From Pseudobutyrivibrio sp. YE44 (GTDB lineage: Bacteria; Bacillota; Clostridia; Lachnospirales; Lachnospiraceae): 64,000 nucleotides of DNA. Under the pieces are notes generated by a model. It was given only the letters and a program-made list of their open reading frames with translations. It ran no database searches and was not told the origin of the DNA. Shown here one piece after another: positions 1 to 64,000 of the stretch. Where the stretch lies: NCBI RefSeq assembly GCF_900104335.1, contig NZ_FMXT01000003.1, forward strand, positions 186,001-250,000. Reading direction: 5' to 3'. The position numbers were made by a program, and so were the translations under genes. Each line of letters opens with the position of its first letter. The stretch's first letter is position 1.

Positions 1-38
1 TGGGAGAGCTTAGGCTCGATTAACCACAGGAGGTAAAC

Positions 39-734
39 ATGAAAAGAGGAAAGAAATACGTTGCAGCTGTTAGCTCATACGACAAGTCAGTTGCATACGA
101 TCCAGCAGAAGCAATCGCTCAGGTAAAGAAGAATGCTACTGCAAAATTTGATGAGACAATTGAGGCTCATATCAGAACTGGTTGTGACGGACGTCACGCA
201 GAGCAGCAAATCCGTGGTGCTGTTGTACTTCCACACGGAACTGGTAAGTCAGTTAGAGTTTTAGTATTCGCTAAGGGTGCTAAGCTTGACGAGGCTCAGG
301 CTGCTGGTGCTGATTTCGTTGGTGGCGAGGAACTCATCCCAAAGATTCAGAACGAAGGTTGGGCAGAGTTTGATTCAGTAGTTGCTACACCAGACATGAT
401 GGGTGTTGTTGGTCGTCTTGGTCGTGTACTTGGACCTAGAGGATTAATGCCAAACCCTAAGGCTGGTACAGTTACTATGGATGTTGCTAAGGCTGTTGAG
501 GAAATCAAGGCAGGTAAGATTGAGTATAGACTTGATAAGACAAACATTATCCATGTACCTATCGGAAAGGCTTCTTTCTCAGAGGAGCAGTTAGCGGACA
601 ACTTCCAGACTCTTATGGATGCAATCAACAAGGCTAAGCCATCAAGCTTAAAGGGTCAGTACATTAAGAGCATTTCACTTGCTCCTACAATGGGACCTGG
701 CGTTAAGCTTAATGTTGCAAAGGTTTCAAACTAA
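39..734 (+). CDS. rplA: 50S ribosomal protein L1
   Basis: L1 binds 23S rRNA at the mobile stalk near the E site and in many bacteria represses translation of its own operon. The 231-residue length is normal for the family. The conserved segment [20 protein letters not shown] is visible near residues 127-146, along with the C-terminal [15 protein letters not shown] tail. An AGGAGG ribosome binding site lies about 5 bases before the ATG. The usual upstream partner rplK would lie just outside the window. The gene is followed at once by a new promoter and the L10 leader, so L1 and L10/L12 are separate transcription units or overlapping ones. The identification is firm. Confidence 0.98.
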
Positions 735-737
735 TTG

Positions 738-767
738 TTGACAATCCAATATACATAATGATATAAT
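738..767 (+). promoter_or_regulatory. Sigma-A promoter of rplJ-rplL
   Basis: TTGACA at 738-743 and TATAAT at 762-767 are separated by 18 bases. Both hexamers match consensus. The predicted start near 774 begins exactly at the L10 leader RNA. Confidence 0.85.
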
Positions 768-770
768 GCA

Positions 771-890
771 CAAAGTTGTTGCCGAAGACAGCAGGTGGCG
801 CAAGCCGTAAAGAGTTAATCTCTACCAGCCGAGGACGATTAAGTATTTATCGACTAATCAACCTCTATGTCTACGGGCATAGAGGTTTTT
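771..890 (+). ncRNA. Ribosomal protein L10 leader
   Basis: The untranslated region carries the purine-rich kink-turn and stem pattern typical of L10(L12)4-binding leaders. It contains GGTGGCGCAAGCCGTAAAGAG near 796-816 and TACCAGCCGAGGACGATTAA after it. It ends with a perfect 8-bp hairpin (CCTCTATG at 862-869 with CATAGAGG at 878-885) followed by five T. This layout suggests control by attenuation: excess L10-L12 complex would bind the leader and favour the terminator. The family assignment is from memory of the L10 leader pattern; the terminator is seen directly. Confidence 0.8.
862..890 (+). terminator. Attenuator in L10 leader
   Basis: An 8-bp perfect stem with an 8-base loop is followed by TTTTT, 53 bases before the rplJ start. 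Confidence 0.85.
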
Positions 891-942
891 ATACTTTATC
901 CTCATATAAGCAACACAAAATATTATAAGGAGGAAAAAATTC

Positions 943-1515
943 GTGGCAAAAGTTGAATTAAAGCAGCCAATAGTTGACGAGATTTCAGCACAGGTTAAAG
1001 ATGCAGCTTCAGTTGTAGTTGTTGATGCTCGTGGACTTACAGTTGCAGAAGACACACAGTTACGTAAGCAGCTTCGTGAAGCTGGTGTTACTTACAAGGT
1101 TTATAAGAACACTCTTATGAAGCGTGCTTTCGAGGGAACTGACTTTGCACAGCTTGATGATGTTCTTGAAGGACCAAGCGCAATCGCTGTATCTAAGGAA
1201 GATGCTACAGCACCAGCAAGAATCCTTGCTAAGTTTGCTAAGACAGCTCAGAATCTTGAGATTAAGGCAGGCGTTGTTGAGGGAACATTCTATGATGCAA
1301 AGGGTATGTCTGCAGTAGCAGCAGTACCAAGCAGAGAGGAACTTCTTTCAAAGTTACTTGGAAGCTTACAGTCTCCAATCACAAACTTCGCTCGCGTTCT
1401 CAACCAGATCGCAGAGCAGGGTGGTGCATCTACAGAGGCACCTGCAGCAGAGGAAGCTCCAGCAGCAGAGGCAGAGGCACCAGCAGAGGAGCCAGCTGAG
1501 GCTCCAGCAGAGTAG
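943..1515 (+). CDS. rplJ: 50S ribosomal protein L10
   Basis: L10 forms the base of the ribosomal stalk and anchors L7/L12 dimers. The GTG start at 943 is chosen because AAGGAGG lies 9 bases upstream and the protein then begins MAKVELKQPIV. The core matches the family (VVVDARGLTVAEDTQLRK, residues 25-42; YKVYKNTLMKRA). The protein is 190 residues, longer than the usual 165-175, because of a C-terminal tail of about 25 residues made almost entirely of Glu, Ala and Pro. The gene is expressed from the promoter and leader directly upstream. The stop codon is one base before an RNA-like element (1517-1654) that separates it from rplL. Confidence 0.97.
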   Translation: MAKVELKQPIVDEISAQVKDAASVVVVDARGLTVAEDTQLRKQLREAGVTYKVYKNTLMKRAFEGTDFAQLDDVLEGPSAIAVSKEDATAPARILAKFAKTAQNLEIKAGVVEGTFYDAKGMSAVAAVPSREELLSKLLGSLQSPITNFARVLNQIAEQGGASTEAPAAEEAPAAEAEAPAEEPAEAPAE

Positions 1516-1516
1516 A

Positions 1517-1654
1517 CTCATTCAGAGCCAAGTAAATTTTAGAAGAATTTTGATGCTTGCATCATAAATTAAGATAAAATTTATTTGGTGAGAACAAATT
1601 ATGAGCAAAAGGAAAGCTTTGAAAAAGCGATTTTGCGAATAATTTCTGAATGAG
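1517..1654 (+). ncRNA. Three-way-junction RNA element, copy A
   Basis: This intercistronic structure lies between rplJ and rplL. The closing stem pairs CTCATTCAG (1517-1525) with CTGAATGAG (1646-1654). Arm 2 pairs CCAA (1528-1531) with TTGG (1585-1588), then TAAATTTT (1533-1540) with AAAATTTA (1576-1583). Arm 3 pairs AAATTAT (1596-1602) with ATAATTT (1639-1645), then GCAAAA (1605-1610) with TTTTGC (1631-1636). A second copy at 14646-14788 has the same junction bases (AGCCAAGTA and ATTTGGTGAGAAC) but different, still complementary, stems. I cannot assign it to a named RNA family. In this position it could affect the L10:L12 ratio, or simply be a mobile structured repeat. Confidence 0.7.
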
Positions 1655-1693
1655 ATGATATTATTAATTAGAATTTAATGGAGGAAAATAATC

Positions 1694-2071
1694 ATGGCAA
1701 AGATGACAACAGAAGAGTTTATCGCAGCTATCAAAGAGCTTAGCGTATTAGAGTTAAATGACCTTGTAAAGGCATGTGAGGAAGAGTTCGGCGTTTCTGC
1801 AGCAGCAGGCGTTGTAGTTGCAGCAGCAGCTGGCGACGGCGCAGCAGCAGGCGAAGAGAAGGATGAGTTCGATGTAGAGCTTACAGAAGTAGGTTCTGAG
1901 AAGGTTAAGGTTATCAAGGTTGTTCGTGAGGCAACTGGCCTTGGTCTTAAGGAAGCAAAAGAGCTCGTTGATAGCGCTCCAAAGGTAATCAAGGAAGCAG
2001 CTGACAAGGCTACAGCAGAGTCAATCAAGTCTCAGCTTGAGGAGATCGGCGCAAAGGTTACTCTTAAGTAA
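1694..2071 (+). CDS. rplL: 50S ribosomal protein L7/L12
   Basis: This is the acidic stalk protein that recruits translational GTPases. It has an N-terminal dimerisation helix ([20 protein letters not shown]), an Ala/Gly-rich hinge near residues 36-55, and a C-terminal factor-binding domain with [18 protein letters not shown]. At 125 residues it is of normal length. The ribosome binding site TGGAGGAA lies about 8 bases upstream. It follows rplJ after a 178-base gap filled by the structured element at 1517-1654, and is closed by a strong terminator at 2090-2123. The identification is firm. Confidence 0.98.
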
Positions 2072-2089
2072 GAATTGCTACGAATTTTT

Positions 2090-2123
2090 ATCAGCAGGTT
2101 CATTACGAACCTGCTGATTTTTT
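2090..2123 (+). terminator. Terminator after rplL
   Basis: A 12-bp perfect stem (ATCAGCAGGTTC with GAACCTGCTGAT) and a 5-base loop are followed by a run of T. Confidence 0.92.
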
Positions 2124-2149
2124 GCTCTTAAATAAATACAAGAAATTTC

Positions 2150-2179
2150 TTGACTTTACTATTGATTTTGGCATAGAAT
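2150..2179 (+). promoter_or_regulatory. Promoter of rpoB-rpoC
   Basis: TTGACT (2150-2155) and TAGAAT (2174-2179) are 18 bases apart. They follow the rplL terminator, so rpoBC can be transcribed independently of the ribosomal genes. The 5' leader to the ATG at 2300 is about 115 bases. Confidence 0.7.
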
Positions 2180-2299
2180 GTAGTTTGCACTATTATGGTG
2201 CAGTGTGCATTGCTATGCCTTTTTTCAATTAAAGGTAAATGCCGCTATTTTCTTGAAAGATTTATCCAAATTAAAAATAAAATGAGAGGTGGAACGTCA

Positions 2300-5200
2300 A
2301 TGGAGAAAAACAGAATACGTCCAGTGAAAGCTGGAAAGAACTTGCGTATGAGTTACTCGAGACAAAAAGAGGTACTTGAGATGCCTAATTTAATCGAGGT
2401 CCAGAAGAACAGTTACGACTGGTTCGTTAAGGACGGATTAAAGGAAGCATTCGCAGATATCTCACCTATTCAAGACAGGGGTAACCAGCTTGAATTGCAT
2501 TTTGTTGACTTCACACTGTGTAAGGATGAGGTGAAGTACACAATTCCACAGTGCAAGGAAAGAGATGCAACATACGCAGCACCTTTAAAGGTTAAAGTGC
2601 GCCTTGTAAACAAGGAGTCCGGCGACATGCAGGAGCACGAGATCTTCATGGGTGACTTGCCACTTATGACAGATACTGGCACATTCGTAATTAATGGAGC
2701 GGAGCGTGTTATTGTATCACAGCTTGTTCGTTCACCAGGTATTTATTATGCAATTGGCCATGATAAGATTGGTAAGGAGCTTTACTCATGTACAGTTATT
2801 CCTAACCGTGGTGCATGGCTTGAGTACGAGACCGATTCCAATGACGTTTTCTATGTACGTGTAGACCGTAACAGAAAGGTACCTGTTACTGTTCTTATTC
2901 GTGCCCTCGGTTTAGGTACAAATCAAGAGATCTTAGATGTTTTTGGTGAGGAGCCAAAGATTCTTGCTACATTTGCAAAGGATCCAGCTATCACAGAGAA
3001 GAATCCACAGGGTAGTTACGAAGGAGGTCTTTTAGAGCTCTATCGTAGACTTCGTCCAGGTGAGCCTCTTGCAAAGGACAGCGCTGAGTCACTTATTCAC
3101 GGCATGTTCTTTGATCCAAGACGTTATGATCTTGCAAAGGTTGGACGTTATAAGTTTAATAAGAAGCTTATGCTCAGAAACCGTATTGCTGGACAGATTC
3201 TCGCTGAGGATGTAGTTGACACTACAACTGGCGAAATCATCGCAAAGGCTGGAGATAAGGTTACACTTGAGATGGCAGATGCAATTCAGAACGCTGCTGT
3301 TACTCATGTATTTATCCAGGCTGAGTCTCGCAATGTAAAGGTTCTTTCAAACATGATGGTAGACATCACAAAGTATGTTGATTGTGATGCTCAGGCTCTT
3401 GGTATTACAGAGCTTGTTTACTATCCAGTTCTTGAGAGAATTCTTTCTGAGAACACTACAAAAGAAGATATTGAGGATGCTATTGCTCGTTCAGTAGCTG
3501 ACTTAATTCCAAAGCACATTACTGTTGAGGATGTATTTGCATCTATCAACTACAATATGCACCTTGAGTACGGCATTGGTAAGGATGATGATATCGATCA
3601 CCTTGGTAACCGTCGTATTCGTGCAGTTGGTGAGTTGTTACAGAACCAGTACAGAATTGGTCTTTCACGTCTTGAGAAGGTTGTACGTGAGCGTATGACT
3701 ACTCGTGACCTTGAGGATATTTCTCCACAGAACCTCATCAACATTAAGCCTGTTACAGCTGCAATCAAAGAGTTCTTTGGTTCATCACAGTTGTCACAGT
3801 TCATGGATCAGAACAACCCACTTGGTGAGTTAACACATAAGAGACGTCTTTCTGCACTTGGTCCTGGTGGTCTTTCAAGAGACCGTGCCGGATTCGAGGT
3901 TCGAGACGTTCACTATTCACACTACGGCCGTATGTGCCCAATCGAGACACCTGAAGGACCAAACATCGGTCTTATCAACTCTCTCGCTAGCTATGCTCGT
4001 ATCAATGAGTATGGTTTTGTTGAGGCGCCATACAGACGTATTGATAAGTCAGACCCAGAGAATCCTCGTGTAACAGACGAGGTTGTATATATGACAGCTG
4101 ATGAAGAGGATAACTATCACGTAGCACAGGCTAACGTCAAGCTTGACGAAGAAGGCCACTTCATGAGAAAGAACGTATCAGGTCGTTTCCGTGAGGAGAC
4201 ACAGGAATACGATAAGACTATGTTTGATTACATGGACGTATCTCCTAAGATGGTATTCTCTGTAGCTACAGCCCTTATCCCATTCCTTCAGAATGACGAT
4301 GCTAACCGTGCCCTCATGGGTTCTAACATGCAGCGTCAGGCAGTGCCTCTTCTTACTACAGAAGCACCAGTTGTTGGTACAGGTATGGAGCCAAAGACAG
4401 CTGTCGATTCAGGTGTCTGCGTTGTTGCTAAGCGCGCAGGTATCGTAGAGATGGCTGAGACAAAGCGTATTATCGTTAAGGCTGATGAAGATGGAACAAG
4501 AGATGAGTATGATCTTCTTAAGTTCACACGTTCTAACCAGTCTAACTGCTATAACCAGCGCCCAATCGTATTCAAGGGCGATCATGTAGAAGCAGGCGAG
4601 GTTATCGCTGATGGTCCTTCTACAAAGAATGGTGAGCTTGCCCTTGGAAAGAACCCACTTATCGGTTTCATGACATGGGAAGGTTACAACTACGAGGATG
4701 CTGTTCTTCTTTCAGAGCGTCTCGTTCAGGATGATGTTTATACATCTATCCATATTGAAGAGTACGAGATTGATGCTCGTGATACAAAGCTTGGACCAGA
4801 GGAAATCACTCGTGATGTAGCTGGTGTAGGTGATGATGCTCTTAAGGATCTTGATGAGAGCGGTATCATTCGTATCGGTGCTGAGGTTCGTGCAGGTGAT
4901 ATCCTTGTTGGTAAGGTTACACCAAAGGGCGAAACAGAGCGTACTCCAGAAGAGAGACTTCTTCTTGCAATCTTCGGTGAGAAGGCAAGAGAGGTTCGTG
5001 ATACTTCACTTCGTGTACCACACGGAGCTTACGGTATCGTTGTTGATGCTAAGGTATTCACACGTGAGAATGGCGATGAGCTTTCTCCAGGTGTTAACAA
5101 GTCAGTTCGTATCTACATCGCTCAGAAGAGAAAGATTGGTGTAGGTGATAAGATGGCCGGTCGTCACGGTAATAAGGGTGTAGTTTCCCGCGTGCTTCCA

Positions 5201-6205
5201 GTAGAAGATATGCCATATCTTCCAAACGGTCGTCCACTTGATATCGTACTTAACCCACTTGGTGTACCTTCACGTATGAACATTGGTCAGGTCCTTGAGA
5301 TTCACCTTTCGCTTGCAGCAAAGGCTCTTGGCTTTGACATTGAGACACCAGTATTTGATGGTGCAAAGGAAATTGATATCCAGGATACACTCGAGCTTGC
5401 AAATGACTATGTAAATATGCCATTTGATAAGGATGAGGCTGAGAACGGTGAGGAAACATTCTACGATAAGTATGTTGATGTACTTCGTGAGGATGTTATG
5501 GATTACCTTTCAACAAACCGTGCTCACAGAGCTCTTTGGAAGGGTGTTCCTATTTCTAGAGATGGTAAGGTTCAGCTTCGTGATGGACGTACAGGTGAGC
5601 CATTTGATGGCCCTGTTACAATCGGTCACATGCACTACTTGAAGCTTCACCACCTTGTAGATGATAAGATTCACGCTCGTTCGACTGGTCCTTACTCTCT
5701 TGTTACACAGCAGCCACTTGGTGGTAAAGCACAGTTCGGTGGACAGCGTTTCGGAGAGATGGAAGTTTGGGCCCTCGAGGCTTACGGTGCATCATATACA
5801 CTTCAGGAAATCCTCACAATGAAGTCTGATGATGTTATCGGTCGTGTTAAGACATACGAAGCTATTATCAAGGGTGAAAACATCCCTGAGCCAGGTATTC
5901 CTGAGTCATTCAAGGTATTACTTAAGGAATTACAGTCACTTGGTCTTGACGTTCGCGTTCTTGATGAGAACCGCGAAGAGGTTGAGCTCATGGAGACAAG
6001 TGAATATGGAAATACAGACCTCAACGCAATCATCGCAGGTAGCGATAGAAACTTCGCATTCGAGGATGACAGCTCATTCGCACAGGCAGGCTTCTCTACC
6101 AAGAAGTTCAACACTGAAGGTGAAGAAGAATATGTAGAAGACGAAGAGCCATACGAGGACGAAGATGATTTTTCTGATATTTCAGAAGATTTTGATGAGG
6201 AATAA
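2300..6205 (+). CDS. rpoB: DNA-directed RNA polymerase beta subunit
   Basis: This catalytic-core subunit forms half of the active cleft and carries the rifampicin pocket. The start at ATG 2300 ([12 protein letters not shown]) is preferred over the open frame reaching back to 2195. GAGAGGTGG lies 8 bases before 2300, and the predicted transcription start near 2186 would leave almost no leader for 2195. This gives 1301 residues. The rifampicin region reads [20 protein letters not shown], the wild-type sensitive form. The clamp and C-terminal motifs [14 protein letters not shown] and [16 protein letters not shown] are intact. The last 30 or so residues are highly acidic ([17 protein letters not shown]), a tail of unknown role. 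rpoC follows after 19 bases. Confidence 0.97.
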
Positions 6206-6224
6206 ATAGGAAGGGAGCTACAAA

Positions 6225-9200
6225 ATGCCAGAGAATAAAGAAGCGACATATCAACCAATAGCATTTGACGCAATACAGATTGGATTGGCATCACCTGAGA
6301 AGATCAGACAGTGGTCTCGTGGCGAGGTAAAAAAGCCTGAGACAATCAATTATCGTACACTGAAGCCTGAAAAGGATGGTCTTTTCTGCGAGAAGATTTT
6401 TGGACCTAGCAAAGACTGGGAATGTCACTGCGGAAAGTACAAGAAGATTCGTTATAAGGGTGTAGTTTGTGATCGTTGTGGTGTTGAAATCACAAAGGCA
6501 TCAGTTCGTCGTGAGCGAATGGGTCACATCGAGCTTGCTGCACCAGTTTCACATATTTGGTATTTCAAGGGTATTCCTTCACGTATGGGACTTATTCTTG
6601 ATCTTTCACCAAAGACATTAGAGAAGGTTCTCTACTTTGCATCATACATCGTACTTGATGCAGGTGAGACAGCTCTTATGTACAAGCAGGTTCTTACAGA
6701 GGCTGAATACCAGGAGGCTAGAGAGCAGTATGGTAGCAGCTTCAGAGTAGGAATGGGTGCTGAGGCTATCCAGGAGCTTCTTAGAGAAATTGATCTCGAT
6801 GAAGAGGCTACAAAGCTTCAGATTGAATTAGATAACGCTACAGGCCAGAAGCGTTCACGTATCATTAAGAGACTTGAGGTTGTTGAGGCATTCCGCGAGT
6901 CAGGAAATAGACCTGAGTGGATGATTATGTCAGTTATCCCTGTTATCCCACCAGATCTTCGTCCTATGGTACAGCTTGATGGTGGCCGTTTTGCTACATC
7001 TGATTTGAACGACTTATATCGTCGTATTATCAATAGAAATAACCGTCTCCGTAGATTATTAGAACTTGGTGCTCCTGATATCATCGTTCGTAACGAAAAG
7101 CGTATGCTTCAGGAAGCTGTTGATGCTCTTATTGATAACGGTAGACGTGGTCGTCCAGTTACTGGTCCTGGTAACAGACCTCTTAAGTCACTTTCAGACA
7201 TGCTTAAGGGTAAGTCAGGACGATTCAGACAGAACCTTCTTGGTAAGCGTGTTGACTACTCAGGACGTTCAGTTATCGTCGTTGGACCAGAGCTTAAGAT
7301 TTACCAGTGTGGTCTTCCAAAGGAGATGGCTCTCGAGCTCTTCAAGCCTTTCGTTATGAAGGAGCTTGTAGGCAACGGAATGGCACACAACATTAAGTAT
7401 GCTAAGAAGATGGTTGAGAAGTTTGAGCCAGAGGTTTGGGACATCCTTGAAGATGTCATCAAAGAGCATCCAGTTATGCTTAACCGTGCTCCTACACTTC
7501 ATAGACTTGGTATTCAGGCTTTCGAGCCAATCCTTGTAGAAGGTAGAGCTATTAAGCTTCATCCACTTGTATGTACAGCTTTCAACGCCGATTTCGACGG
7601 TGACCAGATGGCTGTTCACCTTCCACTTACTCAGGAGGCACAGGCTGAGTGTAGATTTATGCTTCTCTCACCTAACAACCTCTTGAAGCCTTCAGATGGT
7701 GGTCCTGTTGCCGTTCCTTCACAGGATATGGTACTTGGTATCTACTATCTTACACAGGAGCGTGGTACTACAGTAGGTGATGCTGAGCCAGCTCTTGGTG
7801 AGGGCAAGGTATTTAAGAACCTTAACGAAGCAATTCTTGCTTACGAGAACAAGGCTCTTACAATGCATGCTCGTATTACAGTTCGTATGTCTAAGACAAT
7901 GGCAGACGGTTCTGTAGTTACAGGTAGTGTTTCTTCAACACTTGGTAGACTTCTCTTCAACGAGATTATTCCTCAGGATCTTGGTTACGTAGATCGTACA
8001 AATCCAGAGAATGAGCTTGTTCCAGAGGTAGACTTCCACGTTGGTAAGAAGCAGTTAAAGCAGATTCTTGAAAAAGTTATTAATACACACGGAGCTACAA
8101 AGACAGCAGAAGTTCTTGATGATATCAAGGCTATGGGTTACCACTACTCAACAATTGCTGCCATGACAGTTTCGATTTCAGATATGACAGTTCCACCTCA
8201 GAAGCCAGAGCTTATTGCTAATGCCGAGGAAACAGTTGATAAGATTACTCGTCAGTACAAGAGAGGTCTTATTACTGAGGAAGAGCGTTATCGTGAAGTT
8301 GTAGATACATGGAAAGAGACTGATGATGAGCTTACTAAGGACCTTCTCGAAGGACTTGATAAGTACAACAACATCTTCATGATGGCTGATTCAGGTGCCC
8401 GTGGTTCTGACAAGCAGATCAAGCAGCTTGCTGGTATGCGTGGTTTGATGGCTGATACAACAGGTCGTACAATCGAGCTTCCTATCAAGTCAAACTTCCG
8501 TGAGGGTCTTGACGTACTTGAGTACTTCATGTCAGCTCATGGTGCTCGTAAGGGTCTTTCAGATACAGCTCTTCGTACAGCCGATTCAGGATACTTGACA
8601 CGTCGAATGGTTGACGTTGCTCAGGAGCTTATTATCCGTGAGTCTGACTGTGTAGCTGGAACAAATCGCGAGATTCCAGGTATGTGGGTATACGCATTCA
8701 TGGATGGTCGTGAAGAGATTGAGTCTCTTAAGGACCGTATCACAGGTAGATTCTCTTGCTACTCTATCTACGATGCTAAGGGCGAGATGATTGTTAAGGC
8801 TAATCATATGATTACACCTAAGCGTGCAGCTGCAATCATTGAACGTGGTGTTGATGATAAGGGTGAGCCAATCAAGAGAGTAAAGATTAGAAACGTACTT
8901 AACTGTCGTTCACACGTTGGTGTTTGTGCTAAGTGTTATGGTGCTAACATGGCTTCAGGTCGTGCCGTACAGGTCGGGGAAGCAATCGGTATCATCGCTG
9001 CACAGTCAATCGGTGAGCCAGGTACACAGCTTACCATGAGAACATTCCATACTGGTGGTGTTGCTGGTAACGATATTACACAGGGTCTTCCTCGTGTCGA
9101 GGAGCTTTTCGAGGCTAGAAAGCCTAAGGGTCTTGCAATCATCACAGAGATTGCTGGTACTGTTACAATCGAAGAGGATTCTAAGACAAAGAAGAGAGAG

Positions 9201-9905
9201 GTTGTTGTTACAAACTCTGAAACAGGTGATGTAGAGAAGTACCTCATTCCTTACGGTTCACGTATCAAGGTTCTTTCAGGACAGGAGCTTGAGGCTGGTG
9301 ATGAGCTTACAGAAGGTTCTGTAAACCCACACGATATCCTTACTATCAAGGGTAAGGCAGCCGTTCAGGATTACCTCATCCGTGAAGTACAGCGTGTATA
9401 CCGCTTACAGGGTGTTGATATCAACGATAAGCATATCGAAGTACTTTGTCGTCAGATGCTTAAGAGAATCAGAATTGACGAAGCAGGTGATACAGGATTT
9501 ATGCCAGGTTCACTTGTTGATTGGCTTGATTTTGAGGAAGCAAACGAGCAGATGGAAGCAGAGGGCAAGGAAGTTGCAACTGGTACACAGGAACTTCTTG
9601 GTATCACAAAGGCAGCACTTGCTACAAACTCATTCCTTTCAGCAGCTTCATTCCAGGAGACCACAAAGGTTCTTACTGATGCAGCTATCAAGGGTAAGGT
9701 TGATCCACTTAACGGTCTTAAAGAGAACGTTATCATCGGTCGCTTAATCCCAGCTGGTACAGGTATGAAGAGATACTCTAACATTCCACTTTCAACAGAC
9801 GCTGATCCAATGATGCAGGAAGCATTAGAGGAAGAGTTCCTTACAGAAGGTGAGGAGACAGAGGCTGAAGCGACTACAGAAGAACTTGTAGATGTTGAAG
9901 AGTAA
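6225..9905 (+). CDS. rpoC: DNA-directed RNA polymerase beta' subunit
   Basis: This catalytic subunit holds the Mg ion through [12 protein letters not shown] (bases about 7585-7620). The N-terminal zinc ribbon is visible as [20 protein letters not shown] near residues 67-86. The second zinc site includes [13 protein letters not shown] near residue 900, and the trigger-loop region [19 protein letters not shown] follows. The 1226-residue length is usual for Clostridia. The C-terminus ends in an acidic tail ([19 protein letters not shown]), echoing the one on RpoB. An AGGGAG-type ribosome binding site lies 8 bases upstream, and the gene is co-transcribed with rpoB. A strong terminator follows at 9921. 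Confidence 0.98.
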
Positions 9906-9920
9906 TATATAGCTAATATA

Positions 9921-9954
9921 GACTAGGGCTAGAAATTTTGGCCCTAGTCTTTTT
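9921..9954 (+). terminator. Terminator after rpoC
   Basis: GACTAGGGC pairs with GCCCTAGTC over 9 bp around an 11-base loop, followed by TTTTT. Confidence 0.9.
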
Positions 9955-10013
9955 GTTTGTTCAGAATATAAAGTATTAGGTTATTTGATAACTGATTTTT
10001 CACATTTTAATGC

Positions 10014-10042
10014 TTGACATAACCATTTTAAGGAAATATAAT
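10014..10042 (+). promoter_or_regulatory. Promoter of the str operon (rpsL)
   Basis: TTGACA (10014-10019) and TATAAT (10037-10042) have a 17-base spacer, a near-perfect sigma-A promoter. The leader between it and rpsL contains two GCATGC words (near 10049 and 10081) that can pair and may form a ribosomal-protein control stem; that part is inference. Confidence 0.85.
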
Positions 10043-10112
10043 GTTCTAGCATGCGCAAATAGGATAATTATGCCTAAATGCATGCGAAGAATAAATTAGG
10101 AGGTAAAAAAGA

Positions 10113-10532
10113 ATGCCAACATTCAACCAGCTAGTTAGAAAAGGTCGTCAGACATCTGTAAAGAAGTCTACAGCACCAGCACTTCAGAGAGGTTATAACT
10201 CTCTTCAGAAGAAGCCTACAAACACTTCTTCTCCACAGAAGCGTGGTGTATGTACAGCTGTTAAGACAGCTACACCTAAGAAGCCTAACTCAGCTCTTAG
10301 AAAGATTGCCAGAGTTCGTCTTTCAAACGGAATCGAAGTAACTTCATACATTCCAGGCGAGGGTCACAATCTTCAGGAGCATAGCGTTGTTTTGATTCGT
10401 GGTGGCCGTGTTAAGGATTTACCAGGTACACGTTATCACGTAATCAGAGGTACACTTGATACAGCCGGCGTTGCTAACCGCAAGCAGGGACGTTCAAAGT
10501 ACGGCGCTAAGAGACCTAAGGATGCTAAATAA
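10113..10532 (+). CDS. rpsL: 30S ribosomal protein S12
   Basis: S12 is the decoding-site protein of the small subunit. The conserved streptomycin-related loops read [17 protein letters not shown] and [13 protein letters not shown], the wild-type (sensitive) forms. It is 139 residues, normal for Firmicutes. The AGGAGGTA ribosome binding site lies 8 bases before the ATG. It is the first gene of the str operon rpsL-rpsG-fusA, and rpsG follows after 143 bases of non-coding sequence. Confidence 0.98.
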
Positions 10533-10675
10533 GATATTTAGCACAAAGTTGTAATTCACATTTATTTTGGTTAATGTTGTTATTTTTTCTCTATAGAATA
10601 AATAGCGCATGAACACATAGTTTTAAGTGTGAGTACCGTTGATCTAACAAATTTTTAGTTAAGGAGGGAAGTATC

Positions 10676-11146
10676 GTGCCAAGAAAAGGACATACTCAAA
10701 AGAGAGACGTTTTGGCAGATCCTATATACAACAGCAAGGTTGTTACTAAGCTTATCAACAACATCATGCTTGATGGTAAGAAGGGTGTAGCACAGAAGAT
10801 TGTATATGGTGCATTTGACAAAGTCGCAGAAAAGACTGGAAAGCCTGCACTTGAGGTTTTCGAGGAAGCTATGAACAACGTTATGCCTGTACTTGAAGTA
10901 AAGGCTAGACGTATCGGTGGTGCTACATATCAGGTACCTATCGAGGTTAGACCAGATCGTCGTCAGGCCCTTGGCCTTAGATGGCTCACAACTTTCTCAC
11001 GTTCACGTACTGAGAAGACAATGGAAGAGCGTCTTGCAAACGAGATCATGGATGCAGCTGGCAACACAGGTTCAGCTGTTAAGAGAAAAGAAGAGATGCA
11101 TAGAATGGCAGAGGCTAATAAGGCATTTGCTCATTACAGATTCTAA
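10676..11146 (+). CDS. rpsG: 30S ribosomal protein S7
   Basis: S7 binds the 3' major domain of 16S rRNA, starts assembly of the small-subunit head, and represses the str operon in some bacteria. The GTG start at 10676 is supported by AAGGAGGG 8 bases upstream and the expected [13 protein letters not shown]-terminus. At 156 residues it is full length, with [19 protein letters not shown] in the RNA-binding core. fusA starts 15 bases after its stop. Confidence 0.98.
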
Positions 11147-11161
11147 TAGGAGGGACAAACA

Positions 11162-13279
11162 GTGGCAGGAAGAGAATATCCACTTGAGCGTACCAGAAAT
11201 ATTGGTATTATGGCTCATATCGATGCCGGAAAGACTACACTTACAGAGCGTATTCTTTACTATACTGGTGTAAACTACAAGATTGGTGATACTCACGAAG
11301 GTACTGCAACCATGGACTGGATGGAGCAGGAAGCTGAGAGAGGTATCACAATCACTTCAGCTGCTACAACATGTCACTGGACTGAGCAGGAAAACTGCAA
11401 GCCTAAGAAGGGTGCTCAGGAGCACCGTATCAATATCATTGATACACCAGGCCACGTAGACTTTACTGTTGAGGTTGAGCGTTCCCTTCGTGTACTTGAT
11501 GGCGCCGTTGGTGTCTTCTGTGCAAAGGGTGGCGTTGAGCCACAGTCAGAGAATGTTTGGAGACAGGCTGACACATATAACGTACCAAGAATGGCTTTCA
11601 TCAATAAGATGGATATCCTTGGTGCAAACTTCTACGGAGCTGTTGATCAGATCCGTGACAGACTTAAGAAGAACGCTATCGTTCTTCAGCTTCCAATCGG
11701 TAAGGAAGATGATTTCCAGGGAATCATCGATCTTTTCGAGATGAAGGCTTACATCTATAACGATGATAAGGGTGATGATATTTCTATCACAGACATCCCA
11801 GCTGATATGGCAGAGGATGCTGAGCTTTATCACACAGAGCTCGTTGAGAAGATCTGTGAGTTAGATGATGATCTTATGATGGAGTATCTTGAAGGCGAAG
11901 AGCCATCAATCGATGCTCTTAAGGCAGCACTTCGTAAGGGTACTTGCGAGTGTCGTGCAATCCCAGTATGCTGTGGATCTGCTTACAGAAACAAGGGTGT
12001 TCAGAAGCTTCTTGATGCTATCCTTGAGTTCATGCCAGCTCCTACAGACGTACCAGCTATCCAGGGTGTAGATATGGATGGCAACCCAGTTGAGAAGCAC
12101 TCATCAGATGATGAGCCATTCGCAGCACTTGCATTCAAGATTATGGCTGATCCATTCGTTGGAAAGCTCGCTTTCATCCGTGTATATTCAGGTACATTGA
12201 ACTCAGGTTCATACTGCCTTAACGCTACAAAGGATAAGAAGGAGCGTGTAGGTCGTATTCTTCAGATGCACGCTAACAAGCGTACAGAGTTAGACAAGGT
12301 TTACTCTGGTGATATCGCAGCTGTAGTAGGTCTTAAGGTTACTACAACTGGTGATACAATCTGTGATGAGCAGCACCCAGTAATCCTCGAGTCTATGGAA
12401 TTCCCAGAGCCAGTTATCGAGCTTGCTATCGAGCCTAAGACTAAGGCTGGACAGCAGAAGATGGGCGAAGCTCTTGCAAAGCTTGCTGAAGAGGATCCAA
12501 CATTCCGTCAGCATACTGACCATGAGACAGGCCAGACAATCATCGCTGGTATGGGTGAGCTTCACCTTGAGATCATTGTTGATCGTCTTCTTAGAGAGTT
12601 CAAGGTTGAGGCTAACGTTGGTGCACCTCAGGTTGCATACAAAGAGACATTTACAAAGCCTGTTGATCAGGAATACAAATATGCTAAGCAGTCAGGTGGT
12701 CGTGGACAGTACGGTCACTGTAAGGTTAGATTTACTCCAATGGATGCTAACGCTGAAGAGACATTTAGATTTAAGTCTTCAGTAGTTGGTGGTGCTATTC
12801 CTAAGGAATACATCCCATCTGTTGGTGAGGGTATCGAGGAAGCAGCTAAGGCTGGTATACTTTGCGGATTCCCTGTTCTTGGTGTAGAAGCAGACGTTTA
12901 CGATGGTTCTTACCATGAAGTCGATTCATCAGAAATGGCATTCCACATTGCTGGTTCAATGTGCTTCAAGGAAGCTATGGCTAAGGCAGCTCCAGTACTT
13001 CTTGAGCCTATCATGAAGGTTGAAGTTACTATGCCAGAGGAATACATGGGTGATGTAATCGGATCTCTCAATGCTAAGAGAGGTCAGATCCAGTCAATGG
13101 ATGATCTTGGCGGCGGCAAGATCGTTAGAGCACTTGTTCCACTTGCAGAGATGTTCGGTTACTCTACAGAGCTTCGTTCATCTACTCAGGGTCGTGGTAA
13201 CTACTCAATGTTCTTCGAGAAGTATGAGGCAGTTCCAAAGAACGTTCAGGAGCAGATTATCTCTAACCACAGCAAATAA
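11162..13279 (+). CDS. fusA: Elongation factor G
   Basis: EF-G is the GTPase that drives tRNA-mRNA translocation. The GTG start follows AGGAGGG by 7 bases. GTP-binding motifs are [10 protein letters not shown] (P loop, near residue 18), the switch II segment DTPGHVDFT and NKMD. Domain IV/V motifs such as [13 protein letters not shown] are present. The 705 residues are slightly above the usual 690-700. It lies in the standard str operon position behind rpsG, while tuf downstream also has its own promoter at 13289. Confidence 0.98.
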
Positions 13280-13288
13280 TTCTAAATA

Positions 13289-13330
13289 GTTGAAAAAACT
13301 CGATATTTCCGTTATAATCGGAAATATCGA
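13289..13330 (+). promoter_or_regulatory. tuf promoter inside a perfect inverted repeat
   Basis: TTGAAA (13289-13294) and TATAAT (13312-13317) are 17 bases apart, a good sigma-A promoter for tuf. The -10 box fills the 7-base loop of a perfect 13-bp inverted repeat: CTCGATATTTCCG (13298-13310) and CGGAAATATCGAG (13318-13330). A protein dimer bound there would cover the spacer and start site. Read on the minus strand, the same hairpin is followed by six T and would be a terminator, but no minus-strand gene is present. Confidence 0.7.
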
Positions 13331-13385
13331 GAGTTTAGAACTAAACAGCCCAGCTAGGGCATTAATCTAAGGAGGATTTTTAAAA

Positions 13386-14573
13386 ATGGCAAAAGAGCAT
13401 TTTGACAGAACCAAACCACATTGTAACATCGGTACTATCGGACACGTAGATCACGGTAAGACAACTCTTACAGCAGCTATCACAAAGGTACTTGCTGAGC
13501 GTGTATCTGGTAACGCAAAGGTAGACTTCGAGAACATCGATAAGGCTCCAGAAGAGAGAGAAAGAGGTATCACAATCTCTACAGCTCACGTTGAGTACCA
13601 GACAGAGAAGAGACACTATGCACACGTTGACTGCCCAGGCCACGCTGATTATGTAAAGAACATGATCACAGGTGCTGCTCAGATGGACGGCGCTATCCTT
13701 GTAGTTGCTGCAACTGACGGTGTTATGGCTCAGACAAAGGAGCACATCCTTCTTTCACGTCAGGTAGGTGTACCTTACATCGTTGTATTCCTTAACAAGT
13801 GTGATATGGTTGATGATGAGGAGCTTATCGAGCTCGTAGAGATGGAAGTTACAGAGCAGCTTGAAGAGTACGACTTCAACGATTGTCCAATCGTTAAGGG
13901 TTCAGCTCTTAAGGCTCTTGAAGATCCAAACGGCGAGTGGGGCGACAAGATCATGGAACTCATGAACACAGTTGATGAGTACATCCCAGATCCACAGCGT
14001 GAGACAGATAAGCCATTCCTTATGCCAGTAGAGGACGTATTCACAATCACAGGTCGTGGTACTGTTGCTACAGGTAGAGTAGAGCGTGGTGTTCTTCACC
14101 TTAACGACGAGCTTGAAATCATCGGTATCAAGGAAGATACACAGAAGACTGTTGTAACTGGTATCGAGATGTTCCGTAAGCTTCTTGACGAGGCTCAGGC
14201 TGGTGATAACATCGGTGCACTTCTTCGTGGTGTTAACCGTGACCAGATCCAGCGTGGACAGGTACTTGCTAAGCCAGGTACTGTAACATGCCACACAAAG
14301 TTCACAGCTCAGGTTTATGTTCTTACAAAGGATGAAGGTGGTCGTCATACTCCATTCTTCAACAACTATCGTCCACAGTTCTACTTCAGAACAACAGACG
14401 TTACAGGTGTTTGCGAGCTTCCAGCAGGTACAGAGATGTGCATGCCTGGCGATAACGTAGAGATGACAATCGAGCTCATCCACCCAATCGCTATGGAGCA
14501 GGGTCTTACATTCGCTATCCGTGAGGGTGGTAGAACAGTAGGTTCTGGTCGTGTTGCTACAATCATCGAGTAA
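13386..14573 (+). CDS. tuf: Elongation factor Tu
   Basis: EF-Tu is the GTPase that delivers aminoacyl-tRNA to the ribosome. The G motifs are [10 protein letters not shown] (residues 19-28), [12 protein letters not shown] and NKCDMV. Domains II and III are complete, ending [15 protein letters not shown]. At 395 residues it is standard. The AAGGAGG ribosome binding site is 10 bases upstream. The gene is the last of the str group and has its own promoter and a strong terminator. Codon use is highly biased, as expected for an abundant protein. Confidence 0.99.
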
Positions 14574-14610
14574 TAACGAGTGAACAGCCCAACCCAAATT
14601 TTAAAAATTC

Positions 14611-14644
14611 AAGCCCTTCGAGGATTTCCTCGGAGGGCTTTTTT
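14611..14644 (+). terminator. Terminator after tuf
   Basis: The AGCCCT...AGGGCT stem continues inward with CGAGG/CCTCG, and is followed by six T. It ends just before RNA-like element copy B. Confidence 0.93.
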
Positions 14645-14645
14645 G

Positions 14646-14788
14646 TTACTATTCAAAGCCAAGTATAATTTAATAGAAATAGATTGCTTGCAAATATTAT
14701 TCTCTTAAATTATATTTGGTGAGAACCACACATGAGGAAAAGGAAAATCAGCGTGGCTTCAATTTTCCTTATGTGTGATGAATAGTAA
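14646..14788 (+). ncRNA. Three-way-junction RNA element, copy B
   Basis: This is the second copy of the structure seen at 1517-1654. The closing stem pairs TTACTATTCA (14646-14655) with TGAATAGTAA (14779-14788). Arm 2 pairs CCAA with TTGG, then TATAATTTAA (14664-14673) with TTAAATTATA (14705-14714). Arm 3 pairs CACACAT (14727-14733) with ATGTGTG (14771-14777), then GGAAAA (14736-14741) with TTTTCC (14763-14768). The stems differ from copy A but stay complementary, while AGCCAAGTA and ATTTGGTGAGAAC are identical. It ends 26 bases before the YczE-like gene, where a leader element would sit. Confidence 0.7.
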
Positions 14789-14814
14789 AATATGAAGATA
14801 TAGAGGTAGTAGAA

Positions 14815-15492
14815 GTGTTTCAAAGAAATAAGGACAATGACACAATAAAGAAAATAGTATCAAATATGCTCCTTGCAACAGCGAGCCTATTTATTAATGG
14901 CTTTGGAGTATATCTTACTATTCAAGCCAATATTGGAGCATCTCCATGGGATGTTCTTAATCTTGGATTATCAAATACTTTTGGGATACTTTATGGAACG
15001 GCTGCAATTATTGTTTCATTCTCAATTTTAGGAATCGATCTTTTGATGAAAGAGCCTATTGGAATAGCAATGATAATCGATTCTATTGTAGTAGGAAAAG
15101 CTGTTGATTTCTTTAATAGGATTAAGTTAGTACATAAATGTGATTCCATATTTGTAGCCGTGCCAGTTATGATTCTAGGGCTCTTTATCATGGGTTATAC
15201 TCAGTTTACTTATATGAGTGCATCATTAGGCTGCGGTCCCCGCGATACACTACTAATTGGACTAACAAGAAGAACAAAACATGTGTCTATTGGTTTAGTT
15301 AGTATCATTCTACTTGCAACAGCCACAGTAGTAGGATGGCTTCTTGGTGGCCCTGTTGGAATAGGAACAATTATATGTGCTTTTGGAATGGGACCAATAA
15401 TGCAGTTTGCATTCTTTACTGTTAGGTTTAATGCTACAGAGATTAGGCATCAAACTATAATAGAGTCTTTTAGGGTAATTAAAAATAAATAG
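14815..15492 (+). CDS. YczE/YitT-like integral membrane protein
   Basis: This 225-residue polytopic membrane protein resembles the YczE/YyaS/YitT group, whose molecular function is not established. About five hydrophobic segments are visible (for example LLATASLFINGFGVYLTIQ near residue 20 and VSIILLATATVVGWLLGG near 160). The conserved stretches GASPWDVLNLGL and ASLGCGPRDTLLIGL look like an internal duplication, typical of the family. The GTG start at 14815 has AGAGGTAG about 7 bases before it. The RNA-like element copy B lies directly upstream, which suggests regulated expression. A terminator follows at 15501. Confidence 0.75.
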   Translation: MFQRNKDNDTIKKIVSNMLLATASLFINGFGVYLTIQANIGASPWDVLNLGLSNTFGILYGTAAIIVSFSILGIDLLMKEPIGIAMIIDSIVVGKAVDFFNRIKLVHKCDSIFVAVPVMILGLFIMGYTQFTYMSASLGCGPRDTLLIGLTRRTKHVSIGLVSIILLATATVVGWLLGGPVGIGTIICAFGMGPIMQFAFFTVRFNATEIRHQTIIESFRVIKNK

Positions 15493-15500
15493 ATATGAAG

Positions 15501-15529
15501 GCTTCGAGATAATAATCTCGGAGCTTTTT
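15501..15529 (+). terminator. Terminator after YczE-like gene
   Basis: GCTTCGAGAT pairs with ATCTCGGAGC (one T-G pair) around a 4-base loop, followed by TTTTT. Confidence 0.88.
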
Positions 15530-15531
15530 GT

Positions 15532-15559
15532 TTGCAAATATTTCTAGGATTGATATAAT
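15532..15559 (+). promoter_or_regulatory. Promoter of DUF1653 gene
   Basis: TTGCAA (15532-15537) and TATAAT (15554-15559) are 16 bases apart, directly after a terminator. Confidence 0.6.
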
Positions 15560-15630
15560 TTGAGTAATAATTTTGTATACAGTTTTTTTATAATGTCTTA
15601 TATTGTACTACTGGAAAAAGGAGAAATGTT

Positions 15631-15870
15631 ATGCAGGAATTACAGTTACACAGAATATATAAACATTTCAAAGGGAACTATTATCTTGTAGAGGATGTTT
15701 GTAGAGATTCAGAAACACAGGAAGAAATGGTAATATACAGAAAACTTTACGATGATGGATCATTATGGGTGCGTCCGAAGGAGATGTTTCTTTCAGAAGT
15801 AGATCATGAGAAGTATCCAGAAGTAAAGCAAAAGTATAGATTTGAACTTCAGGATGTTCCTAAGAAGTAG
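15631..15870 (+). CDS. DUF1653 family protein
   Basis: This 79-residue protein matches the DUF1653 pattern in length and sequence: [17 protein letters not shown] at the start, [19 protein letters not shown] in the middle, and a PEVKQKYRF end. The family is widespread in bacteria and has no assigned function; it folds as a small beta-rich unit. AAAGGAG lies about 7 bases before the ATG. It is transcribed from its own promoter after the upstream terminator. Its stop is followed by 92 non-coding bases before the YbjQ-like gene. Confidence 0.85.
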
Positions 15871-15962
15871 AAATGTCCTGGATATTTAGGCACAGAAGTA
15901 GAATTATAATTGATATCTTGAACAGTAAGACAGGTAAATTATAAGTAAGGAGGAAAAAACAA

Positions 15963-16274
15963 ATGAAAATATTAAGTATTGATAGTATTCCAGGACAGGA
16001 GTATGAAGTTTTAGGATTAGTTAAAGGTACAATTGTACAGTCTAAAAATATAGGCAGAGATTTTATGGCAGGCATGAAGACTATTGTCGGTGGAGAGCTT
16101 GCAGGCTACACCGAGATGCTCACTGAGGCAAGACAGATTGCAACCAAGAGAATGATAGATGAGGCTGAGCAGCTTGGTGCAGATGCTATTATTGGAGTAA
16201 GATACTCAGGCTCAAGTATTATGCAGGGAGCAGCAGAGGTCCTTGCATACGGAACAGCAGTAAAGTTTATATAA
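15963..16274 (+). CDS. YbjQ/UPF0145 family protein
   Basis: This 103-residue protein matches the UPF0145 (YbjQ) family, a small beta-alpha fold often called heavy-metal-binding-like, though its role is unproven. Diagnostic segments are VLGLVKGTIVQSKNIGRDF near residues 17-35, GGELAGYTEML, EARQIATKRMIDEAEQLGADAIIGVRYS, and the C-terminal EVLAYGTAVKF. AAGGAGG lies 9 bases upstream. No gene of linked function is adjacent. The family call is firm; the function is unknown. Confidence 0.88.
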   Translation: MKILSIDSIPGQEYEVLGLVKGTIVQSKNIGRDFMAGMKTIVGGELAGYTEMLTEARQIATKRMIDEAEQLGADAIIGVRYSGSSIMQGAAEVLAYGTAVKFI

Positions 16275-16386
16275 TGGTATGTAGAAGTGCCTGCAATGAC
16301 CTGCTGTAGTATTTTATTAGGTCTGACTAGTACATGAGTTAGATTTAGAAAATGGCAACCATGTTTTACTAACAAAGGAGCGCTTG

Positions 16387-17211
16387 ATGGTTGAAAAGAT
16401 ATATAATACTGAAAAAGGAAATATTCACTATTGGATAAATACTGAGGCTACTAATAAACAATATCAGCTTGTATTTCTGCCAGGGTTAACTGCGGCACAC
16501 AGATTGTTTGAAAAGCAAATTCAGGTGTTCGAGGGGAAATATCCTGTCTTTGTTTGGGATGCACCAGGCCATGATACATCCTATCCTTTTGAGATGACTT
16601 TTTCGCTGAAGGATAAGGCTATTTGGGTAGATGAAATCCTCAAAGAGAATGGGTTTGATAATCCTGTAATAATAGGTCAATCTATGGGCGGATATTTAGG
16701 CCAAATGTATGCCCAGCTTTTCCCGGAAAAGCTAAAGGGATTTATTTCTGTGGATTCTGCTCCTTTGCAGATTCAGTATTATACAAAGCTAGAGTGTTGG
16801 CTTCTTCATAGAATGGAGCCAGTTTATCGCTATTATCCATGGAAAACTCTTGTTAGACAGGGAACCGATTATGTGGCAACTTCAGAATACGGAAGAAAAC
16901 TCATGAAAGAATTCATGATGACCTATGATGGAGATAAAGACAGGTATGCAAAGCTAGCTGGCGGTGGCTATAAGATTTTAGTGGAGGCTATTGAAGAAAT
17001 GCTTCCATATGAAATAAAATGTCCTGCGCGTCTTATATGTGGAACAAAGGACCATGCTGGTTCATGTATCAGGTATAATAAAGCATGGCACAAGAAAACA
17101 GGAATACCAATCAATTGGATTGAAGGGGCAGGTCACAACTCCAATACTGACAGGCCAGAGGAAATAAACGAAATCATAGCGGATTTCTTAAATGAATTAG
17201 AAGGTAAATAA
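16387..17211 (+). CDS. Alpha/beta hydrolase
   Basis: This is a 274-residue alpha/beta-hydrolase-fold protein, probably a cytosolic esterase or lipase-like enzyme. The oxyanion region is FLPGLTAAH. The nucleophile elbow is GQSMGGYLGQ (Ser near residue 98), and the catalytic His lies in EGAGHNSNTDRPEE near residue 251. There is no signal peptide. ATG 16387 is preferred to the TTG one codon earlier because AAGGAG (16375-16380) is then 6 bases away. The ybaK-like gene starts on the base after its stop, so the two are translationally coupled. The substrate cannot be read from the sequence. Confidence 0.85.
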   Translation: MVEKIYNTEKGNIHYWINTEATNKQYQLVFLPGLTAAHRLFEKQIQVFEGKYPVFVWDAPGHDTSYPFEMTFSLKDKAIWVDEILKENGFDNPVIIGQSMGGYLGQMYAQLFPEKLKGFISVDSAPLQIQYYTKLECWLLHRMEPVYRYYPWKTLVRQGTDYVATSEYGRKLMKEFMMTYDGDKDRYAKLAGGGYKILVEAIEEMLPYEIKCPARLICGTKDHAGSCIRYNKAWHKKTGIPINWIEGAGHNSNTDRPEEINEIIADFLNELEGK

Positions 17212-17685
17212 ATGAAAAGTAATGACAAAACAAATGTAATGCGAGTGCTAGACTCAAAGAAGATAAAGTATGAGAGTCACACCTACGAGGCTGATCCTAC
17301 TCTGACAGGCGAGCAGATAGCTGGAATTTTAGGCGAAGAAACAGAAAAGGTATTTAAAACACTAGTGACTCAGGGTAAAACAGGAGCGTATTACGTGTTT
17401 GTTGTTCCAGTTGAAGCAGAGCTTGATTTAAAGAAAGCCGCTAAAGCAGCCGGTGAAAAATCTATCTCAATGATTAAGCAGAAGGATTTACTTGGACTCA
17501 CTGGCTATGTACACGGAGGCTGCTCACCAATTGGTATGAAAAAGCAGTTTCCTACATTTATTCATGAGACAGCAGAAGGCTATGAAAAAATCTTTGTAAG
17601 CGCTGGTAAGGTAGGGGCTCAAATAGAGTTGGCCCCATCGGATTTAATAAAAATAGCGAATATTAAGTTGGCTGATATTATTTAA
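17212..17685 (+). CDS. ybaK: Cys-tRNA(Pro)/tRNA deacylase, YbaK/EbsC type
   Basis: YbaK-family proteins hydrolyse mischarged Cys-tRNA(Pro), protecting translation fidelity. The 157-residue length is usual. Family motifs are TNVMRVLDSKKIKYESHTYE at the N-terminus, EKVFKTLVTQGKTG with the conserved Lys near residue 45, and GYVHGGCSPIGMKKQFPTF near 100-118. The ATG directly abuts the stop of the upstream hydrolase gene, so the pair form an operon. There is no sign of truncation. Confidence 0.9.
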   Translation: MKSNDKTNVMRVLDSKKIKYESHTYEADPTLTGEQIAGILGEETEKVFKTLVTQGKTGAYYVFVVPVEAELDLKKAAKAAGEKSISMIKQKDLLGLTGYVHGGCSPIGMKKQFPTFIHETAEGYEKIFVSAGKVGAQIELAPSDLIKIANIKLADII

Positions 17686-17746
17686 ACCAGAATAAGTACA
17701 AAAGCTTTGATGCCAATTAAAGGATATATAAGGGGAGACTAGAGCA

Positions 17747-18220
17747 ATGGTAGTTAGAAGAGCAGCAGAAAAAGATATACCTAAAATAATTGAGTTGCTA
17801 CAGCAGGTACTCGAAATACATGCTGATATAAGACCTGATATTTTCATTAGTGGAACTACAAAATACGATTTTGATGAAGTTAAGGAAATGCTTAGCTTAG
17901 AAGAAAGGCCTATTTACATAGCTGCGGATGAGAATGATAATGCTGTGGGTTATGCAATGTGTGAAATTAAAGAGACTCCAGCAGATGCTACAAACAAGGT
18001 AAAGTTTAAGCAACTATATATTGACGATTTGTGTGTCGATGCTAGTGCTAGAGGACAGCATGTGGGCGAAGCCCTATTTAATCATGTGAAGGAAGAAGCC
18101 AAAAGAATGGGATGCTATGAGGTTACACTGTGTGTATGGACAGGAAATGATAGAGCAGAACATTTCTACGAAAAGCTTGGCATGAAAACAAAAGAACGAA
18201 TAATGGAGTATATAATTTAG
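17747..18220 (+). CDS. GNAT family N-acetyltransferase
   Basis: This 157-residue GNAT-fold protein would transfer an acetyl group from acetyl-CoA to an amine. The acetyl-CoA-binding motif A is seen as LYIDDLCVDASARGQHVGEAL near residues 90-110, followed by the C-terminal CVWTGNDRAEHFYEKLGMKTKE. AGGGGAGA lies about 10 bases before the ATG. It follows ybaK by 61 bases in the same direction and may be co-transcribed. The substrate cannot be predicted. Confidence 0.87.
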   Translation: MVVRRAAEKDIPKIIELLQQVLEIHADIRPDIFISGTTKYDFDEVKEMLSLEERPIYIAADENDNAVGYAMCEIKETPADATNKVKFKQLYIDDLCVDASARGQHVGEALFNHVKEEAKRMGCYEVTLCVWTGNDRAEHFYEKLGMKTKERIMEYII

Positions 18221-18249
18221 GATAAAAACATAGTAAAAGGAGGAGAGCA

Positions 18250-18879
18250 ATGAACGAGAATATTGTAAAGCGTAACCAACTGCTGGCACAGAAGGTTATA
18301 AAGGGGTTGGAATCAAGAAATATGAAGGGATATTATGCCTCAAATAAAGAGGAGGCCCTTAAAATAGCCTTAGAGCTTATCCCTGAACAATCGTCAGTAA
18401 CTATGGGTGGAGCAATGTCTGCCCATGAAATTGGTCTTGTGGATGCATTGAAAGCTGGGAACTTCAATTTCATTGATAGAGATGCAGAAACTGATAAACG
18501 TGCAGCTATGTTAAAGGCTTATGATGCGGACTATTTTCTTACCAGTGCAAATGCTATTACAGAAGATGGTGTAATGGTAAATATCGATGGTAATTCAAAT
18601 CGTGTTTCAGCTATAGCTCAGGGGCCTAAGCATGTTATCGCAATTGTTGGTATGAATAAGGTATGTCCTGATGTTGACTCAGCAATGAAGCGTGCTCGTA
18701 ATGTGGCAGCACCAATAAATGCTCAGCGTTTTGGACTGTCAACTCCTTGTGCAAAGACAGGATCTTGCATGGATTGCAAGTCGCCAGATACAATATGCTG
18801 CCAGTTTTTGATTACAAGATTTTCTCGTCATGAGGGTAGAATACATGTAATTATGGTCAATGACAATTTAGGATTCTAA
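18250..18879 (+). CDS. LUD-domain (LutC/YkgG-like) protein
   Basis: This 209-residue LUD-domain protein belongs to the DUF162 family that includes lactate-utilisation proteins LutC/YkgG, but it is encoded alone, without lutA or lutB. Visible family segments include YYASNKEEALKIALELIP near residue 28, TMGGAMSAHEIGL, DADYFLTSANAITEDG, and the Cys-rich end CAKTGSCMDCKSPDTICC near 180. AAGGAGGAG lies 7 bases upstream. The isolated context gives no evidence that it works on lactate. The family call is firm; the role is open. Confidence 0.85.
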   Translation: MNENIVKRNQLLAQKVIKGLESRNMKGYYASNKEEALKIALELIPEQSSVTMGGAMSAHEIGLVDALKAGNFNFIDRDAETDKRAAMLKAYDADYFLTSANAITEDGVMVNIDGNSNRVSAIAQGPKHVIAIVGMNKVCPDVDSAMKRARNVAAPINAQRFGLSTPCAKTGSCMDCKSPDTICCQFLITRFSRHEGRIHVIMVNDNLGF

Positions 18880-19049
18880 TTAAGCAGCTTTAATAATCAG
18901 ACAAATTTACTAAAAAACCACAATTGACCTTTATATTTTTGTGAAGAAAAAAGGAAATAGTTATATTAAGATATAGAAAATAATTTGGGCTTGTATATTT
19001 AATATAATACACAAGGTTTATGGTTGTTTAGAGGTTTAAGGTTATTTTT

Positions 19050-19892
19050 ATGAGAATTAGAAAAATGATTGCACAAAGCACAGCATTAGCTTTGTTGCTT
19101 TTGATTTGTGTTTATCCAAGCCATAATACTGCTGCCGCAGAGTATGACACTGTAGTTGAACAAGAACAGTCATTATCTCAACAGCAGATGGCTGAACAGG
19201 ATCAGGTTTTGCTTCAGCAGCAGACCACAGATCAGACACAAGTAACACAATCCACTGATAATACAACTGGTACAGTTCAAGGTGTTAAGCCAGAGGTTTC
19301 AACTCAGGAACAGCTTCAAGTTGCCTTAGCAAATGTTGCTGCAGAACAGTCTTCAAGACAGCTAGTATTCATTGGAGACTCTCGTACGGTTGGAATGAAT
19401 AGTGCTATTGGCAAGGATGGAAATCTTTGGTCAGCAAAGGTCGGCATGGGATTATCTTGGATGAAAAGTACAGGTGTTCCAGCGGTGGAAGGCCAAATTA
19501 ATGCTAATTCCGATGTTGTTATTCTGATGGGTGTTAATGATGTCAGAAGCCTTTCTTACACTGAAAAATATATAAAGTATATTAATGAAAAGGCTGCTAC
19601 TTGGACAGCATTAGGTGCTAATGTTTACTACGTATCAGTAAACCCTATCACCTTTGAATCTGCTTCTTATCCAGGAATTTCAAACAGCTTAATCGAAAAA
19701 TGGAATGCTCGTATGCAGCAGGGGTTAAGCGAGAATGTTAAGTATATTGATACTTACTCACAGACTGTAGGTAAGCTTTCTTCAAAGGATGGAATGCATT
19801 ACAACAAGAGTAGTTACAAAACAATTTATACTTTGATTCAGCAAGGAATTATTTCAGATAAGCTTTATAAAGAATATAATGTGCTAGTATAA
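19050..19892 (+). CDS. Secreted SGNH/GDSL-type hydrolase
   Basis: This 280-residue exported esterase-like protein may be an O-acyl hydrolase acting on cell-surface polysaccharide; that role is inference. Residues 1-30 are a signal peptide (positively charged start, then ALALLLLICVYP, ending TAAAEY). Residues 35-90 are a Gln/Thr-rich linker. The SGNH block I appears as FIGDSRTVGMN, a GDSR variant; block III as ILMGVNDVR; and the catalytic Asp-His as SKDGMHYNKSSY. It is preceded by 170 non-coding bases, AT-rich with a TATAAT at 19003 but no clear -35. A hairpin shared with the convergent gene follows. Confidence 0.83.
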   Translation: MRIRKMIAQSTALALLLLICVYPSHNTAAAEYDTVVEQEQSLSQQQMAEQDQVLLQQQTTDQTQVTQSTDNTTGTVQGVKPEVSTQEQLQVALANVAAEQSSRQLVFIGDSRTVGMNSAIGKDGNLWSAKVGMGLSWMKSTGVPAVEGQINANSDVVILMGVNDVRSLSYTEKYIKYINEKAATWTALGANVYYVSVNPITFESASYPGISNSLIEKWNARMQQGLSENVKYIDTYSQTVGKLSSKDGMHYNKSSYKTIYTLIQQGIISDKLYKEYNVLV

Positions 19893-19895
19893 AAA

Positions 19896-19929
19896 AGAGC
19901 TAAGACACTGTTAAACAGGTCTTAGCTCT
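19896..19929. terminator. Terminator between convergent genes
   Basis: AGAGCTAAGAC pairs perfectly with GTCTTAGCTCT. On the minus strand the hairpin is followed by six T. On the plus strand the tail is only moderately T-rich. It overlaps the 3' end of the minus-strand PHP gene. Confidence 0.85.
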
Positions 19930-20681
19930 ATTATATTGTCACCAACGGTGATATTGTGCTTCTTTAGGAACTCACTAAATCCAGGAACTGTCTCAGGTTG
20001 TCTAACATCTATTGGATTGTGAGCATCGCATCCTATTACAAATGGAGCCCCCATAGCGGCTGCTAGCGAGAAGAATCTATCGCATGGGTAGTTTCTATCA
20101 GTGGAAAAACCAAGCATATTAATCTCAAGTGGAATATTAAGTCTAATGGATGCTTCAATAACACGCTTCATATGCTTTTGGAAAATCTCGTCAGGTCCGA
20201 CATAGTTTATTAAATCTGGATGAGCAAAATAGCTGAAGCAACCTGTCTCCATACCTTCGATGGCTAAATCTACATAGGCAGAAACCTTTTCTTCATCTTC
20301 TGTCATGGCCCCAGCATAAAATCCCTCGATTTCGTCAGGAGCAAAATGCTGTCCTTGAATAATATAGTCTAAAGGATATTGGCGTAGGTGCTTAAGAAGC
20401 TTATCAAAATACTTATGAGTGTATTCAACTTCGTAGCCAATTTTTATCTCTATATCATTTTTATATTCGTCCCTTAGTTTTACAAGCGTATCGGTGTAGT
20501 TTGCCACTTCGCTCATTTTCATCCTTATGTGGGAATCGTAATCAGCAGGATAAGGCTGCGGAACATGGTCAGAAAAACCAAGAATCTTGAAGCCATTTTT
20601 GATGGCGCTTTCTATATATTCTCTTTCGGTGCCAGAGGCGTGATTGCATCTGACAGTGTGTGTATGGTAGTTTGCTAACAT
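19911..20681 (-). CDS. PHP-domain phosphatase, histidinol-phosphatase type
   Basis: This is a metal-dependent PHP phosphoesterase of the HisJ type, which would hydrolyse histidinol phosphate or a similar phosphomonoester. The start at 20681 (MLANYHTHTVRCNHASG) is preferred over the frame reaching 20798: GAGGGA lies 8 bases before it and the metal motif YHTHT then sits at the very N-terminus. It is 256 residues long. Other metal ligands lie in GFSDHVPQP, GYEVEYTH, FAHPDLINY and IGCDAHNP. No histidine-biosynthesis gene is adjacent, so the substrate is not certain. Confidence 0.85.
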   Translation of the reverse strand: MLANYHTHTVRCNHASGTEREYIESAIKNGFKILGFSDHVPQPYPADYDSHIRMKMSEVANYTDTLVKLRDEYKNDIEIKIGYEVEYTHKYFDKLLKHLRQYPLDYIIQGQHFAPDEIEGFYAGAMTEDEEKVSAYVDLAIEGMETGCFSYFAHPDLINYVGPDEIFQKHMKRVIEASIRLNIPLEINMLGFSTDRNYPCDRFFSLAAAMGAPFVIGCDAHNPIDVRQPETVPGFSEFLKKHNITVGDNIIELRPV

Positions 20682-20944
20682 ATTTTTCCCTCTCAAACAA
20701 ACAAATAATAGCACAAATGGGAGGTTCTCTAAAGACTCTTTTTGAACAAAAAGAGTATAAATATTATCTCTAAGGATGCTAGTGATAACATTTATCATTT
20801 AAGCTAATGTTTGAAAATTTATTCACAGAAATGAGCGGTTTCGTGTTATTATAATAGGGCACTTAAAATGACCTACTAGTTATAGGGTAATTGCTTCTGG
20901 CAGAGCATTACCTTCGGATACAGATACAATAGAGGAGTACTAAA

Positions 20945-21685
20945 ATGTTAGAAATCAAAAACCTTACTTACAGGGTTGATGATGAGGGTGATTCTACAAA
21001 GGAAATCATCGATGGTCTCGACCTTACAGTAGAAGATGGCAAGTTCATAGTCATCACGGGCCCAAATGGTGGCGGTAAGTCTACACTTGCAAAGCTTATC
21101 ATGGGCGTTAATCAGCTTACATCAGGCCAGATTATTCTGGATGGTGTGGATATCTCAGACAAAAATATTACAGAGCGTGCAAAAATGGGAATCAGCTTTG
21201 CTTTCCAGGCACCAGTTCATTTCAAAGGAATTCGTGTTATAGATTTACTTCGTCTTGCAGCTGGTGAAAACATTTCTGTTGCAGCAGCCTGCGAATATCT
21301 TTCAAAGGTTGGTCTTTGCGCAAAGGATTATGTTGAGCGTGAAGTAAATGCATCCCTTTCAGGTGGAGAGCTTAAGCGTATCGAGATTGCTACAGTTCTT
21401 GCACGTGGTACAAAGCTTTCAATCTTTGACGAGCCAGAGGCAGGTATCGATCTTTGGAGCTTCCAGAACCTTATTAAGGTATTTGAGAACATGAGAAAGA
21501 CCGTTAACGGCACAATCATCGTTATCTCTCACCAGGAGCGAATCCTTAATATTGCCGATGAAATCGTTGTTATTGAAAACGGCAAGGTTAAGAGACAGGG
21601 ACCAAAGGATGAAATTCTTCCAGGTCTTCTTGGTACAGATTCTGCAGCAAGTATTGCTTGCGAGAAGTTAGGAGGTGACCAGTAA
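20945..21685 (+). CDS. sufC: Iron-sulfur assembly ATPase SufC (SmsC)
   Basis: This is the ABC-type ATPase of the SUF scaffold complex; its ATP hydrolysis drives conformational change in the SufB/D scaffold. The Walker A motif is GPNGGGKST (residues 39-47), the signature is LSGGELKR, Walker B is LSIFDEPEAGID, and the H loop is VISHQERIL. The 246-residue length is usual. The stop overlaps the next ATG by one base, so it is translationally coupled to the single SufB/D-like partner. No sufS, sufU or second scaffold gene follows. A 145-base leader upstream contains a hairpin (GGTAAT...ATTACC near 20890-20915) and a TATAAT at 20850. Confidence 0.93.
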   Translation: MLEIKNLTYRVDDEGDSTKEIIDGLDLTVEDGKFIVITGPNGGGKSTLAKLIMGVNQLTSGQIILDGVDISDKNITERAKMGISFAFQAPVHFKGIRVIDLLRLAAGENISVAAACEYLSKVGLCAKDYVEREVNASLSGGELKRIEIATVLARGTKLSIFDEPEAGIDLWSFQNLIKVFENMRKTVNGTIIVISHQERILNIADEIVVIENGKVKRQGPKDEILPGLLGTDSAASIACEKLGGDQ

Positions 21686-22608
21686 TGACTCTTGATGCAA
21701 TTCAGAAGAATATATTACATGAAGTTGCAGACTTAGATAGCATTCCACAGGGCGCCTACAACATTCGTGCCAACGGAACTAGCGCTGGTCGTAACACAAC
21801 AGCAAATATTGATATTGTTACAAAGGAAGACAAGCCAGGTATTGATATTATTGTAAAGCCAGGAACAAAGGGTGAAAGTGTTCATATCCCAGTTGTTCTT
21901 TCAGAGAGTGGTCTTAAGGATATGGTTTACAACGATTTTTATATTGGCGATGACGCAGATGTTACTATCGTAGCTGGATGTGGTATCCACAATTGTGGAG
22001 ATCAGGATTCTCAGCATGATGGTATTCATACCTTCCACGTTGGAAAGAATGCTCACATTAAATATGTTGAAAAGCATTACGGTGAGGGCGACGGCAAGGG
22101 CGCTCGTATCCTTAATCCTGTTACAAACGTATATCAGGAAGAGGGTAGCTATGTAGAGATGGAAATGGTGCAGATTAAGGGTGTTGATTCCACTGTACGT
22201 ACAAATCTTGCTGAGCTTAAAGAGGGGGCAACTCTTCTTATTCACGAGGCACTTATGACTCATGGTTCACAGACAGCTACCTCTGATTACAAGGTTGTTC
22301 TTGATGGTGAGAGCTCTAGTGCAGATGTTGTTTCACGTTCTGTTGCAAAGGATGATTCAGAGCAGATTTTCGAGGTTGCTATTGAAGGTAACACTGCCTG
22401 CAGCGGACACGCAGCTTGCGATGCCATCATCATGGGAAATGCCCACGTTGTAGCTATTCCAAAGCTTGATGCTAAAAATGTAGATGCAGCACTTATTCAC
22501 GAGGCAGCAATTGGAAAGATTGCTGGAGATCAGCTTATAAAGCTTATGTCTCTCGGACTTACAGAGGAAGAGGCAGAAGAGCAAATCGTAGCTGGATTCT
22601 TAAGATAA
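21685..22608 (+). CDS. Single SufB/SufD-type scaffold protein (SmsB-like)
   Basis: This 307-residue SufB/SufD-core protein forms the beta-helix scaffold on which Fe-S clusters are built together with SufC. It is shorter than usual SufB (about 465) or SufD (about 400) because the N-terminal region is missing; the core and C-terminal SufC-binding helices remain (for example AAIGKIAGDQLIKLMSLGLTEEEAEEQIVAGFLR at the end, written here as family-typical and split across positions 270-307). A conserved acidic/His face appears in CSGHAACDAIIMG. The gene overlaps sufC by one base and is followed by a terminator. This matches the reported minimal SMS (SufC plus one SufB/D) arrangement. Confidence 0.85.
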   Translation: MTLDAIQKNILHEVADLDSIPQGAYNIRANGTSAGRNTTANIDIVTKEDKPGIDIIVKPGTKGESVHIPVVLSESGLKDMVYNDFYIGDDADVTIVAGCGIHNCGDQDSQHDGIHTFHVGKNAHIKYVEKHYGEGDGKGARILNPVTNVYQEEGSYVEMEMVQIKGVDSTVRTNLAELKEGATLLIHEALMTHGSQTATSDYKVVLDGESSSADVVSRSVAKDDSEQIFEVAIEGNTACSGHAACDAIIMGNAHVVAIPKLDAKNVDAALIHEAAIGKIAGDQLIKLMSLGLTEEEAEEQIVAGFLR

Positions 22609-22639
22609 TAAATAGCCTTCCACTTGAGGGCAAGCTTAC

Positions 22640-22670
22640 ACACCATCCCATTTTGGGGTGGTGTATTTTT
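22640..22670 (+). terminator. Terminator after suf pair
   Basis: ACACCATCCC (22640-22649) pairs with GGGGTGGTGT (22655-22664), followed by ATTTTT. Confidence 0.88.
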
Positions 22671-22702
22671 ATGTCTTTTTTATGAAATTTTTACCAACAT
22701 TA

Positions 22703-22731
22703 TTGAACTGTCTATTTACTAGAACTATAAT
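22703..22731 (+). promoter_or_regulatory. Promoter of cstA
   Basis: TTGAAC (22703-22708) and TATAAT (22726-22731) have a 17-base spacer. A short GGTCC/GGACA hairpin lies in the leader before the ribosome binding site. Confidence 0.7.
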
Positions 22732-22785
22732 CAGCCTTAGAGAGGGTCCTTTGGGACATGTAAAAGAATGGGGGTGAATTGGTTT

Positions 22786-24246
22786 ATGATTAGTTTTCTA
22801 GTTTGTCTGGCGGTACTTATTGGTGGTTATTTTGTTTATGGAAAAATTGTTGAAGGGGTTTATGGACCGGATGATAGAGAAACCCCGGCAGTGCGTATCA
22901 ACGACGGGGTTGATTTTGTTGTTATGCCTAAATGGAAATTATTCCTGATTCAGCTCTTAAATATTGCTGGTCTTGGACCAATTTACGGAGCTTTAGCAGG
23001 TGCTCAGTGGGGTACATCTGTATTCCTTTGGATTACACTTGGTACAATTCTCGCCGGTGGTGTTCATGATTTCTCTGTAGGATTTATGAGTATGCGTCAT
23101 GACGGTGCCAGCGTTTCAGAGCTTACAGGTATGTATCTCGGTAATATAATGAAGACTATCATGCGCATTTTCAGCGTGGTTCTTCTTGTTATGGTTGGTA
23201 CAGTATTTGCAGTTGGGCCAGCAGGTTTGATTTCTCTTTTAATTGGAAATCAGGGAGGTTCTGGTCTTTTAACTAACACCTATTTCTGGTTAGCAATTAT
23301 TTTAATTTACTATTTCATCGCTACCTTTATTCCAATTGATAAGATTATTGGTAAGCTTTATCCAGTATTTGGTATTTGCTTAATCGTAATGGCAATTGGT
23401 GTTGCAATTGGTATCTTTACTCATGGCTATACAATTCCAGAGATTGAGTTTGCAAATCTTCATCCATCAACAACACCTATTTGGCCAATGATGTTCGTAT
23501 CAGTTGCATGTGGTGCTATTTCTGGTTTCCATGCAACCCAGTCACCTTTGATGGCTCGTTGCTGTAGCTCAGAAAAAGAAAGTCATATGGTATTTTATGG
23601 TGCAATGGTAAGTGAAGGCATAATTGCTCTTATTTGGGCAGCAGCAGGTTCTGCAGTTTATGCTAGAACAGGTGGATTAACAGTTGGTTTAACAGAGATG
23701 CTTGCAAATGGCCAGGCAACTTGTGTATATGATATTTGCACAAAGACAATGGGTGGTGTAGGAATCGTTCTTGCAATGCTTGGTGTTATTGCATGTCCAA
23801 TCACTTCTGGTGATACAGCCTTCCGTTCAGCAAGACTTGTTATTGCAGATTGGTTCAAGATTGAGCAGAAGCACTATCTAAAGAGATTATATATTTGCGT
23901 ACCTCTTCTTGTAGCAGGCGCATTAATCAGTCAGTTGAATTATGGTGTTATCTGGAGATATTTCAGCTGGTCAAATCAGACACTAGCTATGATAGCTCTT
24001 TGGACTGCTTCTATGTATCTGTATCAGAATGAGAAGAAATATATCATTACTTTAATACCAGCATTCTTCATGTCTGCTGTTTCAGTGACCTACTTCTTCT
24101 GTGCACCGGAGTGCTTACATTTGTCAACCACAATAGCTTATCCAGTTGGTTTGGTTGCAGCACTTGTATTCCTTGGATTATTTATACATGCTACAAACAA
24201 GCAGCATGAAGGTTTTAAGCATTTCCATCTGTCACATCACGTATAA
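22786..24246 (+). CDS. cstA: Carbon starvation protein CstA-like transporter
   Basis: CstA-family proteins are polytopic inner-membrane transporters for pyruvate or small peptides. The 486-residue protein has about 12-13 hydrophobic spans. The conserved N-terminal block reads LLNIAGLGPIYGALAGAQWG, with GGVHDFSVGFMSMRHDGAS after it. Later motifs include ISGFHATQSPLMARCC and CPITSGDTAFRSARL. ATG 22786 is preferred to 22768 because GGGGGTGA (22770-22777) is then a correctly spaced ribosome binding site; the alternative would put it inside the gene. It has its own promoter and ends in a terminator-like hairpin that also covers the next gene's start region. Confidence 0.88.
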   Translation: MISFLVCLAVLIGGYFVYGKIVEGVYGPDDRETPAVRINDGVDFVVMPKWKLFLIQLLNIAGLGPIYGALAGAQWGTSVFLWITLGTILAGGVHDFSVGFMSMRHDGASVSELTGMYLGNIMKTIMRIFSVVLLVMVGTVFAVGPAGLISLLIGNQGGSGLLTNTYFWLAIILIYYFIATFIPIDKIIGKLYPVFGICLIVMAIGVAIGIFTHGYTIPEIEFANLHPSTTPIWPMMFVSVACGAISGFHATQSPLMARCCSSEKESHMVFYGAMVSEGIIALIWAAAGSAVYARTGGLTVGLTEMLANGQATCVYDICTKTMGGVGIVLAMLGVIACPITSGDTAFRSARLVIADWFKIEQKHYLKRLYICVPLLVAGALISQLNYGVIWRYFSWSNQTLAMIALWTASMYLYQNEKKYIITLIPAFFMSAVSVTYFFCAPECLHLSTTIAYPVGLVAALVFLGLFIHATNKQHEGFKHFHLSHHV

Positions 24247-24306
24247 AAAATAGTCTCATATAAGACAGGTGAGTATGACTGAATAATTTGTGATTTTTGG
24301 TTTTAA

Positions 24307-24355
24307 TCCCTCCAATCGTGGTAGTATTACATTACGCACAGTTGGAGGGATTTTT
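24307..24355 (+). terminator. Terminator hairpin that contains the next ribosome binding site
   Basis: TCCCTCCAA (24307-24315) pairs perfectly with TTGGAGGGA (24342-24350). The interior pairs further (GTG with CAC, GTAGT with ATTAC), and TTTTT follows directly. This is a good cstA terminator. The 3' arm is also the only ribosome binding site (GGAGGGA) for the ATG at 24356, so the folded hairpin would block translation of that gene. Confidence 0.8.
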
Positions 24356-24706
24356 ATGGCTATAGCACCTATTAGTGGAATAAATGCATATAGTAGTCCA
24401 GTGGCAAACATCCAGCCTATGAATTATGCAGTAGAAAATACTGCAGGATTTTCTGATGTGTACAATGCAGAAACCACAAAGCAGACATCTGGTGTCAATG
24501 GAACTGTTCCTGTACAGTATCCAAATGCAAAGGTGGGAGAGGTTGAGGAAGTAATCGATCCAGCTGATATTCAGCAAAAGACTCTGCAGACAGCAAGTTC
24601 CTTCAATGATATTGCTGCCAAGTTTGTAAGTAACACAAGCTACAGTATGAAGGGCATAGGAAATACATATAATATGGCGGGCAGTAGATTCGATGCTTAT
24701 GCTTAA
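24356..24706 (+). CDS. Hypothetical 116-residue protein
   Basis: I do not recognise this protein. The start at ATG 24356 (MAIAPISGINAYSS) follows GGAGGGA by 5 bases; an earlier in-frame ATG at 24290 lies before the terminator hairpin and has no ribosome binding site. The product is soluble, rich in Ser, Asn, Thr and Ala, with no signal peptide or membrane span. It ends AGSRFDAYA, and the middle contains an acidic stretch (KVGEVEEVIDPAD). Low-complexity N-termini like this occur on small flagellar or secreted accessory proteins, but nothing nearby supports that. Its ribosome binding site is buried in the hairpin upstream. A terminator follows at 24737. Confidence 0.7.
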   Translation: MAIAPISGINAYSSPVANIQPMNYAVENTAGFSDVYNAETTKQTSGVNGTVPVQYPNAKVGEVEEVIDPADIQQKTLQTASSFNDIAAKFVSNTSYSMKGIGNTYNMAGSRFDAYA

Positions 24707-24736
24707 AGACTTATAATAAATATGAATGACTTTTTC

Positions 24737-24763
24737 AAGGAGCCGAGCAATTCGGCTCCTTTT
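24737..24763 (+). terminator. Terminator after hypothetical gene
   Basis: AAGGAGCCGA pairs with TCGGCTCCTT around a 5-base loop, followed by T-rich sequence. Confidence 0.9.
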
Positions 24764-24819
24764 GTGTTAATATATGTTTTAGACGAATGTGGTAATTATT
24801 TAATAAATGGGAGGTAGAC

Positions 24820-25368
24820 ATGAGCAAGGTTTTAATCTTTATGGCAGAAGGGCATGAGGAGATAGAAGCTCTTACTGTTGTTGATTTACTTAGACGAGCA
24901 GGAATTGAAATCGAAATGGTTTCTATTACCGGAGATAAGAAGGTAAAGGGAAGTCATGGAATAACTACTCTTTGTGATAAATTTATCGAAAATGTTAATT
25001 TTGAGTCTGCAGACATGCTTGTGCTTCCAGGTGGAATGCCAGGCACACTGAACCTGGGGCTTTGTGAACCTCTTATGGATCAGATACATGGATTCAATAC
25101 ATCAAAGAAGGGGCTTGCTGCTATATGCGCCGCTCCTACAGTTTTCGGAAAGGCAGGTCTTTTAGAAGGAAGAAAGGCCACCTGTTATCCGGGAATGGAA
25201 GACGATTTGCTTAGTGCTAATGTGTCACAGGATGCTGTTTGCCACGATGGCCACATAATCACAAGTAGAGGACTTGGAACAGCAATTCCATTTGCCTTGG
25301 AGATAGTCAGAACCTTCCAGGGGGATGAAGCGGCAGAGAAATTAGCACAAGCTATTGTTTATAAATAA
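24820..25368 (+). CDS. DJ-1/PfpI family protein (YajL-like)
   Basis: This 182-residue DJ-1-superfamily protein most resembles the DJ-1/YajL branch, proposed to act in redox protection or as a glyoxalase/deglycase. The conserved acidic residue lies in GHEEIEALT (Glu14). The reactive Cys is Cys103 in the nucleophile elbow AAICAAPTVFGKAG, and TSRGLGTAIPFALEIV is the C-terminal family motif. AGGAGGTA-like GGGAGGTA lies 6 bases before the ATG. It stands alone after a terminator and upstream of luxS. Confidence 0.88.
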   Translation: MSKVLIFMAEGHEEIEALTVVDLLRRAGIEIEMVSITGDKKVKGSHGITTLCDKFIENVNFESADMLVLPGGMPGTLNLGLCEPLMDQIHGFNTSKKGLAAICAAPTVFGKAGLLEGRKATCYPGMEDDLLSANVSQDAVCHDGHIITSRGLGTAIPFALEIVRTFQGDEAAEKLAQAIVYK

Positions 25369-25370
25369 CA

Positions 25371-25421
25371 CCTAATCAGTCAGCACAAGCTGACAGCTTC
25401 CTCTCAAGGGAAGCCATAAGG
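25371..25421 (+). repeat. Two-hairpin repeat before luxS (family R3)
   Basis: Two perfect or near-perfect hairpins lie side by side: GTCAGC/GCTGAC near 25379-25394, and GCTTCC...GGAAGC near 25396-25414. They are flanked by near-inverted ends CCTAAT and ATAAGG. The luxS ribosome binding site begins within the last bases. Similar elements occur before the acyl carrier protein gene (minus, near 31285-31328) and before the beta-galactosidase gene (minus, 42578-42617). I recall related CAGTCAGC...GCTGACAGC repeats as common in gut Clostridia. Confidence 0.55.
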
Positions 25422-25432
25422 AAAGGACAAAA

Positions 25433-25894
25433 ATGGAAAAGATAAAGAGTTTTACAATTGATCACAATGTACTTACACCTGGTTTTTATATCTCACGTGT
25501 AGATGATGGAGACATTGTTACCTACGATTTACGTACACGTAAGCCAAATGCAGGCGACTACATGGACAATGCAACAATGCATTCAGTGGAGCATATGATT
25601 GCTACGTATATACGTAATTCAGAAATAGCAGATCATGTCATTTACTTTGGACCAATGGGATGCCAGACAGGCTTTTATTTAGTGGTAAAGGGTGTAGATT
25701 CAAAGAAGACCTTCGAGGTTGTAAAGAAGGTGTTTGAACAGACTGTAAACCACGAGGGCGATGTATTCGGAAAGAGTGCTATCGAGTGTGGACATTACGA
25801 GAACCTTGACATTTCGTTAGCCAAAACCGAATGTCAGCGTTACCTAGACGTGCTAAATTCATGGAATAACATGGAGTTTTCCTATCCGGTGTAA
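25433..25894 (+). CDS. luxS: S-ribosylhomocysteine lyase
   Basis: LuxS cleaves S-ribosylhomocysteine to homocysteine and DPD, the precursor of autoinducer-2, completing the activated methyl cycle. The metal motif HSVEH gives His50 and His54, with Glu53 as base. The third ligand is Cys119 in IECGHYENLDIS, and the substrate-site Cys77 lies in GPMGCQTGFYL. At 153 residues it is standard. AAGGAAAGGA lies 6 bases upstream. The gene that makes its substrate (mtnN) lies 136 bases downstream on the same strand, with a palindromic element between. Confidence 0.96.
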   Translation: MEKIKSFTIDHNVLTPGFYISRVDDGDIVTYDLRTRKPNAGDYMDNATMHSVEHMIATYIRNSEIADHVIYFGPMGCQTGFYLVVKGVDSKKTFEVVKKVFEQTVNHEGDVFGKSAIECGHYENLDISLAKTECQRYLDVLNSWNNMEFSYPV

Positions 25895-25915
25895 ATATAG
25901 CATAAATTATAAATA

Positions 25916-26001
25916 GCTGGTAGGTAACAAGCTCTTAGGTTTCTCAAGTGAAGCTTTCTATGCTGAGCGGAGAAACACTAAGGCTTGTTACCGTAACCAG
26001 C
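25916..26001 (+). repeat. Palindromic element R2, copy 1 (luxS-mtnN)
   Basis: This is an imperfect long hairpin. The terminal stem pairs GCTGGT with ACCAGC. GGTAACAAGC pairs with GCTTGTTACC, and CTTAGGTTTCTC pairs with GAGAAACACTAAG with one bulge. The apical region reads GAAGCTTTCTATGCTGAGCG. Related copies lie at 28553-28719 (reverse orientation), 36894-36989 and 40396-40491. Every copy has a different but self-complementary terminal stem. Confidence 0.75.
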
Positions 26002-26029
26002 GAGAGAATAAGTAGAGAAGGAGTACATT

Positions 26030-26716
26030 ATGACTTTAGGAATTATTGGCGCTATGCAGATGGAAATTGAGAACCTCAAGCCATCTATCAAGAGACCACT
26101 TTTAGAAACAATCAGTGGCATTACATTTATTAAAGGAGAAATCGATGGAATCGATGTTGTCACAGCTGTCAGCGGAGTAGGTAAAGTATTTGCTGCAGTA
26201 TGTACAGAGATTATGATTGTACATTTCGGTGTAGACCATGTGATCAACATCGGTGTAGCTGGTTCCTTAGTAAAAGACCTTAAGGTTTTAGATGTTGCAG
26301 TTGCAGACTCAGCTGTTCAGCATGATATGAACACCTCAGCATTAGGTGATCCAAGAGGATTAATCTCTGGAATTAATGTAGTAAATTTCGAAGCAGACAA
26401 AGAGCTTAGTTCAATAGTTTGTGAGGTTTTGGCTGCAAAGGGAATCAATTTCCAAACAGGTATAATTGCATCTGGTGATCTTTTTGTAGATACAGACAAA
26501 CAGAGAAACAATATTCATAGAGCTTTCAATGCACTAGCAGCTGATATGGAAGGCGGCAGCATTGCTCATGTTTGCTACATTAACAACGTTCCATTTACAC
26601 TTATCCGTTCTATCTCTGATGCTGACGGAAGTGCAATGGACTACAACACCTTTGCAGGTAAGGCAGCGGAGCAGTCAATTTCAATTATTCTTGATGTTAT
26701 TAAGAAGTTAAAATAA
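26030..26716 (+). CDS. mtnN: 5'-methylthioadenosine/S-adenosylhomocysteine nucleosidase
   Basis: MtnN (Pfs) removes adenine from S-adenosylhomocysteine and methylthioadenosine, giving the substrate of LuxS. The N-terminal motif is GIIGAMQMEIENL. The purine site is seen in VINIGVAGSLV, the catalytic block in ADMEGGSIAHVCY, and the catalytic Asp in RSISDADGSAMDY near residue 200. At 228 residues it is standard. AGAAGGAG lies 8 bases upstream. With luxS next to it, the two-step recycling of S-adenosylhomocysteine is encoded together. A terminator follows. Confidence 0.95.
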   Translation: MTLGIIGAMQMEIENLKPSIKRPLLETISGITFIKGEIDGIDVVTAVSGVGKVFAAVCTEIMIVHFGVDHVINIGVAGSLVKDLKVLDVAVADSAVQHDMNTSALGDPRGLISGINVVNFEADKELSSIVCEVLAAKGINFQTGIIASGDLFVDTDKQRNNIHRAFNALAADMEGGSIAHVCYINNVPFTLIRSISDADGSAMDYNTFAGKAAEQSISIILDVIKKLK

Positions 26717-26740
26717 AGCGCCTTAAAATATTGAATATAT

Positions 26741-26777
26741 GGGGAGACTTGATTTTGTCAGGTCTCCCTTTATTTTT
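26741..26777 (+). terminator. Terminator after mtnN
   Basis: GGGAGAC and GTCTCCC pair, extended by TGA/TCA inside, followed by TTTATTTTT. Confidence 0.88.
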
Positions 26778-26783
26778 GTCAGG

Positions 26784-26812
26784 TTGACATGACTAACCTA
26801 ATTACTTAAAAT
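26784..26812 (+). promoter_or_regulatory. Promoter of phosphoglucomutase gene
   Basis: TTGACA (26784-26789) and TAAAAT (26807-26812) have a 17-base spacer. The -35 box lies inside an imperfect palindrome, AGGTTGACATGACTAACCT, a possible operator. Confidence 0.7.
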
Positions 26813-26861
26813 TAAAGAAGTTTTTAAGCTATTTAAGTATATAAACGAGGAGATGAAGAGT

Positions 26862-28544
26862 ATGTACATGGATGATTACAAGCGTTGGCTTGAAGCAGAC
26901 CTTGAGGACTGCGATCTTAAGCCAGAGCTTAACAAAATCAATGGAAACGATGAAGAGATTAAAGACAGATTTGCTGTAGCACTTGCTTTTGGTACAGCAG
27001 GCCTTCGTGGCGTGCTTGGTGCAGGTACTAACAGAATGAATATTTATGTTGTTCGTCAGGCTACTCAGGGCCTTGCAAACTGGGTAAAGACTCAGGGCGG
27101 CAATCAGACAGTTGCAATCAGCTACGATTCACGTCTTAAGAGCGATGTTTTTGCTAAGACAGCAGCTGGTGTACTTGCAGCTAACGGCATCAATGTTCGT
27201 ATTTACGATGCGCTTATGCCAGTTCCAGCACTTTCATTTGCTACACGTTACTACAAGTGTAACGCTGGTATTATGGTTACAGCATCACACAACCCAGCTA
27301 AGTACAATGGTTACAAGGCATACGGTCCAGACGGATGTCAGATGACAGATGATGCAGCAGCTATCGTATACGATGAGATTCAGAAGACAGATGTTCTCAC
27401 AGGTGCAAAGGTTATGTCTTTTGCAGAGGGTGTTGAGCAGGGTCTTATTAAGTTTGTTGGAGATGATTGCAAGGATGCATTCTATGCAGCAATCGAGGAT
27501 AGACAGGTTCGTCCAGGTCTTTGCAAGACAGCTGGTCTAAAGCTTGTTTACAGCCCACTTAATGGTTCAGGTTTAGTTCCTGTAACACGTGTTCTTAACG
27601 ATATCGGTATCACAGATATCACTATCGTTCCAGAGCAGGAATATCCAAACGGTTACTTCACAACATGTAGCTATCCAAACCCAGAAATCTTTGAGGCTCT
27701 TAAGCTTGGTCTTGAGCTTGCAAAGGAAGAGGGTGCAGACCTTATGCTTGCTACAGATCCTGATGCAGACCGTGTTGGTATCGCTATGAAGTGTCCAGAT
27801 GGAAGCTATGAGCTTGTTTCTGGTAACGAAGTTGGTGTTCTTCTTCTTGATTACATCTGCGCAGGTCGTATTGAGAAGGGCACAATGCCAAAGAACCCAG
27901 TAGCAGTTAAGTCAATCGTTTCTACACCACTTGCAGATGCAGTTGCAGAGCACTATGGCGTAGAGCTTCGTTCAGTTCTTACAGGCTTCAAGTGGATTGG
28001 TGATCAGATTGCTGGTCTTGAGGCTGATGGTGAGGTTGATAGATTTATCTTCGGTTTCGAAGAGTCTTACGGATACCTTGCAGGTCCTTACGTACGTGAT
28101 AAGGATGCTGTTATTGGTTCAATGCTTATCTGCGAGATGGCTGCTTACTATCGCAGCATCGGAAGCTCTATCAAGCAGCGTCTTGAAGAGATTTATGCAG
28201 AGTATGGTCGTTACCTTAACAAGGTAGACTCATTCGAGTTCCCAGGCCTTTCAGGTATGGATACAATGGCTGGCATCATGAGCTCACTTCGTGAGAATCC
28301 ACCAGCTGATTTTGCAGGTATTGCAGTTTCAAAGGTTACAGACTACAAGAACACAGCTGAGACAGGACTTCCTTCAGCTAACGTTCTTATTTACGGTCTT
28401 GAGAATGGATGCACAGTTGTAGTTCGTCCTTCAGGTACAGAGCCAAAGATTAAGACTTACTTCACTACAAAGGGTAAGGATCTTGCAGAGGCTGAGGCAA
28501 TGAAGAACAAGCTTGCTGATGCTCTCAAACCAATCTTTAGCTAA
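26862..28544 (+). CDS. Phosphoglucomutase/phosphomannomutase
   Basis: This enzyme interconverts glucose-1-phosphate and glucose-6-phosphate (or the mannose pair), linking glycogen, cell-wall sugars and glycolysis. The active-site phosphoserine loop is VTASHNPAKYNGYK, the metal loop ATDPDADRVGIA, the sugar loop GFEESYGYLAG, and the phosphate-binding loop RPSGTEPKIK. ATG 26862 is chosen because GAGGAG ends 9 bases before it; the earlier ATG at 26853 directly abuts the ribosome binding site. This gives 560 residues, typical of the PgcA group. Codon use is biased like that of the ribosomal genes, implying strong expression. Confidence 0.92.
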   Translation: MYMDDYKRWLEADLEDCDLKPELNKINGNDEEIKDRFAVALAFGTAGLRGVLGAGTNRMNIYVVRQATQGLANWVKTQGGNQTVAISYDSRLKSDVFAKTAAGVLAANGINVRIYDALMPVPALSFATRYYKCNAGIMVTASHNPAKYNGYKAYGPDGCQMTDDAAAIVYDEIQKTDVLTGAKVMSFAEGVEQGLIKFVGDDCKDAFYAAIEDRQVRPGLCKTAGLKLVYSPLNGSGLVPVTRVLNDIGITDITIVPEQEYPNGYFTTCSYPNPEIFEALKLGLELAKEEGADLMLATDPDADRVGIAMKCPDGSYELVSGNEVGVLLLDYICAGRIEKGTMPKNPVAVKSIVSTPLADAVAEHYGVELRSVLTGFKWIGDQIAGLEADGEVDRFIFGFEESYGYLAGPYVRDKDAVIGSMLICEMAAYYRSIGSSIKQRLEEIYAEYGRYLNKVDSFEFPGLSGMDTMAGIMSSLRENPPADFAGIAVSKVTDYKNTAETGLPSANVLIYGLENGCTVVVRPSGTEPKIKTYFTTKGKDLAEAEAMKNKLADALKPIFS

Positions 28545-28552
28545 AAAATGAC

Positions 28553-28719
28553 CACCCAGTTACGGTTACAAGCCTAATGATTTCTACGCCCTTCGGGGAA
28601 TGTAAGCTAAAGCTTACTAGGGCACAAAAGTTGATTACTAAAGTAATCATCCTTTTGACCCAAGCCTCAGCATAGAAAGCTTCGCTTAAGAAATATTAGA
28701 GCTTGTTACCTACTGGGTG
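28553..28719 (-). repeat. Palindromic element R2, copy 2 (reverse, expanded)
   Basis: This is the same element as at 25916 but in the opposite orientation. CACCCAGT (28553-28560) pairs with ACTGGGTG (28712-28719). The core CTCAGCATAGAAAGCTTCGC (near 28665-28685) is the reverse complement of the core of copy 1. About 75 extra bases (near 28586-28664) carry two more hairpins: GTAAGCT/AGCTTAC enclosed by GCCCT/AGGGC, and GATTACT/AGTAATC enclosed by CAAAAG/CTTTTG. It is followed by TTTTTATTTT and probably terminates the phosphoglucomutase transcript. Confidence 0.72.
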
Positions 28720-28760
28720 CTTTTTATTTTATATGCAAAACGCATATTTGGGAGTAGGTT

Positions 28761-29333
28761 ATGAATGAATTAGATGAGAGATATAGCATATCAGAAGACG
28801 CTATAATTGAATCCTTTTTTCTCTTGAGCAGAGAAAAGCAGTTTGAGAAGATCAGTGTCGCGGACGTGGTGAAGAAATCTGGTGTGGTTCGAAGCACCTT
28901 TTACAATCACTATGAGAATATCCCTGCTTTGATTTCTGCAGCAGAGGATAAGACAATTAACGATATTTTTGAATTGATGGAAAGCTTTCATCCAAAGGAT
29001 GACCATCAGTTGTGTCATTCATATTTTCTTGCCATCTGTAATTACACAAAGGATAATCCTTTCCTGGCAAGTATTCTCCATAGTCCGCGAGGAGACAGCT
29101 TCCTAGAAAAGGCTATGATGATGTTTCACCGCTATGTGGCAGAGCTAAATGAGGCTGCACCAGAGGCTATTAAAGACCGAGAGCGCTTCGCTTATTATAT
29201 TGCAGCTACCATTGGAATCAACTTAGGTGTGCTTCATAAGTGGACCTCTGAGGATTGCAAGGAAGCCCCTGAGGTTATTGCAGATATTCTTACAACAGTA
29301 TTTTTAAATGGAGTGCTTCCATTTATGGGATAA
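28761..29333 (+). CDS. TetR/AcrR family regulator
   Basis: This 190-residue repressor has an N-terminal helix-turn-helix (SVADVVKKSGVVRSTFYNHYENI, near residues 37-57) and a variable all-helical C-terminal domain for ligand binding and dimerisation. It resembles the AcrR-type group with a TetR_C C-terminus common in Firmicutes. GGGAGTAGG lies 5-12 bases upstream of the ATG. It faces the acyl-ligase/ACP/condensation cluster tail to tail across a shared bidirectional terminator. It is a candidate regulator of that cluster by proximity only; no operator was identified. Confidence 0.82.
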   Translation: MNELDERYSISEDAIIESFFLLSREKQFEKISVADVVKKSGVVRSTFYNHYENIPALISAAEDKTINDIFELMESFHPKDDHQLCHSYFLAICNYTKDNPFLASILHSPRGDSFLEKAMMMFHRYVAELNEAAPEAIKDRERFAYYIAATIGINLGVLHKWTSEDCKEAPEVIADILTTVFLNGVLPFMG

Positions 29334-29334
29334 T

Positions 29335-29369
29335 AAAAGCCCCTAGTTCATCAGAGCTAGGGGCTTTTA
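29335..29369. terminator. Bidirectional terminator
   Basis: AAAAGCCCCTAG pairs with CTAGGGGCTTTT, with A-run and T-run on opposite sides, between convergent genes. Confidence 0.92.
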
Positions 29370-29394
29370 AAATGATAGGGTATGTTAACAATAA

Positions 29395-30960
29395 TTATGC
29401 AATAGCTGTTCTCTTGATTTTGCCAGTGGTGTTTCTAATGAAAGGCTCGCTGCGTACAACTATATTTGTAATATGTCTGTAGCTAGGCTGAGCACTGTTA
29501 TAATTATCAATGAATTCCTGAAGGGAAGTTCTTACTTCTTCATCCTTAATTTCACGCCTTTCAATTAAATCTTGGTCAGGATAAATGTGCGCTGTAAGTC
29601 CAGTGCCGTTTCCAGAAACAATAACCTCGCCAATAAGAGGATTAAGGCTAAGCTTATTTTCAATCTCCTCAGGAGAGATGTTTTCTCCATTGGACATAAT
29701 GATAAGATTCTTTACACGACCGTTGATAAATAGGTAGCCATCCTCATCGAGATAACCTTTATCGCCGGTGTGGAGCCAGCCATCTTCAGAGAAGACAGAG
29801 TTTGTTTCTTCAGGCATTTGATAATAGCCTTTCATTACGCTGGTGCCCTTTACAAGTATTTCTCCATCCTCAAATTTAATCTGTACGTTTGCCAGTGGTT
29901 TTCCGATAGAGCCAGCCTTGTGGCATGCTACGGTGTTTGTGGTAATGACAGGAGAGCATTCTGACATGCCATATCCCTCAAGAATATCAATGCCATATTT
30001 TGCAAACTCCTCAATATAAAATGGGTCTAAGTGGGCTCCGCCGGTGAATATAATTTCAAGATTTCCTCCGAAGACATTTTCGTAAACTGAGGCACGTACC
30101 TTAGCAAGGGTGGCTTCATCAGCATTTTCATATTGCTCATTTGTCGCGGCAAGACGTTTATAGATGGACTCTATCATAAGAGGAACCATAAGAATAACTC
30201 GCGGCCTGTAGATGCTCATGTTTCGAACCATATGCATAAAGCTATCGTTGATACAAACGATTGCTCCCAAGGAAAATCCTTTAAGCCAATCCATAACAAG
30301 ACAGTATGCATGATGAATAGGAAGCACGCTCATCATAACGCAGCCAGGATCAACCACGTAATCCACATTCTTTACGTTGTCAAAAAGATTTCGCTGAGTA
30401 AGCATTACACCCTTGCTCTTTCCAGTGGTACCAGAGGTGAAAATTATAGTAGCAAGGGAATCGGCAGTAGAACTTAACACATCAGTTTTACCTCGACCTA
30501 AATCAATAAGCTCTGGAAGAACTGCAATTTTGGCGTTAGGAATTGACTGCTCATAAGAGTTTTGAAGTAGCCAAATTTGGTCAATCTTCGGACAATTATT
30601 TAGAATTGGCTCAGCTAAGCTAATAAGCTTTGGACTAAGGAAAAGTCCACGGCAGTTGGCTCTGTTAATTAAGTCTATAAGATCTTCAGGTGGAAGAAGA
30701 GCGTCTAAAGGCACCGCCACGTTTGTGCCTGTAACGATACCTAAATAGCTGGCCACCCACTGAAGGCTTGTCTCGCCAATGAGGGCAAGGTGAGCCTCGT
30801 TGAAGCCTTGGCTGAATAATCCCGCTCGGATATGTACAACCATTTCATTTATCTTTTCGTAGGTGGTTTCTTGCACATCCTTTTTATTCAACCATCTGAC
30901 AGCTGGAAGTGGACCAAAGCTTTTTACAGTAGAATCCCAAAGGGAACGTAAATTTTCCAT
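29395..30960 (-). CDS. AMP-binding acyl-CoA/acyl-ACP ligase
   Basis: This 521-residue ANL-superfamily enzyme would activate a carboxylic acid as acyl-AMP and pass it to CoA or a carrier protein. The P-loop motif is TIIFTSGTTGKSKGVML near residue 173. The adenine-site motif is EGYGMSECSPV near 333, and the hinge block is HTGDKGYLDEDGYLFINGR near 405. The C-terminal catalytic Lys lies in NTTGKIKRT at the end. Because the gene sits two bases behind a micro-ORF and directly after an acyl carrier protein gene, loading of that carrier is the most likely role (inference). GGAGGT lies 8 bases before its ATG, inside the micro-ORF. Confidence 0.85.
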   Translation of the reverse strand: MENLRSLWDSTVKSFGPLPAVRWLNKKDVQETTYEKINEMVVHIRAGLFSQGFNEAHLALIGETSLQWVASYLGIVTGTNVAVPLDALLPPEDLIDLINRANCRGLFLSPKLISLAEPILNNCPKIDQIWLLQNSYEQSIPNAKIAVLPELIDLGRGKTDVLSSTADSLATIIFTSGTTGKSKGVMLTQRNLFDNVKNVDYVVDPGCVMMSVLPIHHAYCLVMDWLKGFSLGAIVCINDSFMHMVRNMSIYRPRVILMVPLMIESIYKRLAATNEQYENADEATLAKVRASVYENVFGGNLEIIFTGGAHLDPFYIEEFAKYGIDILEGYGMSECSPVITTNTVACHKAGSIGKPLANVQIKFEDGEILVKGTSVMKGYYQMPEETNSVFSEDGWLHTGDKGYLDEDGYLFINGRVKNLIIMSNGENISPEEIENKLSLNPLIGEVIVSGNGTGLTAHIYPDQDLIERREIKDEEVRTSLQEFIDNYNSAQPSYRHITNIVVRSEPFIRNTTGKIKRTAIA

Positions 30961-30962
30961 GC

Positions 30963-31031
30963 TTAAGCCACCTCCTGTAAATTGTGAAAGCTTCTAGCAA
31001 AGCTAAACCATAAGATTCTTAAGATTTTCAT
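30963..31031 (-). CDS. 22-codon ORF between ACP and ligase genes
   Basis: This very short frame begins MKILRILWFSF and ends EVA. Its ATG overlaps the ACP stop as TAATG, it has its own AGGAGG 7 bases upstream, and its stop lies 2 bases before the ligase ATG. The ligase ribosome binding site is embedded in its last codons. The peptide is hydrophobic at the N-terminus and net cationic. It could be a small membrane peptide, a substrate of the cluster, or a relay that keeps ribosomes coupled from ACP to ligase. No homology could be tested. Confidence 0.5.
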   Translation of the reverse strand: MKILRILWFSFARSFHNLQEVA

Positions 31032-31270
31032 TAGCATGCCTCCTGCAAATCCTTAATCATTGAAAGTGCCTCACCAACGGTACGAATCTGAACAACCTGT
31101 TCCTGAACAAGCTCCACGTCAAATTCATCTTCAACTTCTCCTAGGAAGGACATGAAATCCAAAGAGCTGAAGTCTAAATCCTCTCTGAAACGTATGTCAC
31201 CCTTAAGGTCTTCTGGGGCTGCTGCGCAGTACTGTGATATTAATTCCTTAAATTTCTTTTCAATACTCAT
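31031..31270 (-). CDS. Acyl carrier protein
   Basis: This 79-residue acidic carrier protein has its phosphopantetheine attachment Ser in the motif DLDFSSLDFMSF near residue 36, a departure from the usual DSL. The rest fits a four-helix ACP: N-terminal KKFKELISQY, and VEDEFDVEL after the attachment site. It is not the fatty-acid synthase ACP by context: neighbours are a condensation-domain protein upstream and an adenylating ligase downstream, so it is probably a dedicated carrier. AAAGGAG lies 7 bases before the ATG, just after a hairpin (GGCTTCT...AGAAGCC) related to the R3 repeats. Confidence 0.85.
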   Translation of the reverse strand: MSIEKKFKELISQYCAAAPEDLKGDIRFREDLDFSSLDFMSFLGEVEDEFDVELVQEQVVQIRTVGEALSMIKDLQEAC

Positions 31271-31284
31271 AACTCGTCTCCTTT

Positions 31285-31328
31285 CTTATTGGCTTCTCTT
31301 GATAAGAAGCCTTCAGCATAGCTGATTA
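31285..31328 (-). repeat. R3-like hairpin before ACP gene
   Basis: On the minus strand, AATCAG is followed by CTGAAGGCTTCTTATCAAGA and GAAGCCAATAAG. The GGCTTCT/AGAAGCC stem and flanks resemble the luxS element. It fills most of the gap between the condensation-protein and ACP genes. Confidence 0.4.
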
Positions 31329-31338
31329 ACAAGATGTA

Positions 31339-32721
31339 TTAAACACTTGCAATTATATCCCCGATGCTTAATCCTGGATTTTCAACACCGGCAAAAATAA
31401 TTTTCATCAAATAGTAATTAAACAGTTCCACGTGCTTTTCATTAAGTTCAACAGTTTGATAGTGATAAGAGAAATTCATGCCACCATCCTCTGTATGTGA
31501 AACTGTAAGATACATTTTCTTAGTGGCTGCACCATTTGCAAACCATTTAGAATGCATCTGAATATCCTTTAAAAATGGGTTTCCCATTTTAACAGGCATT
31601 GGCTGATAGGTGAGATAACAGCTTTCGTAGGTGGTGTTTTCAGGTGTGCCGTATCTCTTTTTTATCTCGTCATAGATTAATGCAGGATCATAGTTGCTAT
31701 GCATATAAATTTGATTCTGGATATTCTGAATCTGGTAGGCAGCTTCCAAAAATTCTGTATCTGGCATAATCTTTGTTCTACAAGGAAACATAATTGTTCG
31801 GCTACCACCTGAGGTCCATTCATCGTGGGTAGAACGACGGGAAATAAAATTCTGAATGGAGATATCCTCCTGACCATTATTCATCTTTGAAAGATAAGTT
31901 CTCATGCCAAGCAGCAACAAGTTTGTCATGGAAAGCTGATGATTTTGGCAGAAATCAAAAAGCTTTTTACTGGCATCTGAATCTAACTTATAATCCTTAA
32001 CTGCAACAAACAATTCCTTAAGCTCAATATCCGCAGCCCTAAGAGTTGGATTGTTGTGGTTGTGCCTTGCTCTATCAAGAGCCATTGGCCCTTGAATATC
32101 TGAATAAAGAGGCTCCCCTAATTCATCAAGTTGACTGTCCCAAAACTTTTTATCCTTAAGGAAGCGTTTCTCATTGCTGGCTTTTTTTAAGTCATTTTCT
32201 AGAACCTTCTCAAAGTCCGCCAAAGGCTCTGGCATGTCTGCACCGAATCTGTAGTGGGTGTAAAGTGACATTATGTCGTTGGTCATAACCACCACACCAC
32301 AGGAATCAATCAGCCTGTGATCCATGTGGAGGAAAAATCCCTTATATCCCTCTGGAAGATTAACTAGGAAAAACTCATACATTGGAATATCATCGCCAAC
32401 GAAGGTGTTGTAGGCCCAGGATTGCATTGCCTGGTCAGCTTCCTCCAAAGATAAATCGGATAAGTCCCTCATAGGAATATCCGTTGGAACCTTATCTGTA
32501 ATATATTGCTGGATATCACCCTTTTTATCAGGCTTTGTGAATTGAACTCTAAGGCAGCCATAGCGCTGAATCTCAAGCAGTATACATTTCTTTAATAGCT
32601 TGAAATCTATATCAGCCTTTAAGGATGCTACGATACTCAAGCCGGAAACCTGCTGGGTTTCATACCTGCGAATCCATTGATAATGCATGTTTTCTGCTGC
32701 TGTAAGTGGGTATTTTTTCAT
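31339..32721 (-). CDS. Stand-alone condensation-domain protein
   Basis: This 460-residue protein has the fold signature of the condensation/acyltransferase superfamily (NRPS condensation domains, PapA-type and wax-ester acyltransferases). The catalytic block reads HMDHRLIDSCG near residues 132-142. Against the canonical HHxxxDG, the second His (His135) and the Asp (Asp139) are kept, the first His is Asp and the Gly is Ser. It starts KYPLTAAENMHYQWIRRY, as in such domains. No adenylation or carrier domain is fused; these are separate genes just downstream. It probably joins a carrier-bound acyl group to an amine or alcohol; the acceptor is unknown. Confidence 0.75.
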   Translation of the reverse strand: MKKYPLTAAENMHYQWIRRYETQQVSGLSIVASLKADIDFKLLKKCILLEIQRYGCLRVQFTKPDKKGDIQQYITDKVPTDIPMRDLSDLSLEEADQAMQSWAYNTFVGDDIPMYEFFLVNLPEGYKGFFLHMDHRLIDSCGVVVMTNDIMSLYTHYRFGADMPEPLADFEKVLENDLKKASNEKRFLKDKKFWDSQLDELGEPLYSDIQGPMALDRARHNHNNPTLRAADIELKELFVAVKDYKLDSDASKKLFDFCQNHQLSMTNLLLLGMRTYLSKMNNGQEDISIQNFISRRSTHDEWTSGGSRTIMFPCRTKIMPDTEFLEAAYQIQNIQNQIYMHSNYDPALIYDEIKKRYGTPENTTYESCYLTYQPMPVKMGNPFLKDIQMHSKWFANGAATKKMYLTVSHTEDGGMNFSYHYQTVELNEKHVELFNYYLMKIIFAGVENPGLSIGDIIASV

Positions 32722-32859
32722 AACAACTCCATTTCATCTAAATCATTTGCCACTTACCATAATCCAGTAAAGCAACGAAATCAATGGGGTAGGGAATTTA
32801 ATGAACACTTGAAGTGAAAGTGACCAATAGGAGTTGAGGTTGTTTTAGATATTATATGA

Positions 32860-32887
32860 TTGAATTTATAACTATATAGATTATAAT
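32860..32887 (+). promoter_or_regulatory. Promoter of the 32923 gene
   Basis: TTGAAT (32860-32865) and TATAAT (32882-32887) have a 16-base spacer in the divergent gap between the condensation-protein gene and 32923. Confidence 0.55.
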
Positions 32888-32922
32888 TATTTTCGCAGTA
32901 AAATGGAGGCATAAAAACTAAG

Positions 32923-34377
32923 ATGAAAAAAAGAATAGCAATCTTTGTGGGATTGATTTTTGCATTTTTAGCAGGAGTATTTGGACCAAGATACTATGAA
33001 GGGTATGTTGCCAAAAAGCAGACATCAAGCGAAAGACTTCAATTAGAACAGGCAATAGCAACAAATGTAGAGGTGGAGGATATAAAGAATTCTCCAGAGG
33101 CAGTAGCGTTAAGCTGGGATGAGTGCAAGGAATTTACCGAGCTTTTCAATACAGATGAGTATAATGGCTTTTATGTTGCAACGTTTTCTAGTCCTGATGA
33201 AATCTTTTGGAACACAGTTCTTGCTGATGGAGCAGGAATTAAAAGAAAGAACTTAACAAAAGCGGAAAAAGAATTTTACCTAGATAAGAATGATGCGGAT
33301 TGTCTTTACTCTGAGTTGGTTGGCATCTCAAGTAGTGATTTAGATAGCTATATTTATAGCCATACAGGAATCAGGCTTAAGTCTGTGAAAAAGGACCTGT
33401 GTTGGATATATAATAAGGATTATGATGCATACTATAAGGAGCAGCAGTTTACTAGCTACGAACCATGCACTTGTGTATCTGGATTAAGAGTTAATAACAC
33501 CTACGTGTTGGAAATGGCAAGTGACGATTTTAGGGCGGATGCTTATGTAGATTTCCCTAACAAAGAAATAGCTTTGGTTAAAACTGAGAATGGCTATGTC
33601 TTAAAATCCAATCAGAATATGTGGGAGGTCGGCAATGATCCAAAGTATACTATGGATTTAGATATACCACAATTGGGAGAAGACGCGCGTCTGATATCCT
33701 ACCAAGGGGATGAGGATTATACAGAAGATGGAACCTCAGCCTTAATTGCTATAGTGATAGACAATGAAATGAGTGACTATGTGCGCTTGCATTGTTTTAC
33801 TGATGAAGAAGATTTTGATATAAAAAGCATCAGAGATATCGGCTGTTTTGATGTAAATGCCGATGGAGTTAAGGATATTATTGTAGTAGGAAAAGATTTC
33901 AATTCTGAGAACAAAGTTGTTATTATTACTTGTGAGGAAAATTACGCCAACGATGGGTATAAACTACATCCATCAGAATCTTTATCCATGAGGATAAGTA
34001 CGGAATTAGGTGATAATATTACAACAGATGCTATTAGAGAAGCCTTGCTTGGAGAGAGTGGTGGAGAATACAACACTTGGCAGGAGGCTTATAAGCAGTT
34101 TGTAATGGTCAAAGGATCTGACTTTGACGAAAAATACGCCTTGGCTTATATTGATGATGACGATGTTCCAGAGTTAGTTGTAGATTACTATTACTGTAGT
34201 ACTTTAGATGTGTATTCGTTTAAGGATGGAATGGTAAAAGCGGTTATTAAAGAATATGATTATAATGTAAGTGAATCGGACGAGGAAGAGACGGATATCG
34301 AAGGAGACACTTATAAAGATTTACGTGGTAAATACACAGCCGATAAATTTATAAACATGTTAAATAAGAACTACTAA
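32923..34377 (+). CDS. Membrane-anchored extracellular protein, unknown function
   Basis: I do not recognise this 484-residue protein. Residues 5-22 (IAIFVGLIFAFLAGVFG) form a signal anchor, so the rest is predicted outside the membrane. The protein is strongly acidic. A repeat-like Asp-rich loop, DVNADGVKDIIVVG near residue 306, resembles the calcium-binding loops of FG-GAP or dockerin-type repeats. A second, YIDDDDVPELVVDYYY, lies near 405. GGAGG lies about 13 bases before the ATG, a long spacing. It is followed by mutS2 after 23 bases and may be co-transcribed with it. Confidence 0.7.
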   Translation: MKKRIAIFVGLIFAFLAGVFGPRYYEGYVAKKQTSSERLQLEQAIATNVEVEDIKNSPEAVALSWDECKEFTELFNTDEYNGFYVATFSSPDEIFWNTVLADGAGIKRKNLTKAEKEFYLDKNDADCLYSELVGISSSDLDSYIYSHTGIRLKSVKKDLCWIYNKDYDAYYKEQQFTSYEPCTCVSGLRVNNTYVLEMASDDFRADAYVDFPNKEIALVKTENGYVLKSNQNMWEVGNDPKYTMDLDIPQLGEDARLISYQGDEDYTEDGTSALIAIVIDNEMSDYVRLHCFTDEEDFDIKSIRDIGCFDVNADGVKDIIVVGKDFNSENKVVIITCEENYANDGYKLHPSESLSMRISTELGDNITTDAIREALLGESGGEYNTWQEAYKQFVMVKGSDFDEKYALAYIDDDDVPELVVDYYYCSTLDVYSFKDGMVKAVIKEYDYNVSESDEEETDIEGDTYKDLRGKYTADKFINMLNKNY

Positions 34378-34400
34378 ATATACTTTCAAAGGATAAAAAT

Positions 34401-36875
34401 ATGAACCTTAAAGTTTTAAAGACATTAGAGTATGACAAGATAATAGAGCGACTTGCTGAGAAGGCTACCTGTGAGGCAGGAAGACTTCGCTGCCAGCAGT
34501 TGCTTCCAATAAATGATATTGAAGAGATAAAGGTGATGCAGCAGGAGACAGCTTGCGCTTTTAATCGTCTGGTAAAGTTTTCAGATGTAAGCGCCAGTGG
34601 CACCACAGATTTGCGCCCATCTCTTGCCAGACTAGAGCTTGGAAGCTCCCTTGCTATAGACGAGATTCTCGCAGTGGCATCGGTGCTTGAGGTTACAAAG
34701 CGTGTGGCAAAATATGGCTCGCAGATGGAGGAAGAGGATGCCCTTAGCTTCTATTTCAATGGGCTCTCTCCTGAGGTGGCACTTCTTAACGAGATTAGAC
34801 GCTGCATCATTGATGAGGAGACAATCGCAGATGATGCCAGCACAGCCCTCTTTGAGATTCGACGAGGCATGCAGCGCACAAATGAAAAGATTAAGAGTGT
34901 CATGAACTCTCTTCTTAACAACAGCACCACTAGAGGATATTTGCAGGAGCCTGTTGTTACAATGCGTCAAGGCCGCTATTGCTTGCCAGTTCGCTCTGAT
35001 TACAAATCAAGAGTGCCAGGTATGGTTCACGACCAGTCTTCTACAGGAAGCACTTTCTTCATAGAGCCAATGCAGGCTGTAGATTTAAACAACGAGATGC
35101 GCGAGCTTCAGGTTCGCGAGCAGGATGAAATTCAGCGCATCCTTGCAAATCTTTCAAATAGAATTGCTGAGGTTTCAGAAGGCATAATTCGTAATTATGA
35201 ATTACTTACAGAGATAGATTTTATTCTTGCAAAGGGTCGTTACGCTATAGAGCTTAATGCCAGCAACCCAGAGTTCAACGAAGATGGAATTATAAATCTT
35301 CGTGGTGCACGTCATCCACTTCTTGATCCAAAGAAGGTGGTTGCCACAGATATTAAGCTGGGAGAGGATTACAATCTCTTGCTGGTAACTGGTCCTAACA
35401 CTGGTGGTAAGACTGTATCACTTAAGACCTGTGGTCTTCTTACCCTTATGGCCCAGGCTGGTCTTCACATCCCTGCAAAGGATAGAAGCCAGATTGCTGT
35501 CTTTGATGATGTGTATGCGGATATTGGTGATGAGCAGTCAATCGAGCAGTCACTGTCTACATTCTCATCTCATATGGTGAACATTGTCCACATTTTAGAG
35601 GCTATCAACGGTGGCAGCTATTCCCATGAGACAGAGGAATTAATTGCTAAGAATAAAAAGGACTTTGTGTATTCAAAGGTAATTCACGGAACCAATGAGC
35701 CTAACAAGGTGCCACAGTTCCTAATTCTTATTGATGAGCTTTGTGCAGGAACAGATCCAAAGGAAGGCGCAGCACTTGCCCAGTCTATTCTTGATAGACT
35801 TCACACCCTTGATGTTCGCACAATGGCCACCACTCACTATAGTGAGCTGAAGGTTTACGCTCTTTCTACAGAGGGTGTGGAGAACGCATCCTGTGAATTT
35901 TCTCTAGAGACACTTAGTCCAACTTATAGATTAATCATCGGTGTACCTGGAAAGTCTAACGCTTTTGCAATTTCCAGAAAACTTGGTATTCCTGTAGAGT
36001 TAATTGAGGATGCACAGGGCCGATTGTCAGAAAATGATAAATCCTTTGAGGATTTGATGGTTGATTTGGAGCAAAAGCGTCATGAAGTTGAGGAAAATGC
36101 AGCAGAAGCTGCAGCCGCTTTAAAGGAAGCTGAGGCAAAACTTGCCAACGCCACAGCCAAAGAAGAGAAAATTAAATCTCAGCGTGAGGAACTAATCCGT
36201 CAGGCTCACGAGGATGCAGCTGCTATTCTTCAGGAAGCTAAGGATATTGCCGATGAAGCCATTCGTGATTTCAATAAATTTGGAAAGGGTGGCGGAAACA
36301 TTTCTGCCATGGAGGCAAAGCGTGCTGCCCTTGGAAAGGGTGTAAACAAAGCTAAGAGCAAATCCAAGGAAAAGCAGGAGGTTCAGGAAAACCACAATGT
36401 GCCTACTAACCTTCATGTAGGCGACAAGGTTAAGGTACTTTCAATGAACCTTACCGGAAATGTTTGTACACTTCCAAATGCAAAAGGTGATTTACAGGTT
36501 CAGATGGGCATCATGAAATCCACTGTAAACATTAAGGATCTTGTTCTTATTGAGGAAGAGGACAAGTTCGTTCCAAAGAAGGGTACACGTGTGAAGAACA
36601 TGACCTATGGTGGCTTCAACAAGGCGGCATCAATCTCACCAGAGATAAATCTTCTTGGTTGTACCGTTGATGAGGGAATTGCCAAGCTGGAGAAATATTT
36701 GGATGATGCCTATATTAGTCATTTGACTTCAGTTCGTGTGGTTCACGGAAAAGGAACTGGCGCCCTTCGTGCTGGTGTACAGCAGTATCTTCGCAAATGC
36801 AAAAACGTGGCTGAATTTCATTTGGGAGAGTTCGGAGAAGGCGACGCCGGCGTCACAATCGTAACTTTCAAATAA
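34401..36875 (+). CDS. mutS2: MutS2 family endonuclease/ATPase
   Basis: MutS2 is a MutS paralogue that in Firmicutes acts in recombination control and in rescue of collided ribosomes. The Walker A motif is TGPNTGGKTVSLK near residue 332, with DELCAGTDPKEGAAL as Walker B and TTHYSELK after it. A coiled coil spans about residues 545-640. The C-terminal Smr nuclease domain is complete (NLLGCTVDEGIAKLEKYLDDA and VRVVHGKGTGALRAGVQ). At 824 residues it is slightly long. Only a weak AAAGGA ribosome binding site precedes the ATG. Palindromic element R2 copy 3 follows the stop. Confidence 0.93.
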   Translation: MNLKVLKTLEYDKIIERLAEKATCEAGRLRCQQLLPINDIEEIKVMQQETACAFNRLVKFSDVSASGTTDLRPSLARLELGSSLAIDEILAVASVLEVTKRVAKYGSQMEEEDALSFYFNGLSPEVALLNEIRRCIIDEETIADDASTALFEIRRGMQRTNEKIKSVMNSLLNNSTTRGYLQEPVVTMRQGRYCLPVRSDYKSRVPGMVHDQSSTGSTFFIEPMQAVDLNNEMRELQVREQDEIQRILANLSNRIAEVSEGIIRNYELLTEIDFILAKGRYAIELNASNPEFNEDGIINLRGARHPLLDPKKVVATDIKLGEDYNLLLVTGPNTGGKTVSLKTCGLLTLMAQAGLHIPAKDRSQIAVFDDVYADIGDEQSIEQSLSTFSSHMVNIVHILEAINGGSYSHETEELIAKNKKDFVYSKVIHGTNEPNKVPQFLILIDELCAGTDPKEGAALAQSILDRLHTLDVRTMATTHYSELKVYALSTEGVENASCEFSLETLSPTYRLIIGVPGKSNAFAISRKLGIPVELIEDAQGRLSENDKSFEDLMVDLEQKRHEVEENAAEAAAALKEAEAKLANATAKEEKIKSQREELIRQAHEDAAAILQEAKDIADEAIRDFNKFGKGGGNISAMEAKRAALGKGVNKAKSKSKEKQEVQENHNVPTNLHVGDKVKVLSMNLTGNVCTLPNAKGDLQVQMGIMKSTVNIKDLVLIEEEDKFVPKKGTRVKNMTYGGFNKAASISPEINLLGCTVDEGIAKLEKYLDDAYISHLTSVRVVHGKGTGALRAGVQQYLRKCKNVAEFHLGEFGEGDAGVTIVTFK

Positions 36876-36893
36876 ATTTTTAGTAATGTAAAT

Positions 36894-36989
36894 TAGCCCC
36901 TAGTAAGCATCAAGCTCTCAGGTTTCCGAATGAAGCATTCTAAAGCTGAATGAGGAAACACTAAGGCTTGTAGCTGTGACTAGGGGCTA
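36894..36989 (+). repeat. Palindromic element R2, copy 3
   Basis: TAGCCCCTAGT (36894-36904) pairs perfectly with ACTAGGGGCTA (36979-36989). Inside, CAAGC pairs with GCTTG, and AGGTTTCC pairs with GGAAAC with a bulge. The core GAAGCATTCTAAAGCTGA matches copies 1 and 4. It lies between mutS2 and a membrane-protein gene, with no T-run on the plus side. Confidence 0.75.
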
Positions 36990-37007
36990 GAGTAGAAAGA
37001 GAAATAT

Positions 37008-37679
37008 ATGAATAATTTTATTATTGAATATTTAAACATTGAAATTGGCTTAATATGTTTAGTTGAACTAGGCTTTATTATGATGTTCCTAAAGCAGTTC
37101 TTTAAAGAGAAAAATGGGATTTCTCTGTGCATGCTTTTGGTAGCAGTTGGTTTATTCCTGGACGCTTTTTTGATTGCTATTGGTTCTGTAAAGCCTGAAG
37201 GCATTTCTGAAAATGTTAGCAGGGTAAGATTCTTGGCCCATGGCCTTTTGATTCCATTAATGTTTCCTATATGTGGATATGCCCTGGGGTTTGGAAAGAA
37301 AGCAATGAGAATTCTTTGGGCAGTTACTGCAGTAATCATGGTAATTGGATTGGCTCAGGGCTTTGCTGTTAAGCTGGAGCCAGAGGTGCTAGGAAAGACC
37401 TACAGACATGTTTCCAGCGATGCAACCCCAATGTGGGCTGAAAAGGTGAGAAGATTATTATCCTTTGGCACCGTGATACCAGTAATTATTGTTGGAATTT
37501 ATACTTGGGTAAAAAAGAAGAACAAGAATATCTTTTTAGCGGGACTTTTGATGTTTGTTTTTTCAGCAGTAGGTCCAGCTACTGGAAACTTTGATTTAAT
37601 CTTTTTCTTTTCAATGATTGGTGAAGTATTCCTTTGCCTGTTTTTCTACAGATTTCTTGTAGGATTTGCAAAAGTTTAA
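37008..37679 (+). CDS. Integral membrane protein, unknown function
   Basis: I do not recognise this 223-residue protein. It has about six or seven hydrophobic spans (for example IGLICLVELGFIMMFL near residue 13, LWAVTAVIMVIGLAQGFAV near 104, and FFFSMIGEVFLCLFFYRFLVG at the end). There are no clear catalytic motifs. AGAAAGAGAAAT gives a weak ribosome binding site. It follows the R2 palindrome and is not obviously in an operon with mutS2 or the small gene downstream. Confidence 0.7.
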   Translation: MNNFIIEYLNIEIGLICLVELGFIMMFLKQFFKEKNGISLCMLLVAVGLFLDAFLIAIGSVKPEGISENVSRVRFLAHGLLIPLMFPICGYALGFGKKAMRILWAVTAVIMVIGLAQGFAVKLEPEVLGKTYRHVSSDATPMWAEKVRRLLSFGTVIPVIIVGIYTWVKKKNKNIFLAGLLMFVFSAVGPATGNFDLIFFFSMIGEVFLCLFFYRFLVGFAKV

Positions 37680-37821
37680 AGATATAACTTAGTGTGACAA
37701 TAGTGTGATAATTCCTGTGATATATTTTTTTCATCAACAAGGGGTACAGAAAATTAAAAAGTGGCCGATAATAAAATCGGAACAAAAAAGTTGATGAAAA
37801 AATAACAGGAGGATTCGAAAA

Positions 37822-37953
37822 ATGGCAGTTGGTGAAATTATCAGATGTTGTACACTTGAGGAGGTTTTTAGAAAGGCATTCGAGCTTAATAGGGAAGGCA
37901 TCAAGACAGAGTTTGTATCAGCAAATACTCTTCGAGTTGTTGGATTTGTATAA
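37822..37953 (+). CDS. Small 43-residue protein
   Basis: This short gene begins MAVGEIIRCCTLEEVFRKAF and ends TLRVVGFV. Support comes from AGGAGGA 8 bases before the ATG, normal codon use, and a terminator about 60 bases after the stop. The pair of adjacent Cys residues (9-10) and the amphipathic centre (FRKAFELNREG) are the only features seen. It has no signal peptide or membrane span. I know no family for it. It appears to be its own transcription unit, between a membrane-protein gene and the PadR operon. Confidence 0.6.
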   Translation: MAVGEIIRCCTLEEVFRKAFELNREGIKTEFVSANTLRVVGFV

Positions 37954-38011
37954 AGAGAATTAGTGTTTTTACATTTTTCTTTTTCATTTAAATTTCTTCC
38001 TTTTACCCAAG

Positions 38012-38052
38012 AATAGCTATCTAAGGCAAATGCTTTAGGTAGCTATTTTTTT
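38012..38052 (+). terminator. Terminator after small gene
   Basis: ATAGCTATCTAA pairs with TTAGGTAGCTAT (one G-T pair), followed by seven T. Confidence 0.9.
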
Positions 38053-38081
38053 GTGGTTAAAAATAATTTTTAAGAAAGGTG

Positions 38082-38110
38082 TTGACATACTTTATCTGTC
38101 GTAGTATATT
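38082..38110 (+). promoter_or_regulatory. Promoter of the PadR operon
   Basis: TTGACA (38082-38087) and TATATT (38105-38110) are 17 bases apart. The spacer is occupied by the first of four operators. Confidence 0.8.
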
Positions 38111-38174
38111 TACTTCAACAGATGAAGTACTACATCAGACGTAGTAAACCTATCGTAGTATGACAGATGAAGTA
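38088..38174. promoter_or_regulatory. Four tandem PadR-type operators
   Basis: Four 19-bp sites share the form of two 6-base arms around a 7-base spacer: TACTTT-N7-GTAGTA (38088-38106), TACTTC-N7-GAAGTA (38111-38129, perfect), TACTAC-N7-GTAGTA (38128-38146, perfect) and TAGTAT-N7-GAAGTA (38156-38174). Spacers read ATCTGTC, AACAGAT, ATCAGAC and GACAGAT. The first covers the promoter spacer, the rest the early transcribed region. Autoregulation by the PadR protein encoded next is the natural reading. Confidence 0.75.
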
Positions 38175-38248
38175 CATAAAGGAAGCAGCTCATTGACCTA
38201 GGTGATTATAATGCTGCATATTCCCGTAAAGAATAAAGGAGGTTAAAC

Positions 38249-38587
38249 ATGGCTGAAATCAGTAGTGATGTAATCCGAGGCTACAACGACACCATGATTC
38301 TTAGCATCCTAATTAAAGAGCCATCTTATGGTTATGAAATATCAAAGCAGATTAGAAACATTACAGAAGAGAAATACATAATCAAGGAGACAACTCTTTA
38401 TTCTGCATTCACCAGAATGGAGAAAAACGGATACATTGAATCATTCGTTGCAGATCCAGATCCAGAAGGAAATGGAAAGAAACGGACATATTATCGTGTC
38501 ACAGATGCCGGCAGAGAGTTTTACCGTATCAAATGTGAGGAATGGGATTTAACAAAAGAAGTAGTTGAGAAGTTTATTAACAAGTAA
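38249..38587 (+). CDS. PadR family transcriptional regulator
   Basis: This 112-residue PadR-type winged-helix repressor has the N-terminal GYNDTMILSILIKEPSYGYEI, the recognition region with ETTLYSAFTRMEKNGYIES, and the beta-wing RTYYRVTDAGREFY near residues 80-93. AAAGGAGG lies 7 bases upstream. It heads an operon with a permease-prefix (HAAS) membrane protein and a DUF4097 protein, a common PadR arrangement linked to envelope stress in Firmicutes. The four operators upstream indicate self-repression. Confidence 0.93.
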   Translation: MAEISSDVIRGYNDTMILSILIKEPSYGYEISKQIRNITEEKYIIKETTLYSAFTRMEKNGYIESFVADPDPEGNGKKRTYYRVTDAGREFYRIKCEEWDLTKEVVEKFINK

Positions 38588-38610
38588 CAGGATTGAAATA
38601 GGAGAAGATT

Positions 38611-39618
38611 ATGGAAACTATAAAAAATTATTTAGAAGCAATGTTCGCAAGCATGCCTAATACTCCTGAAGTTAGAAAAGCTAAAGATGAGCTGCTTCAA
38701 ATGATGGAGGATAAGTACAATGAAATGATTGCCGAGGGTGTGAATGAAAACACAGCAGTAGGCACAGTTATTTCAGAATTTGGTAATCTTGAGGAGCTGG
38801 CTGAAGATCTTGGACTTACAAAGGAAGTTGAAGAGGTTCAGGAACGTGAGAAGGAACAGCCAAGACGCTTTGTTTCGATGGATGAGATTAAAGACTTCTT
38901 AAACGTTCAAAAGCGTAGAGCATTTATGATTGCCCTTGGTGTATTCCTATGCATCACAAGCGTTGTTTGGCCAATACTTATTGACGCTTTGGCTGGAAAT
39001 AACGGTGAATACTATGGAGCTGCAGTATTTCATACAAAAGCAGAAGCAATGGAAGGTGCATTGTTCTTCATATCTATCGCCATAGCAGTTGGACTTTTTG
39101 TATATAGTGGCATCATGTGCGGCGACTGGAAATACTTAGAAAAGGAAGCTTGCAAGATTGATATGCAGACAGCGGACATGGTCAAAGGTATGCGTTCTGC
39201 TTTCAAGTCTTTTAGAGTCGTTGCTGTAACAATAGGTTGCGTTCTTTGTGTAACAAGTGTTGTTCCTTGCATCCTTTTTGATGAGTCAGAGGTTGTACCT
39301 GTATTCTTGTTTATATTTGTTGGCGTCGGAGTTTTCCTTTTTGTTTACACTGGAATCATTAACGGTGGCTTTGAGAAAGTTTTGAAGTTAAATGATAGAA
39401 AAACACTCAGTGGAAATTATGGAAAAGATGAGGATGATGTTGAATATGTCAGCAAAACAGCAGAGGTTATCATGGAAGTATATTGGTCAACAGTAACCTG
39501 TATTTATTTAATTATTAGCTTCCTTACCTTCAACTGGCACACAACCTGGATTATTTGGCCAATCGCAGCTGTTCTTCGTAAGATTCTGATGACCGCTCTT
39601 GTAAAGGAGGAAGAATAA
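38611..39618 (+). CDS. HAAS/DUF1700-type membrane protein
   Basis: This 335-residue protein has an N-terminal cytosolic helical domain (residues 1-75: KAKDELLQMMEDKYNEMIAEG, GTVISEFGNLEELAEDLGL) of the HAAS/permease-prefix type, usually found next to PadR genes. Four to six membrane spans follow from about residue 100 (ALGVFLCITSVVWPILIDAL, FISIAIAVGLFVYSGIM, VTIGCVLCVTSVVPCILF). It probably transmits envelope signals with its operon partners; that is inference. GGAGAAG lies 5 bases upstream, and the next gene begins at the base after its stop. Confidence 0.8.
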   Translation: METIKNYLEAMFASMPNTPEVRKAKDELLQMMEDKYNEMIAEGVNENTAVGTVISEFGNLEELAEDLGLTKEVEEVQEREKEQPRRFVSMDEIKDFLNVQKRRAFMIALGVFLCITSVVWPILIDALAGNNGEYYGAAVFHTKAEAMEGALFFISIAIAVGLFVYSGIMCGDWKYLEKEACKIDMQTADMVKGMRSAFKSFRVVAVTIGCVLCVTSVVPCILFDESEVVPVFLFIFVGVGVFLFVYTGIINGGFEKVLKLNDRKTLSGNYGKDEDDVEYVSKTAEVIMEVYWSTVTCIYLIISFLTFNWHTTWIIWPIAAVLRKILMTALVKEEE

Positions 39619-40350
39619 ATGAGTAAGAAGATTTATTTAATCATTATTTGGGCCGTGACCCTTGTTGCAATAGTGGCAGGCTGCTTAATGCACTTTAGTG
39701 GCGCATTTAATCTTTTCGGAAAATATGGTCCTCTTGTTGAAAATACTGTTGAGCTATCAGGAGACACATTAACAGGTATCGATATTAATTGTGACTGCGC
39801 AGATTTATATGTTAAGTACGGTGACAAGATTGAAGTTACTTACAAATATCCAAATGGATGTACACCAGAGGTGAAGCTTGAGGATGGTGTATTGACTGTT
39901 AATCAGGAAATGAAAAAAGGATTTGCAATTAATATTTCTGGAAAGAACACCTACAGACTTGATGTTACGATTCCTAGAACAGCCAAGCTTGATGACGTTA
40001 CAGTGAATTTGGATTATGGTGATTTAGATATTGAAGACCTTTGTTGCACATCTATGATTGTTAATACATCCTGTGGTGACGTTGATGTTAAAAATATAGA
40101 AGCAGAGAGTGGAGATTTTTCATTAGATTTTGGAGATTTTGATTTGACAAATTCAATGATTGATAGTGTTAATGCAAAGTGTGATTGCGGAGATTTGGAT
40201 GTAGACGTAGATGCCAAGTATGTAGATGCATTTGTTGACTTTGGAGATGTGGATGTTACAACAGTTGATAAGAATGCTAAAATCACAGTGGATTACGAAT
40301 GTGGTGATGCAACCGTTAACGGCAAAAAAGTGAAGAAAAATCACGACTAG
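39619..40350 (+). CDS. DUF4097-type beta-helix membrane protein
   Basis: This 243-residue protein has one N-terminal membrane anchor (residues 5-26) and an extracytoplasmic region made of short repeats rich in Asp, Cys and Gly (DINCDCADLYVKYGD, VNTSCGDVDVKNIE, VNAKCDCGDLDVDVDA, VDYECGDATVNGK). Such a parallel beta-helix matches DUF4097 adhesin-like domains. It is the last gene of the PadR operon, starting directly after the upstream stop with GGAGG 10 bases before. It probably senses or binds envelope components. The last copy of R2 follows and may end the transcript. Confidence 0.8.
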   Translation: MSKKIYLIIIWAVTLVAIVAGCLMHFSGAFNLFGKYGPLVENTVELSGDTLTGIDINCDCADLYVKYGDKIEVTYKYPNGCTPEVKLEDGVLTVNQEMKKGFAINISGKNTYRLDVTIPRTAKLDDVTVNLDYGDLDIEDLCCTSMIVNTSCGDVDVKNIEAESGDFSLDFGDFDLTNSMIDSVNAKCDCGDLDVDVDAKYVDAFVDFGDVDVTTVDKNAKITVDYECGDATVNGKKVKKNHD

Positions 40351-40395
40351 ATAGCGTCTTGCTCATAATTTGTAGTTGATGTTTAGAAAAAGTAA

Positions 40396-40491
40396 GAGCC
40401 TTTAGTAGGCATCAAGCTCATATGTCTCTCAAGCGAAGCTTTCTATAGCTAAGCGGAGAGATATATGGCTTGTAGTCGTAACTAAAGGCTC
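40396..40491 (+). repeat. Palindromic element R2, copy 4
   Basis: GAGCCTTTAGT (40396-40406) pairs perfectly with ACTAAAGGCTC (40481-40491). CAAGC pairs with GCTTG, and CATATGTCTCTC pairs with GAGAGATATATG with a bulge. The core GAAGCTTTCTATAGCTAAGC matches copies 1 and 3. It lies between convergent genes and may act as a two-way terminator. Confidence 0.75.
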
Positions 40492-40507
40492 GTAGTATTT
40501 ATGTGAA

Positions 40508-42550
40508 CTAACTCCTTATAATTGCTACTTCATATTTCTCTAACGTGAGTTTACGCTCGATTTTGGTGTCGGAGAGAATATCGTAGCCCCTGACATCTTT
40601 GATTACAATTGGAATATTAGTGCAATTCAAATAGAAGTCGTAGCGCTTATCCTCAGAGAAACGAGAGTGCTTTTCAATGCCTATTGGTAACTTCGCATAT
40701 GGGATACCAGCGTGCTCTAACATTTCTCTATAGAGGAATTCAATTTCGTTTTGATCGACTCGACAGGCAACATAGTAAGCATGTCCTTCACCGTAATTGT
40801 TTCGAGTGATGGCAGGAGTACCGGCCATGTAGTCGTTATTATATTTTGCAAGAATATCTGCAGAAACATCTCTAAGCAATTCCTGATAATCATGAACTTC
40901 AACGGAAAGTGAACGTTTGTCGGCCTTGTCTAAAAGACTGATAGACACTTCATCATCAGGATATAGGGTATCGATTTCTTCGGAACGAATACCAAAGACT
41001 TTATCAAGTCCATCTCCAGGAAAACCACCAAGGTTTGCCAACAAATCTTTATTAACATATCCTGTGAAATAGGTGCTCATAAACTGACCACCGGCCTCAA
41101 CAAAGTCTGAAATCTTCTGTCCAATTCCATCATGAAGCACATAAAGCATTGGTGCACAAATAACTTTGTACTTGCTCCAGTCCCCATCAGACGAAATGAT
41201 ATCTGGCTCTACCCCAAGTCTCATGAATTCGTTATAGATGGACATACAGGTCTCATCGAATTTCTTTGTTTCCTTTGCAAGTGCCCATGCATCGTCCACC
41301 GCCCAGCGATTGTCCCAATCAAATATGATGGCGACCTTGTTGTCTGAAAGTGTGCCAGTTACTTCGTATATACGTTTTAAATCTTTCCCAAGGGAAGCAA
41401 CCTCTTTGAAGACTCGAGTGTCGTTTGTTCCAATATGATCAATTACTGCACCGTGCCATTGTTCAGAGGAACCACGGCTCTTTCTGATTTGGAAATACTG
41501 AACAGTATCAGAACCTGCAGCAACTGCCTGCATAGAGATAAGCTTGTGCATGCCAGGACGACGATATTTGTTGTATGGGCGCCAGTTTACAACACCAGGA
41601 GCAGATTCCATCATCATGAAAGGCTGCTCAGGTTTTAAGCTTCTGAAGAGTGCATGATTGAAGCTACGCTCTAACAAATGCGAAGCGTCTGACTGCCAGT
41701 TGTTATGAGCCTCTGGATAATTGTCCCAGCTAATAACGTCAATGAACTGACTCATATAGTGATAATCATAGTCGTAGAACATTTCCATGTAGTTGGTGGT
41801 GGTAGGTTCCTTTGCGCCAGCTGCACGAAGAGTATCAATTTCGAACTTCATGAAATCTGTTGCAGACCAGGTGCTAAATCTCTTCCAATCAAGATTCAAA
41901 CCCAGTACGCAGTTTTCACCATTTGAATATGGAGGGTCAATCTGATCAAAACTATTGAACTTGTGAGACCAGAAGGTGGTCCACCAAGCCTTGTTAAGCT
42001 TTTCAATGTCATGATCGTATCTTTCAGCCAGCCATTCCTGGAACTTCTTGCGACAGGTATCGCAGTAGCAATAGCCACCAAGCTCATTAGAAATGTGCCA
42101 CATTAAAAGTCCAGGATGATTTGCAAATCTCTGAGCCAAAGCTGTATCCATAATGCGGACTTTCTCACGATACTCTGGAGACTGCATGCAATGATTATGG
42201 CGAACACCATGATGGTTTCTTACTCCGCGCTCATCACATCTCATGGCAGATGGATATTTTTCATCAAGCCAAGCAGGACGTGCACCTGTTGGAGTGGCAA
42301 GAACAGTATATATTCCATTGTCGTAGAGGCGGTCCATAATCTCTGCCAACCAGTCAAAGTTTATATTGCCCTCTGTTGGTTCGTGGACAGACCAAGAAAA
42401 CACTCCCATAGTGACAGTGTTGATGCCAGCCTCCTTCATTAAATCTATATCTTTTCTCAAAATATCAGGTCGATCAAGCCACTGCTCTGGATTATAATCT
42501 CCACCATGAAGCAGGCCATTAACCTGAGGAAATAAAATCTTCTTGTTCAT
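40508..42550 (-). CDS. Beta-galactosidase, glycoside hydrolase family 42
   Basis: This 680-residue GH42 enzyme would release galactose from beta-galactosides. It begins VNGLLHGGDYNPEQWLDRPD, the family N-terminus. The acid/base Glu is in WHISNELGGYC near residue 155, and the nucleophile in MMMESAPGVVNWRP near 316. Three metal Cys lie in CYCDTCRKKF near 163. A trimerisation/beta-galactosidase middle domain and a small C-terminal domain follow. There is no signal peptide, so it acts on imported sugars. A possible catabolite-repression core (GAAAACG at 42658-42664) and an R3-like hairpin lie upstream. Confidence 0.93.
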   Translation of the reverse strand: MNKKILFPQVNGLLHGGDYNPEQWLDRPDILRKDIDLMKEAGINTVTMGVFSWSVHEPTEGNINFDWLAEIMDRLYDNGIYTVLATPTGARPAWLDEKYPSAMRCDERGVRNHHGVRHNHCMQSPEYREKVRIMDTALAQRFANHPGLLMWHISNELGGYCYCDTCRKKFQEWLAERYDHDIEKLNKAWWTTFWSHKFNSFDQIDPPYSNGENCVLGLNLDWKRFSTWSATDFMKFEIDTLRAAGAKEPTTTNYMEMFYDYDYHYMSQFIDVISWDNYPEAHNNWQSDASHLLERSFNHALFRSLKPEQPFMMMESAPGVVNWRPYNKYRRPGMHKLISMQAVAAGSDTVQYFQIRKSRGSSEQWHGAVIDHIGTNDTRVFKEVASLGKDLKRIYEVTGTLSDNKVAIIFDWDNRWAVDDAWALAKETKKFDETCMSIYNEFMRLGVEPDIISSDGDWSKYKVICAPMLYVLHDGIGQKISDFVEAGGQFMSTYFTGYVNKDLLANLGGFPGDGLDKVFGIRSEEIDTLYPDDEVSISLLDKADKRSLSVEVHDYQELLRDVSADILAKYNNDYMAGTPAITRNNYGEGHAYYVACRVDQNEIEFLYREMLEHAGIPYAKLPIGIEKHSRFSEDKRYDFYLNCTNIPIVIKDVRGYDILSDTKIERKLTLEKYEVAIIRS

Positions 42551-42577
42551 TTGAAAATCTCCTATGAATCTGAAAAT

Positions 42578-42617
42578 CTCTGATGGCTTCTCCTTTAGAA
42601 GAAGCTGCCTGATGAGG
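42578..42617 (-). repeat. R3-like hairpin before beta-galactosidase
   Basis: On the minus strand the sequence CCTCATCAGGCAGC is followed by a GCTTCTTCTAAAGGAGAAGC hairpin and CATCAG. It matches the luxS element apart from loss of the first hairpin. It lies 28 bases before the start codon. Confidence 0.45.
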
Positions 42618-42730
42618 TGTTAATAATACTGATATTAATTTATCACAGAAAAACAGCGAAAACGATTAATATTTGCGGAAAAAAGTGATAAATTCAATCA
42701 TCTATTTCTAGTAGGTTATGCTATTAACTA

Positions 42731-42759
42731 TTGAGTATAGTGATAAATATTTTTATAAT
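42731..42759 (+). promoter_or_regulatory. Promoter of AAC(3)-like gene
   Basis: TTGAGT (42731-42736) and TATAAT (42754-42759) have a 17-base spacer. Transcription would start near 42766, about 10 bases before a LacI-type operator. Confidence 0.65.
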
Positions 42760-42775
42760 TTGAACAAATAGTGAG

Positions 42776-42789
42776 TAAACCGTTTAAAC
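42776..42789. promoter_or_regulatory. LacI-type operator O1
   Basis: TAAACCGTTTAAAC is the inverse complement of the TTTAAACGGTTAA words at the malto-oligosaccharide locus (44429, 44543, 44598). It sits just after the predicted start of the AAC(3)-like transcript. Confidence 0.7.
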
Positions 42790-42820
42790 ATACAAGAAGT
42801 CATATTTATTGGAGGATGAA

Positions 42821-43603
42821 ATGCATACTATTATTAAAAAAGATATTAAAGAGGCATTTGAAAAGCTTGGATTAAAGAACGGTGATAATGTAATGGTACA
42901 CACATCTTTAAGTCAGCTTGGTTATGTTTGTGGCGGCGCTCAAACGGTTATAGAAGCTTTGACTGAGACAGTCGGAGAGGATGGCACTATTATGATGCCA
43001 ACTCAATCCTGGAAAAATCTTGATCCAGAGGTGGGGGTTCATTGGACTGTGGACGAAAGCGATTGGGATTTAATTCGCGAGAATTGGCCAGCTTATGATA
43101 AAGATATTACTCCAACAAATACCATGGGAGCAGTGGCAGAAATGTTCCGTTCTTGGCCAGGTTCGATAAGAAGTGATCATCCTGCAAGATCCGTGGCAGC
43201 ATGGGGGAAACAGGCAAAATATCTCACAGAAAATCACACACTTTCAAATATTTTCGGCGAAGGCTCGCCAGTTGGAAAGCTCTACGAGTTAGATGGATAT
43301 GTACTTTTGATTGGAGTGGATTATGACAAAAATACCTCCATTCATTTGGCAGATGTGAGAGCAGAGTACCCTAGCAAGCATAACTCTGTAGAACATAGCG
43401 CTATCATGGAAGATGGCAAGAGAGTCTGGAAGGCCTATGAAACTCTTTTTGTAGATGGAGAGGATTTTGTTGAAATAGGAAAGGCCTTTGAGGAAAAGCA
43501 TCAGGTTAAGAAATGTACTTTAGGTGATGCCACCTTAAGATTTATGAAGCAGCGAGAGCTTGTGGATTTTGCAGTAGAATGGATTGAGGCAAACCGTAAA
43601 TAG
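42821..43603 (+). CDS. AAC(3)-family aminoglycoside N-acetyltransferase-like protein
   Basis: This 260-residue protein belongs to the antibiotic N-acetyltransferase (AAC(3)/YokD) fold. Motifs include NVMVHTSLSQLGYVCGGAQ near residue 24, DGTIMMPTQSW, TNTMGAVAEMFRSWPGSIRSDHP and GSPVGKLYELDGYVLLIGVD. ATG 42821 is chosen since GGAGG ends 5 bases before it. Family members may confer aminoglycoside resistance, but many chromosomal ones do not. The LacI-type operator upstream ties it to sugar regulation, so an amino-sugar substrate is possible. Its stop lies inside an 11-bp perfect hairpin (43584-43594 with 43603-43613) that has no T-run on either strand. Confidence 0.85.
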   Translation: MHTIIKKDIKEAFEKLGLKNGDNVMVHTSLSQLGYVCGGAQTVIEALTETVGEDGTIMMPTQSWKNLDPEVGVHWTVDESDWDLIRENWPAYDKDITPTNTMGAVAEMFRSWPGSIRSDHPARSVAAWGKQAKYLTENHTLSNIFGEGSPVGKLYELDGYVLLIGVDYDKNTSIHLADVRAEYPSKHNSVEHSAIMEDGKRVWKAYETLFVDGEDFVEIGKAFEEKHQVKKCTLGDATLRFMKQRELVDFAVEWIEANRK

Positions 43604-43617
43604 TTTGCCTCAAAAAA

Positions 43618-44415
43618 TTAAATATATAAGTCGTGATCAGTGATTGGTTCTCTGTCAACGGCTTGTTCAATGCTCCTTAGTATTAGGGAGCATTTTTCTT
43701 TTGAAAGACTATCTATATACAAACAGTTGCGAGAACCAGCAAGCATTTCGTTTATTATGTAATCTGTTGTAACAATGTTATCAGGAAGCTTTTTTAAATC
43801 TTCCAAAGAATTAATCATTGCAACTTTTTTAAATTGTTTTTTTATGGTTGCCATGCGTTCATCATTATTAGGTGTTAGTGTGACAAAGGTATAGTCAGAG
43901 TTGAATCTGTATGATGCAGCATTTTTTATTTTATCTATGTCATCGTTAATTTGGAAAAACAGAGGATCATTTATAAATCCGTTAACAGAAAGCAAAGGAA
44001 TAAAATTGTTTTCCCCAAGCTTTTGGAAATCGGACTTTTCCATATCCATGCAAAGGATTGCAGCGGCTTGACTGTAATTGTCTTTTGAAGATGGATGAAC
44101 AAGCAAAAGCTCATAGCCATTTTCGTGAAAGAATGATGCAAGAACATTTATAGAATGCATCTCCTCAGAGAGCTTAAGCACATTGTTGTTATTATCCGAT
44201 GTGGAAAAAGCTATCAAACTCTTTTTGTTTGAAGCCAAAGCTTTTGCGGTTTGGTTAGGAGAATAGTTGAGAAGGTTAATCACGTGGAGAACCTTTTTTC
44301 TAGTTTCATCTGAAATTCTTAAATCCGTGCGTCCATTTACAACATAGGATACTGTGGCAACTGAAACACCAGCCTCTCTGGCAACATCCTTTATTGTGAC
44401 CTTCTTACCTGCCAT
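43618..44415 (-). CDS. Short LacI-family regulator
   Basis: This LacI-type repressor has a complete DNA-binding domain (TIKDVAREAGVSVATVSYVVNG, residues 7-28, and the hinge helix NYSPNQTAKALAS) but only about 200 residues of sensor domain. Its 265-residue length is well below the usual 330-340, and the sensor lacks the second half expected of a periplasmic-binding fold. There is no frameshift in view; the frame ends cleanly. It is divergent from the malto-oligosaccharide genes. An operator lies 14 bases upstream of its start, so self-regulation is likely. Confidence 0.87.
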   Translation of the reverse strand: MAGKKVTIKDVAREAGVSVATVSYVVNGRTDLRISDETRKKVLHVINLLNYSPNQTAKALASNKKSLIAFSTSDNNNNVLKLSEEMHSINVLASFFHENGYELLLVHPSSKDNYSQAAAILCMDMEKSDFQKLGENNFIPLLSVNGFINDPLFFQINDDIDKIKNAASYRFNSDYTFVTLTPNNDERMATIKKQFKKVAMINSLEDLKKLPDNIVTTDYIINEMLAGSRNCLYIDSLSKEKCSLILRSIEQAVDREPITDHDLYI

Positions 44416-44428
44416 TTACTTGCCTCCA

Positions 44429-44442
44429 TTTAAACGGTTAAT
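44429..44442. promoter_or_regulatory. LacI-type operator O2
   Basis: TTTAAACGGTTAAT lies just upstream of the lacI-type gene start and is suited to autorepression. Confidence 0.7.
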
Positions 44443-44503
44443 CCGTTGATAAATAAATTATGTGCATTAGTGTAAAAAAAGTCAATAAAATAAAATTATG
44501 CTA

Positions 44504-44532
44504 TTGACAGGATGGAAAAATGAGATTAGTAT
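44504..44532 (+). promoter_or_regulatory. Promoter of malto-oligosaccharide operon
   Basis: TTGACA (44504-44509) and TAGTAT (44527-44532) have a 17-base spacer. Operator O3 begins about 4 bases after the predicted start. Confidence 0.7.
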
Positions 44533-44542
44533 GTGATTATAG

Positions 44543-44555
44543 TTTAAACGGTTAA
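44543..44555. promoter_or_regulatory. LacI-type operator O3
   Basis: TTTAAACGGTTAA lies at the predicted transcription start region of the operon. Confidence 0.75.
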
Positions 44556-44597
44556 GCAAATCTTAAATGGGGATTTGCTTATAATTTTACGAATCTA

Positions 44598-44612
44598 TTT
44601 AAACGGTTAAAT
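44598..44612. promoter_or_regulatory. LacI-type operator O4
   Basis: TTTAAACGGTTAAAT lies about 55 bases after O3, roughly five helical turns, and 18 bases before the first start codon. Paired binding or looping is possible. Confidence 0.72.
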
Positions 44613-44630
44613 GAATTGGAGGATTTTTCT

Positions 44631-45425
44631 ATGAAAAAAAGAATGCTGGCATGTTTGTTAACTACTGTATGCGCATTAAACCTTGGAGTAATGACAGGTT
44701 GTGGACAGACAGAAGGAGCAGTTACTGAAGAGGTGAATGTGGAAAGCGCTGGAAAGCTTGATGAGCACACCGTAACCTTCTATGACACAGATGGACAGAC
44801 AGTGCTTGATACAAAAACTGTTCAGAACAAGGAGACAGTTGATAGCTACACACCTGAAAAAGAAGGTTACACCTTTGTGGGATGGTATGTATCACCAAAG
44901 CTTACACGACAGTTTGATTTCACCAGATTGATTACAGAAGACACAAGCTTATACGCAGGTTTTGTAAGTTATTCTGAGGATACAAGAACCTTTGCAATTG
45001 TAGGCTCTGGCGAATCACAGGTTTTGAAGGATTCAGACTGGGGCAAGGTAATTGGAGATGCTCAGACAATGACAAAAACTGATAACCAACAGCAAAATGA
45101 GTACACTATCACACTTGATTTACAAGAGGGAGATCAGTTCCAGTTCGCAGTTGATTCAGATTGGGCTGACCAGAGGGGCTTCGGATATTTAGAGACTGGT
45201 ATGCTTGATGGCAAGACATATTTGAAGAATGCAGGCGGACTTGGAGATACTCCTCCAGAAAAATCCAACATTCAGGTGGAGGTTGCCGGGACATATACCT
45301 TTACCCTTACAACGTATCCAGCAGAGGATGTATATGACGAAGAAAACCAGTATTACACAGAGGAAACAAAAGAGAATTTCAACTCAAATCCTTACGACAC
45401 AATTACATGGACTTATAGCAATTAA
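44631..45425 (+). CDS. Lipoprotein with InlB-like repeat and starch-binding-like domain
   Basis: This 265-residue surface lipoprotein has a signal peptide and lipobox GVMTGC ending at Cys24. Residues about 45-110 match a bacterial InlB-type beta-grasp repeat (VTFYDTDGQTVLDTKTV, EGYTFVGWYVSP). The C-terminal half (FAIVGSGESQVLKDSDWGK, QFQFAVDSDWADQRGFGYLE) looks like a carbohydrate-binding beta-sandwich, as in starch-binding modules; that is a tentative call. TTGGAGGA lies 8 bases before ATG 44631. As first gene of the LacI-controlled operon, it probably helps capture malto-oligosaccharides at the cell surface. Confidence 0.7.
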   Translation: MKKRMLACLLTTVCALNLGVMTGCGQTEGAVTEEVNVESAGKLDEHTVTFYDTDGQTVLDTKTVQNKETVDSYTPEKEGYTFVGWYVSPKLTRQFDFTRLITEDTSLYAGFVSYSEDTRTFAIVGSGESQVLKDSDWGKVIGDAQTMTKTDNQQQNEYTITLDLQEGDQFQFAVDSDWADQRGFGYLETGMLDGKTYLKNAGGLGDTPPEKSNIQVEVAGTYTFTLTTYPAEDVYDEENQYYTEETKENFNSNPYDTITWTYSN

Positions 45426-45435
45426 AGGAGATTAG

Positions 45436-47067
45436 ATGAACAGACACGCACTATTACATATTCCAGAATCCAGATATTGTTTTGCTACTGCGGTGGATGA
45501 GGTGGTTATTCGACTTCGAACCGCCAAGGAGGATGCTGCCGCAGGTCTTAAGGTTCAGCTTATTTACGGTGTAAAGTATGATTACCAAAAGGAGCGAAAC
45601 ACAGTTGATGTTCCTCTAAAATATGAGGATGAGCTTTTTGCATATTATGAGGTGAAGCTTAAGATTACAGATGTAAGATTTGTATATATTTTCAAGCTTC
45701 AGGTGGGAGCAGAAAGCTTGTATTACAGCGAGGATGGATTGACTGATACCTACAATTATGAGGAATGCTTTTACAATGTTTTTCAGTTTCCGTATATAAA
45801 CGAAAACGATGTAATGCCAATGGTGGATTGGATGCAGTCATCAGTGTTCTATCAGATTTTTGTGGATAGATTTTATAAGGGCGATGACGAGAAGGATACC
45901 TCTTATATCGATATGAAGTGGGGGGATAGGCCTACACCAAAAAGCTTTGCTGGAGGAGATATTAAGGGAATAATCAAAAAGCTTGATTATATTAAGGAGC
46001 TTGGAATTTCAGCTATATATCTCACCCCAATTTTTGAATCAGATTCAAATCATAAATATGATATAAAAAATTACAAGAAGATTGATCCACATTTTGGTAC
46101 TATTCAGGATTTAATCAACCTGGTAAAGGAGGCTCATGACAGGGGCATCAAAATTGTGTTGGATGCAGTGTTTAATCATTGCAGCTATGAAATGGAGCAG
46201 TTCCAGGATGTAATGAAGAATGGAAAAGAATCCATCTATTACGATTGGTTTTTAATTGACGGTGATAAGCCAGATATGAAAAAACGTAATTACGAATGTT
46301 TTGCATACTGTGATTATATGCCAAAGCTTAATACCGCTTGTGAGGATGTGCAGGATTTCCTTTTGGATATTGCTACTTATTGGATAAAGGTGGCAGATAT
46401 AGATGGCTGGAGATTGGATGTGGCTGATGAAGTTTCTCATGATTTTTGGCGAAGATTCAGAAAGGCTGTAAAGGGCCAGAAGTCAGATGCAGTTATTATC
46501 GGAGAAAACTGGCATGATGCTTACCCTGCCTTGATGGGAGATCAGCAGGATAGTATTATGAATTACGCATATACGAAGATTTGTCTGGATTACTTTGCAA
46601 AGGAAAGAAGTGATGCAGTTCAGACTGCTGAAAGACTTAATGCTATACTTATGAGAAATACTGAGCAGGTTAATTATATGATGCTGAATCTTCTTGATTC
46701 TCATGATACTCACAGATTCTTTTCAGAGGCAGGAAACAATAAAAAGAAGCTTGAGACAGCATTGGCATTAACCATGTTTTTCCCTGGTACACCTTGTCTA
46801 TACTATGGGACAGAACAGGCTATGGAAGGTGGTTATGATCCAGATTGCAGACGTTGTTTCAATTGGAATGAGTCGGAATGGGATAAGGAATTTCTTAACA
46901 AAGTTAAGTCCTTACTATCCCTTAAAAGAACCAATAAGGCGCTACAGTATGGGGATGTGAGTATAACTGCTGATAATAAAAAGCTTATTGTGAAGCGAAG
47001 CTTAGAAGATAAAACAATTGAGCTTGTAGTAACAAGTCCTACTGAATACGAAATTAAGGGGGTTTAG
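45436..47067 (+). CDS. GH13 cyclomaltodextrinase/neopullulanase-type enzyme
   Basis: This 543-residue intracellular alpha-amylase-family enzyme would cleave maltodextrins or cyclodextrins. An N-terminal beta-domain (residues 1-125) precedes the barrel. Motifs are WGDRPTPKSFAGGDIKGI near 162, DAVFNHCS (region I), GWRLDVADEV with nucleophile Asp328 (II), GENWHD with acid Glu357 (III), and LLDSHDTHR with Asp424 (IV). There is no signal peptide, so substrates come in through the ABC transporter encoded next. AAAGGAG lies 6 bases upstream, 10 bases after the lipoprotein gene; the binding-protein gene follows 2 bases after its stop. Confidence 0.92.
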   Translation: MNRHALLHIPESRYCFATAVDEVVIRLRTAKEDAAAGLKVQLIYGVKYDYQKERNTVDVPLKYEDELFAYYEVKLKITDVRFVYIFKLQVGAESLYYSEDGLTDTYNYEECFYNVFQFPYINENDVMPMVDWMQSSVFYQIFVDRFYKGDDEKDTSYIDMKWGDRPTPKSFAGGDIKGIIKKLDYIKELGISAIYLTPIFESDSNHKYDIKNYKKIDPHFGTIQDLINLVKEAHDRGIKIVLDAVFNHCSYEMEQFQDVMKNGKESIYYDWFLIDGDKPDMKKRNYECFAYCDYMPKLNTACEDVQDFLLDIATYWIKVADIDGWRLDVADEVSHDFWRRFRKAVKGQKSDAVIIGENWHDAYPALMGDQQDSIMNYAYTKICLDYFAKERSDAVQTAERLNAILMRNTEQVNYMMLNLLDSHDTHRFFSEAGNNKKKLETALALTMFFPGTPCLYYGTEQAMEGGYDPDCRRCFNWNESEWDKEFLNKVKSLLSLKRTNKALQYGDVSITADNKKLIVKRSLEDKTIELVVTSPTEYEIKGV

Positions 47068-47069
47068 TA

Positions 47070-48524
47070 ATGAAGAAAACAGTTGCATTGGCGTTGGCAT
47101 CCACTATGTTGATAGCCTCTTTTGTTGGATGTGGAAAATCTGAGGAGAAATCAGGTACAACAAAAGCAGGTGGAGAAAATAGTATTTTTTCAGGAGAGCT
47201 TGAGGAGAACGTAACAATCCAGGTTTTGGAAAATGACACTGCCATTTCCAAAGGATATTTTAGTCAACTTATTGATGCCTTCAATAAAGAATACGAAAAG
47301 TACGGCATAACAGCTGTGGATGCAAATATGGATCAGTATTTGGATCTTGCAAATGATGGCCCTTATGGTTATGGTCCAGACGTATTATATCAGGCAAATG
47401 ACGTAATAATGCAGTATGCCCAGGGAAAGCATATACTTCCACTTCCTGTGGAACAACTAGACTGTTATTCTCAGGTTCCTGAGGCTGCATGGGATGCCTA
47501 TAAGGTGGATGTGGATGGACAGACATACACCTGTGGTGTGCCAGTAAATGTTCAGTGCCCAATGATGTATTATCGCAAGGATCTGCTTCCAGAGGATTGG
47601 AAGGAAAACTGGGATAAGGATGGAAATGACACTCCTGATATGGTTGAAAACTGGAATGATATGTACAAATTCTCAGTTGCAAGACACTCAGAAGATTCAA
47701 ATAAGTACGGCTACATGAAATCCTTGTACGACGTATATTTTTCTAGCGGATTTCTATTCTCATATGGCGGATACATATTTGGTGATAACAACACAAACCC
47801 AGAGAATATTGGATTTGCAGCTGGTGATTCAAAAAAAGGTGCTTGGGTGTTAAGTCAGTTGGCAACTGCTATGAACGAGGATTGTATCGATGACACTATC
47901 ACTACAAATGCTTATAGCAAGCTTGCTGACGGTACATATTTTGCAACACTTTCTACACCAGATACATACACTACCTTCTATGATGAACTTGTTGGTAACT
48001 ATGAGGAGGAAGGTCTTTCAGAGGAAGATGCCAAGGCAAAGGCAGATGAAAAACTTGTTATGACCGCCCTTCCAAAGCTTCCAGAAAGTGGTGATTTATC
48101 AGATGAAAACCCATCCTTCATTGACAGTAAAATGATGGGTGGTGTAAATGGTTATGCTATAAGCTCATACACTAAGAGCCCTAACGCATGTTTAGCATTT
48201 GTGGATTTTGCGACTAAATATGAGATGATTATGCTTCGAAATGAGACCCTTGGTATTTCACCAGCCAGAGAGGATGTTGCAAAAGAAGTTGGTGGCTTAT
48301 CTCAGGAAATGTTCGCTAATCTTGAAAAAGGAAACATTGTCCTAATGCCATCGATAAAAGAGGTTGGACAAATTTGGACTCCAGGTCAGACCTTCTTCAC
48401 AGATTTGGCAAAGGACGCTTTTAGAGCTGAAACAGAAAAGAAATACAAGGATTTAGATTCTCTTCAGACAGGACTTGAGGATATGAGTCAGCAGATTCAC
48501 GATGCAATTTTCACCTTGGAATAA
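47070..48524 (+). CDS. Maltodextrin-type ABC substrate-binding lipoprotein
   Basis: This 484-residue extracellular binding protein belongs to ABC sugar uptake (family 1 type). The lipoprotein signal is ALASTMLIASFVGCGKSEEK, with the lipidated Cys at residue 21. The mature domain has typical features: QVLENDTAISKGYFSQLIDAF, GPDVLYQANDVIMQYA, and GVPVNVQCPMMYYRKDLLP. It starts 2 bases after the GH13 stop, with AAGGGGG as ribosome binding site in the end of that gene. Together with the two permeases downstream it forms a MalEFG-type importer; the ATPase subunit is not encoded here. Confidence 0.9.
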   Translation: MKKTVALALASTMLIASFVGCGKSEEKSGTTKAGGENSIFSGELEENVTIQVLENDTAISKGYFSQLIDAFNKEYEKYGITAVDANMDQYLDLANDGPYGYGPDVLYQANDVIMQYAQGKHILPLPVEQLDCYSQVPEAAWDAYKVDVDGQTYTCGVPVNVQCPMMYYRKDLLPEDWKENWDKDGNDTPDMVENWNDMYKFSVARHSEDSNKYGYMKSLYDVYFSSGFLFSYGGYIFGDNNTNPENIGFAAGDSKKGAWVLSQLATAMNEDCIDDTITTNAYSKLADGTYFATLSTPDTYTTFYDELVGNYEEEGLSEEDAKAKADEKLVMTALPKLPESGDLSDENPSFIDSKMMGGVNGYAISSYTKSPNACLAFVDFATKYEMIMLRNETLGISPAREDVAKEVGGLSQEMFANLEKGNIVLMPSIKEVGQIWTPGQTFFTDLAKDAFRAETEKKYKDLDSLQTGLEDMSQQIHDAIFTLE

Positions 48525-48534
48525 AGGGAGTAGT

Positions 48535-49854
48535 ATGACAAATAGATTTAAAACACTAATTAAAAATTTTATAGAAAGCTCTTGGCGGGTGAAGTTATCA
48601 GCAGTCCTTATGGGAGGAGCGCAAATTTCATATGGCTGTATCGGAAAGGGACTTTTGTTTTTCCTTACTGAGGTGGCTGCCGTAGCATACTTTGTAAACA
48701 GAGGAATCTCTGATATCGAAGGCTTTTTCACACTAGGTACCACCAAAGCTGATGCATGGACAGGAACCCTTGGAGACAATTCTGTGGTTATGCTTTTAAT
48801 GGGAATATTTGCCTGGATTGTTTTGGGAATATTTGTTGCCATCTATGTGACAAATTTGAAGGATGCCCTGGCAGTGGAGGCTGATGTAAAAAGCGGGAAG
48901 AAACCTAAGAGCTTTTTGACAGAACTGAAGGAGCTACTTGATAAAAAGTTTTATATAACAGTATTAGTACTTCCGGTTATTGGAGTTTGTATCTTTAACG
49001 TACTACCAATAATTTTCATGATACTGATTTCCTTTACTAATTATGGTGGGAGCATTGTCCCTCCTGAGCTTGTTGATTGGGTTGGGATAGACAATTTCAA
49101 AAAAATACTTACACTCTCAAAATTTGCGCCCACCTTTATTAGAATATTAGGCTGGAATGTTCTTTGGGCTATACTGTCTACCACATTAAACTATTTCGCC
49201 GGTTTAGGCCTGGCCCTGCTTTTGAACAAGGACTGTGTAAAGGGCAAGGCTTTTTGGAGAGCATTCCCAGTTCTAGCCTATGCCATACCAGGTTTCATTA
49301 CATTATTGGCCTTTAAATTTATGTTTTCTTACGGTGGTCCAATCAATGAAATCATAAGAATGAATGGTGGTACAGCAATAGGATTTCTTGACTTGGACGC
49401 AAAGTGGTCTGCAAGAATCATTGGATTAATAGTCAATTGTTGGATAAGTGTACCATCAATAATGCTTCTTGCAACAGGTCATTTATCCAACAGGGATATG
49501 TCCTTATATGAGGCAGCAAGAATTGATGGAGCTACTCCATTGCAGCAGTTTAAGAAGCTTACCTTGCCATTTATGTTGTTTGCCACTACGCCAGTTTTGT
49601 TAGGACAGTTTATTGGAAATTTCAACAACTTTGGTATCTTTTATTTCCTTCGAGGCGGCTTATATCTTGACGGATATTTTCTTGCCAGTGATACTGATTT
49701 GCTTATAAATTGGCTGTACAATCTTTCCATCGATAACAATTATTATTGTATAGGTGCAGCCATCAGTTTGATTATATTTGCTATTACATCAGTTATTTCA
49801 TTAGTGGTGTATGTGAATTCACCATCATTTAAGGAGGAGGACACATTTCAATGA
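48535..49854 (+). CDS. MalF-type sugar ABC permease
   Basis: This 439-residue inner-membrane permease has about eight spans. ATG 48535 is preferred over 48502 because AAGGGAG lies 6 bases before it and the earlier frame overlaps the binding-protein gene. The EAA loop contacting the ATPase reads YEAARIDGATPLQQFKKLTLP near residue 325. Like E. coli MalF, it has an extended N-terminal section with extra spans before the transport core (LPVIGVCIFNVLPIIFMILIS). Its stop overlaps the next ATG by 4 bases. Confidence 0.9.
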   Translation: MTNRFKTLIKNFIESSWRVKLSAVLMGGAQISYGCIGKGLLFFLTEVAAVAYFVNRGISDIEGFFTLGTTKADAWTGTLGDNSVVMLLMGIFAWIVLGIFVAIYVTNLKDALAVEADVKSGKKPKSFLTELKELLDKKFYITVLVLPVIGVCIFNVLPIIFMILISFTNYGGSIVPPELVDWVGIDNFKKILTLSKFAPTFIRILGWNVLWAILSTTLNYFAGLGLALLLNKDCVKGKAFWRAFPVLAYAIPGFITLLAFKFMFSYGGPINEIIRMNGGTAIGFLDLDAKWSARIIGLIVNCWISVPSIMLLATGHLSNRDMSLYEAARIDGATPLQQFKKLTLPFMLFATTPVLLGQFIGNFNNFGIFYFLRGGLYLDGYFLASDTDLLINWLYNLSIDNNYYCIGAAISLIIFAITSVISLVVYVNSPSFKEEDTFQ

Positions 49855-50690
49855 TTAAACAAAATAAAGCCTCGAAAATAATTGATGTTACTTTGACCTA
49901 TGCATGTCTTATAGCAGTAGCATTTGTCTTTTTCTTCCCTTGTCTTTGGATAGTGCTAGCATCCTTTTCAAAGTCGGGAAGTATATATTCCTTCAGAGGA
50001 TTTTTCCCTACCAGCTACAGCGTAGGAACCTTTAAAAAGTTGTTCACAGACACTACAATGTACAACTATCCTCGCTGGTTCGTAAATACGTTATTTGTTG
50101 CAGTGGGAAGCTGTTTGCTTGGAACCTTTCTCACAATTCTTACTGCATACACAATGTCTAGATTTGATTTTAAGGCAAGAAAACCAATGATGAAATCAAC
50201 TATGATTCTCAGCATGTTTCCTTCCTTTATGGGAATGACTGCAATTTATATTTTGATGACTCAGTTTGGAATGATAAATCAAATCTGGGGTTTGATATTG
50301 ATTTATGCAGCTGGAGCACCAATGGGCTACCTTACTCAAAAGGGATTTTTTGATACAATCCCAAAGGCCATTGATGAGGCTGCCAAGATTGATGGAGCAA
50401 ACGCAGCGCAAATCTTCTGGAAGATAAATTTGCCATTGTCTAAACCTATAATTGTGTATACGGCTCTTACTTCTTTCACCTGGCCATGGTCTGATTTTAT
50501 CCTTCCTAAATTACTCCTTAAAGAGAAGGATTTGTACACAGTTGCAGTCGGCTTAATGAGCCTTGATGAGACAGAATTTGCACGATTTGCAGCAGGAAGT
50601 GTATTTATAGCAGTTCCAATAGTAATCCTTTATTTTTGCCTAGTTAAAAACATGGTTAATGGAATAGCAGAAGGTGCTGTAAAGGGATAA
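49851..50690 (+). CDS. MalG-type sugar ABC permease
   Basis: This 279-residue permease has six membrane spans and is partner to the MalF-type protein. The EAA loop is IDEAAKIDGANAAQIFWKINLP near residue 178. It begins in an ATGA overlap with the upstream gene, after GGAGGAGG, and ends the operon. No intrinsic terminator is evident after it; transcription may continue toward the next promoter at 50708. As no MalK-like ATPase gene is in the cluster, it must share an ATPase encoded elsewhere (inference). Confidence 0.9.
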   Translation: MIKQNKASKIIDVTLTYACLIAVAFVFFFPCLWIVLASFSKSGSIYSFRGFFPTSYSVGTFKKLFTDTTMYNYPRWFVNTLFVAVGSCLLGTFLTILTAYTMSRFDFKARKPMMKSTMILSMFPSFMGMTAIYILMTQFGMINQIWGLILIYAAGAPMGYLTQKGFFDTIPKAIDEAAKIDGANAAQIFWKINLPLSKPIIVYTALTSFTWPWSDFILPKLLLKEKDLYTVAVGLMSLDETEFARFAAGSVFIAVPIVILYFCLVKNMVNGIAEGAVKG

Positions 50691-50707
50691 AACACTATAG
50701 TCTTACA

Positions 50708-50736
50708 TTGATTATCTGTAATTCTTCCCGTATAAT
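50708..50736 (+). promoter_or_regulatory. Promoter of yhaM-rlmD
   Basis: TTGATT (50708-50713) and TATAAT (50731-50736) have a 17-base spacer. Confidence 0.7.
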
Positions 50737-50798
50737 GAAATAAGATTTTTGCGGTTTATCCGCGCGGCTCTTATTAGGGCTTAGAAATGGAGAATTAC

Positions 50799-51749
50799 AT
50801 GAAATACATTAACACCCTCAAAGAGGGAGACAGAGGTACAGAAACATACCTTTGCAAGAAAAAGTCTCAGGGCATTTCAAAGACAGGAAAGGCATTTGAG
50901 TCACTTACTTTATGCGATAAGACAGGCACCATTGATGCCAAGATTTGGGATGTTGATTCCGAAGGCATCAGCGATTATGACGAGCTTGACTTCATCACTG
51001 TCACAGGTGATATCACCAGCTGGAATGGTGCACTTCAGTTTAATATAAAGCGCCTTCGCAAGGCCAATCCGGGAGAATTTGAGATTTCAGATTACATCCC
51101 AGCCAGTAAGAAGGACGTTGGAGAAATGTGGGCTAGCCTTACAAAGCTTATTCAGTCTGTTAAGGTTCCATACTTCAAAGCTTTACTTAACAAGTTTTTT
51201 GTTGAGGATAAGGAATTTATCGAGCAGTTTAAGTCACATTCAGCTGCAAAATCTGTTCATCACGGTTTTACAGGTGGTCTTTTAGAGCACACACTTTCGG
51301 TAGCTACAAACTGTGATTATTTTAGTCAGCAGTATCCATTCTTGGATAGAGATTTGCTCATTACAGCAGCAATCTTCCACGATTTAGGAAAGGTGAAGGA
51401 GCTTTCAGAGTTTCCTCGCAACGACTACACAGATGAGGGACAGCTTTTAGGTCACATCTATGTTGGAGCAAACATGTTGGATCGTGCCATCGATGATATC
51501 GAAGGCTTCCCAGAGGTAAAGCGCAAGGAGCTTATCCACTGTATTCTTTCACATCACGGAGAGCTTGAGTTTGGTTCTCCAAAGAAGCCAGCTATTGCAG
51601 AGGCTATCGCTCTTTCCTTTGCTGACAACATTGACGCAAAGCTTGAAACCATCTACGAGGCTCTTGAGAATGTTGAGGAAAACAACCTGACATGGCAGGG
51701 CTTCAATCGTCTTTTGGATTCAAACATTCGTAGAACAGGTAAGAATTAA
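50799..51749 (+). CDS. yhaM: YhaM-like 3'-5' exoribonuclease (OB-fold plus HD domain)
   Basis: YhaM trims the 3' ends of RNA in Firmicutes. The N-terminal OB-fold is seen as YLCKKKSQGISKTGKAFESL and TIDAKIWDVDSEG. The HD-domain metal ligands are in HHGFTGGLLEHTLSVA, IFHDLGKVKEL near residue 190 and LSHHGELEFGSPK. ATG 50799 is preferred since TGGAGA lies 6 bases before it; the ATG at 50787 has no ribosome binding site. This gives 316 residues, the usual size. The stop overlaps the rlmD ATG by one base. Confidence 0.88.
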   Translation: MKYINTLKEGDRGTETYLCKKKSQGISKTGKAFESLTLCDKTGTIDAKIWDVDSEGISDYDELDFITVTGDITSWNGALQFNIKRLRKANPGEFEISDYIPASKKDVGEMWASLTKLIQSVKVPYFKALLNKFFVEDKEFIEQFKSHSAAKSVHHGFTGGLLEHTLSVATNCDYFSQQYPFLDRDLLITAAIFHDLGKVKELSEFPRNDYTDEGQLLGHIYVGANMLDRAIDDIEGFPEVKRKELIHCILSHHGELEFGSPKKPAIAEAIALSFADNIDAKLETIYEALENVEENNLTWQGFNRLLDSNIRRTGKN

Positions 51750-53131
51750 TGAATAAAAACGATATTGTAAGACTTACAATCGAAGATATGTCCCTTGAGG
51801 GCGCAGGAATTGGTCACACTGATGGTGTGACCATTTTTGTCAAAGATGCAGTGGTAGGAGATGTGTGTGACACCATCATCACAAAGGTGAAAAAGACCTA
51901 TTGCTTCGCTGCATTAAAAGAAGTGGTTGAGGCAAGTCCATACCGTGTTCAGCCAGCCTGCCCTAACGCAAAACAGTGTGGCGGTTGTCAGATTATGCAG
52001 GTTTCCTACGATAAACAGCTGGAAATAAAGGACAATATTGTGGCTAACAACCTGGTAAAGATTGGTGGCTACGACCGTGACTTTGTGGATTCTATCCGTG
52101 AGCCAATCCTTGGAATGACAGATCCACTTCGCTATCGTAACAAGGCACAGGTGCCTATTGGTCTCGATAAGGAAGGCAATATTATTGCAGGATTTTATGG
52201 GGCAAGAAGTCATAGAATCGTTCCGTCTGAGGACTGCAAAATTTGCTCTGAGAAAAGCATGAATATCGTATATACGATAATAGATTACATGAAGGAAAAT
52301 AGTGTTAAACCATATGAGGAAGCAACTGGCAAAGGTTTAATTCGTCACGTATTTGTTCGCGAAGGCAAGGCCACAGGCGAGACTATGGTCTGTGTAGTTG
52401 TAAACGGAGACAAGCTTCCAGCAATAGATTCGCTGGTTTCTCACGTGAAATCAGTAGAGCCTGGGTTGGCGTCTCTGGTACTCAATATCAACACTCGCCG
52501 TGACAATGTGATTATGGGCTATGAGACAAAGATACTTTATGGCAAAGAAGCTATCCGTGACACCATTACTCTTACAAATGGTGATACCATCGCCTTTGAT
52601 ATCAGTGCAAATTCCTTCTATCAGGTTAATCATGACCAGATGGAGAGACTATATAGTAAGGCCTTAGAGTATGCAGATTTACACGGTACAGAAGAGGTTT
52701 GGGATCTTTACTGTGGAATTGGAACCATATCCCTTTCTATGGCAAAACATGCTGGTCGAGTAATCGGCATTGAAGTGGTTCCACAGGCCATTGAAAACGC
52801 CAAGGCAAACGCAAAGCTTAACGGTTTAGACAACGCCGAATTCTACTGTGGCGAGGCAGAGGTTGTTCTTCCAGAAATCTATGAGAAAATGTCTCATCCA
52901 GATGTCATCATGGTAGACCCACCTCGTAAGGGCTGCGACACTGTGGCTCTGGATACCATGGTAAAAATGCAGCCAAAACGCATCGTCTATGTCAGCTGCG
53001 ACAGCGCCACCCTAGCCCGTGACCTTAAGTACCTTGAGGAACGTGGCTATCATCTTCAGCGCTACACCGTCTGTGACCAGTTTGGACATACCATGCATAC
53101 AGAGACGGTGGCGGAGATGGTTAAAGGGTGA
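51749..53131 (+). CDS. rlmD: 23S rRNA (uracil-5-)-methyltransferase, RumA/RlmD family
   Basis: This SAM-dependent enzyme methylates uracil C5 in 23S rRNA or, for some Firmicute relatives, other RNA sites. An N-terminal TRAM domain (residues 1-60) precedes an iron-sulfur motif with CPNAKQCGGC and a later CKIC. The SAM site reads VWDLYCGIGTISLSMAKHAG near residue 328. The catalytic Cys is in RIVYVSCDSATLARDL near 417, after VDPPRKGCD. At 460 residues it is normal. It is translationally coupled to yhaM and ends before a strong terminator at 53175. Confidence 0.92.
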   Translation: MNKNDIVRLTIEDMSLEGAGIGHTDGVTIFVKDAVVGDVCDTIITKVKKTYCFAALKEVVEASPYRVQPACPNAKQCGGCQIMQVSYDKQLEIKDNIVANNLVKIGGYDRDFVDSIREPILGMTDPLRYRNKAQVPIGLDKEGNIIAGFYGARSHRIVPSEDCKICSEKSMNIVYTIIDYMKENSVKPYEEATGKGLIRHVFVREGKATGETMVCVVVNGDKLPAIDSLVSHVKSVEPGLASLVLNINTRRDNVIMGYETKILYGKEAIRDTITLTNGDTIAFDISANSFYQVNHDQMERLYSKALEYADLHGTEEVWDLYCGIGTISLSMAKHAGRVIGIEVVPQAIENAKANAKLNGLDNAEFYCGEAEVVLPEIYEKMSHPDVIMVDPPRKGCDTVALDTMVKMQPKRIVYVSCDSATLARDLKYLEERGYHLQRYTVCDQFGHTMHTETVAEMVKG

Positions 53132-53174
53132 TAAAAAGAAATCGTCAATTTAATAGTTTGAGGAAATCTAATTG

Positions 53175-53229
53175 ATAGTAGTATTCGAATAACATTATTC
53201 GTGGTTATTCGGATGCTACTATTTTTTTG
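53175..53229 (+). terminator. Terminator after rlmD
   Basis: ATAGTAG pairs with CTACTAT at the base, with further pairing of CGAATAAC and GTTATTCG inside, followed by seven T. Confidence 0.88.
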
Positions 53230-53383
53230 TATAAATATAGGATTATTTTGATTGATTTGTAATATTTGATTTTACATTAGAATTATAATGGACTAGATAT
53301 TGAACATGTGATAATCACATGATAAAATATTCGTATTAGCGATTATGGATATGCGACGAGAGATTCGGAAAGGCGGATGGAAT

Positions 53384-53740
53384 ATGACTATTACAGAAAG
53401 AATCTTTTTTTTAATGGATAAAAGAGGGTTGAGCCAGAATGCTTTTGGAAAAGCTGCTGGAATAGCACCAAGTACAATAAGCGATTGGAAGCGTAAGAGC
53501 CATACTCCATCCGCTGATAAAATTATGGATATATGTAGGGTATTGGATGTATCACCTGAGCAGCTTCTTACTGGAAAAGATATTGATGAAGATTTTGTGG
53601 ATTCACCAATCGATTATGTAGCAAAACAGAAGGATGAGGAGTTGTTATTGGAGATTCACAGCCTCAAAAAAGAACAGGCTAAAAGACTAATGGCGTACTT
53701 GAAGGCATTGAAGCAGTTGGAAGAATTAGAGGATATTTAG
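53384..53740 (+). CDS. XRE/Cro-type helix-turn-helix regulator
   Basis: This 118-residue protein has an N-terminal HTH_3 domain (RIFFLMDKRGLSQNAFGKAAGIAPSTISDWKRKS, spread over residues 5-38) and a helical C-terminal part with a Lys/Leu-rich coiled end. ATG 53384 is used because AAAGGCGG lies 8 bases before it; the frame open from 53345 has no better site. It precedes the polyvalent-protein-type gene by 21 bases on the same strand, so the two form an operon. An antitoxin-like role is possible but unproven. Confidence 0.85.
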   Translation: MTITERIFFLMDKRGLSQNAFGKAAGIAPSTISDWKRKSHTPSADKIMDICRVLDVSPEQLLTGKDIDEDFVDSPIDYVAKQKDEELLLEIHSLKKEQAKRLMAYLKALKQLEELEDI

Positions 53741-53761
53741 AAATGAAAGGATTTATTTTAG

Positions 53762-54322
53762 GTGGAGAATAATAGAAATGTGAATATTGTGCTTGATTCT
53801 GAGGGGAAGGATGTTGTTTTAATTAATGATATCCGGTTTAAAGGAAAAAGAGGAGTTGATTGGGATGCAGTAAAAGAATATTTATTTGAATACGTTGGAG
53901 ATGTATATGAAATCTCTAATACGAAGGATTTAGTGTACATAGGTTCAGACTTGCCAGATGAATATACGGGATCTGAGTATACTGAAAGTCTAAGAGGTGG
54001 TAATGCTAAAGCCAAAGCTAATGCAACACAAGGTATACCTGAGTTATTGAGTATAGCAACAGGAAAGTTTCATAGGGAAAATACAGCTAAGAAGCATTTA
54101 CGAGATGCCAAATATGGATGGTATAGATGCGATTCAAGATTTGCGCTTCCAGTCTTTGCAGATGATGGAAAGGTTGAGCGATATAATTTATATCATGCAT
54201 CAATGCTAATAAGACATGCCAATGATAATAAGCTCTATTTGTACGATGTTATAGACATAAAAAAAGAAACGAGCAACTCTCTCAGCCTTCAAGGCTTACC
54301 AGACACAAAACCCATTTCTTAG
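53762..54322 (+). CDS. Stand-alone polyvalent-protein-type domain (LPD/PBECR-like)
   Basis: This 186-residue protein begins at GTG 53762; GAAAGG lies 11 bases upstream, so initiation may be weak. The block with DWDAVKEYLFEYVGDVYEI, LVYIGSDLPDEYTGSEYT, NAKAKANATQGIPELL, KYGWYRCDSRFALPVF and NKLYLYDVIDIKKETSNSLS is, from memory, the kind found at the ends of large polyvalent proteins of phages and conjugative elements (LPD3 or PBECR-type). PBECR domains are nuclease-like. Here it is a separate gene behind an XRE regulator, which would suit a toxin-antitoxin-like pair. Function is inferred only. Confidence 0.55.
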   Translation: MENNRNVNIVLDSEGKDVVLINDIRFKGKRGVDWDAVKEYLFEYVGDVYEISNTKDLVYIGSDLPDEYTGSEYTESLRGGNAKAKANATQGIPELLSIATGKFHRENTAKKHLRDAKYGWYRCDSRFALPVFADDGKVERYNLYHASMLIRHANDNKLYLYDVIDIKKETSNSLSLQGLPDTKPIS

Positions 54323-54461
54323 CTAATATATTAAAGCCAGATACTGGTTGTGTCAATAGATTTAACTGCAATTTTTTGTAGAGGAGATAATAAGTGTAGC
54401 AACTGAAAGCTATTCTGAAAATATGACTAATTGAAGAGGAAATAAATATTAAATATAATAT

Positions 54462-54962
54462 ATGATGATGCAAAAGATAAATAACATGGATGAAAAGAAG
54501 AAGACAGCTTTAAGTATATGTCTTGCCGTGGTTGCAGGGGTTGTTTTTGAAACCTTTTACTGGGCTGTTGGAGATGCTGGATTAGGATTTATAGATGATT
54601 TTTTTGAATACATATGGAAGAACAATCATACTAATTTCTATTTCTGGTTATTTGTAATCTATTATATCGTGATAGCGAGAGCCGGAATTAAATTGATAGT
54701 TAGCTGTAAGAATAAATCCGGTAAGATGATTAACTTAGCTACAATAGCTATAGCAATATTTGCTGCCATAAATGTACATTTTCTTTTTATGCAGCATGAC
54801 TCTGTGGTGTATTATCAGCTACATAGGGAGTTTTATCCTATGGCAGATGATCTTGGATATTTCTTTTTCGCAGTTATATTGGGAAGTGTATATCCTGTGT
54901 GGATATTGACTATGATTATAACTGCGAGTTTAAAATATTGTAGAAGTGAAGAAAGGACGTGA
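54462..54962 (+). CDS. Small integral membrane protein, unknown function
   Basis: I do not recognise this 166-residue protein. It has four hydrophobic spans (LSICLAVVAGVVFETFYWAVG, FYFWLFVIYYIVIARAGI, LATIAIAIFAAINVHFLF, and FFFAVILGSVYPVWILTMII). There are no catalytic motifs. No good ribosome binding site precedes the ATG pair at 54462; GAGGAAAT lies about 20 bases away. The 139 bases before it are AT-rich and hold no gene I can support. The next small gene starts 4 bases after its stop. Confidence 0.6.
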   Translation: MMMQKINNMDEKKKTALSICLAVVAGVVFETFYWAVGDAGLGFIDDFFEYIWKNNHTNFYFWLFVIYYIVIARAGIKLIVSCKNKSGKMINLATIAIAIFAAINVHFLFMQHDSVVYYQLHREFYPMADDLGYFFFAVILGSVYPVWILTMIITASLKYCRSEERT

Positions 54963-54966
54963 CAAT

Positions 54967-55146
54967 ATGTGTGAAGCAGTTCAAAAGTATGCAGAGGAAT
55001 ATGCAAAAGAACATACACTTGATAGTGTTGCTGTTAATGTAAAAAATCTCATGACAAATATGAATTGGTCAATGGAGCAGGCACTTGATGCACTTGGTAT
55101 CGAAGGTGATGAGAGAGCTGCAATAATGGAGAAATTGGCACAATAG
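54967..55146 (+). CDS. 59-residue protein resembling an Rpn/PDDEXK transposase tail
   Basis: This short protein (MCEAVQKYAEEYAKEHTLDS at the start, MNWSMEQALDALGIEGDERA at the end) resembles the extreme C-terminal tail of recombination-promoting nuclease (Rpn/PD-(D/E)XK transposase-type) proteins common in Lachnospiraceae. The nuclease domain is absent. AAAGGACG lies 9 bases before ATG 54967, so it may be translated as a free small protein, or may be a remnant of a degraded element. The similarity is from memory. Confidence 0.5.
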   Translation: MCEAVQKYAEEYAKEHTLDSVAVNVKNLMTNMNWSMEQALDALGIEGDERAAIMEKLAQ

Positions 55147-55219
55147 TTTTACATTGTGGTATTAGCCGCAGTGCGCTATAATTGAAGTGGTTAAACGTTT
55201 TCGTAAATGGAGGAAAGTA

Positions 55220-55420
55220 ATGAAAAAGAGATTATATAAGAGTAGACATAGAAAGCTGTGTGGAGTTTGCGGTGGCATAGCAGACTATTTTGATATTGAT
55301 CCTACAGTGGTAAGACTTATTTGGGTGGTATTCACTCTTGCTGCAGGTGGCGGAATTTTAGCTTACATTATTGCGGCAATTATTATGGAGGATGATCCTG
55401 GAATCATCGATATGAACTAA
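55220..55420 (+). CDS. PspC-domain protein
   Basis: This 66-residue PspC-domain membrane protein starts KKRLYKSRHRKLCGVCGGIADYF and has one membrane span (VVFTLAAGGGILAYIIAAIIM, near residues 36-56). Family members sense envelope stress or modulate anti-sigma-type control. TGGAGGA lies 5 bases before ATG 55220, which is preferred to 55187. It is followed 59 bases later by the MoxR operon on the same strand. Confidence 0.88.
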   Translation: MKKRLYKSRHRKLCGVCGGIADYFDIDPTVVRLIWVVFTLAAGGGILAYIIAAIIMEDDPGIIDMN

Positions 55421-55479
55421 GGACGAGGTTGACTAGAATTGTTTTGGTGCCAATGGGCACAAATTGGGGGAATAATTAA

Positions 55480-56403
55480 ATGAATGAAAAAACGAGAATG
55501 CTTAAGGATAGCATTGAGCGTAGAATAGTTGGAAAGGGCGACGTGATTGATAGGGTCATTGTCGCCCTTTTTGCAGGTGGACATGTACTTTTAGAAGATG
55601 TACCTGGTGTGGGCAAGACTTCTCTGGCAAAAGCATTGGCAGATTCAGTTGCTCTTTCTTTTGCAAGAATTCAGTGTACTCCAGACACAACACCTGGAGA
55701 TATAACAGGCATTTCAATATATAATGCCAAGGAGGGAAACTTCCAGTTACAGGAAGGCCCTGTGGTCAATAACATTGTGTTGGTGGATGAGCTTAATCGT
55801 ACTTCACCAAAAACTCAGTCGGCCCTTTTGGAGGTTATGGAAGAGCACAGTGTTACCATTGATGGAAAGCAAATTCCTGTTCCAGAACCTTTTATGGTTA
55901 TAGGCACACAGAATCCTATTGAGATGGCGGGAACTTATCCTATACCTGAATCACAGTTGGATAGATTTATGATGAAGCTGTCAGTGGGATATCCAGATAC
56001 TGCAGCATCACAGGATATGGCAAAAAGATTTTTAGAGGGCTCTCTGCATGAAACGACCACACCAGTCATAACAGGTGAAGACATCCTACAAATGAAAAAA
56101 GAAGTGGAGGCTGTTACCATCCACGAGAATCTTAGAGCCTATGCTGTAAGCATTGTGGAGGAAACAAGAAATGTGGCAGAGGTTTCCTGTGGAGCTTCAT
56201 CTCGAGCGCTGCTTTCTATGTTTAGAGCAGCTCAGGCACTTGCCTACATAAATGACAGAGATTATTGTGTGCCAGAGGATGTAGCAGAGGCCGCAAAGCT
56301 TACACTTCCACATCGTTTGGTTTTAACTCCAGAGGCTAGACTTAGTCATACCACCAAGGATGAGGTGGTTAGACTTATCCTTCAAAAGGTCATGGTGCCA
56401 TGA
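55480..56403 (+). CDS. MoxR-type AAA ATPase
   Basis: This 307-residue MoxR-family AAA ATPase is thought to act as a chaperone for proteins with VWA or related domains. Motifs are Walker A in LLEDVPGVGKTSLAKAL near residue 37, Walker B in NIVLVDELNRTSPKTQSALL, sensor I in FMVIGTQNPIEMAGTYP, and the arginine finger ESQLDRFMMKL. It starts a tight operon with a DUF58 protein (ATGA overlap) and a transglutaminase-like membrane protein, a widely conserved trio. GGGGGAA lies about 7 bases upstream. Confidence 0.92.
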   Translation: MNEKTRMLKDSIERRIVGKGDVIDRVIVALFAGGHVLLEDVPGVGKTSLAKALADSVALSFARIQCTPDTTPGDITGISIYNAKEGNFQLQEGPVVNNIVLVDELNRTSPKTQSALLEVMEEHSVTIDGKQIPVPEPFMVIGTQNPIEMAGTYPIPESQLDRFMMKLSVGYPDTAASQDMAKRFLEGSLHETTTPVITGEDILQMKKEVEAVTIHENLRAYAVSIVEETRNVAEVSCGASSRALLSMFRAAQALAYINDRDYCVPEDVAEAAKLTLPHRLVLTPEARLSHTTKDEVVRLILQKVMVP

Positions 56404-57470
56404 GTGTAACTATTCAAAAAAAGAATCTAATTATATATTTAGCTTTTCTTGTGGCTGCCATAGTATATTCGAGTTTCTATGGCGGTCCGCTTTCTTATGG
56501 GGTGCTTTATGCCCTTCTTTTGATTGTTCCAGTATCGATTTTGTACATCATAATTAATTACAGATGCCTGTGTGTATACCAAGAGGTGGACGTTCACAAG
56601 CTTACAAAGGGAGAGGAACACAAGTATAGAATTCTCATTGAAAACGCAGGGCCCCTTCCAATTCATGAAATGAAGCTAGGGGTATACGAAGATAGATGTG
56701 TTTTGTATGAAATAAAGGATGGGGATATATTGTCCCTAAAATCCTTTGAGAAAAAAGAACTCAAGTCAGGTATAAACTGTCTGTACGCAGGTGCCTATGA
56801 TATAGGTCTTGAGACTGTGACCTTCAAGTCGGTCTTTAATATTTTTACAGCAGAACTAGATGTGCCATACTCCTTTAGAGCTATTGTTAGCCCTAGGATA
56901 ACTGCTATTGCAGACAAGGTTTTGGATTTAGAAAACCTGGTAAATTCCACAGGCTTTAAGAGTACACATGTATTTGAAGATACACCTGGAAGTGATTTGC
57001 GTTCTTATCAGACTGGAGATGCATTGTCATCTATTAACTGGAAGGTAACAGCTAGATTGTCAGAGCTTATGGTAAGAACTCCTGAGAGGATGGAAAAGCG
57101 TTCCGTGACTATTCTAGTGGAAGCTGCCAATGTGGAAAGGGAGCAGCAGAATATGGACTTCCTTAAACGACGAGATTATATGCTGGAGTTTTTGGTTTCG
57201 GCAGCTTGGCACTTTGGAAACCAAGGGGTGCCAATAAAGCTAATTTATCCTTCTGGAACAATAGTTGAAAGGCTTGTGGATTCCTATGAAAGCTTTATGG
57301 AGTTTTATTCTATTGTGGCTGACAGCATTTTTTATGATTCCAACAAAGCTCATGAGGAAATCAAACAACTTGCGGGTAACATAAGGGAGCGGACAGATGA
57401 AATGGAAACTTGGATTATCCTTAAAGAAGATAGCAGTGAAGGAGAAGATATCTTCACTATTTGCGGATAA
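56400..57470 (+). CDS. DUF58 protein
   Basis: This 356-residue protein has two N-terminal membrane spans (residues 10-50) and a soluble DUF58 core marked by FEDTPGSDLRSYQTGDALSSINWKVTAR, split here around residue 200, the characteristic block of the family. It is the usual partner of MoxR ATPases. Its start overlaps the MoxR stop in ATGA. Its last 74 bases overlap the next gene in another frame, which is more than normal coupling requires. Confidence 0.9.
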   Translation: MSVTIQKKNLIIYLAFLVAAIVYSSFYGGPLSYGVLYALLLIVPVSILYIIINYRCLCVYQEVDVHKLTKGEEHKYRILIENAGPLPIHEMKLGVYEDRCVLYEIKDGDILSLKSFEKKELKSGINCLYAGAYDIGLETVTFKSVFNIFTAELDVPYSFRAIVSPRITAIADKVLDLENLVNSTGFKSTHVFEDTPGSDLRSYQTGDALSSINWKVTARLSELMVRTPERMEKRSVTILVEAANVEREQQNMDFLKRRDYMLEFLVSAAWHFGNQGVPIKLIYPSGTIVERLVDSYESFMEFYSIVADSIFYDSNKAHEEIKQLAGNIRERTDEMETWIILKEDSSEGEDIFTICG

Positions 57471-59514
57471 GATTAAAGAATTCTTCTTTATATTTTCAAT
57501 GGTAATTCTTGGCGTGGAAATATATGTTCAGTTAAGCGGTGCTGATATGCCTAGGACAGCTTTTTCTGTGGGTATTATGGTACTGTTTCTTTTGTTCTGC
57601 CTTTTGGAAATAGTTTTTAAAGAATTTGTAAAAGCCGAGATTGCACCTTTACTAAATATCCTTCCAGTATTGGTCATACTGGTTCTATTAGGAAATAATC
57701 AAAGCTTTACATTTTTTAACAGAGCGGTTCTAGTGGCATTCATATGCAAACTGGTATGGGCTTATATTCCCTTCAAAAATCAGCTACTAATCTACGGCTG
57801 TTTTGTTATGGATTTGCTGGCTATATATATAGTTTTTGCACTGGGTTGTTTTAGAGGTGATTATCTTTCCGATAAGTTGCTGTTTGCACTTTTGGTGCCT
57901 CTTACAATTTCAGCACTTCAACGAACCTACCCTTTCATGTATTTTGCTATTATTTCGCTTCTAATTATTTGCCTTCCAATGAGTGAAAATCCTATAGATT
58001 GGACCAAGGTGGAGCAGGCAGGTGATTTTCTCGCGGAGAAAGTTCTTAACACCACCTATAGCATATCCTCTGCTTTTGGAAGTAGTATATATGAAACAGG
58101 TTACAGCTCCTTTGATATTACGGGTGGAAAATTAAGAAGAAGCGGTAGACCTCAACTTATTCTATCTTCTGCAGAAAATCCTTACTTCGTATATACGGAT
58201 TCAGAAACGGGAAAGAGGATGAAGTTAAGAAAGACAATCTATCTGGTCGGTGGACTTGGTGTTGAAAATGACCAGTTGGAGGATTGGCAAAGCTTTCTTG
58301 AAAAACAAGGGGTAAGCGAAAAAGAGGCAAAAGAGTTTTCTAGTGTATCAAAAGTAAACATTGATTATGGGTATATTAATACTCCAGATGAGATTTCTCC
58401 TGTGAACACCATCGAACTTCAATCAGAAGGCAATGAAGTTGTGGGTGGTTCTGCATCAAAGGCACACAAAAAAGGCTATCACCTACAGGCTCATTTTTTG
58501 AATATTGATTATGGAAATCCCAATCTTATGGAGCTGCTTAGAAAGGCTAGCCAGGAATCATTAGCACCTGAGCAAGAGGCGGCTTTATCTGATTATCTTA
58601 AAACCGATGGATGCAGTGAGCAGATGAAGGAATTGGCAAAGGAACTGGTGGCAGATAAAACAAACGATTTTGATAAATGCAAAACCGTTGAAGCTTTTCT
58701 TCGAAAGTATCCATATACCACAAACGCTGTGGGTGGTCATAATCAAGATTCTACCATGGAAACGGCTAAGGGTATGGCGGACATAGCAGATAGATTTTTG
58801 TTTGAAACTAAGGAAGGGTACTGTGTTCACTATACATCTTCCATGGTTATGCTTCTTCGTCTGTCTGGCATTCCTGCCAGAGCGGTTCAGGGCTTTAGAT
58901 ATACCTATCCCTTTGAGCGTCAGGAGGAATATGTTGTCACAGGAGACTGTGCTCATACCTGGCCAGAGGCATATATAAATGGTGTGGGATGGGTTCCTTT
59001 TGAGCCAACTGGAGCATATGCCACAGCGGAAACCTACAGCTGGTATCAGAATGCAAATCCAGAAATTGAATCGGTAAACTACGAGGTTGAGGATATAGAT
59101 GTAGTTGAAGTTAATCCTGTAGAAAAGCAAGGCAAAAGTCTGCCACTAGAAATAGCAAAAATTACCGGTATCATTCTTGGTAGCCTAATACTTCTTATTG
59201 GACTTCTGTTTGGTGGAACAACGGCAATAAAACAGATTAAATATCATCGTGGCACGAAAGAACAGAGGCTTACCTTAGATGTGGAGCAGATAAAGAAAAT
59301 TTTGGTAAAGCAGCACGAGGATACTTTTGTAGATAGAGGCTTATTGTCTGATTATGTGGATATTGCGCCTGATTACATAAAAGAAGATTTATCTGTGGTT
59401 TTTGATGTATACTATAGAGTGAAATATGGAAATGAAAAAGTCCATGGCGTATCTCAGGAGGAAAACAAACTAGCTGTGGATATTAGAAATAAATTAAGGG
59501 GACGTGGGGCGTGA
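57397..59514 (+). CDS. Transglutaminase-like membrane protein (TgpA type)
   Basis: This 705-residue protein has six or so N-terminal spans (residues 30-200), an extracellular transglutaminase/papain-like domain, a further span near 590-610, and a cytosolic DUF4129-type tail. The catalytic Cys is in ETKEGYCVHYTSSMVMLLRL, followed by SGIPARAVQGF, the His in TGDCAHTWPEAY and the Asp/Glu region GVGWVPFEPTGA. ATG 57397 is supported by AGGGAG 7 bases upstream, giving a 74-base overlap with the DUF58 gene. It is the third member of the MoxR-DUF58-transglutaminase set, probably active on envelope proteins. Confidence 0.88.
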   Translation: MKWKLGLSLKKIAVKEKISSLFADKIKEFFFIFSMVILGVEIYVQLSGADMPRTAFSVGIMVLFLLFCLLEIVFKEFVKAEIAPLLNILPVLVILVLLGNNQSFTFFNRAVLVAFICKLVWAYIPFKNQLLIYGCFVMDLLAIYIVFALGCFRGDYLSDKLLFALLVPLTISALQRTYPFMYFAIISLLIICLPMSENPIDWTKVEQAGDFLAEKVLNTTYSISSAFGSSIYETGYSSFDITGGKLRRSGRPQLILSSAENPYFVYTDSETGKRMKLRKTIYLVGGLGVENDQLEDWQSFLEKQGVSEKEAKEFSSVSKVNIDYGYINTPDEISPVNTIELQSEGNEVVGGSASKAHKKGYHLQAHFLNIDYGNPNLMELLRKASQESLAPEQEAALSDYLKTDGCSEQMKELAKELVADKTNDFDKCKTVEAFLRKYPYTTNAVGGHNQDSTMETAKGMADIADRFLFETKEGYCVHYTSSMVMLLRLSGIPARAVQGFRYTYPFERQEEYVVTGDCAHTWPEAYINGVGWVPFEPTGAYATAETYSWYQNANPEIESVNYEVEDIDVVEVNPVEKQGKSLPLEIAKITGIILGSLILLIGLLFGGTTAIKQIKYHRGTKEQRLTLDVEQIKKILVKQHEDTFVDRGLLSDYVDIAPDYIKEDLSVVFDVYYRVKYGNEKVHGVSQEENKLAVDIRNKLRGRGA

Positions 59515-60329
59515 AAACAAAATTAACGGTAATTGTAGACAACATTCCAGATGGAGAACTGCAAGGAGAATGGGGACTGAGCATTCTTGTAGAGTATGGT
59601 AATAAAAAGATTCTATTGGATACGGGTTCAACAGATTTGTTTGCAGAGAACTTGCAAAAGCTTGGTTTTGATATCAAGGGTATAGATTATGGTGTGTTGA
59701 GTCATGCACATTATGATCATGCCAATGGTATTCCAAGGTTCTTTCAGGAAAACTCTAAAGCAAAGTTTTATATGAGAGAATCTGTGGCACCAGATTGTTA
59801 TCACATGGGTTGGTTTTCAAAGAAATATATTGGCATACCTAAAAATTTAATAACGGATTATTCTGATAGGATTCACCTTGTCAGGGGCGATTATGAATTG
59901 TGTGATGGAGTCTATCTTATTCCGCACAAAACTGCTAGATTAGCCTGGATTGGTCGAAGTGAAATGATGTACAGGAAAAATGATCATGGCACCAAGCCTG
60001 ATGATTTTTCCCATGAGCAAAGCCTGGTTCTTGATACAGATACGGGACTTGTAATCCTTAATAGTTGTTCTCATGGTGGCGCAGTAAACATTATCAATGA
60101 GGTACAAAGAACCTTTCCTAATAAGCATGTGTATGCACTGGTTGGAGGGCTTCATCTGTTCAATAAAAGAGATAGAGAAGTGGAGCGTACAGCCGAAAGT
60201 ATAAGCAGAACGGGCATAAACCAAATCTACACTGGCCACTGTACAAAAGATAGGGCTTACGAGATTATGAAAGCAGAATTTGGAAACCGTATACACCAAT
60301 TCAAGGTTGGTATGGTGATGGAGTTTTAA
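59511..60329 (+). CDS. Metallo-beta-lactamase fold hydrolase
   Basis: This 272-residue MBL-fold protein has the metal motif GVLSHAHYDHANGIPRFF (His-x-His-x-Asp-His, residues about 64-72), HSLVLDTD-type region with QSLVLDTDTGLVILNSCSHGG, and LVGGLHLF plus YTGHCTKDRAYEIM near the end. It resembles the archaeal dihydropteroate-synthase-like subgroup of MBL proteins. The GTG start overlaps the upstream stop in GTGA, so it is part of the MoxR operon. The substrate is unknown. A terminator follows. Confidence 0.85.
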   Translation: MKTKLTVIVDNIPDGELQGEWGLSILVEYGNKKILLDTGSTDLFAENLQKLGFDIKGIDYGVLSHAHYDHANGIPRFFQENSKAKFYMRESVAPDCYHMGWFSKKYIGIPKNLITDYSDRIHLVRGDYELCDGVYLIPHKTARLAWIGRSEMMYRKNDHGTKPDDFSHEQSLVLDTDTGLVILNSCSHGGAVNIINEVQRTFPNKHVYALVGGLHLFNKRDREVERTAESISRTGINQIYTGHCTKDRAYEIMKAEFGNRIHQFKVGMVMEF

Positions 60330-60343
60330 TATAATAAGTGTTG

Positions 60344-60378
60344 AAAAGACCGAAAACAGCGTATCTTCGGTCTTTTTT
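60344..60378 (+). terminator. Terminator after MBL gene
   Basis: AAAAGACCGAA pairs with TTCGGTCTTTT, followed by more T. Confidence 0.92.
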
Positions 60379-60421
60379 TATGCTTCAAAATAAGAATAAA
60401 TAAAAAAGTTTTGGGAAACTG

Positions 60422-60471
60422 TTGACGAAAATACACTTTGGTGTTATGGTTAATTACACAAGTAATTAACC
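60422..60471 (+). promoter_or_regulatory. Promoter and perfect operator of the GntR/ABC operon
   Basis: TTGACG (60422-60427) and TATGGT (60445-60450) have a 17-base spacer. A perfect inverted repeat, GGTTAATTAC-ACAA-GTAATTAACC (60448-60471), overlaps the -10 box and start site and is a strong candidate for the binding site of the GntR-type protein encoded next. Confidence 0.8.
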
Positions 60472-60495
60472 GACGAACTAAAGGAGGTGAGTCAG

Positions 60496-60864
60496 GTGCT
60501 AGAAAATTTAGGGGAAGATAAATCAATTTATTTGCAGATTAGCGAAATGATCGAAGATGAAATCCTTCGAGATATTTTAAAGGAAGAAGAGCAGGTTCCT
60601 AGCACAACCGAGCTTTCTAAGTTTTATAAAATCAATCCTGCAACTGCAGCAAAGGGTATAAATCTTTTGGTGGATAAGGGCATCCTATATAAGAAACGAG
60701 GCATCGGAATGTTTGTACAAACGGGGGCGAAGGAACAGATTATGGAAGAAAGAAAAGAAAGCTTCTATGAGACATTTGTAAAGAAGATTATTACTGAAGC
60801 AAAGCTTATTGGTATTAGTAAGGATGAGCTTAAGAAAATGATAGATACAAGCAAAGAAATGTAG
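60496..60864 (+). CDS. GntR family regulator, YtrA type
   Basis: This 122-residue short GntR repressor has a winged helix (IYLQISEMIEDEILRDILKEEEQVPSTTEL, over residues 10-40, with INPATAAKGINLLVDKGILYKKRGIGMFV) and a small C-terminal dimerisation helix set, as in YtrA. GTG 60496 is chosen because AAGGAGGTGA ends 6 bases before it; the GTG at 60487 is within the ribosome binding site. It leads an operon with an ABC ATPase, two membrane proteins and a CPBP protease, as YtrA-type regulators usually do. Confidence 0.9.
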   Translation: MLENLGEDKSIYLQISEMIEDEILRDILKEEEQVPSTTELSKFYKINPATAAKGINLLVDKGILYKKRGIGMFVQTGAKEQIMEERKESFYETFVKKIITEAKLIGISKDELKKMIDTSKEM

Positions 60865-60894
60865 ACATACACCTAAGTGTTAAAGGAGGGCAAT

Positions 60895-61773
60895 ATGGGA
60901 ACATTATCAGGTAAGAATATAGTTAAAAAGTATGGTAAGGATACTGTACTTAAGAACGTTAATATCGAAATTGAAACTGGAAAAATTTATGGCTTGATTG
61001 GTAGAAACGGTGCAGGTAAAACTACTTTACTATCAATACTTACAGCCCAGAATCCTGCCAATGAAGGGACAGTTACTTTTGACGGACAGCCGGTATGGGA
61101 AAACGAGGAGGCTCTTTCGCATATCTGCTATTCTCGAGAGATTTCTCAGGTTACAATGTTTGGTCCAAACACTTTAAAGGTAAAGGATTATTTGGCAACA
61201 GCCAGAGCCTTTTATCAATACTGGGATGAGGAATACGCAAAGGAATTAATCGAGCAGTTCAACATCAATCCTAAGAAGAGAATTAACAAGCTTTCAAAGG
61301 GTATGCTTTCAGCAGTTACAATCATCGTAGCTCTTGCCAGCAAAGCAGATATCACAATCTTGGATGAGCCAGTAGCAGGCCTCGATGTGGTTGCTCGTGA
61401 GCAGTTTTACAAGCTTGTGATTGATGAATATGCAAACACTGGTCGTACCTTTATTATCAGTACTCACATTATCGAGGAAGCAGCATCACTTTTTGAGAAG
61501 GTAATAATTATCGACAAGGGTGAGATTAAGTACGAGGATAACACAGAGGCCCTTTTATCTAGAGCATATCGTGTATCTGGTGAGACAGAGGCAGTTGATA
61601 AGGCAGTGGAAGGCTTTAAGGTATATCATCCTGAAAGCATTGGTCGTAACAAGGTGGTTACGGTTCTTGCTGATGAACCAGTTGGAAGCTTTGGTGAGGG
61701 TGTACAGGTTGAGCCAGTTCCACTTCAGAACCTTTTCTATGCAATGTGTGTAGATGAAAGAAGGGAGGCCTAA
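60895..61773 (+). CDS. ABC transporter ATP-binding protein
   Basis: This 292-residue ABC ATPase has Walker A GRNGAGKTTL near residue 37, the signature-like LSKGMLSAV region, Walker B ADITILDEPVAGLD and the His loop ISTHIIEEA. About 80 C-terminal residues form an extra domain common in YtrB-like exporters. ATG 60895 has AAGGAGGG 6 bases upstream. It would power the two downstream membrane proteins. The next gene begins 1 base after its stop. Confidence 0.9.
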   Translation: MGTLSGKNIVKKYGKDTVLKNVNIEIETGKIYGLIGRNGAGKTTLLSILTAQNPANEGTVTFDGQPVWENEEALSHICYSREISQVTMFGPNTLKVKDYLATARAFYQYWDEEYAKELIEQFNINPKKRINKLSKGMLSAVTIIVALASKADITILDEPVAGLDVVAREQFYKLVIDEYANTGRTFIISTHIIEEAASLFEKVIIIDKGEIKYEDNTEALLSRAYRVSGETEAVDKAVEGFKVYHPESIGRNKVVTVLADEPVGSFGEGVQVEPVPLQNLFYAMCVDERREA

Positions 61774-61774
61774 T

Positions 61775-62416
61775 ATGAGCAACCTTTCAAAGAGAGCGGC
61801 AAAATACTATTTTCTTCAGGGCATAAAGTTCATTGTTTGGGTAATTTTGATTCAAGGATTTCTGTTTGCAGAATGGCTAGTTATCGGTGGTGATCCTGGG
61901 GAATCTGCTTTAGAGCATGCAACAGATATGTTGTTTTCAATCGGTGGTTTCATGACAATCTTCCTAAATGGAATGTTTTCTTTATATGGCCCAAACTGGT
62001 ACGACAGTATGGCTTTATCAATGGGCGCTAGAAGAAAGGATATATTCTGGGGACAAATCATAAAGCAGTTTACTTTTGTAATAGGTGCAACACTTTGCTA
62101 TGTGATAGTTGCCCTTGTGTCAGGACAGACTTCTTATCTATTAACAATTGTTGTAGAGGGAATTCTTGCAATTGCAGCTGGTCCAATCGGACAGGTTATT
62201 GGATACAAGATTAAGCGATTTGGAAAGATTGCAGTTTTATTTATGGCAATAATTGGAGGAAGCTTTGGTGCAGCCTTCGCTCTTCAGGCAACAGGTGTTT
62301 TTGTTTTTGAATATCAGAGTATAAGTATTGCCTTAATTGCTGTAGTTGTGCTTGTTGTGTTTGCCTTATTTGAAATGTGGGTTTATAAGCTTAACTCAAA
62401 GCTTATGGTTCATTAA
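61775..62416 (+). CDS. ABC transporter membrane subunit 1
   Basis: This 213-residue membrane protein has about six spans (FIVWVILIQGFLFAEWLVIG, FTFVIGATLCYVIVALVSG, LLTIVVEGILAIAAGPIG, and ALIAVVVLVVFALFEMWVY). It contains the basic cytosolic segment SMGARRKDIFWGQ that resembles the ATPase-contacting region of small exporter permeases. ATG 61775 has GGGAGG 6 bases upstream. It lies between the ATPase and a second similar membrane subunit; the substrate is unknown. Confidence 0.8.
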   Translation: MSNLSKRAAKYYFLQGIKFIVWVILIQGFLFAEWLVIGGDPGESALEHATDMLFSIGGFMTIFLNGMFSLYGPNWYDSMALSMGARRKDIFWGQIIKQFTFVIGATLCYVIVALVSGQTSYLLTIVVEGILAIAAGPIGQVIGYKIKRFGKIAVLFMAIIGGSFGAAFALQATGVFVFEYQSISIALIAVVVLVVFALFEMWVYKLNSKLMVH

Positions 62417-62428
62417 ATTGGAGGAAAT

Positions 62429-63100
62429 ATGAAAAGAAATCTTAGAGCAATAGTTCAAATTAAAAAGAACGGCTTTATATATGATTTATGGATTCTTGCT
62501 GGAATGGGTGTCTTGGCTTCAATCATTTGTCTTATTATGGCAAGAGATGAAATCGGATCTAGCAGAGAATTAATACAGATTGTAGCCGGTACAATCTTTG
62601 GAACCTACATCGGTATCAATATTTTCTATAAGGTTTTTATTTTGGCAGAAGAGGTTCCAAGAGCATTATCTTTTGGAATGACTAGAAAGACATTATTTAT
62701 TTACAGTCGAATAGTTGATTTTTTGGAAGTCTTAGCGGTTACAGGTTTGTCTTTACTTATTTTGCAGGATGTTCCTAATGCAATCATCCTTAAGACTGCG
62801 GCCATAAGTTTTGGAATCTTTATGTGGGTGGAAGCCTTGGCAGCAAATAATGTTATCAAATATGGAAAGATTGCTTACTGGATTTTCTATGGTACCTTTA
62901 TGGTATTCATTTTTGGAGTACCAAGACTGTCTAAAATCTATCCAGTTGTTAGAAATGCTGGACTCGGTACTATTAAATCAATTATCATGTCTACCTCAAA
63001 CCAGGGAACAGTATGGCTCGGTTTAGTTGGATTTGCAATTGTAGGATTAATAGTAAACTGGATTACCTTTAGAAAAATGCCAGTGGCGTACAACTTGTAA
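62429..63100 (+). CDS. ABC transporter membrane subunit 2
   Basis: This 223-residue polytopic protein has about six spans and a segment similar to that of its neighbour (SFGMTRKTLFIYSRIVDFLE near residue 85, like SMGARRKDIFWGQ). The two may form a heterodimeric channel with the ATPase. TTGGAGGAA lies 5 bases before the ATG, 12 bases after the upstream stop. No substrate can be predicted. Confidence 0.78.
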   Translation: MKRNLRAIVQIKKNGFIYDLWILAGMGVLASIICLIMARDEIGSSRELIQIVAGTIFGTYIGINIFYKVFILAEEVPRALSFGMTRKTLFIYSRIVDFLEVLAVTGLSLLILQDVPNAIILKTAAISFGIFMWVEALAANNVIKYGKIAYWIFYGTFMVFIFGVPRLSKIYPVVRNAGLGTIKSIIMSTSNQGTVWLGLVGFAIVGLIVNWITFRKMPVAYNL

Positions 63101-63127
63101 GAGGATTTAAGAAGGGAGAATATCAAC

Positions 63128-63970
63128 ATGATTAAAGATAAAAAAGAACTGATAAAGCTCATTATAGTATTTGTCCTTGAAGTACTCATTACATTGGGAG
63201 TGTCCTTTGGGGCAGGTAGAATCATGACAGCAACAGGAATGGAGTATTCAATATTCGCAGTTACACTGGTGCTTGACACACTTCTTATTTTGGTAACTTT
63301 GATTTATACCTTCAAAAAAGGTGATCGTTTCCTTGAAGCATACAAGATAAAGGGGATTAAGGTTAGCACCTTCTTCTGGGTATTGTTACTTACAATTGTT
63401 GCCAGCCCAATGTACATTTTTGCAAACGTAGTATCACAGCTTTTTGTGCCAAATGTGATGATACAAAACTTGGATACATTATTTAGTGGTTCTACTTTGC
63501 TTAGCGTTATTGGAATTGCCGTGATTGCACCGATTGGAGAAGAGCTTGTTATGCGAGGCTTCTTCCAAAATAGATTTAAGAAGATTATGCCATTTGCAGC
63601 AGCTGCTATTTTGTCGGGCTTCTTGTTTGGTGTTCTTCATTTGAACTTCAATCAGTTCTGCTATGCATGGGTCCTTGGCGTGTTATTCGCATATACGAAT
63701 CGCGCAAGTGGAAGCACACTTACATCAATCTTCATGCATATGTTTATCAACGGAGGAAACTCTCTGCTTATGCTCTTTATGAAATGGGCAGTTGAGGTAT
63801 CAGGCATGACAGCCTCTGATATTGCAAACCAGTCAGAAGCCACAAGAGCTGACAGCTCTACAATGATTACCATGGCCGTGGTCTTCGGCGTCCTTGCCAT
63901 TGGATCCTTCTTCTTGAGTCGTCTTATCATTAGGGCCATTGCGAAAAACGAAGGAACCGTGATTGAATAA
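63128..63970 (+). CDS. CPBP family intramembrane metalloprotease
   Basis: This 280-residue membrane protein has about eight spans and the CPBP/CAAX-protease motifs: GEELVMRGFFQNRFKKI (EExxxR) near residue 138, FGVLHLNFNQFCYA, and the third block with MHMFINGG. Such proteins cleave membrane-bound or prenylated substrates, or protect against bacteriocins. AGAAGGGAG lies 9 bases upstream. It is the last gene of the GntR-controlled operon and the window ends 30 bases after it. Confidence 0.9.
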   Translation: MIKDKKELIKLIIVFVLEVLITLGVSFGAGRIMTATGMEYSIFAVTLVLDTLLILVTLIYTFKKGDRFLEAYKIKGIKVSTFFWVLLLTIVASPMYIFANVVSQLFVPNVMIQNLDTLFSGSTLLSVIGIAVIAPIGEELVMRGFFQNRFKKIMPFAAAAILSGFLFGVLHLNFNQFCYAWVLGVLFAYTNRASGSTLTSIFMHMFINGGNSLLMLFMKWAVEVSGMTASDIANQSEATRADSSTMITMAVVFGVLAIGSFFLSRLIIRAIAKNEGTVIE

Positions 63971-64000
63971 AGATTGAGTTGTAATAGAACAACTTTAAAT

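What the first reader, a model, noticed from the sequence alone, without database searches (positions are those of the whole stretch)
1517..1654. RNA-like three-way junction between rplJ and rplL, with a covarying second copy
Seen directly: this element and the one at 14646-14788 share AGCCAAGTA at the closing stem, ATTTGGTGAGAAC at the junction and GCTTGC in the arm-2 loop, but differ in all stems. In each copy the stems remain fully complementary (CTCATTCAG/CTGAATGAG against TTACTATTCA/TGAATAGTAA; TAAATTTT/AAAATTTA against TATAATTTAA/TTAAATTATA; AAATTAT/ATAATTT against CACACAT/ATGTGTG; GCAAAA/TTTTGC against GGAAAA/TTTTCC). Conserved loops with compensated stems are the signature of a selected RNA structure. 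I cannot match it to a named riboswitch or leader. Between L10 and L12 it might set their unequal ratio.
Basis: partly seen in the sequence, partly recalled or inferred. Interest (0 to 1): 0.85.

Follow-up and report, generated by a model that had tools for sequence, protein, structure and literature searches.

The report
Mobile structured RNA between ribosomal genes
The folded RNA found between two ribosomal-protein genes is a real, evolutionarily maintained structure, but it is one copy of a scattered, transposon-like RNA family (Rfam "Clostridiales-1") that entered this spot in one lineage, rather than a conserved control element of those two genes.

Summary
In detail: both elements fold as described (z -7.7 and -8.0). 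Element 1 matches Rfam RF01699 (Clostridiales-1) full length at exactly 1517-1654, below the curated cut-off (39.1 of 48 bits, E 1.6e-7); 11 of 36 copies in its genus reach the cut-off. It is an insertion: 20 of 20 other genus genomes measured have a 41-79 nt rplJ-rplL spacer without it, and a model of it finds nothing significant in 80 named rplJ loci. RF01699 occurs in 160 of 299 same-family genomes, at least 93 and 111 copies in two. Copies there have inverted ends and 6-9 nt target duplications in 60 of 88 (control 0.9%): a MITE-like element whose body is a structured RNA. In Pseudobutyrivibrio, 36 copies at 23 places covary strongly; 21 of 23 lie sense to the next gene, 18 directly behind a T-tract or stop codon. 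Orthologous copies differ by compensated pairs. Not in print in my searches: the family's mobility, the variant lacking one hairpin, the sense bias. Function unproven; an L10:L12 role is not supported.

The parts
1517..1654 (+). Copy 1: three-way-junction RNA element, RF01699-like, inserted between rplJ and rplL
   Evidence: RF01699 39.1 bits (cut-off 48), E 1.6e-7, model 1-166; R1 152 bits (R1 was built from it); fold
1517..1526 (+). closing stem P1, 5' strand (pairs with 1645-1654)
   Evidence: fold
1645..1654 (+). closing stem P1, 3' strand
   Evidence: fold
1527..1589 (+). arm 1: base stem 1527-1541 with 1575-1589, inner hairpin with apical GCTTGC 1555-1560
1590..1596 (+). junction GAGAACA, part of the shared GGTGAGAAC
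1597..1644 (+). arm 2 with conserved ATGAG...CGAAT internal loop (read here as tandem G.A pairs, inference), inner stem GCAAAA/TTTTGC and small hairpin 1616-1628
14645..14789 (+). Copy 2: same kind of element between the tuf terminator and ORF 14815-15492; inverted ends GTTACTATTCA / TGAATAGTAAA
   Evidence: R1 140.1 bits (R1 was built from it); no RF01699 match at E up to 10; fold
943..1515 (+). rplJ (ribosomal protein L10), upstream neighbour of copy 1
   Evidence: PF00466
1694..2071 (+). rplL (L7/L12), downstream neighbour of copy 1
   Evidence: PF00542 and PF16320
13386..14573 (+). tuf (EF-Tu), upstream neighbour of copy 2
   Evidence: PF00009 and PF03143
14613..14644 (+). terminator-like GC hairpin (14613-14638) and T-tract directly before copy 2
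   Evidence: sequence
14815..15492 (+). ORF downstream of copy 2, membrane protein of YczE/YitT type by my recollection only
   Evidence: no Pfam family at E 1e-3; homologues in other genus genomes

Best explanation
The element is a lineage-specific insertion of a non-autonomous, MITE-like mobile element whose whole body is the structured RNA that Rfam calls Clostridiales-1 (RF01699); copies 1 and 2 belong to a Pseudobutyrivibrio variant that lacks the extra hairpin of the Rfam model. Shown by computation: relationship to RF01699, dispersal at high copy number, inverted ends and target duplications in other genera, an occupied site against empty sites at rplJ-rplL, covariation, and sense-biased placement of the retained copies. 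Inferred: an unidentified transposase acts in trans on the inverted ends; once a copy lies in sense in a transcribed spacer (behind a stop codon or terminator, in front of a ribosome-binding site) the RNA folds on itself as a closed three-way junction, which leaves the neighbouring stop codon and ribosome-binding site free; selection then keeps the fold, so that stems change only in pairs while loops and junction stay. Whether the folded RNA also acts on the next gene or binds a factor is open.
For: RF01699 match at exactly 1517-1654; 11 of 36 genus copies at or above the cut-off, among them the G325 orthologue of the third own copy behind pckA (48.5 bits). Empty sites: 20 of 20 measured genus genomes, 0 of 80 named rplJ loci with R1 (best E 0.67). 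Dispersal: 160 of 299 genomes; at least 93, 31 and 111 copies in G271, G232, G038. Target duplications of 6-9 nt, mostly 7, in 60 of 88 parsed copies against 15 of 1734 control draws; 22 of 110 loci were not parsed and left out. Covariation. Compensated changes between orthologous copies, e.g. L289 against L301. Downstream gene sense in 21 of 23 places, binomial p 6.6e-5; co-directional sense to antisense 17:2 against 24:17 in the high-copy genomes, Fisher p 0.019. Rfam matches directly upstream of copies: RNase P RNA (L313), 6S RNA (L320), FMN (L309) and TPP (L291, L292) riboswitches, T-box (L308, E 3e-15 but under its cut-off). More G.U than A.C mismatches in stems, 18:7 pair states and 59:30 cells.
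Against: Copy 1 is under the RF01699 cut-off and copy 2 has no RF01699 match. No target duplication was seen by eye at the copies of the window's genus, and I did not test it systematically. No transposase or autonomous partner was identified, and its genes were not searched for. In the high-copy genomes orientation is not significantly biased (24:17, p 0.35). In one search the element is better conserved than the 60 nt upstream in only 6 of 10 ortholog pairs (in some the upstream stretch is coding). Retention is dispensable: relatives of the atpE-atpF carriers lack it or hold a relic. No expression data.
Confidence: 0.8

Rival explanations
1. A leader or spacer RNA dedicated to rplJ-rplL that sets the unequal L10:L12 ratio.
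For: Position between the two genes, element end 39 nt before the rplL start, strong fold. The same kind of element lies between atpE and atpF in four genomes, another pair of genes with unequal product numbers (stoichiometry recalled).
Against: Absent in 20 of 20 other genus genomes measured and in 80 named rplJ loci; other copies sit beside valS, ribD, thiE, pyrG, argC, 6S RNA, RNase P RNA and others (gene names other than those are my reading of the protein sequences).
Confidence: 0.05
2. An inert MITE: stems stay complementary because replication template switching in inverted repeats copies one arm onto the other (quasi-palindrome correction), not because the RNA works.
For: Outer P1 differs from place to place yet is complementary, and at several places (L325, L296, L294, atpE copies) its 5' strand runs through the host gene's stop codon, so the other strand looks like a copy of host sequence (by eye). 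Of 125 pairs of Watson-Crick types seen at stem positions only 46 are of the transition type that passes through G.U.
Against: G.U exceeds A.C (18:7 states; 59:30 cells), which palindrome copying does not predict; unpaired loop and junction columns are among the most conserved; sense bias of retained copies. The G.U counts are not independent events.
Confidence: 0.25
3. A domesticated cis-acting regulator: kept copies control read-through, mRNA stability or translation of the gene behind them.
For: 21 of 23 places sense to the downstream gene; several between a riboswitch or T-box and the gene it controls; element better conserved than the following 60 nt in 10 of 10 ortholog pairs; 4 genera-wide low-copy set 11 sense to 4 antisense among co-directional places.
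Against: Downstream genes have no common theme; copies are lost in close relatives; no functional data.
Confidence: 0.35
4. A free-standing small RNA gene that acts in trans, as the Rfam type 'sRNA' suggests.
For: Rfam type label Gene; sRNA; in the 2010 table the motif is marked probably RNA, not cis-regulatory (PMC2864571 passage).
Against: Retained copies sit within operons or between a terminator and a ribosome-binding site with no obvious room for an own promoter (by eye).
Confidence: 0.1

Closest known systems
Clostridiales-1 RNA, Rfam RF01699 (Weinberg et al. 2010, PMC2864571)
   Same: Closing stem, arm with GCTTGC apical loop, arm with ATGAG...CGAAT internal loop, matched over the whole model; 11 of 36 genus copies at or above the cut-off.
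   Different: The window's copies lack about 34 model positions, the third hairpin (alignment). The 2010 table calls it probable RNA, not cis-regulatory; the two passages that I saw say nothing of mobility (additional files not held).
bcr1 and the other bcr repeats of the Bacillus cereus group (PMC6542083, passages)
   Same: About 100-400 bp dispersed non-coding repeats with mobile-element features and up to 130 copies per genome; listed with a conserved structure in PMC2267715 (passages).
   Different: Different sequence and host group; the passages tie bcr mobility to TTTAT repeats. No sequence comparison was made here.
MITEs / RUP, BOX, ERIC-type bacterial repeats (general knowledge, recalled; search listings only)
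   Same: Short, inverted ends, target duplication, no gene of its own.
   Different: Here the body is a covarying RNA with conserved loops over many genera.
Group IIC introns (recalled)
   Same: They insert behind terminator hairpins in sense.
   Different: No intron domains or RT; far shorter; target duplications in related genomes point to a DNA transposase. Not tested by a model beyond the Rfam scans.

Membership tests
Clostridiales-1 (RF01699) | Score at or above Rfam's gathering cut-off (48 bits) | tested here: not met
   Copy 1 39.1 bits; copy 2 no match at E up to 10; third own copy 37.5 bits
Clostridiales-1 (RF01699) | Relatives of the same clade at or above the cut-off | tested here: met
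   11 of 36 full-length genus copies, including the G325 orthologue of the third own copy
Clostridiales-1 (RF01699) | Whole-model alignment with closing stem, GCTTGC arm and ATGAG/CGAAT arm | tested here: met
   Model 1-166 aligned to 1517-1654
Clostridiales-1 (RF01699) | Third hairpin of the model (about 34 positions) | tested here: not met
   34 model positions without letters in copy 1 (alignment). I therefore file it as a variant of the family
MITE-like mobile element (copies in G038, G271, G232) | Inverted ends and target-site duplication | tested here: met
   60 of 88 parsed copies, control 15 of 1734
MITE-like mobile element (copies of the window) | Inverted ends | tested here: met
   GTTACTATTCA/TGAATAGTAAA for copy 2, shared with a second family in the genome
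MITE-like mobile element (copies of the window) | Empty site in relatives | tested here: met
   rplJ-rplL spacers of 20 of 20 measured genus genomes
MITE-like mobile element (copies of the window) | Target-site duplication | tested here: inconclusive
   none seen by eye; not tested systematically
MITE-like mobile element | Autonomous partner with the same ends | not tested
   12 further end sites in G232 were short mini-elements by eye; no transposase search was run
Cis-regulatory leader of rplL | Conservation at rplJ-rplL in relatives | tested here: not met

The most novel reading that the evidence does not exclude
Clostridiales-1 is a mobile cis-acting RNA module: a transposable element whose cargo is a folded RNA. 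When it lands in sense at the end of a transcript or cistron it is kept, its stems are rewritten in step (even using the host's stop codon as one strand of its closing stem) and it becomes a new post-transcriptional control point, so that a bacterial family has been spreading ready-made RNA regulators behind riboswitches, T-boxes, structural RNAs and operon genes.
Probability: 0.3. Interest if true: 0.85.

Novelty: new variant of a known kind. Interest (0 to 1): 0.55.

Why it matters
Clostridiales-1 has been listed since 2010 as a structured RNA of unknown role. Showing that it is a dispersed, transposon-like element with target duplications, present in 160 of 299 same-family genomes searched, changes what experiments make sense and warns against reading any one copy, such as this one, as a gene-specific regulator. 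If retained copies do act on their neighbours, the family would be a natural series of independent insertions with which to measure how mobile RNA structures become regulators.

Tried and rejected
L10:L12 ratio element: rejected as a conserved role, by empty sites. Known riboswitch or leader: at Rfam's cut-offs the window holds only the L10 leader at 764-900. Strict orientation to replication: not measured; two genus copies 7 kb apart in G325 lie on opposite strands, which speaks against it. Orientation selection in young copies: no significant bias, 24:17. Autonomous transposase: the 12 further end sites in G232 and one candidate pair of ends in the own genome gave short mini-elements and ordinary-looking ORFs by eye; no family search for transposases was run. 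Single sites with the end motif GTTACTATTCA in the own genome mostly lie in unrelated sequence. The own-genome pattern search had as many hits for the reversed control pattern (103 against 126), so single hits of it mean nothing; only inverted pairs were used. Literature: eight searches in an open-access library found no paper that treats Clostridiales-1 as mobile; subscription papers and Additional files of the 2010 paper were not available.

Full report
Check of the observation. Folded as RNA, 1517-1654 gives -45.2 kcal/mol (z -7.7) and 14645-14789 gives -48.6 (z -8.0), with 0 of 200 dinucleotide shuffles as good. Copy 1 is a three-way junction: P1 (1517-1526 with 1645-1654), arm 1 (1527-1589) with apical GCTTGC, junction GAGAACA, arm 2 (1597-1644). 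The shared AGCCAAGTA and ATTTGGT are mostly the two strands of the base of arm 1 rather than loops.

Name. At Rfam's cut-offs the window shows only the L10 leader at 764-900. With relaxed thresholds copy 1 aligns over the whole of RF01699, Clostridiales-1, at exactly 1517-1654 (39.1 bits, cut-off 48, E 1.6e-7), lacking about 34 model positions that form a third hairpin. Copy 2 has no RF01699 match at E up to 10. The own genome has five RF01699 matches at E up to 10, none over the cut-off; the best two are copy 1 and a copy behind pckA, 37.5 bits. A control of 14 known genomes rings in 4 at that loose E and in 0 at E 1e-3.

It is an insertion. The nearest named relatives are Pseudobutyrivibrio (L10 94-95% identical); the genus name for the window rests on that. 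Of 23 genus loci with rplJ, 21 gave a readable rplJ-rplL spacer: the own genome 178 nt with the element, the other 20 between 41 and 79 nt without it, including two species with 97% identical L10. In one further locus the L12 motif was not found by my script but the printed sequence shows a short spacer; one locus is cut. In 80 named rplJ loci from other Lachnospiraceae and relatives a covariance model of the element (R1) finds only E 0.67 and 0.83.

A dispersed family. Full scoring of three genomes gives 93 (G271), 31 (G232) and 111 (G038) copies; for G271 and G038 only 150 of 177 and 169 candidates were scored, so these are lower bounds. I took 110 loci from these genomes; a script located the element in 88, the other 22 were left out. 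In 60 of 88 an exact 6-9 nt repeat, 7 nt in 45, flanks the full element, against 15 of 1734 control draws with another copy's flank. Ends are GATACC and GGTATC or a GATGT-like inverted end. Target sites are AT-rich. In G232, 12 further end sites lack the core; at least four are the same 78-bp arm-1-only miniature, with flanking repeats visible by eye, so the core seems not to be needed for mobility. In these genomes 35 of 83 copies with neighbours lie between divergent genes, 7 between convergent ones, 24 sense and 17 antisense between co-directional genes.

The genus variant. R1, built from copies 1, 2 and the pckA copy (A1), finds matches in 17 of 29 genus genomes at E up to 0.01 and 36 full-length copies of at least 100 bits in 14 of them. 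The own genome has four: copies 1 and 2, the pckA copy and C16:117225-117370. 11 of the 36 reach the RF01699 cut-off. Alignment A3 of these copies gives the covariation listed above.

Placement. By flanking sequence and neighbouring genes I grouped the 36 copies by eye into 23 places. By a simple ORF caller the 36 copies are 26 sense-sense, 5 antisense-antisense, 5 divergent, 0 convergent; per place 17, 2 and 4 (the valS group was called divergent in two copies and sense-sense in two; I counted it divergent). The downstream gene is sense at 21 of 23 places. A run of at least four T lies within 12 nt upstream in 16 of 36 copies, against 5 of 36 on the downstream side; 11 places carry such a T-run and 7 others lie at the stop codon of the preceding gene, 18 of 23 in all. 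Rfam finds RNase P RNA ending where the L313 copy begins, 6S RNA just before the L320 copy, an FMN riboswitch before the L309 copy, a TPP riboswitch before the L291 and L292 copies, and a T-box (70.2 bits, E 3e-15, under its cut-off of 93) before the L308 copy in front of valS. In most sense places the element ends within about 40 nt of the start codon (by eye). In 22 low-copy genomes of other genera 24 of 25 copies could be classed: 11 sense, 4 antisense, 6 divergent, 3 convergent.

Change in place. Copies at the same place in different species: pckA (G000, G325), atpE-atpF (four genomes, with relics in G309 and G322 by eye), valS, thiE, pepD-like and others. L289 against L301 shows several base pairs changed on both sides at one place. 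The element is more alike than the following 60 nt in 10 of 10 ortholog pairs, but more alike than the preceding 60 nt in only 6 of 10, and the pairs share genomes. Stem mismatches are more often G.U than A.C: 18 to 7 pair states in A3 without two constitutive G.U pairs, 59 to 30 cells in the three high-copy genomes; these are not independent events. Against pure selection, 79 of 125 pairs of Watson-Crick types at stem positions are not linked through G.U, and at several places the outer closing stem includes the host gene's stop codon, so replication template switching in inverted repeats remains a live alternative.

Copy 2. It lies behind the tuf terminator. G324 lacks it at the corresponding place; G317 has a partial copy (3' half) directly before the same ORF. 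Its inverted end GTTACTATTCA is shared by six ~190-bp elements in the own genome, which form a second structured family (77 pairs, 29 with both sides changed) with matches in 22 of 29 genus genomes and no good Rfam match (RF01699 at E 0.34).

Reading. I take copy 1 as a member of a variant clade of Clostridiales-1 and the family as MITE-like mobile elements whose body is a structured RNA. That sense copies are kept in transcribed spacers because the RNA folds into a closed module is inference; an active regulatory role is possible and untested. Nothing of this mobility was found in print in eight searches of an open-access library; of the 2010 paper I saw passages only.

Noticed in passing
L175-L180 (own genome; C9:92771, C14:49737, C16:85650, C16:617893, C19:141915, C20:42379): Second family of ~190-bp structured elements with constant ends GTTACTATTCACAG, constant loops and hypervariable but complementary stems (77 pairs, 29 changed on both sides); 22 of 29 genus genomes have matches; no good Rfam match.
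   Followed up: partly
L287 about 1500-2110 (own genome C23:350562-351175): A ~600-bp element, largely inverted-repeat, with the same end motif TTTACTATTCACAG; no ORF of 80 aa inside by eye.
   Followed up: no
L358, L366, L367, L359 (atpE-atpF spacer of G319, G317, G324, G309): Another hairpin element (ATGTATCAAGGAGGGGCC...) in the same spacer; in G309 it follows the 5' half of a Clostridiales-1-like relic.
   Followed up: no
L275, L276, L279, L282 (G232): 78-bp arm-1-only miniatures with the same ends and flanking direct repeats, i.e. a MITE of a MITE.
   Followed up: partly
window 764-900: L10 leader RF00557 upstream of rplJ, 68.3 bits.
   Followed up: no
L083, rplJ-rplL spacer: In a Lachnospiraceae MAG the rplJ-rplL spacer (325 nt) holds tandem copies of an unrelated ~125-nt repeat.
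   Followed up: no
L147, L200, L237, L244 and others (G038, G271): Clostridiales-1 elements in head-to-tail tandem arrays.
   Followed up: no
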